From IMG/VR virus record IMGVR_UViG_3300044568_000967, positions 1 to 31,040 of that record: a stretch of 31,040 nucleotides of DNA. One strand, 5' to 3'. Shown one piece after another: positions 1 to 31,040 of the stretch. Numbering within the stretch: the stretch's first letter is position 1; every line of letters begins with the position of its first letter. The position numbers and the translations under genes were made by a program. This stretch comes from a virus. The notes below the pieces were generated by a model. That model was not told the DNA's origin, did no database searches, and saw only the letters and a list, made by a program, of their open reading frames with translations.

Positions 1-902
1 TATTGAACTCAACAAACTTTAAAGTAAAATCCAATGGTGATATCACAGCATCAAATGCTTTACTGAATGGTGGACAAATTGGTGGGTTTAGATTAACCGA
101 TACTGCGATATCTTCATCAAATGGATTATTATCTTTAAAATCAAATGGGCAAGTAACTGCATCAAATGCTTTATTGGATGGTGGTATTGTTGGTGGATTT
201 GTTCTAAATCAAACGTCAATAAGTTCGTCCGCTAAACAAATATCAGGTTCATTTTCCACTCCAAATTTGGCATTAAAATCGAATGGACAAATTACAGGGT
301 CAAACGTACTTATAGCTCGTGTTATTGAAGGTACTTACTACACGCTCATAGACACCACAAATGGTTTGGTCGATGCAAGAAATGTTGGTAGACAAATTGT
401 AAGTGATTATCATGGTATGACATTAGTAGGACAAGATACACCTGTGTATGTAAGTTCATCTGATTTGTATTTTCCAGTGCATATACTTCCTGGTGAAAAT
501 AAACTATTATGGGCGTTTACATTGTATGGTGCTAAAGGTGGAGCAAGTGCAGTAACACATGGCAGTCGAATAACAATATCAAAAGCAATCACAGGTTCAT
601 CTACAACTGATAGTTTATTTGATACTTGGGAAAATGAAACGATACTTGGTACATATACAATAGCATCATCAGCAGCATTTCCTGAAAGAAGTTTTTCGGG
701 AAATGTATATCCAACAGGAATGGAAATTCCATCAGACTTTCAAGGTAAGTATTGTTTGATAAAAGTTTTAGGTTATTCAAATGTATCAAGTGGTACGCCT
801 GATGGGAATACTAAAACTTATATACGAAATGTAACTTTAACCGCTACACGAGCATTCTCCGCCGTGTATAACGGATTTAATGAAGCCTCGTTGCCATCGT
901 AA
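1..902 (+). CDS. Tail-fibre / structural protein, 5' end missing
   Basis: The reading frame is already open at the left edge and ends at TAA 900-902, so the true start lies outside the window; the first in-frame TTG at base 3 should not be taken as a start. The visible 299 residues begin with three copies of a short module of the form K-S-N-G-x-(I/V)-T-(A/G)-S-N-x-L-(I/L), twice followed by a glycine-rich turn and an L-x-x-T-x-I-S-S-S stretch. Low-complexity Ser/Gly/Asn beta repeats of this kind are usual in phage fibre shafts. The last ~190 residues are non-repetitive and probably form a globular end domain. The next gene has a receptor-tip-like domain. The exact fibre type cannot be named. 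Confidence 0.75.
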   Translation, partial: LNSTNFKVKSNGDITASNALLNGGQIGGFRLTDTAISSSNGLLSLKSNGQVTASNALLDGGIVGGFVLNQTSISSSAKQISGSFSTPNLALKSNGQITGSNVLIARVIEGTYYTLIDTTNGLVDARNVGRQIVSDYHGMTLVGQDTPVYVSSSDLYFPVHILPGENKLLWAFTLYGAKGGASAVTHGSRITISKAITGSSTTDSLFDTWENETILGTYTIASSAAFPERSFSGNVYPTGMEIPSDFQGKYCLIKVLGYSNVSSGTPDGNTKTYIRNVTLTATRAFSAVYNGFNEASLPS

Positions 903-920
903 ATATAAAGGAAATTTAAT

Positions 921-1406
921 ATGACAGAATTCGCTAAATCGGGAACATATTCGGCCGGACTTTATTCGAAGTTTTATGACACTAATATATTTGGAGCTGA
1001 TACAAGCTGGACTTCATACACTCCAGAGTGGTCAAGTGCTGGAACACAACCATCAATTGGTAATGGTAGTAGAACTGGTAAATACAAAGTAATTGGTAAA
1101 ACTTGTTTTGTGAGAGGTAATATAGTAATGGGTTCGACTACCACATTTGGTACGGGCGAGTGGTATGTGTCAATGCCACTTACAGCATCAAACGCTGATG
1201 CTATTTTGATGACTGCACAATTATTAGATAATTTAAGTGCTTGGTACAATGCAACCATAAATGGTGCTCGTGCTGGGTTTAGTTATAAAACAGCAATACA
1301 ATACCAAGCGACTGGTGGAACTGCTAATGATGTAAACGCAACTCAACCATTTACATGGGTAAGTGGTGATAGATTTCTTTGGAATGGTTCATATGAGATT
1401 GCATAG
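921..1406 (+). CDS. Tail-fibre tip-like domain protein (161 aa)
   Basis: A short protein that starts 18 bases after the preceding fibre gene, with AAAGGA upstream of ATG 921. From about residue 33 it carries the pattern YTP-x-W then P-S-I-G-N-G-x-x-x-G-(K/R)-Y then G-K-x-x-F-V-R and S-T-T-T-F-G-T-G-x-W. I recognise this pattern as a recurrent small beta domain at the ends of phage and prophage tail fibres. It probably forms a trimeric distal or accessory piece of the fibre encoded just upstream. There is no signal peptide or membrane segment. Receptor-binding function is inferred from the domain and position, not seen directly. Confidence 0.65.
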   Translation: MTEFAKSGTYSAGLYSKFYDTNIFGADTSWTSYTPEWSSAGTQPSIGNGSRTGKYKVIGKTCFVRGNIVMGSTTTFGTGEWYVSMPLTASNADAILMTAQLLDNLSAWYNATINGARAGFSYKTAIQYQATGGTANDVNATQPFTWVSGDRFLWNGSYEIA

Positions 1407-1431
1407 AATTATAAAATAGATACTTATTATT

Positions 1432-3894
1432 ATGGGAAATATAATTAAAGAATGGGTTAAGTCCGTAATCGTTGAAGCTAATATTAAACGAGAGGTTGTT
1501 GTTTATGCTGGTAGATTCCAACCATTTCACAATGGTCACTATGCAACATACTCACATCTTGTTAAAAAATTTGGTAAAGAAAATGTCTTTATAGGTACTT
1601 CAAATCAACAAGGTGGGCCGAGACATCCATTTAATTTCAAAGAGAAACGTGAGATAATGGTAAAGATGTTTAACATCCCATCATCACAAATTGTTCAAGT
1701 AAAAAATCCATATGCTCCGACTGAAGTCATTTCAAAATTTGACGAAAGTTCTACCGCTTTTATCACTGTAGTTGGTGAGAAAGATGAAGCAAGGTTAGGT
1801 GGTAAGTATTTTAAAAAATACGATGGTAACCCTGAATTTGGATATAAAGAGCATGGATATGTTTATGTATCACCAAAACAACCAAATGCTATAAGCGGAA
1901 CGGATGTTAGGAACTGGTTATCAGCGTCTGAAGATTCTCAAAGAAAAGCTGGATTTAAAAAAGCTTATCCAAAATTTGACCCTAAAATTTACAATCTGAT
2001 TTCAACTCGATTATTAAAAGTGGAATCGATAATGGAAGAGTTCTTTAAAAGATTTGACATCAAGTCTTTGTTAGAAGGAGCTACATATGGAGCTGAAGCT
2101 GGTGAACCCGACACCATGTTTGTTATGCCGGGAAAAACTCGAAAACTTGGAGTAAAAAATCCCGGTCAAAAGGATGATGTCTGGTTTGTAAATGGTGGTT
2201 ACACTCAAATGCACTTTCCAAAAGCTGATGTTATCATTTCACCCGATGCTAAAGGTAGTTCTGATTACTATCAATATTCTTCCAAAAGAAATATTAGAAA
2301 TAATACTGATTTAGAAATACCACCCGTAAGTGATGATTTCACCACAGCCCAATCGGGAAGAAAAGAAGTTGATGTTCAAGATTTAAAAAAAGAACATGCG
2401 ATTCGAATTGGGTATGAAATCATAGAATATTCCATTGGAAAATTACCCCTTACTGAAAACTCCACAAGTATAGCTTATAATTTAGGTATGGAATTTTTAA
2501 ACTTTTTAGATGAGGATATTACTATTCCAATTAACATAGGTGACACTGTACTTGGTGGTAAATTTAAAAACAAAAGAGTAGTCGTAAAATCAATTGGTAA
2601 AAATGAAAAGGGTGATATCACAATTAATGATAAACCACTTCTTAAATTCAGATTGATTGATAAACTTGACGAAGGTATGTTAATGGAAGGTGGTGCTTAT
2701 GGACATATGGCTCACCCATTTGATACTGAAATGAATCTCACGTTTGGTGATTTAAAACAAATCATTAGTGGTGCTTTAAATGGTGAGTTGGAACTTGCCA
2801 GAGAAAAAACCGATGGTCAAGCTCTTGCCATTTCATGGAGAGATGATAAGGGTGGGTTGATTGCTGCTAGAAATAAAGGACATCTTGCTAATCGTGGTGA
2901 GAAAGCTCTTGATATTAGTGGAGTTGCAAGTAAGTTCCAAGGTCGTGGTGGTCTTACCGATGCTTACAACTTTGCCATGAAAGATTTGACATCGGCTATT
3001 AAAAGTTTGTCAAAGGCTCAACGAGATAAGATATTTAAACAAGGTGCAAAGTTCATGAACCTTGAAGTAATATGGCCTACGTCCGTTAACGTAATCCCAT
3101 ATGGCCAACCTCTTTTGGTATTTCATAATACAACCGAATATGATGAGAGTGGTGTGGCTATTGGTGCTGAGCAAAGTGATGCTAAAGTATTGGCTGGTAT
3201 GATTAAACAAGTTAATGCTGACGTTCAATCAAAATATACAATCCAAGGCCCACCTGTACAACAATTACCAAAGTCACAAAAACTTACATCATTAAAGTCA
3301 AAGTTTGAATCTCAACTTGGTAAGTTGCAAAAGCAATTCAATTTAAAAGATACGGATGGTGTAGCTGAATATCACCAGAGATGGTGGGAAAATTATGTTG
3401 ATACAAAATCACCATCTACAATTGACAACAAAACAAAAATGGGTCTTGTAAAACGATGGGCTTTCTACGACAAGTCATTCCGATTGGATAGTAAAAATAT
3501 AACCGATTCTAAAGTATTAGAATGGGCTCAAGGTGTCGACAAGAATGACCATGCTAAAATTGCAAAAGATAACATTAGACCATTTGAAGATATTTTCTTG
3601 GGTGTGGGTGCCGAGGTTCTTTCGTTTATGTCATCTGTATTGACCGTCAACCCCGATACAGCCGTTCGTAACATGAAAGACCGACTTGACCAAACAATCA
3701 AAGATGTTCAGAAATTAGGTGACCCTAAAAAGATTGCAAAATTAAGATTAGAATTAGAAAGACTTGCTGCTATTGGTGGTAAAGATAAGATTGTACCAAA
3801 TGAGGGTATTGTCTTTGTTTATAAAGGAAACACTTACAAACTCACTGGCACATTTGCACCATTGAATCAGATACTTGGTCTTTTCTATGAATAA
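1432..3894 (+). CDS. Two-domain nucleotidyltransferase: NMNAT-like N-terminus, ligase-like C-terminus
   Basis: An 820-residue protein. Residues 20-195 are an HxGH nucleotidyltransferase of the NMN adenylyltransferase/cytidylyltransferase class: GRFQPFHNGH at 27-36 and ISGTDVR at 154-160, matching the family ISxTxxR motif. Residues ~370-412 look like a small beta-barrel module. The C-terminal part has the ordered motifs of covalent nucleotidyltransferases (RNA/DNA ligases): KTDG at 459-462 (motif I), LEVIW with Glu545 (motif III), EGIVF at 791-795 (motif IV) and Lys803 (motif V). A helical insertion of about 170 residues lies between motifs III and IV. Boxes of type L-x-E-G-x-x-Y-G recur at 213-220 and 417-424, where domains appear to join. 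Start ATG 1432 has no clear Shine-Dalgarno. The HxGH domain is well supported; the ligase reading is an inference and the substrate is unknown. Confidence 0.75.
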   Translation: MGNIIKEWVKSVIVEANIKREVVVYAGRFQPFHNGHYATYSHLVKKFGKENVFIGTSNQQGGPRHPFNFKEKREIMVKMFNIPSSQIVQVKNPYAPTEVISKFDESSTAFITVVGEKDEARLGGKYFKKYDGNPEFGYKEHGYVYVSPKQPNAISGTDVRNWLSASEDSQRKAGFKKAYPKFDPKIYNLISTRLLKVESIMEEFFKRFDIKSLLEGATYGAEAGEPDTMFVMPGKTRKLGVKNPGQKDDVWFVNGGYTQMHFPKADVIISPDAKGSSDYYQYSSKRNIRNNTDLEIPPVSDDFTTAQSGRKEVDVQDLKKEHAIRIGYEIIEYSIGKLPLTENSTSIAYNLGMEFLNFLDEDITIPINIGDTVLGGKFKNKRVVVKSIGKNEKGDITINDKPLLKFRLIDKLDEGMLMEGGAYGHMAHPFDTEMNLTFGDLKQIISGALNGELELAREKTDGQALAISWRDDKGGLIAARNKGHLANRGEKALDISGVASKFQGRGGLTDAYNFAMKDLTSAIKSLSKAQRDKIFKQGAKFMNLEVIWPTSVNVIPYGQPLLVFHNTTEYDESGVAIGAEQSDAKVLAGMIKQVNADVQSKYTIQGPPVQQLPKSQKLTSLKSKFESQLGKLQKQFNLKDTDGVAEYHQRWWENYVDTKSPSTIDNKTKMGLVKRWAFYDKSFRLDSKNITDSKVLEWAQGVDKNDHAKIAKDNIRPFEDIFLGVGAEVLSFMSSVLTVNPDTAVRNMKDRLDQTIKDVQKLGDPKKIAKLRLELERLAAIGGKDKIVPNEGIVFVYKGNTYKLTGTFAPLNQILGLFYE

Positions 3895-3900
3895 TTTTTT

Positions 3901-3909
3901 ATATTTATA
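3901..3909 (+). promoter_or_regulatory. Candidate late promoter, TATTTAT motif
   Basis: ATATTTATA between two genes, 18 bases before ATG 3928. It is the centre of a perfect palindrome (TTATAT-TT-ATATAA, 3899-3912). It is one of about eleven intergenic TATTTAT copies in the window. Confidence 0.4.
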
Positions 3910-3927
3910 TAATGAAACAAAAAAGTT

Positions 3928-4530
3928 ATGGCAAACGATAAATTAAAAAATGTAAAAGCGGTCAAAGAGATGTTGGCCGGAACTCACAAAACACAAACTC
4001 GTAAAAGTATTACATTTGGTGAAAGTGTTGACTATGTAAAACGTGAAGTTGGTGAACAATGGTCAGACGAAGAGGGTAATTTGTGGGAACAAAAAAAAGG
4101 TTACAAAGTTAAACTTGGTAAACTTTCAGATTTAAGAAATGAACTAAAAACATTTCCAAATTGTCCAAAAGAAACGTGCACTTGTAAAAAACCATCAAGA
4201 GCTGATGAGAAAATGAAAGCTTTTCATGGTATGTGTTTGGATTGTGTAATTGATATGGAACATCAGTTGCAAATTCAAGGTAAGTACGAAGAATACGAAC
4301 GTGAGAAAATATTAAACAATGCAAAAGCTTGGTTAAAACAAGCTGAAGTTGAAAAAGAAGTTTTAAAAGCCGGATTAAGAACTCAATATATAAATGAAGA
4401 TGGTTCATTTGAAGATTGGTCTGGTGGTATGTCATTTGAGGAATTTGAAGCAAAGTTAGATTCCGATTTTGAAAAATTTAGAACCGAATTTATAGCAAAA
4501 TTAGAAAACCCAACCGAAACTAACGTATAG
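3928..4530 (+). CDS. Conserved-type phage protein with cysteine cluster, unknown function
   Basis: A 200-residue hydrophilic protein I cannot assign. A cysteine group C-x4-C-x-C near residue 80, followed by C-x2-C near residue 107, could bind zinc. The second half is rich in Lys and Glu with long predicted helices and probably forms a coiled coil; the C-terminus is acidic. There is no signal peptide or membrane segment. The start lacks a Shine-Dalgarno and is preceded by an A-run ending AAAAAAGTTATGG, the same context as the bS21 gene at 17672. It lies between the two-domain nucleotidyltransferase and two modular proteins, and its own TATTTAT motif suggests a separate transcript. Unlike its neighbours it does not begin with an (L/I)xE leader. 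Confidence 0.8.
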   Translation: MANDKLKNVKAVKEMLAGTHKTQTRKSITFGESVDYVKREVGEQWSDEEGNLWEQKKGYKVKLGKLSDLRNELKTFPNCPKETCTCKKPSRADEKMKAFHGMCLDCVIDMEHQLQIQGKYEEYEREKILNNAKAWLKQAEVEKEVLKAGLRTQYINEDGSFEDWSGGMSFEEFEAKLDSDFEKFRTEFIAKLENPTETNV

Positions 4531-4554
4531 AATACGAAAGTGTAATAAACTACC

Positions 4555-4561
4555 TATTTAT
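4555..4561 (+). promoter_or_regulatory. Candidate late promoter, TATTTAT motif
   Basis: CTATTTATTT lies 19 bases before ATG 4581 and directly before the strong GAGGGAG ribosome-binding site. Confidence 0.4.
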
Positions 4562-4580
4562 TTCTTGAGGGAGACATATT

Positions 4581-5051
4581 ATGAGATTAAAATCACTTAT
4601 AACCGAATCTAAAAAAGTCAATGAATCCACCATGGGTGAAATTGATATTATGGTTCAAGAAGCAGAAACCTTTCAAGATTTCGTAAAGGAATTTAAAAAA
4701 GAATTTCCAAACTTTGATTTGACCAAAGACGCTCTTGTCTGGTTAAAGGGTATGTATACCAACAATAAAAGAAATGAATCGGTAATCAAAGAATCCAACT
4801 ATAAAGTTTACCACAATACCTATACTTCAGCGATTCAAACCGCATTGGAATATGCTAAAAAAGCTGGGTACGACTTTGATGATGACGAAACTTCACGAGA
4901 AATTGGATTAGGTCCAAAAAAACCATCGGAAGGAAAAACCAATAGATTTATAATCTCCCTTACAAAAGGTGGTAAACCACAACGTAAAGCTTTACAAATT
5001 CAAGTATACGGAATGCGTAACGCATATGAACTGAACGTTTATATTTCATAA
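4581..5051 (+). CDS. Putative head-associated protein with (L/I)xE leader, unknown function
   Basis: A 156-residue protein starting MRLKSLITE then Ser, a leader like the T4 capsid-targeting peptide that the prohead protease removes after (L/I)xE. A second, Asn/Glu-rich boundary (NESVIKES) lies near residue 66. The C-terminal ~85 residues form a compact domain: an alanine-rich helix with the ending AKKAGYDFDDDE, then G-x-G-P-K-K-P-S-E-G-K-T-N-R, then beta strands ending in Y-E-L-N-V-Y. I have seen this pattern in other aquatic T4-like phages but know of no function. GAGGGAG sits at good spacing upstream. The next gene starts 8 bases downstream, so the two are probably co-transcribed. Packaging inside the head is an inference from the leader. 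Confidence 0.8.
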   Translation: MRLKSLITESKKVNESTMGEIDIMVQEAETFQDFVKEFKKEFPNFDLTKDALVWLKGMYTNNKRNESVIKESNYKVYHNTYTSAIQTALEYAKKAGYDFDDDETSREIGLGPKKPSEGKTNRFIISLTKGGKPQRKALQIQVYGMRNAYELNVYIS

Positions 5052-5059
5052 GGAATCTA

Positions 5060-7189
5060 ATGGGTACTAAAAAAGATTTATATGTTAAGTTGGTAGAATC
5101 TCTCCAAAAATTACAAGAAGAAAACGAACCCACAAACCCAGCTCTTTGGTCAAGAGCCGTTGCTGCTGCTAAAGCTAAATATGATGTGTATCCATCTGCG
5201 TATGCTAACGCATTTGCTTCTAAATGGTACAAAGAAAAAGGTGGTAGTTGGAAAACCAAAAAAGAATCTATAAGTGAAGATAGCCCATGTTGGGATGGCT
5301 ATAAACAAGTGGGTATGAAAATGAAAAACGGAAAACAAGTACCAAATTGTGTACAAGAAGGTTCTACATTTAAAATTACAAATACAATTACTAAAAAAGA
5401 ATGGGCTAAAACGCCAAAGGATTATAAATCGGTAATTGATGGTGTACATTATGTAATGAAGATGACCGATAAAGGCACAGCATTAGTTCCTGTTAAGATT
5501 GTTGAAATGACAGTAACCGAAGCAAATGTTGGTGATTTCGAGATTGGTGATTTTGTTCATTTTAAATCTAAAAACAAAACCGGAATGGTAATGAAGATTA
5601 GTGGTAACAAAGTTACTATTAATACCCTTAATGGACCTTTTACTGGTGATATTAAAGATATTCAAGTTTTATATCAAGATGGTGTTGAAGAATCACACAG
5701 CGGTGACCCAAATGACCGATATGTTGTTAGACCATGTAAGAATCCAAAAGAACCATGGGCTGTATGGGAAGGTGAAGTTAGGGTAAAGGGATTCGCTACC
5801 AAAGAAGAAGCCCAAGCATTTGCAGACGCAAAAAACAAAGAACAATTTGGTGAGGCTACTGATTCTGAAGAAGAAGATTTTCATATGAAGCTTGACAAGT
5901 TGGTTCATTCCACATTTGGTATGAGTCCTGACGAAGAAAAGAACGAAGCAACTACATCAGATGTAATCAAAGATTTAGATAAAGTAAAAAATGATTTACT
6001 TAAAAAAATCGAGGTATTGATTGCTAAAAAGAAAAAACTTTATTCCGATGTTGACATCGAATCTCCAATGAGTGATGATGAAAAAAAACTGGATAAAGAA
6101 ATTGCAGATTTATTCTCAAAAATCAATCAATTAGTTCTTCAGAAACGAAACTTGAAAAAAGAATCTGTAACTGAAGGTAATGCTTTTACCGGCGCTTTGT
6201 TTAAAGCTCGTCAAGAAGGATTGACCGAATTCGAATTTAACGGAAAAATGTATCCTGTTAAAAAGCTCGATGAGGAATCTGATGAAAAAGAAGAAAAGTT
6301 AGAAGAATCAAAAACTAACATTCTTAAAAAAATCATCAAAGAAGAATATCACGCTATTAAATCATTCATGGAACAAAATGGTATGGAGATTGGTAAAGTC
6401 TATTCTAATCCCGTAGCAAAATCATTCATCAAAGAAGATGAAGAAGAAGTTGTTGATGAGTATGATGTTGAAAACTATGAAGAGACTGTTGATTTCAAAG
6501 AGTTTTTAGAATCTTACATGAAATCTGAAAGAGCCGAATTGCGAGAGTTGAAATTTAAATCAGCCGGCGTTAAAGAATTACTTACTACAATTTTCAACAA
6601 TAAAAATCTATTACCTAAACTTGGATTTAAGACATTCAAAGAAGTTCTTGAATTCATAAAGTTTGGTGACCAAGAAGAACAAGCTGAACTCGAAACAAAA
6701 CTTAAAAAGTTAGGCGTTCAAGTTCCTGTTTTTGAATCCAATCTAAAAGAAATGAATCTTGCTTCGGCTGGAGTTAAAGAAGTGTTGAAACAATTATATT
6801 CTGATAAGAAGCTTGTACAATATTTGGGATTCAAAGACTTTAAAGGTGCTGTCTACTTTATCAAAAATGGTATGTGGTCAGACTTTGAAGAACTCCGTGA
6901 TGATATTGCAAAATACAAAAAACAATTGGGTGAGGCTGAATACCAAGGTCGTAAAGTAAAACTTGGTAAGATTATGCAGGGTGATGTTAAGAAGTTCAAA
7001 GTATACGTTAAAAACGACAAAGGTAATGTTGTTAAAGTAAACTTTGGTCAAGGTGGTGATGCTAAAGGTGGTACTATGAGAATTCGTAAGAATAATCCAG
7101 AGGCTAGAGCATCATTCAGAGCACGTCACAATTGTGATAGTCCAGGTCCAAGATGGAAGGCTCGTTATTGGTCTTGTAAAAAGTGGTAA
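5060..7189 (+). CDS. Modular 709-residue phage protein, putative processed head protein
   Basis: Residues 27-66 carry a W-S-R-A-V-A-A-A-K-x-K-Y-D-V-Y-P-S-A-Y-A-N-A pattern followed by KWYKEKGG, a conserved phage domain (I believe the DUF5872 type). After it come SPCW...VPNC (74-96), a KOW/SH3-like strand region (~155-200), an RPCKNP...GFATKEEAQAFA module (~225-265), a coiled coil (~300-365), and the EGN-F...FEFNGKMYPV module (~372-403) that also occurs in the protein at 15725. A duplicated ~63-residue unit follows (6539-6931), then a C-terminal cysteine domain with S-F-R-A-R-H-N-C and YWSCKKW. Linkers ESISE (69-73) and ESVTE (368-372) separate modules and fit a hydrophobic-x-E protease site. 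AAGGA precedes ATG 5060. No enzyme motif is visible. Confidence 0.8.
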   Translation: MGTKKDLYVKLVESLQKLQEENEPTNPALWSRAVAAAKAKYDVYPSAYANAFASKWYKEKGGSWKTKKESISEDSPCWDGYKQVGMKMKNGKQVPNCVQEGSTFKITNTITKKEWAKTPKDYKSVIDGVHYVMKMTDKGTALVPVKIVEMTVTEANVGDFEIGDFVHFKSKNKTGMVMKISGNKVTINTLNGPFTGDIKDIQVLYQDGVEESHSGDPNDRYVVRPCKNPKEPWAVWEGEVRVKGFATKEEAQAFADAKNKEQFGEATDSEEEDFHMKLDKLVHSTFGMSPDEEKNEATTSDVIKDLDKVKNDLLKKIEVLIAKKKKLYSDVDIESPMSDDEKKLDKEIADLFSKINQLVLQKRNLKKESVTEGNAFTGALFKARQEGLTEFEFNGKMYPVKKLDEESDEKEEKLEESKTNILKKIIKEEYHAIKSFMEQNGMEIGKVYSNPVAKSFIKEDEEEVVDEYDVENYEETVDFKEFLESYMKSERAELRELKFKSAGVKELLTTIFNNKNLLPKLGFKTFKEVLEFIKFGDQEEQAELETKLKKLGVQVPVFESNLKEMNLASAGVKEVLKQLYSDKKLVQYLGFKDFKGAVYFIKNGMWSDFEELRDDIAKYKKQLGEAEYQGRKVKLGKIMQGDVKKFKVYVKNDKGNVVKVNFGQGGDAKGGTMRIRKNNPEARASFRARHNCDSPGPRWKARYWSCKKW
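6539..6931 (+). repeat. Internal duplication within the 709-residue protein
   Basis: Two ~63-residue copies (6539-6727 and 6743-6931) share the core SAGVKE(L/V)L, then a basic patch, then LGFK(T/D)FK and FIK. They are separated by a short ESNLKE linker. The nucleotide sequences have clearly diverged, so the duplication is old. Confidence 0.7.
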
Positions 7190-7204
7190 TTTATTAATTT
7201 GAAA

Positions 7205-7218
7205 ACAATACTTATTGT
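7205..7218. promoter_or_regulatory. Palindrome with TACTTAT, upstream of glycosyltransferase
   Basis: ACAATA-CT-TATTGT is a perfect 6-bp inverted repeat 12 bases before ATG 7231. It encloses TACTTAT, one base different from the TATTTAT motif found upstream of other units, so it may be a weaker promoter or an operator-like site. Confidence 0.3.
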
Positions 7219-7230
7219 AAACAAGTTTTG

Positions 7231-8178
7231 ATGAAGGTTTACCACGTCTACATAATTCGTAACAGAGAACCAGAGACATTTGAATTAATAACTCATATGT
7301 ATTCTTGTATAAATCACAGGAACGTCAACCCAGATGTTCCATTGTCTTTAATAACGGATTCAAAAACAAAAGAATTCTACGATAAATGGAAAATCACAAG
7401 TTTATATGACGAAGTGATTACAAATTTCTTTGACGACTACCCATATGATAGAATATCTCATAATTTTTGGGCGTCTCCAAAGATTTGGGCTATGGGTAAG
7501 TTAAAAGCTCCATTTATTATACTCGATACTGATTTACTATTACACAATCCGTTAAGTACATACACAAATTGTGACCTTGCGTATCTACATAGAGAGACTA
7601 GCGTCTCATATCCAAACATTTTTGATGTACATGGGCCGGAAGGGTTTGTTTGGGACGATGATATGTTGAAATCGTTCAGAAACACCCAACCGATGAATTG
7701 TGCTGTAATTGGTATGTTTAATGATTCGTTCAAATCTGATTTTGTGAAACGTTATTTTGATTTTGTATTGGATTCGAGTGGTGATGTATCATATGCTACC
7801 GAACATTCACATAGAATGCAACCATTATCATCAGCACAAATAATGATGGAACAATGGTTCATCGCTGCTCTTGCTAATTATTGGACATATGTTTTAAATG
7901 TTCCAATAAAAACACAAGCGGTGTGTAAAGTTTTGTATTCATCTGAAGGATTCTTTACATATGATATGGATATGGGTCATGATGTTGCTTCTCCTGAATT
8001 AAACAATACATTGTATCACTTATGGGGCGCTAAACAATATCAAAACGACAAAACCCATGAACTACACATCTCAACCCGAGATATGTTATATGGTGGTAAA
8101 CACCTTGTCGAGTCGAGTTCTCATTATAACATTCTAAAAGAACCATTTGACAAATTGTTGACCGATTTATTTAATTAA
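7231..8178 (+). CDS. Putative glycosyltransferase (GT-A-like, DXD motif)
   Basis: A 315-residue soluble protein. ATG 7231 is preferred over the TTG one codon earlier. Residues 94-107 read as a hydrophobic strand ending FIILDTDLLLHN, the classical strand plus DXD (Asp99-Thr-Asp101) that binds the metal and nucleotide sugar in GT-A glycosyltransferases. A W-A-S-P-K-I-W-A pattern precedes it and N-C-A-V-I-G lies further on, as in the phage/bacterial families annotated as DUF6734-like glycosyltransferases. There is no signal peptide or membrane segment, so it should act in the host cytoplasm. The acceptor is unknown: phage DNA bases, a host surface precursor, or virion proteins rich in Ser/Asn such as the fibre proteins here. 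It stands alone between the modular proteins and the lysis-like cassette. Confidence 0.7.
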   Translation: MKVYHVYIIRNREPETFELITHMYSCINHRNVNPDVPLSLITDSKTKEFYDKWKITSLYDEVITNFFDDYPYDRISHNFWASPKIWAMGKLKAPFIILDTDLLLHNPLSTYTNCDLAYLHRETSVSYPNIFDVHGPEGFVWDDDMLKSFRNTQPMNCAVIGMFNDSFKSDFVKRYFDFVLDSSGDVSYATEHSHRMQPLSSAQIMMEQWFIAALANYWTYVLNVPIKTQAVCKVLYSSEGFFTYDMDMGHDVASPELNNTLYHLWGAKQYQNDKTHELHISTRDMLYGGKHLVESSSHYNILKEPFDKLLTDLFN

Positions 8179-8189
8179 TTAAAAATCAA

Positions 8190-8196
8190 TATTTAT
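8190..8196 (+). promoter_or_regulatory. Candidate late promoter, TATTTAT motif
   Basis: AATATTTATTT lies 17 bases before ATG 8214 and just after the glycosyltransferase stop. It could drive the small membrane-protein cassette. Confidence 0.4.
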
Positions 8197-8213
8197 TTTA
8201 AAATAGGAATATT

Positions 8214-8507
8214 ATGAAAACACTAACAAAAATTTGGAATTGGATTTTGGGTAAGACAAACATTGACGAAAAGGTCATGGAAACTGTATCCCAAGTTAAA
8301 AAAGAAGTTGAAGTTGTTAAAGAACAAATCAACGTTGTAGAAAAAAAAGTTGTTGAGACTAAAGCTGCTGTAAAAGAAGTTAAAAAGTCAGCTAACAAAC
8401 CTAAAGGTTCTGCAAATGCTTCTGCCGGTCAAGTTAAACCAAAGAAGAGATACTATCCAAAGAAAAAAGGCTCATCTGCAGCCTCTGCTGGTAAAGTAAC
8501 CAAGTAA
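8214..8507 (+). CDS. Small coiled-coil protein with basic tail, unknown function
   Basis: A 97-residue protein. Residues 1-12 are amphipathic and Trp-rich (two Trp near 8-10). Residues 18-60 form a heptad-rich coiled coil full of Val, Lys and Glu. The C-terminal third is very basic (KPKKRYYPKKK) and flanked by two copies of G-S-(A/S)-x-A-S-A-G-(Q/K)-V. TAGGA precedes ATG 8214. Its TAA overlaps the next ATG by one base (TAATG), so translation of the two is probably coupled. The basic tail could contact nucleic acid or membrane phosphates. I do not recognise a family. Confidence 0.75.
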   Translation: MKTLTKIWNWILGKTNIDEKVMETVSQVKKEVEVVKEQINVVEKKVVETKAAVKEVKKSANKPKGSANASAGQVKPKKRYYPKKKGSSAASAGKVTK

Positions 8508-8848
8508 TGAAACTTAAATCACTACACATTGTAATCATTGTAGCGGTGGGTCTTTTGTTGGCTCAACATTTATTCATGTCAAATTCTTATAAGAAAGAGT
8601 ACATGAAGATGCTCAAACAACAAGAAGAAACTGCCAAACAAGAAATCCAAAGATTGCAGAGTAGTGTGGATTCATTGAAAGTTGTAAACTCTGAAATTGA
8701 TAAAGAGATTGCAAAAGTGGATGCACAGCTTGATGCAAAAGATTCTCAAATTAAAAAACTAAAGAAACAACATGAAAAAGACGTTGCTAAGTTTAATTCT
8801 ATGTCTGATGACGAGCTCACATCTGCTTTCACAGACGCATTCAAGTGA
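8507..8848 (+). CDS. Membrane-anchored coiled-coil protein, spanin-like candidate
   Basis: A 113-residue protein. Residues 7-24 form one hydrophobic segment after a short basic N-terminus, the topology of a signal anchor with the rest in the periplasm. Residues 30-97 are an uninterrupted coiled coil, and the end is acidic (SDDELTSAF). This is the architecture of inner-membrane spanins of the Rz type, which help break the outer membrane at lysis. It overlaps the previous gene by one base, and its last 77 bases overlap the start of the next gene in another frame, reminiscent of Rz/Rz1. No holin or endolysin is visible nearby, so the lysis role is an inference. Confidence 0.6.
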   Translation: MKLKSLHIVIIVAVGLLLAQHLFMSNSYKKEYMKMLKQQEETAKQEIQRLQSSVDSLKVVNSEIDKEIAKVDAQLDAKDSQIKKLKKQHEKDVAKFNSMSDDELTSAFTDAFK

Positions 8849-9179
8849 TTCTACTCTAATTGCAGTTCCAAGACACACTTTGGAAAAAGCATTGGTCATA
8901 AAGGCTAAGTACGAACTATGTGATGCTGAACTAATCCTTGTAAAGGATAAGGTTGTATTGCTGGAAAAAAAAATCGAATTAAAAGATTCACAAATTGTGA
9001 ACTTAAATAAGATTGTAAAAGATGTAGAATCTATTGTTGTTGAAAAAGACAAAATCATAGAGATAAAAGAATCTGAAATCAAAGTTTTAAAATCAGAAAA
9101 ACGAAAAAAGTATTTTAGTGGATTAGCGACCGGTGGTAGTATTGGTATTTTGGCTATGACATTGATATTTTTATTATAA
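8772..9179 (+). CDS. Exported coiled-coil protein with C-terminal membrane segment, u-spanin-like
   Basis: A 135-residue protein starting inside the previous gene (77-base overlap, different frame). Residues 1-21 are a clear signal peptide ending near LLSQ, flavobacterial in style. Residues 50-112 form a coiled coil, KKY follows, and residues 116-135 form a C-terminal transmembrane segment. N-terminal export signal plus C-terminal anchor is the layout of one-piece (unimolecular) spanins, but those carry a lipobox; here the only early cysteine is Cys11 in a poor context (LIL before it). It could therefore be a partner of the previous protein rather than a true u-spanin. The upstream ribosome-binding site is weak, and coupling to the upstream gene is likely. 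Confidence 0.65.
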   Translation: MKKTLLSLILCLMTSSHLLSQTHSSDSTLIAVPRHTLEKALVIKAKYELCDAELILVKDKVVLLEKKIELKDSQIVNLNKIVKDVESIVVEKDKIIEIKESEIKVLKSEKRKKYFSGLATGGSIGILAMTLIFLL

Positions 9180-9188
9180 AAATTACCT

Positions 9189-10763
9189 ATGGCAAAAACT
9201 TTAAAGGAAATGATAAGGGAAGAGTACATTAAGTGTGCGAAAGACCCTGTATATTTCTTTAAAAAGTATTGTTACATCCAACACCCACACCGAGGTAAGA
9301 TTCTATTTAATTTGTATCCGTTCCAAGAAGACTTGATGACGGACTTCAACGATAATAGATTTAACGTAATCCTAAAATCACGTCAGTTAGGTATCTCGAC
9401 ATTATCCGCTGGATATTCATTGTGGTTGATGTTGTTTCATGAAGATAAAAACATATTGGTAATTGCAACTAAACAAGAAGTAGCGAAAAACCTTGTTACA
9501 AAAGTTAGATTCATGCACGATAGTTTACCAAGTTGGTTAAAGAGTGAAACTGTCGAAGATAATAAATTATCATTAAGATTACGGAATGGTTCTCAAATTA
9601 AAGCAACGTCTGCCGCAGGTGATGCTGGTCGTTCTGAAGCATTGTCAATGTTGATTATTGACGAGGCTGCGTTTATTCAAAATATTGAGGATATTTGGAC
9701 ATCTGCTCAATCAACCCTTTCTACTGGTGGTAAAGCTATCGTACTTTCAACTCCAAATGGTGTTGGTAACTGGTTCCACAAGATTTGGTTGAAGGGTGAG
9801 AATGGTGATAGTTGGAATCCGATTAAACTTCACTGGACTGTACACCCTGAACGAAATCAAAAGTGGAGAGATGACCAAACCAAACTCCTTGGTGATAAAG
9901 GTGCTGCCCAAGAATGTGATTGTGACTTCATCAGTTCAGGTTACACAGTTGTTGACCCATCTATTTTAACATGGTATACTGAAACCTATATAAAAGACCC
10001 TGTGGAAAAACGTGGGTTTGATAGTAACTATTGGATATGGGAATATCCGAATTATTCTCGTGATTATGTAGTTGTAGCTGACGTTGCCCGTGGTGATGGG
10101 CAAGACTATTCGGCATTTCACGTTATAGATGTAGAGACAGTCGAACAAGTAGCCGAATATAAAGGTAAAATTGAAACCAAACAATTTGGTGCCATGTTAA
10201 CTTCTATTGCTGCTGAATGGAACAACGCAATGTTAGTGATTGAAAACGCAAATATTGGTTGGGCTGTAATTCAAGAAGTAATTGACCGAAATTATACCAA
10301 TCTATATTATTCATATCGTGAAGTTGGATATGTTGACGAGGATGTTCATCTTCGTAAAGGTTGGGACTTGAAAAAGAAAGAGGACATGGTTCCTGGTTTT
10401 TCTATGACATCAAGAACTCGACCACTTGTGATATCAAAGTTAGATACTTACATGAGAGAAAAGGCACCAATCATTCATTCTAAAAGATTGATTGATGAAT
10501 TGTTTGTTTTTATTTGGAATGGGTCAAGAGCGGAAGCTCAACAAGGATATAATGATGACTTGGTAATGTCATTCTCCACAGGTCTTTGGGTAAGGGATAC
10601 TGCATTAAAATTAAGACAACAGGGTATTGATTTAACAAGAACAGCTCTGACTCACATTGGAAAATCAAACACAGGTGCTTACAATTCAAGACTTGGTAAT
10701 AAAAATCCATGGGTTGTTAAGGATGGTCATGGTAACGACCTTGACATGACTTGGATTCTTTAA
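9189..10763 (+). CDS. 17: Terminase large subunit (T4 gp17-like)
   Basis: A 524-residue ATP-driven DNA packaging motor and headful nuclease. The ATPase half shows SRQLGIST at 64-71 (the Walker A variant of gp17), LIIDEA at 155-160 (Walker B with catalytic Glu) and LSTPNG at 186-191 (coupling motif). The RNase H-like nuclease half shows VADVARGD with Asp298, VIENAN with Glu352, and a late GYNDDLVMS acidic pair. Length is close to T4 gp17 (610) but lacks some N-terminal sequence. ATG 9189 follows 9 bases after the previous gene without a Shine-Dalgarno. In T4 the tail sheath and tube genes follow; here the portal follows directly. Confidence 0.97.
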   Translation: MAKTLKEMIREEYIKCAKDPVYFFKKYCYIQHPHRGKILFNLYPFQEDLMTDFNDNRFNVILKSRQLGISTLSAGYSLWLMLFHEDKNILVIATKQEVAKNLVTKVRFMHDSLPSWLKSETVEDNKLSLRLRNGSQIKATSAAGDAGRSEALSMLIIDEAAFIQNIEDIWTSAQSTLSTGGKAIVLSTPNGVGNWFHKIWLKGENGDSWNPIKLHWTVHPERNQKWRDDQTKLLGDKGAAQECDCDFISSGYTVVDPSILTWYTETYIKDPVEKRGFDSNYWIWEYPNYSRDYVVVADVARGDGQDYSAFHVIDVETVEQVAEYKGKIETKQFGAMLTSIAAEWNNAMLVIENANIGWAVIQEVIDRNYTNLYYSYREVGYVDEDVHLRKGWDLKKKEDMVPGFSMTSRTRPLVISKLDTYMREKAPIIHSKRLIDELFVFIWNGSRAEAQQGYNDDLVMSFSTGLWVRDTALKLRQQGIDLTRTALTHIGKSNTGAYNSRLGNKNPWVVKDGHGNDLDMTWIL

Positions 10764-10783
10764 TTTGGTAGTTAAGTTTATTT

Positions 10784-10816
10784 TTTGTATATTTATAACT
10801 TGTAAGAGTATACAAA
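10784..10816. promoter_or_regulatory. Candidate late promoter TATTTAT overlapped by an inverted repeat
   Basis: TATTTAT at 10790-10796 lies 35 bases before the portal start. It overlaps the left arm of a perfect 8-bp inverted repeat, TTTGTATA (10784-10791) and TATACAAA (10809-10816). Confidence 0.4.
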
Positions 10817-10831
10817 TTAGAGAAACACAAT

Positions 10832-12685
10832 ATGGCAGATAATTCAATATATGGTAGACTGAAAAAATTATTCAACACCCAAGTAGTCGTTAGACGAATT
10901 GGTAAGGATAAAGTTCAGACTGTCGATACTCAAAGACTCCAATCTCAAGGTAATATGAGACAAAGCTCGTATTATGACCGATTTGGTAGACTACATTCGT
11001 CTCGTAGAAACTGGGAAACCTATAATCAACAATTCAATTACTATTCTAATAAATTGGAATTGTATACCGATTATGAATCTATGGACAAAGACTCAATCAT
11101 CGCTTCGGTTCTTGATATTTACTCCGATGAATGTACTTTAAAAAATGACATGGGTGATGTTTTACGAATCAAATCATCCGATGAGAATCTAAAGAAAGTT
11201 CTTCACAATTTATTTTACGATGTTCTGAATATTGAATTCAACCTATGGGCTTGGATTCGTGGTATGAACAAGTATGGTGATTACTACTTACACCTTGACA
11301 TTGAACCTGAAGTTGGTATTGTAAACGTATCACCAATGTCTACATACGAAGTAGAACGTGTTGAAGGATTCAATCCTGACAATCCGTATGAAGTTAAGTT
11401 TAAATTAAGTTCAATGTCATCCGCTCCAAACTCATATAACATTATGGGTAAAGCTAGAGAGGGTGTTGAATTTGATTTCTATCAAGTAGCTCACTTCAGA
11501 CTTATGGCTGACTCAAACTTCTTACCATATGGTCGTTCTATGTTAGAGCCAGCTCGTAAGACTTGGAAACAATTAACTCTTATGGAAGATGCTATGATGA
11601 TTCATCGTATCATGAGAGCTCCCGAGAAAAGAATCTTCAAAATTGACGTTGGTAATATCCCACCTGGTGAAGTTGACCAACACATGAGGAACATCATTGA
11701 CCAAATGAAGAAAGTTCCATACATCGACCAGAATACCGGTGACTACAACCTTAAATTCAATATGCAGAATATGTTGGAAGACTATTATCTTCCTGTAAGA
11801 GGTGGTCAAAGTGGAACTGAAATCGATTCGTTGAGTGGTATGGAGTTCGGTGGTATTGATGATATCGAATATTTAAAAAATAGAATGATGGCTGCTTTAA
11901 AAGTTCCTAAAGCATTCATCGGATACGAAGAAGGTGTTGAAGGTAAAGCTACACTTGCTCAACAAGACATTAGATTTGCACGTACTGTTGAACGTATCCA
12001 AAAAATTGCTGTTTCTGAACTTACAAAGATTGCAATAGTTCACTTATATACTCAAGGTTACGAAGGTGCTGACCTTGTAAACTTTGAATTGGAGTTAACG
12101 ACTCCATCTGTTATCTACGAACAAGAGAAAGCCGCTCTTTGGACTGAAAAAACAAGTTTAGTTAGTTCAATGAAAGAGTTAAAAATGATTTCTCAAGAAT
12201 GGATGTATAAAAACATCTTTAATATGTCAGATGATGAGTGGAAACTCGAACAAGCTAAAGTTATCAATGACTTAAAACTTGGTTTCAGACAAGAACAAAT
12301 CGTAAATGAAGGTAATGATCCTGTTAAAACTGGTGAATCCTTTGGTACACCACATGATTTGGCTGTAGTATCACAACAACCTGCTGAAGAAGAGGGTGGT
12401 TCACCGGAAGGTGGATTTGAAGGTGCTGGTAGACCAACTGAAGGTGGTACATATGGTACTGATGATGCTAATATGGGTCGTGACCCGTTGGGTAAAAAGA
12501 CCGATGTTGGTACTGATTCAGCATATCACACATTTAGAGGTTCGCCGAACACATTAGAGTCCTTAAAAAAGTCTATGAGTAAGGTTAAGACCAAAAAAAT
12601 GATAATTGAATCGTTAAAAACTGAAGAAGAACCAAAAGAGTTTGATATGTTGGATGAATCTAACTTGTTAGACGATACGATTTGA
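10832..12685 (+). CDS. 20: Portal vertex protein (T4 gp20-like)
   Basis: A 617-residue protein forming the dodecameric ring through which terminase pumps DNA and to which the neck attaches. The N-terminus (IYGRLKKLF; RRNWETYNQQFNYYSNKLELYTDYESMD) and the block around YSDECT...GDVLRIKS, W-I-R-G-M-N-K-Y-G-D-Y-Y-L and F-R-L-M-A-D-S-N-F-L-P-Y-G-R-S are typical of gp20. The loop YLPVRGGQSGTEIDSLSG and the helix KVPKAFIGYEE fit the family core. Compared with T4 (524 residues) it carries a C-terminal extension from about residue 515: a Gly/Glu-rich linker, then a Lys-rich and an acidic segment (KKMIIESLKTEEE; DESNLLDD). It is the first gene of the head-assembly run. Confidence 0.96.
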   Translation: MADNSIYGRLKKLFNTQVVVRRIGKDKVQTVDTQRLQSQGNMRQSSYYDRFGRLHSSRRNWETYNQQFNYYSNKLELYTDYESMDKDSIIASVLDIYSDECTLKNDMGDVLRIKSSDENLKKVLHNLFYDVLNIEFNLWAWIRGMNKYGDYYLHLDIEPEVGIVNVSPMSTYEVERVEGFNPDNPYEVKFKLSSMSSAPNSYNIMGKAREGVEFDFYQVAHFRLMADSNFLPYGRSMLEPARKTWKQLTLMEDAMMIHRIMRAPEKRIFKIDVGNIPPGEVDQHMRNIIDQMKKVPYIDQNTGDYNLKFNMQNMLEDYYLPVRGGQSGTEIDSLSGMEFGGIDDIEYLKNRMMAALKVPKAFIGYEEGVEGKATLAQQDIRFARTVERIQKIAVSELTKIAIVHLYTQGYEGADLVNFELELTTPSVIYEQEKAALWTEKTSLVSSMKELKMISQEWMYKNIFNMSDDEWKLEQAKVINDLKLGFRQEQIVNEGNDPVKTGESFGTPHDLAVVSQQPAEEEGGSPEGGFEGAGRPTEGGTYGTDDANMGRDPLGKKTDVGTDSAYHTFRGSPNTLESLKKSMSKVKTKKMIIESLKTEEEPKEFDMLDESNLLDDTI

Positions 12686-12697
12686 GTATAAGTGTAA

Positions 12698-12704
12698 TAT
12701 TTAT
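12698..12704 (+). promoter_or_regulatory. Candidate late promoter, TATTTAT motif
   Basis: AATATTTATAA lies in the 47-base gap between the portal gene and the next gene, 28 bases before ATG 12733. Confidence 0.4.
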
Positions 12705-12732
12705 AAAGTAGAAACAAAAGAGAAAGTTTAAG

Positions 12733-13581
12733 ATGACGAAACTTAAACATAGTAAATTTAAGAATACGGGTATCCTATTTGAATTACTCGTAAGACAAAT
12801 CGCTTCAGACACATTAGCGGGTAAAGACTCTCTTGCCCTTGAAATTATTAAAAAACATTTCAAAAAAGGAAGCGAATTAAGTAAAGAATTGAAATTATAT
12901 CAATCTCTGACAAAGGAAACCTTTGATTCACAATATAAAGCTCAAGAATTTGTAAATATTATTTTACAAGAACGTGGGTCGTTGACCGAGACTACTTTGA
13001 AGAGACAAAAATACAACTTAATTAAATCCATCAAAGAATCTTTTGTGATGGAAGACTTTTTTAAGTATCGTGTATCAAACTATAAGCAATTGGCTTCTAT
13101 ATACAAAGTGTTTGAGTACACACAATCGGTTTCACCAAAAGAATACGTTGATTGTAAAACGAATATCCTTGAAACCATCACTACAAAAGATGTAGAAATC
13201 ATTTCAGAATCAGCAACTACCAAAGAATACGCTGAACAACCTAAAGAGGTTCGTATGTTGGCTTACAAATTCTTGGTTGATTCGTTTAATTCAAAATATA
13301 CAACACTTTCAGAATCTCAAAAAAAGGTACTTCGTAATTATATCAATAATGTCGATAATTCTAACAATTTGAGAAAGTTTGTGTTATCTGAAGTTAAAAA
13401 GTTAAAGTCCGAATTTGCTAAAGTAAAGGTTACTGATAAGGTTGCAAGTATTAAGGTAAATGAGACTGTTAATTTAATTGATAATATTTCAAATTCAAAG
13501 GTAATCAACGAAAATCAAATTTTATCGTTGTTAAGATACCATGAATTGTTACAAGAATTAAGGAGAGTATCTAATGTCTAA
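12733..13581 (+). CDS. Putative prohead assembly protein downstream of portal
   Basis: A 282-residue, helix-rich protein with no membrane segment. The N-terminus, KHSKFKNTGILFELLVRQI followed by D-x-L-A-G-K-D-S, is a pattern I recall next to the portal in aquatic T4-like phages. Position between gene 20 and gene 21 corresponds to T4 genes 67 and 68, which encode prohead core proteins, but the protein is much larger than either and no sequence match is visible. Its stop overlaps the next start by 8 bases, with the AAGGAG of the next gene inside its own coding end, so the two are translationally linked. Role in core assembly is inferred from position only. Confidence 0.75.
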   Translation: MTKLKHSKFKNTGILFELLVRQIASDTLAGKDSLALEIIKKHFKKGSELSKELKLYQSLTKETFDSQYKAQEFVNIILQERGSLTETTLKRQKYNLIKSIKESFVMEDFFKYRVSNYKQLASIYKVFEYTQSVSPKEYVDCKTNILETITTKDVEIISESATTKEYAEQPKEVRMLAYKFLVDSFNSKYTTLSESQKKVLRNYINNVDNSNNLRKFVLSEVKKLKSEFAKVKVTDKVASIKVNETVNLIDNISNSKVINENQILSLLRYHELLQELRRVSNV

Positions 13582-14077
13582 ATTTTTATTAGAACAACTT
13601 GACTTAAAATTTAAGCAATTCGAAGAAGAAGAGCTTGAAGAGGCAAATGTCACTGGAAATATGGATGGTGGCGCTGGACCCCCACGGACTCCGAACGCAT
13701 TTGCCAAATCACAAGATGAAGACGATTTAGACACAGACCACATTGAGGTGTTGGGTTACAAAAAGTCCAAAAAAGAAAAGCAACACTTTGAAGCTATTTC
13801 TCGTATGGAAACTCAACTTGAAAGTCTAATCGAAGCCACTTATAGGGCATATAAAAAAGACGAAACACTTTCTGCTAAAAAGAAAGTGAATTTGGCTATC
13901 AAAGAAATCAATCGAAAATTGTATGAGGTTGAACAATTGGTAAACCAGAACACAAAATTAAAAACCGAAATGGGTGTAGACCAAGGTCAGTATTGGGAAT
14001 CAACTAAAATGAGATTTTCAAAGATTTCGGAAAGAATGTTAAAGATTTCTCGTAAAATTAAAGAATTGGGTGCTTAA
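13574..14077 (+). CDS. Putative prohead core protein, coiled coil
   Basis: A 167-residue protein. It begins MSKFLLEQLD, followed by an acidic stretch, then MDGGAGPPRTPNAFA near residue 33, a proline/glycine motif that is repeated in related phages at this locus. Residues 65-165 are helical, Lys/Glu-rich and probably a coiled coil. The Shine-Dalgarno AAGGAGAG is strong and lies within the previous gene. Size and place suit the T4 gp67/gp68 class of core proteins; the assignment is positional. A possible prohead-protease site is LLE at residues 5-7. Confidence 0.75.
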   Translation: MSKFLLEQLDLKFKQFEEEELEEANVTGNMDGGAGPPRTPNAFAKSQDEDDLDTDHIEVLGYKKSKKEKQHFEAISRMETQLESLIEATYRAYKKDETLSAKKKVNLAIKEINRKLYEVEQLVNQNTKLKTEMGVDQGQYWESTKMRFSKISERMLKISRKIKELGA

Positions 14078-14078
14078 T

Positions 14079-14222
14079 ATGTCTTGCGGATGTAACAAAA
14101 ATAAAAATTTAAAGGAAGCTCTTGAAGTCGATGACCTTGAGCAAGTCCGTTATATAATCCGTAGAGAAATTGCAAGAATATTCTTTGATTTATATCGTAA
14201 AAGACAAGTTTGGGAGAAATAA
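14079..14222 (+). CDS. Small 47-residue protein between core and protease genes
   Basis: A short gene starting one base after the preceding stop and ending in TAATG that shares a base with the protease start, so it sits tightly inside the operon. The product begins MSCGCNKNKNLKEAL, with a C-x-C pair that may bind metal, then a helical basic segment (RYIIRREIARIFFDLYRKR). T4 has small core proteins (gp67, gp68) at this spot; this is a candidate for one. No Shine-Dalgarno is evident, and expression probably depends on coupling. The tight packing and coding-like composition support it being real. Confidence 0.7.
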   Translation: MSCGCNKNKNLKEALEVDDLEQVRYIIRREIARIFFDLYRKRQVWEK

Positions 14223-14860
14223 TGAAACAATTATTAATAGATGTTAGTTTATTTGAGATTACACCTCAAATGTTGAAAGAATCACACGATAAAAGTGGTA
14301 GATTCATTGTAAGTGGTGTACTTCAGAGAGCTAATGCTAAAAACCAAAATGGTAGAGTCTATCCCAAAGAAATCCTTGAACGAGAACTCGAAAAATACAA
14401 GGGTAGAGAGATTAGAGAGAATAGAGCTTATGGCGAACTCGACCACCCTGAATCATCGGTAGTTGAATTGAAGAATACTTCACATATCATTCGTGATGTG
14501 TGGTGGAATGGTGATGATGTTGTTGGTCAGGTGGAAATATTAAATACACCTGCTGGTAAAATCTTACAAGAACTGGTTAAGGCTGGTTGTACTGTTGGTA
14601 TTTCATCAAGGGGTATGGGTTCTGTTAAACAAATCAAAGAAGATGGTACTGTTGCTGTTGAAAACGACTTCGAATTGATTTGTTGGGACTTTGTATCAAA
14701 TCCATCAACTCAAGGTGCTTTTTTGAGACCTACAAATGAAGGTGTCATTAAAGAAAGTGTTCAAAGAAAACAAACTAATTATACTAAAGCTAATACCATC
14801 ATGAGAGATATCATTTGTGAAGTTGGTGGTTATTGCGAATGTGATTTTGGAGTAAAATAA
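14222..14860 (+). CDS. 21: Prohead core protease (T4 gp21-like)
   Basis: A 212-residue serine protease of the phage prohead-protease family that matures capsid and core proteins. The start is ATG 14222, which overlaps the previous stop as TAATG; an in-frame TTG 12 bases upstream is less likely. Visible family features are S-G-V-L-Q-R-A-N-A-K-N-Q-N-G-R-V-Y-P-K, the catalytic-His motif GELDHP (His75), W-W-N-G-D-D-V-V-G near 95-102 and the catalytic-Ser motif GISSRG (Ser128/Ser129), then F-E-L-I-C-W-D-F-V-S-N-P-S. Length matches T4 gp21. T4 gp21 cuts after (L/I)xE; many neighbours carry such sites. Confidence 0.95.
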   Translation: MKQLLIDVSLFEITPQMLKESHDKSGRFIVSGVLQRANAKNQNGRVYPKEILERELEKYKGREIRENRAYGELDHPESSVVELKNTSHIIRDVWWNGDDVVGQVEILNTPAGKILQELVKAGCTVGISSRGMGSVKQIKEDGTVAVENDFELICWDFVSNPSTQGAFLRPTNEGVIKESVQRKQTNYTKANTIMRDIICEVGGYCECDFGVK

Positions 14861-14861
14861 A

Positions 14862-15713
14862 ATGAAAATGATGTCATTATTAAAAGAAGATGTTAGTAAA
14901 TATACTAATGCTGGTATTAGCAAATTTGCAGTAGCGATTGCTTCATTAACTACAACAAGACCTGATGCAGTTCAAAAATTCGTTGATACTAACGAGTTGA
15001 ATATTGAAAAATTATACCAATTTCTTAAAAAAAGTAAGCTAGATGGTAAAATGGATTTTGTAACTGCACTTGTAGGTAAACCTAATAATCCTATCCAAAG
15101 GAAAATGATTAAAATGTTTTCTGAATCAGTAAACGAAGAACAAGACCACGAAGTGAAAATGTCTCAAAACTCATTAGATTCAATTATCAAGTACGCTACT
15201 GAATTGAAGCAAAAAATGGGTGAGATGGAAAAAGATATTCCAGCTTGGATTCAGAGTTACATTACTATGGCTGATGAATATATTTCACAAGCATCTTCAA
15301 ACTACCACGAATATGGTAGTGGTATGAACGAAGGTAAATTAAATGAAATGGACCGCCAGTTAAATGTAAAAGTTAACAAAATGTTAGAACGTGAACTTGG
15401 TGATTTAAGAAAAGGTGGTCCAAATCATCAATTTGCAATAATGTATATTTTACAGGGTGCATTAACTGATGCTAACTTCCATTCAACATCAAGGAAGGTT
15501 CCATCACTTTTTCCAAGAGCAAAATACGAAGGTGACCCAATGGCGGAGAAGGACCTTATACAAATGTATGAATATGATTTAGGTCCAAACATTGCGGCTC
15601 TTGCAAAATGGGATGGTAAAGACATCGTAGACGCAATTGGATTTTATGTATCAATGACTATTGGTAGACCAATGGGTGAAAAAATTGAAAAACTTGTTGA
15701 AGGTAAAAAATAA
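14862..15713 (+). CDS. Modular putative internal head protein with (L/I)xE leader
   Basis: A 283-residue protein with three parts separated by putative cleavage boxes. Leader MKMMSLLKE then Asp resembles a capsid-targeting peptide. Part one (10-92) is a small helical domain closed by ESVNE (88-92). Part two (93-162) has EVKMSQNSLDSI, a helical pair with PAWIQSYIT and ADEYIS, closed by MNEGKLNE (155-162); I recall this helical module from head proteins of aquatic T4-like phages. Part three (163-283) contains D-L-R-K-G-G-P-N-H-Q-F-A and ends EKIEKLVEGKK. GGAG lies about 10 bases before ATG 14862. The gene follows the protease by one base and precedes the larger modular protein by 11 bases, so it is probably co-made with the prohead. 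Confidence 0.8.
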   Translation: MKMMSLLKEDVSKYTNAGISKFAVAIASLTTTRPDAVQKFVDTNELNIEKLYQFLKKSKLDGKMDFVTALVGKPNNPIQRKMIKMFSESVNEEQDHEVKMSQNSLDSIIKYATELKQKMGEMEKDIPAWIQSYITMADEYISQASSNYHEYGSGMNEGKLNEMDRQLNVKVNKMLERELGDLRKGGPNHQFAIMYILQGALTDANFHSTSRKVPSLFPRAKYEGDPMAEKDLIQMYEYDLGPNIAALAKWDGKDIVDAIGFYVSMTIGRPMGEKIEKLVEGKK

Positions 15714-17458
15714 GGATAGCTAAAATGAAAAAGTTAACACAATTACTTAAAGAATCACAACATTTAGATTATCGTAGGATGAATGTAGGCGAAGATGAAG
15801 AAGGTCAAGGAATGACCAAAGAAGAAAAGCGTGCATTCGTTGAAGCTGTTGCTGCTTACCGCCAATTAGGTGAAATGATTTCACACAAAGGTAATATTTC
15901 AGAAATCCACGATTCAATCAAAGGTATTGTTGAAAACGCAAATAACCTTACCTTAAAAGAAACCGGTGATTGGTTTGATAGAGTAACTGTTCAGAGACAT
16001 ATGAAATCTATGAACGAATCATTCAAGGTTTTCTCAAACACAATCAAAGAGGTATCTACCTTACAACAAAGATTAGAATCATCTTACGATGAAATCGGTG
16101 AGGTTCTTGGTAAATACTACGAAATCAAAGAAGGTAATGAGTTTGGTGCTGAAAGAGCAAAAGCTATCGCTGCTGGTGATGATTCATTTGAAGTTGATGG
16201 TAAATCCTATAAAGTAACCGGTGTAGACGCTGAAGACAAGAAGAACGCAGACGAGTTCGCTAATGAGTCTATGAAGCTAACATCTTTAATCAAACGAAAC
16301 GAAGAATTAACAGGCAAACAAAAAGAGTTGGATGTTGATAGTGATGGTGACATTGAAGCTGATGACTTGGCTGATTTAAGAGCTGGTAAAAAAGCAGATG
16401 AATCAGTAAACGAAGAAAGAGATTCTAATTTATTTTATGTTTTATATCAAAAAAAAGATGGTAAGTTTTCAAAACCACAAGCAGCAGGATATAAAAGTAG
16501 AGAAGATGCTGAAAAGTTTGCAAAATCATTAAACAACCACTCCACAATGATTCTTGACAAAAATGATTGGGCAGGTGTTAGGGGTGTTAAAGTAACCAAT
16601 GAATCAGTAAACGAAGGCGTTTCTTCTACTGATATGGATAAAATCAAAGGGGCAGTTGAAGCAGCATCTTCATTTATGAGTGTGGGTAGTGAGTTAAAGA
16701 AATTAGGTATGAAATATACTTTCGCTACCGAACCATTACCAATTTATATTATACAACCAACTCCAAATAACAAAGTTGCTATTGTAAATAAGAAATATGC
16801 ATCTAAACCTGATTTTGTGGTTGGTGATATTGCAGTGGGTATAATGGAAGGAAAATTAAACGAAGAAGAAATCAAGTGGAACGCTGTTGAAAACGCAATC
16901 ATCAACTTCTTAAAGATGAACACCAAAATTTTGGATAAAAGAGTTCAAGCTAAAGATACTGATGGAGTTAAAGGTGGTTTAAAATCTATTATTAATGGAT
17001 TAGTTAATGCACAACGAAATTTAAAACTTGAATCAGTAAACGAAGCTGCATATACTGTAAAAGCTGAAAACCCATATCAGTTTGTAAATGGTGCATACGC
17101 AGTTTTAAGTGCATATTTGAGAGATGAAGAACTTGGACCAAAGGGTAAAAGAGAATTACAAGATATCATAAAGTCATTGGAATATATGAGAAAATATTTT
17201 TACTTCAAATTGAGTGAATCACTAAACGAAGAAAAATATACTGTGATTGACCCTATGGGAAATCAAAAAGGTGTTGGTCCAAAAATACAAGCCATATCAA
17301 TGGCTAAGAGATTGGGTGGTGAAAAGACAGGACACTTTGTAGTTGCTAACACAAATGCATTAAAAGCAAGAAGAGCATTAGAAAAGTTTAAAGGTGATTT
17401 TAAAAATCCAAAACTTAAAGATATGATGATGAACCTTTACTATGAATCAGTAAACGAA
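15123..17458 (+). repeat. Dispersed 15-bp coding repeat GAATCAGTAAACGAA (encodes ESVNE)
   Basis: Perfect copies lie at 15123-15137, 16400-16414, 16601-16615, 17030-17044 and 17444-17458, with a one-base variant at 17216-17230 (ESLNE). All are in frame and sit between domains. Identity extends to synonymous positions. More diverged relatives encoding ESISE and ESVTE occur at 5264-5278 and 6161-6175. Confidence 0.9.
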
Positions 17459-17485
17459 CGGATTGTAAAGGAAAAGGTAAAATGA
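15725..17485 (+). CDS. 586-residue modular protein with six ESVNE-type linkers, putative protease-processed head polyprotein
   Basis: Leader MKKLTQLLKE then Ser is a capsid-targeting-like peptide. The body is a string of small domains closed by near-identical linkers: ESVNE at 226-230, 293-297, 436-440 and 574-578, ESLNE at 498-502, and GKLNE at 376-380. Spacing is about 60-83 residues. The first part holds a long helix, then the EGNEF...FEVDGKSYKV module (136-165) also seen in the protein at 5060, then an EF-hand/dockerin-like loop DVDSDGDIEADD (203-214). Later modules include a Y-V-L...GYKSREDAEKFA unit and a KYTVIDPMG...AKRLGG unit. AAGGATAG precedes ATG 15725. Cleavage by the adjacent gp21-like protease is inferred. 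No enzyme motif is visible. Confidence 0.85.
   Translation: MKKLTQLLKESQHLDYRRMNVGEDEEGQGMTKEEKRAFVEAVAAYRQLGEMISHKGNISEIHDSIKGIVENANNLTLKETGDWFDRVTVQRHMKSMNESFKVFSNTIKEVSTLQQRLESSYDEIGEVLGKYYEIKEGNEFGAERAKAIAAGDDSFEVDGKSYKVTGVDAEDKKNADEFANESMKLTSLIKRNEELTGKQKELDVDSDGDIEADDLADLRAGKKADESVNEERDSNLFYVLYQKKDGKFSKPQAAGYKSREDAEKFAKSLNNHSTMILDKNDWAGVRGVKVTNESVNEGVSSTDMDKIKGAVEAASSFMSVGSELKKLGMKYTFATEPLPIYIIQPTPNNKVAIVNKKYASKPDFVVGDIAVGIMEGKLNEEEIKWNAVENAIINFLKMNTKILDKRVQAKDTDGVKGGLKSIINGLVNAQRNLKLESVNEAAYTVKAENPYQFVNGAYAVLSAYLRDEELGPKGKRELQDIIKSLEYMRKYFYFKLSESLNEEKYTVIDPMGNQKGVGPKIQAISMAKRLGGEKTGHFVVANTNALKARRALEKFKGDFKNPKLKDMMMNLYYESVNERIVKEKVK
16130..16222 (+). repeat. Shared ~32-residue module, paired with 6173-6268
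   Basis: Pattern E-G-N-x-F then A-(R/K)-x-x-x-x-G, then F-E-(V/F)-(D/N)-G-K-x-Y-x-V, in two different genes (15725 and 5060). In the 5060 protein it directly follows ESVTE. The nucleotide sequences are diverged. Confidence 0.6.
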
Positions 17486-17637
17486 ACGACACTAAAGTTC
17501 TACAAGACCTATCAGTTGAGTTTTCTCAAATGATTAAGAAAAACTTATCACAAATTAAAAAGTTATCCCCAAGTGCTCAAAGAGGATTAGGAAAACTTTT
17601 TTCTGATTTTAAAAATGGACTTGATGATTTAAGTTAA
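17482..17637 (+). CDS. Small 51-residue helical protein, unknown function
   Basis: ATG 17482 overlaps the previous stop as ATGA, so it is translationally coupled to the modular 586-residue protein. GTAAAGGAAAAGG upstream gives a plausible ribosome-binding site. The product (MNDTKVLQDLSVEFSQMIKK...) is amphipathic and helical, with a basic middle (KNLSQIKKLS) and an acidic end (GLDDLS). It has no cysteine or membrane segment. Position suggests a small core or accessory head protein; no family is recognised. Confidence 0.65.
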   Translation: MNDTKVLQDLSVEFSQMIKKNLSQIKKLSPSAQRGLGKLFSDFKNGLDDLS

Positions 17638-17641
17638 AAAA

Positions 17642-17661
17642 TTATATTTATTACAATATAA
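17642..17661. promoter_or_regulatory. Candidate late promoter TATTTAT with flanking inverted repeat
   Basis: TATTTAT at 17645-17651 overlaps the left arm of TTATAT (17642-17647) and ATATAA (17656-17661). It ends 20 bases before the bS21-like gene start. Confidence 0.4.
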
Positions 17662-17671
17662 AAAACAAGTT

Positions 17672-17923
17672 ATGGAAGAAAACAAAAAACACAAAAAGGT
17701 TAGAAAAACCGATATGATTATTATTGGAAGGCCCAACGCTGTAAGGGTAGTAAATAATAATATAGAAGCCGCTTTACGATTCTGGAAACGGAATATGAAA
17801 GACAATGGTAAAATTGAATGGATTAAAGAAAATCGTGAGTATACAAAACCTACCACGAAAAAAAGAGAGCTACGAAATCAAGCACTCCGTGCAGAGTGGA
17901 CGCGTCGCCAACAACAAGAATAA
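17672..17923 (+). CDS. rpsU: Ribosomal protein bS21 homologue
   Basis: An 83-residue, strongly basic protein. Residues ~23-83 follow bS21 throughout: a short strand, then I-E-A-A-L-R-F-W-K-R-N-M-K-D-N-G (family: IEkALkrfKrkvekaG), then a basic segment with R-E-Y-T-K-P-T-T-K-K-R (family: R-x-x-x-E-K-P-S-x-x-R) and an Arg/Ala-rich helix. A charged ~20-residue N-terminal extension precedes the usual start. In bacteria bS21 sits on the 30S platform beside the anti-Shine-Dalgarno region of 16S rRNA and influences initiation; phages are known to carry it. ATG 17672 has no Shine-Dalgarno, only an A-run. Placement with head genes implies late expression. Confidence 0.8.
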   Translation: MEENKKHKKVRKTDMIIIGRPNAVRVVNNNIEAALRFWKRNMKDNGKIEWIKENREYTKPTTKKRELRNQALRAEWTRRQQQE

Positions 17924-17959
17924 ATGGTAAACACTTTATTGTTTCAATAAAAGTTCCCA

Positions 17960-17966
17960 TATTTAT
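17960..17966 (+). promoter_or_regulatory. Candidate late promoter for scaffold-capsid operon
   Basis: ATATTTATT lies in the 147-base gap before the scaffold gene. The predicted leader would be about 100 bases and contains two hairpins, much longer than for most other copies of the motif. Confidence 0.4.
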
Positions 17967-17977
17967 TACTAAAAATG

Positions 17978-18040
17978 TAGCCCCCTAATGGGCTATAACT
18001 TTATTTAAAATTATACTATTAAGGTTCACGAATAACCTTA
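17978..18040 (+). promoter_or_regulatory. Two stem-loops in the scaffold/capsid mRNA leader
   Basis: Hairpin one is TAGCCC (17978-17983) with GGGCTA (17990-17995), loop CCTAAT, followed by an AT-rich run; it could be a weak terminator for the bS21 gene. Hairpin two is TAAGGTT (18020-18026) with AACCTTA (18034-18040), loop CACGAAT. The strong TAGGAG site of the scaffold gene follows. Confidence 0.5.
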
Positions 18041-18070
18041 CTACCCCAAATAATAATTTAGGAGTTTAAA

Positions 18071-19081
18071 ATGGCAAAATCAAATTTGCTCAAAGAAGCT
18101 ATCGCTGATGCAAAAGCTGTCAAAGAGACTGCTTTAGCTAACGCTCGGTTGGCTTTAGAAGAGGCATTTGCTCCTCGAATTCAATCAATGTTATCCCACA
18201 AGTTAGCTGAAGAGCTAGAAGATGAGGATGAAGATTCAATGGAAGAAGAATTAGATTCATCAGAATTAGGTACAGGCGACAACGCTGAACCATCTGCTGA
18301 TGCTAACGATTCATCTGATATTGAAAATGATACAGACTTGGCTGAAGAAGAGGATACAATGTATTCTGGCGAAGACCGAATGGACGCTGAAGAAGAAATG
18401 GACATGGCTGCTGATTCTGGTGATGGTGAAGAGTACGACTTAACAGGTAACGAAGAAGAAGATACCGAAGAAGATGACCTTGACCTTGAAGCAGTAATCA
18501 GAGAGTTAGAAGACGCAATGGCTTCAGACGATGAAATGACCGAAGAAGATGAAATGGAAGATGAAATGACATCTGAAGAAGATGAAATGGAAGATGAAAT
18601 GACATCTGAAGAAGATGAAGAAGAACTTGACATCAACGAAATTATCCGCACATTGAAAGAAATGGAAGGTGAAGATGAAGAAGAGATGACCGAAGAAGAA
18701 GAAGACGCTACTGAAGGCTACAAAGAAGAATTGGAAGAAGCTTATAAGACTATTCAGTCTATGAGAAAAACCATCAACGAAGTAAACTTACTTAACGCAA
18801 AACTTCTTTACACTAACAAGTTGTTCAGAACTTTCGATTTGAATGAATCTCAAAAAGTTAAAGTTATCGAAAATTTCGATAGAGCTTCAAACTTGAGAGA
18901 AGTAAAATTAGTATTTGCTACATTAGGTGAAAACTTAAATGTTGCTAGAAAAAAGAAAACAGTTGTCAAAGAATCACTCGCTTCTAAACCTATGAAGTCA
19001 ACCGCAGCACCAAGAAAGATTTTATCTGAAGGTGACGCAGTAGCTGAAAGATTTAAGAAGTTAGCTGGTTTAATCAAATAA
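18071..19081 (+). CDS. 22: Prohead core scaffold (T4 gp22-like)
   Basis: A 336-residue, extremely acidic protein that forms the internal core around which the capsid assembles and is degraded by the prohead protease. It starts MAKSNLLKE then Ala, an (L)xE leader, followed by an Ala-rich helix and E-E-A-F-A-P-R-I-Q-S-M-L-S, a typical scaffold N-terminus. Residues ~50-215 are almost entirely Asp/Glu/Ser/Met with tandem repeats. Residues 220-300 form a conserved helical part (INEVNLLNAKLLYTNKLFR; F-D-R-A-S-N-L-R-E-V-K-L-V). The C-terminus has ILSEGDAVAERFKKLAGLIK. T4 gp22 is 269 residues; the excess is the acidic region. TAGGAG precedes ATG 18071, and the capsid gene follows after 28 bases. Confidence 0.93.
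   Translation: MAKSNLLKEAIADAKAVKETALANARLALEEAFAPRIQSMLSHKLAEELEDEDEDSMEEELDSSELGTGDNAEPSADANDSSDIENDTDLAEEEDTMYSGEDRMDAEEEMDMAADSGDGEEYDLTGNEEEDTEEDDLDLEAVIRELEDAMASDDEMTEEDEMEDEMTSEEDEMEDEMTSEEDEEELDINEIIRTLKEMEGEDEEEMTEEEEDATEGYKEELEEAYKTIQSMRKTINEVNLLNAKLLYTNKLFRTFDLNESQKVKVIENFDRASNLREVKLVFATLGENLNVARKKKTVVKESLASKPMKSTAAPRKILSEGDAVAERFKKLAGLIK
18536..18628 (+). repeat. Tandem acidic repeat in scaffold, ~33-bp unit
   Basis: Three adjacent units begin at 18536 (30 bp), 18566 (33 bp) and 18599 (partial). Each encodes M-T-(S)-E-E-D-E-M-E-D-E. Units two and three are nearly identical in DNA over their shared part, which suggests recent slippage expansion. Confidence 0.85.
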
Positions 19082-19109
19082 TAAAAATCAAAAAAAGAAA
19101 AGGATTAAA

Positions 19110-20771
19110 ATGAAAGTAAATAACATTTTAGCTGAATCTGCTGGTTTCAACAAGAGAATGTCTGAAGAGACTAAAGGTGTCGTATCTAAATGGGTCAAGA
19201 CTGGCCTTTTAGAAGGATTATCTTCAGACTTTGAAAAAGCAGGCATGGCTACTCTACTTGAAAACCAAGCAAAACAATTAGTATCTGAAGCATCCGCTAC
19301 AGGTCAATCGGCAAACTCTGAAGAATGGGCTGGTGTAGCTCTTCCTTTAGTTCGCCGTATATTCTCTGAAATCGCAGCGAAGGAATTCGTTTCGGTTCAA
19401 CCTATGAATCTACCATCAGGTCTTGTATTCTACTTGGACTTCAAGTATGGTACAGGTCAGCCCGGTTTCACTACCGGTTCTGGTAAAGATTCACAATCTG
19501 ACTCTGTGTTCGGTGTTACCGAAACCGCAGGTCAAGCTACTGGCGGTCTTTATGGTGCTGGTCGTTTTGGCTACTCCATCAATGATACATCCGTAACATT
19601 TAGTGCTTCTGGTTCGTTTACACCAGCTACTGTTTCAGCTTCAATTGCAGCTGTTGTACCAGGTTCAGCCAGTGATTTAGATGAGTTTGATTATGATACA
19701 GCCTTTACATCAGCTACTGGTGTTACTGGTTCAACTGCATTTTCAAAAGTAACAATTGCTTTAGCCGGATTAACCAATCCTGATTTGGAAGGTGTTCGTG
19801 CATTTACAATTGAAGGTACTGGAATTTCTCAAGTATTCCCAGAGTTTACAAAGAATATCAACAATACAACGCTTTCGTTTATCGTAAGTGGTTCTATTGA
19901 AGCTACATCTGCTGTAAGTAGTCTTGTGGTTAAATACCAAAAGCAACCAACTGACATCACTCGTGGTGATTTTGAACAAACCACTTCTGGTTTTGCTGTA
20001 AATCCAGAAACCGATTTAGGTATTCCTGAATTGAACGTAGAGCTTCGTTCTATTCCAATCGTTGCTAAGACTCGTAAGTTAAAAGCACAATGGACTCCAG
20101 AATTCGCTCAAGATTTGAACGCATACCACTCAATTGATGCTGAAGCAGAATTGACTTCAATGTTATCTGAATACATTTCTCAAGAAATCGACCTTGAAAT
20201 CTTGGATATGTTACAACAAAACGCATTAACTGAAGGTCACTGGTCAGCTAAAATTGGATTCCAATGGAATGGTTCAAACTTTGTAGATGCTGCAACCAAT
20301 GGTCAAGCTTACACTCAAGGAACTTGGTTCTCAACATTTGGTACGGTTCTCCAAAGAGTATCTAACCAAATCCACACCAAGACTATGAGAGGTGGAGCTA
20401 ACTTTATGGTGGTTTCTCCTGATGTTGCTACAATCTTGGAATCTATCCCAGGATTCGTATCAAATGGTACGGGTGAAGCAATGCAGTTCGCGATGGGTGT
20501 ATCTCAAGTAGGTTCATTCGCAAACCGTTACACTGTTTACAAGAACCCATACATGCAATCTAACGTAGTATTGATGGGCTTCAAAGGTTCACAATTCTTG
20601 GAAACTGGCGCTGTTTACGCTCCATATATCCCATTGATTATGACTCCGTTGGTGTACGACCCGAAAAACTTCCAACCTCGTAAGGGTGTAATGACTCGTT
20701 ACGCGAAGGAAATGATTCGTGGTGAGTTCTACGGTAAAGTGTTCGTTCATGGTTTAGAAACTTTATCTTAA
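19110..20771 (+). CDS. 23: Major capsid protein (T4 gp23-like)
   Basis: A 553-residue HK97-fold capsid subunit. The N-terminal propeptide has an ILAE leader box and ends with QLVSE at 56-60 before Ala-Ser-Ala, closely matching the place where T4 gp23 is cut (after Glu65). ALPLVRRIFSEIAAKEFVS and QPMNLPSGLVFYLDFKYG are hallmark gp23 blocks. Residues ~150-300 hold a Ser/Thr/Ala-rich beta insertion with an Ig-like look, at the place of the T4 insertion domain. The C-terminal half (TRKLKAQWTPE; YISQEIDLEILD; NRYTVYKNPYM; PLIMTPLVYDPKNFQPRKG) is strongly conserved. AAAAGGA precedes ATG 19110. A strong terminator follows. Confidence 0.97.
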   Translation: MKVNNILAESAGFNKRMSEETKGVVSKWVKTGLLEGLSSDFEKAGMATLLENQAKQLVSEASATGQSANSEEWAGVALPLVRRIFSEIAAKEFVSVQPMNLPSGLVFYLDFKYGTGQPGFTTGSGKDSQSDSVFGVTETAGQATGGLYGAGRFGYSINDTSVTFSASGSFTPATVSASIAAVVPGSASDLDEFDYDTAFTSATGVTGSTAFSKVTIALAGLTNPDLEGVRAFTIEGTGISQVFPEFTKNINNTTLSFIVSGSIEATSAVSSLVVKYQKQPTDITRGDFEQTTSGFAVNPETDLGIPELNVELRSIPIVAKTRKLKAQWTPEFAQDLNAYHSIDAEAELTSMLSEYISQEIDLEILDMLQQNALTEGHWSAKIGFQWNGSNFVDAATNGQAYTQGTWFSTFGTVLQRVSNQIHTKTMRGGANFMVVSPDVATILESIPGFVSNGTGEAMQFAMGVSQVGSFANRYTVYKNPYMQSNVVLMGFKGSQFLETGAVYAPYIPLIMTPLVYDPKNFQPRKGVMTRYAKEMIRGEFYGKVFVHGLETLS

Positions 20772-20802
20772 TCTGATAAAGTTATAAACTTTGATTAAAC
20801 TT

Positions 20803-20829
20803 AAAGGGGGTCTTCGGACCCCCTTTTTT
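20803..20829 (+). terminator. Rho-independent terminator after the capsid gene
   Basis: Perfect 10-bp stem AAAGGGGGTC with GACCCCCTTT around a stable TTCG tetraloop (20813-20816), followed by a T run. It lies 31 bases after the capsid stop and is the strongest hairpin in the window. Confidence 0.95.
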
Positions 20830-20842
20830 GTTATATACAAGA

Positions 20843-20849
20843 TATTTAT
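20843..20849 (+). promoter_or_regulatory. Candidate promoter for phoH, TATTTAT motif
   Basis: GATATTTATAT directly follows the capsid terminator and precedes ATG 20890 by 40 bases. Confidence 0.45.
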
Positions 20850-20889
20850 ATTAAAGGTTTTGTAATACTAATTTATCTATAAAGGATTT

Positions 20890-21546
20890 ATGGAGAATAC
20901 GGAAAAAAGAGTTCCAAAAGGTGATATTAAATTTTCAATCACTTTATCCGATGAACAAAAACACGCTAAAGCAGAAATTCTTGAACATCCATTTAATTTT
21001 GTTTTAGGAAAAGCAGGAAGTGGTAAAACCTTACTCGCAGTTCAGATTGCATTGGATTTATATTTTAAAAGAAATATTAACAAAATAGTAATCACGAGAC
21101 CTACTGTTTCTAACGAGGATAATGGATTCTTACCTGGGTCTTTGGAAGAAAAAATGGAACCTTGGTTAGTTCCTATTCGTTCTAATATGAGAAAGGTATA
21201 TAACAAATCTACAATATTAGAAGCAATGGAAAAAGATGAAAATATTGAATTAGTATCTTTAACACATTTTCGTGGTAGAACTTTTGATAATTGTATATGT
21301 ATAGTAGATGAATTTCAGAACTTAACTAAAAATCAATTAGCAATGGTATTGGGTAGATTGGGTAAAGGGTCTCGTATGATTCTTACCGGAGACGCACAAC
21401 AAATTGATTTAAAGTTCTCAAATGATTCTGCAGTACACGATGTTGCAAAATTAAAAGAATCAAAGTTTGTATACACGGTCAATTTAAAAGATAACCACCG
21501 ACACGAAGCCCTTGATGAAGTTTTAAGACTATTATATTCATTCTAA
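20890..21546 (+). CDS. phoH: PhoH-like ATPase
   Basis: A 218-residue P-loop ATPase of the PhoH family, common in aquatic phages. It shows GKAGSGKT at 40-47 (Walker A), ITRPTVSNEDNGFLPG at 68-83 (a family-specific block), IVDEFQN at 138-144 (Walker B with Gln-Asn), LTGDAQQID near 175 and the terminal NHRH arginine-finger region. The size is that of the compact PhoH ATPase domain alone, without RNase (PIN) or TRAM additions. AAAGGA precedes ATG 20890. It is a single-gene unit bounded by a terminator upstream and an inverted repeat downstream. The biological role of phage PhoH is unsettled; phosphate-stress and RNA-related roles have been suggested. Confidence 0.95.
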   Translation: MENTEKRVPKGDIKFSITLSDEQKHAKAEILEHPFNFVLGKAGSGKTLLAVQIALDLYFKRNINKIVITRPTVSNEDNGFLPGSLEEKMEPWLVPIRSNMRKVYNKSTILEAMEKDENIELVSLTHFRGRTFDNCICIVDEFQNLTKNQLAMVLGRLGKGSRMILTGDAQQIDLKFSNDSAVHDVAKLKESKFVYTVNLKDNHRHEALDEVLRLLYSF

Positions 21547-21559
21547 TTAGTTATGGTGA

Positions 21560-21586
21560 ATCTCTAACTATTTATTGATTAGAGAT
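21560..21586. promoter_or_regulatory. Inverted repeat with TATTTAT in its loop
   Basis: ATCTCTAA (21560-21567) pairs with TTAGAGAT (21579-21586) around CTATTTATTGA; the motif is at 21569-21575. It lies between phoH and the large adhesin gene and could be promoter plus operator, or a weak terminator for phoH, since an ATTTTATTT run follows. Confidence 0.45.
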
Positions 21587-21615
21587 ACTATTTTATTTAA
21601 AGTTGGAGAACTTGT

Positions 21616-24600
21616 ATGGCCAATTACACAGGGTCTTTTAGTGGTTCATTTCAGGGAACAATTAGTGGTTCACTACTTGGTAGTGGAATCGTATCTGGTT
21701 CACCGCAAATTGATTTCAATGATATTGTTAACAAACCAACTACAATACAACCATTTCAGGCAAATTCTATTGTTTCAAACAATAGGTTTAGGGAAGTAAC
21801 ATATCCTGCAATTTCAGCATCTACTTCTACAAGATTTACTACGATTGAGGCTAATGTAAGCACACTATCTGGTCAAATACAAGCGGCAGTATCAGGCACA
21901 GTCCCTCCGGGAACAATTAGTGGTTCTGCTCAAATTGCAGCATTTGGATATTTAACATCCGCTTCAGCGGCTGCTGCAGGATTTGGTAGTGGTGGGGGCG
22001 GCTCAACTGATATTTCAGCTTTAAATACCTTCACAGGTTCTGCTCAAACATCTTTAACAGCCCTTAACTCTGCTACAAGTTCTTTCATAACAAATGGTCA
22101 GACATCATCAATGTCGGTTGCTACGGCTTCATTTATAAGTTCTACATTCATTTCAGCCTCTGCTGCTGCAAGTGGATTTGGTAGTGGTGGTGGAGAAACT
22201 TACACCGCTGGTCTTGGAATTACAATTACATCAAATGTTATTACACTTAATACATCATCAACTCACTTTATTCAAGGTGTATCTGCTTCTGCCGCTGCAA
22301 GTGGATTTGGAAGCGGTGGTGGTTCAAATACAGCACCAACAATTGCAGACCAAAGTATGTCTGCGGTACCAGAAAGTTCATCTGCTGGATATGAAGTAGG
22401 TCTTATTACCGCAACCGATGTGGAGGGTAATGTTATTACATTTGGAGCATTTACAATTTCAAATGTTTTTTTAAATTCAAACCCATCGGTAAACTTAACT
22501 TCATCGCTGGGTGGAACCTCATTATTTGACCCATCAATAGACCCATTTCAAGCAAATAGTTCAGGAGTTATTACTCGTAAAAATAGTGTTTTCTTAAATG
22601 CTGATGTAGCCGATAGATATGTGTATCTTGCTACGGCTACCGATGCGTTTTCTACCGCTACCGGCTCTGGTTTAATTACCATTCCAATTTCACAAGACGC
22701 GTCATCTTCAATTGGTAATAATGGTCAAACTTATTTCATTATTGAATCTGCTACTGGTAGTGATAATCTAACAACTATTTCAAATGGTAGAACCATAGAT
22801 GATGTGACATTTTCATCTGCTGTATCTCAAATGTGGTTAGTAAAATCAAATCCAATTGGGTATGTTAGATTTACAAACGGAACAACACAATATACAGGTT
22901 CCACATCACTCGCTCTTGAGTTAGCTCAAAACGTAAGTGGTTCAGGTTTAACTTTTGATTCAAGTTCTACTATTGGTATTGAAATTACGGCATCTGAAAC
23001 TTCATTTGAAACAACTAAACAATTTAGAAATCACACATTAAGTATAGCTAAAAACTTTGAACCAAGTGGTTCTATGATACCAAGTAGTAGTAACCTAAAT
23101 ACAAATGGTGCAAGAAGTGGAAGTACAATAGCTACATTAACTTGGACTGATGCTGAAAGTAATACTTTAAATAACTCAACTTTTACATTAACATCAAATG
23201 CTGGTTTATCATCAAGTTGGAATGGTAGTTATGTATATACCATCAACGCTACGGGAAGTATAAGTGCCGGAACCTATTTTGTAAGCGCAAGTGTTAAAGA
23301 CCAACATGGATTTAGATTTGGTAGTAGTTCAGTATCATTTACTATTGTTCAAGCTGGAACGGGGTCTCTTACTACAAACGGAACATTCTATGTAATTGAA
23401 TCCGCAGTAAGTGGTAATTTAATTTACACTAGCACCAATGGTAGAAGTGGTACTCAAGGTAATTTAGGAGTGACATATTCACCACAATACAACTCTGCGA
23501 CAGTAGCATCATTCACATCATCAGATGCGAGAATTGGTATAAACACTGCTGGAAATTTAAGTGTTACTGGTATAGGTATTAGTGGTTCTGCCGGTGGTTC
23601 GTTTCCTGGAACTATAACACCCACGGTTACTTGGAGAGACCAATACAATAATGTGGGTAGTGGCTCTATTACAATTAACATTGCAGTTAACAATGCTCCA
23701 ACTGTAAGTTTGGATAATCCAGATACGGACAATCAAAACACAAACTTGGCTACCACAGGAACACGACTAACAAGATTAACTTGGGCAGACGCTGAAAGTG
23801 ACGTATTAAGTGTTCAGACATTTACACTAACAGGAGCAGGCGCTGCGTCGCTATCAAGTTCATATAATGGTTCTAATATATTTGGTATCCATGCAGCTAG
23901 TAATTTAGCAGCAGGGACTTATGGGTACACCGCAAGTATTGAAGATGTTTTCGGATTTAGAACTGGAAGTTATAAGGATATTATTACAATAGCTCAAGCT
24001 AGTAGTGGTTCTTTATTAAATCCAAACACTTACTATATAGTAGAATCCGCTGTAAGTGGTAACTTTATAACAAGAGATTTGGATGGTAGTGGTTCAGCTG
24101 CTAGTGCAAGCGTATCATATCCAGCTGGAATTGGAAACCCAACGGCTACTAACTTTTCAGCATCAGATGCTTTTGCAGTGGTTACAATTCACCCAACTAC
24201 TGCTGTATTGAGTATAAATCAAAATTTTAGTGGTTCGGTATCATTACCAACTGAAGGTAATTCGTTCACCGCTAGAATATTTTGGAACGATATATATCAA
24301 AGTGGAAGTGGTGATATTAATATTAGTGTAACTAATAACCTAAACCCAACCGCAAGTTTTGCAAATGCAAATTTAACTGCGCCCGTTACAACTAATACAA
24401 CACTTGTAACAGTTACTTTAACTGACCCTGAAGTTACTACTCCATTTTCAATGTCGTTAAGTGGATTGTCTGCAACCTCTATGTCAGCTGTTCCACAAAA
24501 CGTAGGAAGTTCTTCATACTTGTTAAAAAATAGTGTAGACATAAATGATGGTGTTACTTTGTCTTACACCGCGAGTGTATTTGACGCTTATAATAATCAA

Positions 24601-25260
24601 GTTAATTTTAATAGACAATTAACAATAGGTAATCCGATTGCTGCTAATCCCTCTATTTTCATATACGCATCATCAAGAGGTGCTGGGTCTACACTACCAG
24701 CAACCTACAATACTTTATTGGGAACTACATCTACAAGTGGTACTCCATTATACGCATTTGAGGAAGGTAATCTTGGAAAAGATGGTGCTACAATTCCCCT
24801 TACAGGTGGTGCTATGGATTTAATATTTAGTGGTTCTGGCACGGATTTATACGCTACAATTAGTAGTAGTATGGGAGTTTTATCTCCAAACTTTACTGTA
24901 AATCCTCAAGAATTATTAGGTGCTGGTAATAAATTAATATACATTGTATATCCATCATCATCTGATTTAGGTTCAAGACCAACCTCTACTACTGATAATT
25001 TAAGTCCCGGAAACACAACGCCCGGTCAATACACTATGTGGTATGATGGTGGTGCTGGTGATGAAAGTGCGATTGGTTCTCAACTTAATAATTTCACTAT
25101 TTCAAATGGCTACACCGGAAGTGATGGTACTATCTATGCAGCTGGTCAATCATATCAAAGTTGGACCGTTATGGGTGGTAGCGCGGCATTGGCCAAATTT
25201 GCAGGTACAGCCTATAAATTCTTTATTGTACCATCAAGTGGTTCTGACCCAACACCATAA
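21616..25260 (+). CDS. Giant tail-fibre/adhesin protein with Ig/cadherin-like repeats (1214 aa)
   Basis: The N-terminal ~235 residues are a fibre shaft made of repeats: FSGSFQGTISGSL, SGSAQIAAFGYLTSAS and three SASAAA(S/A)GFGSGGG boxes. From ~238 a cadherin/Ig-like series begins (NTAPTIADQSM...ATDVEGN). Two related ~190-residue units follow, marked by L-T-W-(T/A)-D-A-E-S, then S-(S/Y)-x-N-G-S, then GTYxxxAS(V/I)xDxxGFRxGS and G-S-L-x-x-x-x-(T/F)-Y-x-(V/I)-E-S-A-V-S-G-N. The C-terminal ~170 residues (NPSIFIYASSRGAG to the end) are unique and may be the tip. GGAG precedes ATG 21616. There is no signal peptide, so it is a virion part rather than a secreted adhesin. Which fibre it forms is unknown. 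Confidence 0.85.
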   Translation: MANYTGSFSGSFQGTISGSLLGSGIVSGSPQIDFNDIVNKPTTIQPFQANSIVSNNRFREVTYPAISASTSTRFTTIEANVSTLSGQIQAAVSGTVPPGTISGSAQIAAFGYLTSASAAAAGFGSGGGGSTDISALNTFTGSAQTSLTALNSATSSFITNGQTSSMSVATASFISSTFISASAAASGFGSGGGETYTAGLGITITSNVITLNTSSTHFIQGVSASAAASGFGSGGGSNTAPTIADQSMSAVPESSSAGYEVGLITATDVEGNVITFGAFTISNVFLNSNPSVNLTSSLGGTSLFDPSIDPFQANSSGVITRKNSVFLNADVADRYVYLATATDAFSTATGSGLITIPISQDASSSIGNNGQTYFIIESATGSDNLTTISNGRTIDDVTFSSAVSQMWLVKSNPIGYVRFTNGTTQYTGSTSLALELAQNVSGSGLTFDSSSTIGIEITASETSFETTKQFRNHTLSIAKNFEPSGSMIPSSSNLNTNGARSGSTIATLTWTDAESNTLNNSTFTLTSNAGLSSSWNGSYVYTINATGSISAGTYFVSASVKDQHGFRFGSSSVSFTIVQAGTGSLTTNGTFYVIESAVSGNLIYTSTNGRSGTQGNLGVTYSPQYNSATVASFTSSDARIGINTAGNLSVTGIGISGSAGGSFPGTITPTVTWRDQYNNVGSGSITINIAVNNAPTVSLDNPDTDNQNTNLATTGTRLTRLTWADAESDVLSVQTFTLTGAGAASLSSSYNGSNIFGIHAASNLAAGTYGYTASIEDVFGFRTGSYKDIITIAQASSGSLLNPNTYYIVESAVSGNFITRDLDGSGSAASASVSYPAGIGNPTATNFSASDAFAVVTIHPTTAVLSINQNFSGSVSLPTEGNSFTARIFWNDIYQSGSGDINISVTNNLNPTASFANANLTAPVTTNTTLVTVTLTDPEVTTPFSMSLSGLSATSMSAVPQNVGSSSYLLKNSVDINDGVTLSYTASVFDAYNNQVNFNRQLTIGNPIAANPSIFIYASSRGAGSTLPATYNTLLGTTSTSGTPLYAFEEGNLGKDGATIPLTGGAMDLIFSGSGTDLYATISSSMGVLSPNFTVNPQELLGAGNKLIYIVYPSSSDLGSRPTSTTDNLSPGNTTPGQYTMWYDGGAGDESAIGSQLNNFTISNGYTGSDGTIYAAGQSYQSWTVMGGSAALAKFAGTAYKFFIVPSSGSDPTP
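21911..22192 (+). repeat. Fibre shaft DNA repeats shared with 25565-25883
   Basis: Two blocks recur nearly identically in the next gene. The SGSxQIAAFGYLTSASAAAAGFGSGGG block from 21911 matches one from ~25567. The SFISSTFISASAAASGFGSGGG block at 22129-22192 matches 25820-25883 with only a few base changes. Order and spacing are conserved. Confidence 0.85.
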
Positions 25261-25276
25261 TTAGGAGTTAATAAAA

Positions 25277-26671
25277 ATGCCTACTTTTAGTACCCAATAT
25301 ATTTTAACCAATGGTGCCATCGCAGCCGGAACTGCATTAGCCAATGTTGAATACATAGCTGGAGCTCTTAAAACATATCCAAATACCACACATTTAAATT
25401 TTAGTGCTAGTAATTTTCCTGATAGGTTTACCGAAGGTCAAATTGTTTATGTGAGTGCATCAAATGAACTCTTTAAAATGGGTAAATATTTTGATGACCA
25501 GATTACATTTGCTGATGTAGTAACATCACAATCATTTGAATTTCCAGGAGGTTCTATTCCAGCTGGAACAATAAGTGGTTCTCCCCAAATTGCAGCATTT
25601 GGATATTTAACATCAGCCTCAGCCGCTGCTGCGGGATTTGGAAGTGGTGGTGGAACTGCTACTGATATTTCTGCATTAAACACATTTACAGGTTCTATTC
25701 AGATTCAAGTTAATAACTTAACATCTGCTACAAGTTCATATTTAACTTCAGCCAGTACGGGTTCATTTATATTAGCATCTCAAACCTCTTCAATGAGTGT
25801 ATTGAACGCTTTAACCGCATCATTTATAAGTTCTACATTCATTTCAGCCTCTGCAGCTGCAAGTGGATTTGGTAGTGGAGGAGGAAGCATAAATACTGGT
25901 TCATTTGCAACAACCGGTTCTAATACATTTAAAGGTGAACAAATAATAAGTTCTTCTTTAATCGTAACTAACGAAATTAAAGGTACTAATTCAATATTCT
26001 TACAACCGGATGTTAATGATGGAAGAAAACTTGAAATTTATAATACCGCAGCGACTGATGTTCACATTAAATCTAATGGTGGATTAACTTTCTTGGGTGA
26101 TGATACCAACTATGTATTAGTAGATAATTCTGCTGCACAAACAGTATCAATCACAGGTGTAAATGGTGTATTTGTTAATTCTTCATTAAATGTATCTGGC
26201 TCATTAATCGTAACGGGTTCAATCAATGTACCTGGAAGTGTAATAAATAATTTAACATCATCATTTGCCACTACCGCATCATTTATCTCTGATTTATTCA
26301 TTTCAGCATCTGCTGTAAGAAGTGGATTTGGAACTGCTTTATTTCCAAGTGGGTTATTATCATCATCATTCCAAATCGCTAATGATATTTCAGGCGCATT
26401 TACTTCACTATCATCTTCGTTTGCAAGTAGAATTACTACTCTTGAAGGAGCAGGTGGTGGTAATGGAATATTCACACTTACAGGTTCATTCTACTCAACA
26501 ACAAATAATATTCAAATCACAGGTTCACTATCAGTTGGTAGTGGTTCATTTAAATCGTTTGAAGTTAATTCTGATGGATTTGTAGTTTTGGGTGATATGA
26601 ATAAAGATTTAAATAACGCACCTGAAGGAACAATTGCTTATTCAGGAAGTAATTTTTATCTAATATCTTAA
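25277..26671 (+). CDS. Tail-fibre protein (464 aa) sharing shaft modules with the giant adhesin
   Basis: An N-terminal ~100-residue globular part (MPTFSTQYILTNG to QSFEFPGG) likely attaches to the baseplate or to another fibre. Then come the same IAAFGYLTSASAAAAGFGSGGG and ISSTFISASAAASGFGSGGG modules as in the upstream gene, SFATTGSNTFKGEQ, beta-helical SLNVSGSLIVTGSI repeats, and an ISGAFTSLSSSFASRITTLEGAGGG unit shared with the downstream genes. The short end GDMNKDLNNAPEGTIAYSGSNFYLIS looks like a conserved fibre C-terminus. TTAGGAG precedes ATG 25277. The gap to the previous gene is 16 bases, so the two are co-transcribed. It mixes modules of both neighbours. Confidence 0.85.
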   Translation: MPTFSTQYILTNGAIAAGTALANVEYIAGALKTYPNTTHLNFSASNFPDRFTEGQIVYVSASNELFKMGKYFDDQITFADVVTSQSFEFPGGSIPAGTISGSPQIAAFGYLTSASAAAAGFGSGGGTATDISALNTFTGSIQIQVNNLTSATSSYLTSASTGSFILASQTSSMSVLNALTASFISSTFISASAAASGFGSGGGSINTGSFATTGSNTFKGEQIISSSLIVTNEIKGTNSIFLQPDVNDGRKLEIYNTAATDVHIKSNGGLTFLGDDTNYVLVDNSAAQTVSITGVNGVFVNSSLNVSGSLIVTGSINVPGSVINNLTSSFATTASFISDLFISASAVRSGFGTALFPSGLLSSSFQIANDISGAFTSLSSSFASRITTLEGAGGGNGIFTLTGSFYSTTNNIQITGSLSVGSGSFKSFEVNSDGFVVLGDMNKDLNNAPEGTIAYSGSNFYLIS

Positions 26672-26678
26672 TACTTAT
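26672..26678 (+). promoter_or_regulatory. TACTTAT variant of the promoter-like motif
   Basis: ATACTTATTA lies at the start of the 59-base gap before ATG 26731. It differs by one base from TATTTAT, so support is weak. Confidence 0.25.
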
Positions 26679-26730
26679 TAATGATATCTAAAAAGTTTCG
26701 TTAATGCATTAACAAAAATGGAGAATTAAA

Positions 26731-27558
26731 ATGCCAACAATTAAAAAAATCGTAGTTAGTGGAAGTGCTATTTCACAACTATCCAATGATGCGGGATTCG
26801 CATTAAACACCGCCATTACCGGAGCGTTTACCGCAGTATCCGGTGGATTACAATCAAGGCTTACAACCGTAGAACAATCTATTGGTGGTGGTGGTGGATT
26901 ACTTTCATCATCAGCTCAAATCGCATCCGATATTAGTGGTGCATTTACTGCAACATCCGGTGGATTCTCAACAAGGATTACAACCAATGAAACTAACATT
27001 GGAACCAATACAACTAATATTGGAACACTTACAGCTGCTACATCCTCTTACGCATTAAAGACCGATATTAGTGGTGCATTTACCGCAGTATCAACTTCTT
27101 TAGCAAGTAGAACAACTGTATTAGAAGGTACTGGTACAATTCAAGGTGTTGGAACTACCAATAACGTAACATTTGCTAATGTAACTGCAACTGGTAATGT
27201 TTCAATCACAGGTGATTTATTTGTAGGTGGTGATACAGTCACAGTAAACGCCGCAAACTTAAACATTGAAGATAAGTTTATCCTATTAAACTCAGGTTCA
27301 ACGGGAACATCTTACGAAGGTGGTATCATTGTTGAATCAGGTTCAACTGGAACAGGTAACGCATTCTACTATGACGCATCAGACAATCGTTGGTCATTAA
27401 AGGGTGGGTTAGTTGCTACAAACACAGCCGCTGTAACCGCAGAAGCGTTTATGAGTGTTGCTATCGTTAACACACTTGCTAATGCTGAATCAAGTTCTTA
27501 CTACAAAGCTGGTAACATTATCGTTGATGGTCAAGACATTTACATTGTAACTGTATAA
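26731..27558 (+). CDS. Tail-fibre / structural protein (275 aa)
   Basis: It starts MPTIKKIVVSGSAISQLSNDAG, the same opening as the protein at 27892 (MPNWKKVVVSGSNVSQL), a probable shared attachment segment. Then come three ISGAFTA(T/V)S units with (S/T)RxTT-E registers, typical of trimeric coiled-coil/beta shafts, and LSSSAQIASD. The C-terminal ~130 residues run from GTIQGVGTTNNVTFANV through SITGDLFVGGDTVTV and NIEDKFILLNSGS to a compact end YKAGNIIVDGQDIYIVTV. I recall the NIEDKFILLNSGS type segment from other aquatic phage fibres. TGGAG precedes ATG 26731. Confidence 0.85.
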   Translation: MPTIKKIVVSGSAISQLSNDAGFALNTAITGAFTAVSGGLQSRLTTVEQSIGGGGGLLSSSAQIASDISGAFTATSGGFSTRITTNETNIGTNTTNIGTLTAATSSYALKTDISGAFTAVSTSLASRTTVLEGTGTIQGVGTTNNVTFANVTATGNVSITGDLFVGGDTVTVNAANLNIEDKFILLNSGSTGTSYEGGIIVESGSTGTGNAFYYDASDNRWSLKGGLVATNTAAVTAEAFMSVAIVNTLANAESSSYYKAGNIIVDGQDIYIVTV

Positions 27559-27584
27559 TATTGATATCAAAAAAGTTTTGATTT

Positions 27585-27752
27585 ATGGCAAAAAACGATT
27601 CTCCAAAAGAAGTGGAACTCAAGCTCTCAACACGAGAGCTTGAGGCCCTTCTAATCGGACTTGGCGAGGTTCCCTTCAAAGGTAAAGACATTGAATTTGT
27701 CTACCGATTAGCAGTGAAATTACAAGAAGGAATCTTAAAGTCAAAATCCTAA
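27585..27752 (+). CDS. Small 55-residue protein, unknown function
   Basis: ATG 27585 to TAA 27752, immediately before a terminator. The product, MAKNDSPKEVELKLSTRELEAL..., is a helical protein with the centre LLIGLGEVPFKGKDIEFVYRLAVKLQEG. There is no Ser/Gly fibre composition, signal peptide or membrane segment. The start context (AAAAAAGTTTTGATTTATGG) lacks Shine-Dalgarno and resembles that of the genes at 3928, 7231 and 17672. It ends the fibre transcript and could be a chaperone or regulator for the fibre proteins, but no family is recognised. Confidence 0.65.
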   Translation: MAKNDSPKEVELKLSTRELEALLIGLGEVPFKGKDIEFVYRLAVKLQEGILKSKS

Positions 27753-27756
27753 AAAG

Positions 27757-27783
27757 AAACCCTCCCAAGTGGAGGGTTTTTTA
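27757..27783 (+). terminator. Rho-independent terminator inside the fibre cluster
   Basis: Perfect 9-bp stem AAACCCTCC (27757-27765) with GGAGGGTTT (27771-27779), 5-base loop, then a T run. It starts 5 bases after the small gene's stop. Confidence 0.92.
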
Positions 27784-27796
27784 TTTTAAATTTATC

Positions 27797-27803
27797 TATT
27801 TAT
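27797..27803 (+). promoter_or_regulatory. Candidate late promoter, TATTTAT motif
   Basis: CTATTTATTT directly follows the terminator at 27757-27783 and lies 88 bases before the next start, consistent with a new transcription unit. Confidence 0.45.
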
Positions 27804-27805
27804 TT

Positions 27806-27891
27806 AAGATTGTAATCATAAAAATCTTGGTTGTTGGCCTGAAAGGGAAGTGGGCACGGAAGTGTTACCAACCACAATAAAGGATGGGGAT
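27806..27891 (+). other. Unusually long, G-rich leader of the 726-residue fibre gene
   Basis: The stretch holds AAGATT (27806-27811) with AATCTT (27823-27828), and TGGTTG (27828-27833) with CAACCA (27869-27874); these cannot both form fully because they share a base. Between them is a G-rich segment (CTGAAAGGGAAGTGGGCACGG). AAAGGA precedes ATG 27892. A GTG at 27850 is in frame but unlikely as a start. Confidence 0.35.
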
Positions 27892-30072
27892 ATGCCGAAC
27901 TGGAAAAAAGTAGTAGTTAGTGGAAGTAATGTTTCACAACTTGTTAATGATGGTGTTTATTTGAGAACCATAGGCGATGGGGTTATCTCATCATCAGCAC
28001 AATTAGCAACTCAAATTAGCGGTGCTTTTACTGCAACATCTTCATCTTTAAGTGATAGAATTTCAAGTTTAAGTTCATCATCCACCACATTTGCAGGTAC
28101 GGGTTCAAACTCCTTTAAAGGCGACCAAACTTTTAGTGGTTCTTTATTACCCGAAACCACCGAAGTATTTACATTAGGTTCGCCTGACAAAGTATGGGAA
28201 AGTCTTTATGTAGATGGTCAATCCATTTATATGAGGGATGTTGCTACAAATACTTTTGTAACAATGTCGGCTAATGCAGGTGTTCTTACCTTTAACAACA
28301 CAAGATTAAATGTTCCTCTTGGTATTACATCATCCAATTTAATACTAACTTCAATAGTTAACGCAGGAACGGATACTGATAAGTTCTTGGTGTTAGACAC
28401 AAATGGTAATGTAGATTTTAGAACAGGTACCGAAATTCTTTCAGACATCGGCGGTCAAGGGTTATCTGCTGGCACGGTATCTTCATCCGCACAAATTCAA
28501 GCGTATGATATTTTCTTGGAAAAATTGGGTGATAATGTAATATCATCATCAGCTCAATTAACAACCGAATTTGACACTCGTTACTTAAATACAAGTGGTG
28601 ATGGTGTAATATCTTCATCAGCTCAAGTTGACCACGATTCAACAACTAACTTTGTAGCAAACGAACACATAGACCACACCACAGTATCTATTTCCGCTGG
28701 TAGTGGTTTAAGTGGTGGTGGAACTATTGCTGCTACAAGAACTTTAACATTAGATACATCATCAGTTCACTTTACGGATGGTGTAAAAACAAAATTAAAC
28801 ACCGATGGCGTAATATCTTCATCGGCTCAATTAACAACCGAATTTGACACTCGTTACTTAAATACAAGTGGTGATGGTGTAATATCTTCATCAGCTCAAA
28901 TTGCAACCGACATTAGTGGTGCTTTTACAGCAACATCAGGTGGGTTATCAACAAGAATTACCACATTAGAGGGTGCTGGTGGAACTACATTCTCATCCTC
29001 GGTTTCTACAAGATTAACAAGTGTAGAAGGATACACTCTTGATAACGTAACGGATAATGGTTCATCAACCACCAATGTAATTACAGTTGGTGGATTGACG
29101 GTGAATGGTAATGCTACAATTACAGGTACACTTACCGCACAACAATTTAATACTGAATTTGTATCTTCATCCATTATTTTTGAGTCCGGCTCAACAAAAT
29201 TTGGTGATTCCATAGATGATATTCATTCATTCACAGGTTCAGTAAAGTTAAATACCCAAACTGCGGCTACAACCGATACTGATAAGTTCTTGGTGTTTGA
29301 CACCGGTGGTGAAATTAAGTATAGAACTGGCGCAGAAGTTTTAAGTGATATAAATCCTGGTGGTTTAGTATCATCATCTGCACAACTTACAACGGAGTTT
29401 GATACTCGTTACCTAAATACCACAGGTGATGGAGTTATTTCATCATCAGCTCAAATCGCTAGTGATATTTCAGGCGCATTCTCTGGTGCTGGTTTTGTTG
29501 ATGTTGGTAGTGGAGCAAGTGGTTCACGACTTGCAATATGGCAAGATGGTAACACTATTAAAGGTAATACTTCCGCATCTTTTTATGAAAGCTACAATCC
29601 GATGCTTAACATAGGTGGTGTGTGGGATGATACCAATCAAAGTGGTATTCAATCCAAAACAATTTCTACCGATGGGTTATATGTTGGTCCGAATGTGGGT
29701 GCTGGTGATTTTACATCATCAATAGTATTAAGTGCTAATAGAGGGCCGATTGGCTGGTATGTTCAAACACAATTAAATTCATTTAATTTTGCTTCGGCTC
29801 CAACAAACCAAGTAATACATTCCTTTAGCGGTGGTTCTGTATATTCCGCATTCATATCATATTGGGTGAGTGGGTATCAAGGGTATCGTAGTGGTCAAAT
29901 TGTAATTTCAATATCTCCCACGCCCTTAGCAGTGCATACTGAATTCTCAACGGTGAGTATAGGTAATACTTCGGATGTAGAATTTTCAGTAGATAGTGCT
30001 GGTACTTTGTTTATCACGGCAGGTGGTGCTACTGAAGGTACACTTGAAATCAAAAGCTTTTTATCATCATAA
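27892..30072 (+). CDS. Tail-fibre protein with SSSAQ repeats (726 aa)
   Basis: ATG 27892 is chosen over the in-frame GTG 27850 because MPNWKKVVVSGSNVSQL parallels the start of the protein at 26731 and AAAGGATGGGG lies just upstream. The shaft has repeated DGVISSSAQ boxes, two near-identical TTEFDTRYLNTSGDGVISSSAQ units plus a third more diverged one, ISGAFTATS units, and two NAGTDTDKFLVLDTNG-type modules also found in the next gene. From ~residue 535 (GSGASGSRLAIWQDGNTIKG) a unique C-terminal part begins, with VWDDTNQSG, NRGPIGWYVQTQ and GYQGYRSGQIVISI, likely the distal tip domain. Family-wide low complexity makes the exact fibre type uncertain. Confidence 0.85.
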   Translation: MPNWKKVVVSGSNVSQLVNDGVYLRTIGDGVISSSAQLATQISGAFTATSSSLSDRISSLSSSSTTFAGTGSNSFKGDQTFSGSLLPETTEVFTLGSPDKVWESLYVDGQSIYMRDVATNTFVTMSANAGVLTFNNTRLNVPLGITSSNLILTSIVNAGTDTDKFLVLDTNGNVDFRTGTEILSDIGGQGLSAGTVSSSAQIQAYDIFLEKLGDNVISSSAQLTTEFDTRYLNTSGDGVISSSAQVDHDSTTNFVANEHIDHTTVSISAGSGLSGGGTIAATRTLTLDTSSVHFTDGVKTKLNTDGVISSSAQLTTEFDTRYLNTSGDGVISSSAQIATDISGAFTATSGGLSTRITTLEGAGGTTFSSSVSTRLTSVEGYTLDNVTDNGSSTTNVITVGGLTVNGNATITGTLTAQQFNTEFVSSSIIFESGSTKFGDSIDDIHSFTGSVKLNTQTAATTDTDKFLVFDTGGEIKYRTGAEVLSDINPGGLVSSSAQLTTEFDTRYLNTTGDGVISSSAQIASDISGAFSGAGFVDVGSGASGSRLAIWQDGNTIKGNTSASFYESYNPMLNIGGVWDDTNQSGIQSKTISTDGLYVGPNVGAGDFTSSIVLSANRGPIGWYVQTQLNSFNFASAPTNQVIHSFSGGSVYSAFISYWVSGYQGYRSGQIVISISPTPLAVHTEFSTVSIGNTSDVEFSVDSAGTLFITAGGATEGTLEIKSFLSS
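28531..28899 (+). repeat. Duplicated ~96-bp fibre shaft unit
   Basis: 28531-28626 and 28804-28899 match almost base for base, encoding D-x-V-I-S-S-S-A-Q-L-T-T-E-F-D-T-R-Y-L-N-T-S-G-D-G-V-I-S-S-S-A-Q. A third, more diverged copy lies at about 29365-29456. Confidence 0.9.
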
Positions 30073-30117
30073 TTATTAAAATCTGAAGTTTGGAAAGTGA
30101 AAAACGGAAGGAACTAA

Positions 30118-30885
30118 ATGGCAAATAATCAATTTGTAATTAAAAATGGACTAATAATCGGTGGGGGTGGACTACAAATGTCCGGCTCAATGGCTATAAC
30201 GGGTTCATTAAATATATCAAGTGTAGTAAACGCAGGAACTGATACTGACAAGTTCTTGGTGTTAGATGCGAGTAATAATGTTGATTTTAGAACAGGCGCT
30301 GAAATTCTTTCCGATATTGGCGGATTAGAAAAGTCCGGCTCAATAGCTATAACCGGTTCATTAAACATCTCAAGTGTTGTAAACGCAGGAACCGATACTG
30401 ATAAGTTCTTGGTGTTAGATACAAATGGTAATGTTGATTTTAGAACAGGCGCTGAAATTCTTTCCGATATTGGTGCAGCCGCAGCATCAATCAAAAACTA
30501 TGTAGATTTTAATAATTTAGTTGATTTTAAAACACTAACTCAAGGATTCGCACCCATGTGTGGAATTACCGATGTTCAAGAGAGTGATAATTCACCATTT
30601 GCTAATTGGTTAGCCCCTTCGGATGGTTACATTGAAAGAATTGAATTGATGGTAGGTGAAACTAACACAGTGACTGCTAACTTTTCAATTAGAGCATATA
30701 AAAATGGTTCTACATTAGGTGTAGCTCAAACCAATACACAAGGTGCTGCAAGAACTGTAACGGAATATGTTTATGGTCCAACATTTTCTTTTTCAAAAAG
30801 AGATAGACTTGCGTTTTTTATGGATAAAACCACAAATACATCTGATTTGTATACATTTAATATTTATTTCCAAGTTGGAAACTAA
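30118..30885 (+). CDS. Tail-fibre tip protein (255 aa) with duplicated module
   Basis: It starts MANNQFVIKNGLIIGGGG, a typical fibre-cap opening. Two tandem copies of a ~48-residue module follow (SGSxAITGSLNISSVVNAGTD to AEILSDIG); the same module occurs in the previous gene. From ~residue 125 the rest is a single globular beta-rich domain (YVDFNNLVDFKTLTQGF; APSDGYIERIELMVGET; RAYKNGS; SFSKRDRLAFFMD; FNIYFQV). Its layout, with solvent-exposed strands and a closing amphipathic strand, resembles jelly-roll fibre heads, so receptor binding is plausible but not shown. GGAAGGA precedes ATG 30118. Confidence 0.8.
   Translation: MANNQFVIKNGLIIGGGGLQMSGSMAITGSLNISSVVNAGTDTDKFLVLDASNNVDFRTGAEILSDIGGLEKSGSIAITGSLNISSVVNAGTDTDKFLVLDTNGNVDFRTGAEILSDIGAAAASIKNYVDFNNLVDFKTLTQGFAPMCGITDVQESDNSPFANWLAPSDGYIERIELMVGETNTVTANFSIRAYKNGSTLGVAQTNTQGAARTVTEYVYGPTFSFSKRDRLAFFMDKTTNTSDLYTFNIYFQVGN
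30181..30477 (+). repeat. Tandem 153-bp-spaced module in fibre tip gene
   Basis: Copies start at 30181 and 30334 and are ~144 bp long, with high DNA identity. The portion encoding DTDKFLVLD...GAEILSDIG also occurs at about 28354-28455 and, diverged, at 29270-29352 in the previous gene. Confidence 0.9.
30861..30867 (+). promoter_or_regulatory. Candidate late promoter inside the end of the fibre gene
   Basis: AATATTTATTTC lies within the last codons of the preceding gene, 39 bases before ATG 30907. It is the only copy of the motif I found inside a gene, and its distance to the next start suits a promoter. Confidence 0.3.
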
Positions 30886-30906
30886 TCAGTCTAAAAGGTT
30901 AAAAAA

Positions 30907-31040
30907 ATGAGTTTGATACACGCATTACACGAAGATACTTTGTTAGAGGTTAATGGAATACTAATCCCTATCAAAGATATCCAAATTGGCGATGTAGTAA
31001 AAAGTTACAATACTCAAGCCCAAACTATTAGTGAAGGTAA
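30907..31040 (+). CDS. Hint/intein-like domain protein, 3' end missing
   Basis: Only 44 residues are in the window. The start, A-L-H-E-D-T-L-L-E-V-N-G followed by I-P-I-K-D-I-Q-I-G-D-V-V-K-S-Y-N, fits the opening blocks of Hint (hedgehog/intein) domains: C-x-x-x-x-T-x-(I/V), then (I)-K-x-(I/L)-x-(I/V)-G-D-x-(V)-x-(S/T)-Y. The expected catalytic Cys is replaced by Ala6, and only five residues precede it, so there is no real N-extein. This may be an inactive or recruited Hint fold attached to a virion protein. AAAGG lies at wide spacing upstream. The call rests on a short piece and is tentative. Confidence 0.5.
   Translation, partial: MSLIHALHEDTLLEVNGILIPIKDIQIGDVVKSYNTQAQTISEG

Follow-up and report, generated by a model that had tools for sequence, protein, structure and literature searches.

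A predicted head-protease polyprotein with NMNAT-type and RNA-ligase-like domains in a T4-type virus record

In a 31-kb virus record with a T4-type head region (IMG/VR record IMGVR_UViG_3300044568_000967; the whole stretch of 31,040 nucleotides analyzed here is referred to as the window), a gene at positions 1432-3894 on the plus strand (which also carries the prohead protease, scaffold-like, and capsid genes described below) has an ATG start and encodes a protein of 820 amino acids plus stop. An earlier note, made from the sequence letters, proposed that this protein fuses an NMNAT-type domain to a ligase-like domain and that its LxEG boxes could be prohead-protease sites, and the open reading frame and all motif coordinates that it quoted are exact. 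The locus raises the question of whether the two halves are indeed such enzymes, why they are kept in one chain, and whether that chain is meant for the virion.

NMNAT-type and RNA-ligase-like halves of the 820-residue protein

The N-terminal domain (residues 16-215; positions 1477-2076; predicted product of 23.0 kDa, pI 9.6) almost certainly has the NMNAT-type fold, and both the Pfam and the Foldseek searches back the earlier assignment. The Pfam domain CTP_transf_like (PF01467) covers residues 24-161 with a score of 29.8 bits against a gathering cutoff of 21 (E value of 5e-8 for residues 1-203), and NadM/NMNAT structures are the best PDB matches (Foldseek, E values from 1.9e-4) of the full-length AlphaFold2 model, which was built from 33 sequences and has a mean pLDDT of 69. 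Like the NadM/NMNAT enzymes, which are Rossmann nucleotidyltransferases with HxGH and S-G-T-x-x-R motifs, the phage domain contains HNGH (residues 33-36; positions 1528-1539) and the ISSTxxR-type motif ISGTDVR (residues 154-160; positions 1891-1911); residues H36, S155, G156, T157, and R160 are invariant in a 33-row alignment. It differs from those enzymes in having a targeting-like extension and in being fused to a ligase-like domain, and its distant relatives lose the first His of HxGH.

The C-terminal domain (residues 420-820; positions 2689-3891; predicted product of 44.5 kDa, pI 9.2) carries ligase motifs I, III, and IV, conserved and in order. An HxxH signature, HMAH (residues 425-428; positions 2704-2715), which is also found in the DUF6267 family, lies upstream of motif I, KTDG (residues 459-462; positions 2806-2817), where K459 is the candidate adenylylated Lys. 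Motif III comprises the invariant E545 in NLEV (positions 3058-3069; MNLEVIWP at residues 542-549), and motifs IV and V, with E791 and K803, fall within EGIVFVYKGNTYKLTG (positions 3802-3849), which includes EGIV (residues 791-794) and YKLTG (residues 802-806). In the aligned C-terminal domains (at least 35% identity), K459, D461, G462, R480, N481, E545, E791, G792, and K803 are all invariant, so that the ligase motif order pointed out earlier is not due to chance. The KxK of motif V is absent: only its first Lys is present, and K803 is followed by L-T-G, which is likewise invariant.

The spacing of 246 residues between motifs III and IV means that the unusual insertion noticed there is real, and much of it forms a confident helical bundle in the AlphaFold2 model of the C-terminal domain (mean pLDDT of 75.8). 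The motif I loop has pLDDT values below 50 in both the domain model and the full-length model. A match to P1 DarA in the PDB profile search (E value of 0.024) is confined to a stretch within this insertion and is regarded as due to chance.

The C-terminal half probably has a ligase-like fold. All six of the best matches of the domain model among 350,542 PDB chains (Foldseek) are T4 RNA ligase 2 or 1, with E values of 0.08 to 0.46 and low TM-scores, none of them individually significant. In BFVD, its own family comes first, followed by proteins that include the DUF6267 protein of cyanophage S-PM2 (E value of 8e-4) and then by many annotated RNA ligases (ranks 15 to 35). Residues 420-820 belong to no Pfam family and gave no ligase match at E values up to 1; PHROG and PDB profile searches also returned no ligase. 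The hhalign comparisons of the C-terminal profile with T4 Rnl1, T4 Rnl2, and DNA ligase were weak (the weak Rnl1 alignment places E545 on NFEF), and in an hhalign test on 146 phage proteins, Rnl1 and Rnl2 fell among the decoys, with DUF6267 in third place. As for the ligase-like half, then, the earlier proposal is supported by the invariant motifs and a Foldseek list headed only by RNA ligases, but no single PDB match is significant.

The phage domain shares with T4 RNA ligases 1 and 2, its best fold matches, the motif order I, Ia, III, IV, V and with Rnl1 the arrangement of EGxV and a Lys 12 to 13 residues later. It differs from both in its long helical insertion between motifs III and IV, its N-terminal HxxH, and the lack of motif V KxK and of significant sequence similarity. 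Because motif V has no second Lys and there is no sequence family match, the domain is referred to here as RNA-ligase-like and not as a member of the Rnl1 or Rnl2 family; we infer that it may have ligase activity.

Putative targeting peptide and head-protease sites

In T4, the gp21 protease cuts after L/I-X-E, and the internal proteins reach the prohead by means of N-terminal targeting peptides of 10 to 20 residues (PMC9026906, PMC5694885). Residues 1-15 of the window protein (positions 1432-1476) form a capsid-targeting-like peptide, MGNIIKEWVKSVIVE/A (the slash marks the predicted cut), that ends in IVE and is modeled as a helix at residues 2-13. Among relatives, [LI]xE is found within the first 24 residues of 33 of the 37 distinct N-termini, compared to 233 of 580 background ORFs, and the peptide is retained ahead of an NMNAT domain, an SH3-like module, a kinase, or a ligase; such constancy before different domains is what would be expected of a targeting signal. 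The other predicted head-protease sites are LLE215/G216 (positions 2068-2079; in LLEGATYG, residues 213-220), at the edge of a low-pLDDT segment, and the pair LDE414/G and LME419/GG (together at positions 2665-2691; the latter in LMEGGAYG, residues 417-424), located before the ligase-like domain. The motif [LI]xE[GAS] thus occurs four times in 820 residues, ending at E15, E215, E414, and E419, each time at a domain edge; in the full-length model, pLDDT values are below 50 at residues 216-316 and 405-424.

The same distribution was seen in 57 nonredundant relatives compared with composition-matched shuffles, bearing in mind that these proteins share common ancestry and the shuffle statistics therefore overstate their independence. 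[LI]xE[GAS] is 7 to 9 times enriched at the boundaries, with 36 occurrences in the first 24 residues (4.2 in shuffles), 51 after the NMNAT domain (7.5), and 67 before the ligase domain (7.1), and is nearly missing from both enzymes, with none within NMNAT (7.6) and 2 within the ligase domain (30.5); the remaining middle segments contain 38 (30.5). Counted by zones, the motif is present after NMNAT in 44 of the 57 proteins (7.6 in shuffles) and before the ligase domain in 47 (7.2). Control motifs with Asp, Lys, Asn, Gln, or Arg in place of the Glu had no boundary pattern in these 57 proteins. In the P1 position before the ligase domain (GGxYGH), 50 of 62 nonredundant relatives have Glu and 12 have Met; in the latter group (LLLM/GGAYGH in L188, L194, L205, L212, and others), the site may have been lost or moved.

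A prohead protease is encoded in the window at positions 14210-14860 (Peptidase_S77, Pfam E value of 7e-34; PHROG head maturation protease, E value of 2.8e-53). It forms part of a head region that also includes the terminase and genes whose sequence and order suggest a portal-type protein, a scaffold-like protein, and a capsid protein. The putative scaffold-like and major capsid proteins (positions 18071-20771, roles assigned from position and sequence) both have [LI]xE[GAS] at residue 9 (LLKE/A and ILAE/S, respectively) and are likely to be other substrates of this protease. Judging from these patterns, the 820-residue protein is probably a head-protease polyprotein, and we infer that it may be packaged, cleaved, and ejected.

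Distantly related proteins have been detected in cyanophage virions. Mass spectrometry of S-CREM2 virions identified gp154, a cytidylyltransferase (3 peptides), together with a kinase, a SAM hydrolase, and several small proteins (PMC10665884, Table 3), and the cyanophage-core cytidylyltransferase T4-GC190, whose cluster adjoins DUF6267 in P-HM2, was found in virions of S-SM1 (PMC3037559). According to the authors of the S-CREM2 study, cytidylyltransferases and such virion proteins may be copurified contaminants (PMC10665884). Short N-terminal peptides ending in FL-x-E are present in S-CREM2 gp154, gp14, gp6, and gp13. A strict targeting pattern, drawn up after the sequences had been seen, marked five S-CREM2 proteins, all five of them virion-detected; a loose pattern, applied to all S-CREM2 proteins, did not predict detection (6/15 versus 46/203, p 0.12) and is therefore not counted as support. 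DUF6267 is absent from the S-CREM2 virion list. These data are evidence on distant homologs of the NMNAT half and not on the window protein itself. Together with the boundary enrichment and the targeting peptide (PMC10665884 and PMC3037559 being the sources of the virion data), they nevertheless make the prohead-protease and virion-delivery idea, which was the last point of the earlier note, its best-supported and most important part.

Two virion-detected S-CREM2 proteins were also noted for targeting-like sequences near their starts, the “Cas9-like” gp12 (FASFMAE/A; L345:7704-10313) and the kinase gp14 (FDAFLTE/E; L345:10579-12846).

Near-obligate pairing, exchangeable cargo, and the DUF6267 link

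The first viral scan yielded 84 whole-protein relatives, and the C-terminal domain was found on more than 500 contigs from viral metagenomes; in the annotated phage collection, the family is represented only in Microcystis phage Mel-JY01 and two metagenomic huge-phage genomes. NMNAT accompanies the ligase domain in 58 of 61 nonredundant complete ORFs, and the segment between or before the two enzymes ranges in length from roughly 130 to over 1,000 residues. This near-obligate pairing and the exchange of cargo described below are computational observations, as are the domain identities and the boundary sites. In the window protein, the middle region (residues 216-351; positions 2077-2484), which corresponds to the variable-cargo position of many relatives, has no Pfam match and is followed by a small SH3-like beta module (residues 352-410; positions 2485-2661), so named from its strands and not from a database match, which is present in 34 of the 61 nonredundant complete relatives.

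The cargo of the relatives includes the PolyA_pol head domain of the CCA-adding enzyme, HD, AAA_33/Zeta kinase, GNAT, ParB, Nudix (in one relative), and DUF5661. The catalytic motifs of the CCA-adding enzyme are intact in the two sequences that were read (in L044, GGAVRD, DFDL, RRRDLT, and EDPLRKLRA). Pfam cannot split the kinase cargo into polynucleotide-kinase-like and Zeta-toxin-like types, and the PDB search was weak; therefore, no claim of 5′-end healing is based on the kinase. In some lineages, the ligase is encoded by a separate gene with its own short peptide, ending in LLKE/GGAYGH (L115, L117, L123, and L126) or LILE/GGSYGH (L003). A 1,907-aa member on a Flavobacteriales MAG contig (L147:525-6245) unites the SH3-like module and a CCA-adding enzyme with both NMNAT and ligase. 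One copy (L043:1-2578) is split into two frames and lacks approximately 72 codons where the ligase domain begins, which could be either an assembly error or a real lesion.

By fold and weak profile comparison, the C-terminal domain is distantly related to DUF6267 (PF19782), a family of unknown function that is common in cyanomyoviruses and is carried by 471 phage records, mostly of that group. A Pfam search found no match to PF19782 in either the whole protein or its C-terminal part; direct profile comparison of the two families was weak (P of 0.007 to 0.05) and superposed the N-terminal half of the shared motifs. DUF6267 proteins contain HxxH, KxDG, NxIxY, FH, and EG[YF]V with a later Lys, in the same order as in the C-terminal domain (EG[YFI]V across both), and profile comparison of DUF6267 with T4 Rnl1 aligned NPEGYVAVDKSGKAVKLV to NIEGYVAVMKDGSHFKIK in the motif IV-V region (P of 0.005); the PDB search with the DUF6267 profile gave chance matches only.

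Apart from the fold match, DUF6267 resembles the phage ligase-like domain in being a genomic partner of a cytidylyltransferase, although it is mostly encoded by a stand-alone gene and not fused. The two genes overlap in P-HM2 and are near neighbors in S-CRM01 and Stenotrophomonas phage DLP_6; in S-PM2, they form one protein with the order opposite to that in the window protein. In HTVC008M, gp128, part of which is ~70% identical to the small SH3-like module of the window protein, adjoins gp127 (DUF6267, E value of 3e-135), gp129 (P-loop kinase, Zeta_toxin/AAA_33), and gp130, a cytidylyltransferase in which no ligase domain was found. These adjacencies and fusions indicate that a ligase-like domain has been fused to, or retained beside, an NMNAT-type domain on more than one occasion.

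Proposed role, alternatives, and known counterparts

The explanation that fits best, and that we hold with moderate confidence, is a virion-delivered, protease-released kit for the repair of RNA ends and/or NAD. The targeting peptide would carry the precursor into the prohead of a T4-like phage, where the gp21-type protease of the phage would cut after Glu at the [LI]xE sites between the domains and release the NMNAT-type nucleotidyltransferase, the middle module, and the RNA-ligase-like enzyme. Ejected into the bacterium along with the DNA, these enzymes could act early in infection by restoring NAD and/or RNA ends, such as those of tRNAs cut by host defense nucleases; extra enzymes specific to each lineage would travel beside the two constant ones. 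The widest form of this reading, that in marine and freshwater T4-like phages the capsid maturation protease divides an enzyme chain into a swappable RNA-end/NAD kit that acts before phage gene expression, is put forward tentatively, its chances being a little short of even.

In tRNA repair, phage RNA ligases have been described as working alongside CCA-adding enzymes, kinases, and phosphoesterases (PMC7824862), which points to RNA-end repair, a role whose chances appear evenly balanced. The NMNAT domain, in turn, points to NAD or an adenylylated intermediate. A virion polyprotein concerned mainly with NAD, in which NMNAT would rebuild NAD after attack by host NADases and the ligase-like domain would be a nucleotidyltransferase acting on a small molecule or a protein, would account for the almost constant NMNAT, the Nudix domain of one relative, the missing second Lys of motif V, and sequence searches in which no known RNA ligase was matched significantly. 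The CCA-adding enzyme and HD cargo, being RNA-end repair enzymes, appear to favor RNA-end repair over pure NAD salvage, and the fold search is headed by RNA ligases, which makes a mainly NAD-centered polyprotein unlikely.

Even less likely is a bifunctional enzyme that stays in the cytoplasm, combines NAD salvage with nucleic acid ligation, and has LxE sites that merely reflect linker composition. Phage pathways that restore NAD, such as NARP1, are known, but linker composition would not readily explain why boundary sites far exceed both shuffles and control motifs and are depleted within the domains, or why the targeting-like peptide is conserved ahead of different domains. The genes around it also serve the head and DNA packaging, and the terminase gene lies downstream of it in the window and likewise in Mel-JY01. 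That the ligase-like domain serves chiefly in virion assembly, with catalysis secondary, as might be suggested by T4 RnlA (gp63), annotated as both RNA ligase 1 and tail fiber attachment catalyst, and by the tail-type genes that precede the polyprotein gene in the window, is highly improbable given the catalytic residues that are invariant down to 35% identity, the NMNAT fusion, the flanking head-protease sites, and the widely different cargo.

The preferred reading, a virion-delivered kit, has counterparts among T4 internal proteins. T4 Alt and IPI-III have a short N-terminal peptide ending in L/I-x-E in a genome that encodes a gp21-type protease, as is the case here, and Alt, an ADP-ribosyltransferase, is an enzyme destined for the host cell, as proposed for the phage polyprotein. 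However, T4 internal proteins lose propeptides from their ends, whereas the window protein would have several enzymes per chain with the sites between them. The polyvalent proteins of phages and plasmids (PMC5512222) are multidomain conflict proteins thought to be codelivered with DNA; the relatives resemble them in having multiple conflict-related domains per chain, and GNAT and other domains are common to both groups. In contrast to polyvalent proteins, which are described as being released by embedded peptidases (PMC5512222), the phage protein has sites that would suit cleavage in trans by the head maturation protease, and a Pfam search of its 820 residues for an embedded peptidase gave no match. 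Furthermore, the 2H domains of polyvalent proteins are reported never to occur with RNA ligases (PMC5512222), whereas the constants of the phage family are NMNAT and the ligase-like domain.

Literature searches returned no description of such a head-protease polyprotein. T4 internal proteins, polyvalent proteins, and RNA repair are known; the apparent novelty is the use of head maturation to separate enzymes. If this is true, a phage head maturation protease would do the job of the polyprotein proteases of RNA viruses, and RNA repair would belong to the injected cargo and not to the early-expressed functions. DUF6267 would then gain a testable function, that of a covalent, RNA-ligase-like nucleotidyltransferase, and the presence of a cytidylyltransferase, a cyanophage core gene product, in virions would become easier to explain.

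Several other products of the window deserve mention. The prohead protease has [LI]xE[GAS] near both ends (MLKE/S and VIKE/S), which fits self-processing as in T4 gp21. Another internal-head protein that undergoes processing may be the 586-aa product of positions 15725-17485, which has a targeting-like start (MKKLTQLLKE/S), six ESVNE-like boxes, and four sites of the [LI]xE[GAS] type. A 709-aa protein (positions 5060-7189) is a patchwork of pieces with matches to several PHROGs that are unrelated to one another and have no known function; it has [LI]xE[GAS] sites at residues 13, 416, and 625. A DUF6734 protein is encoded at positions 7228-8178, between the polyprotein and terminase genes, and two long tail-fiber-like ORFs (positions 21616-25260 and 25277-26671) have repeated SAAASGFGSGGG segments in common.
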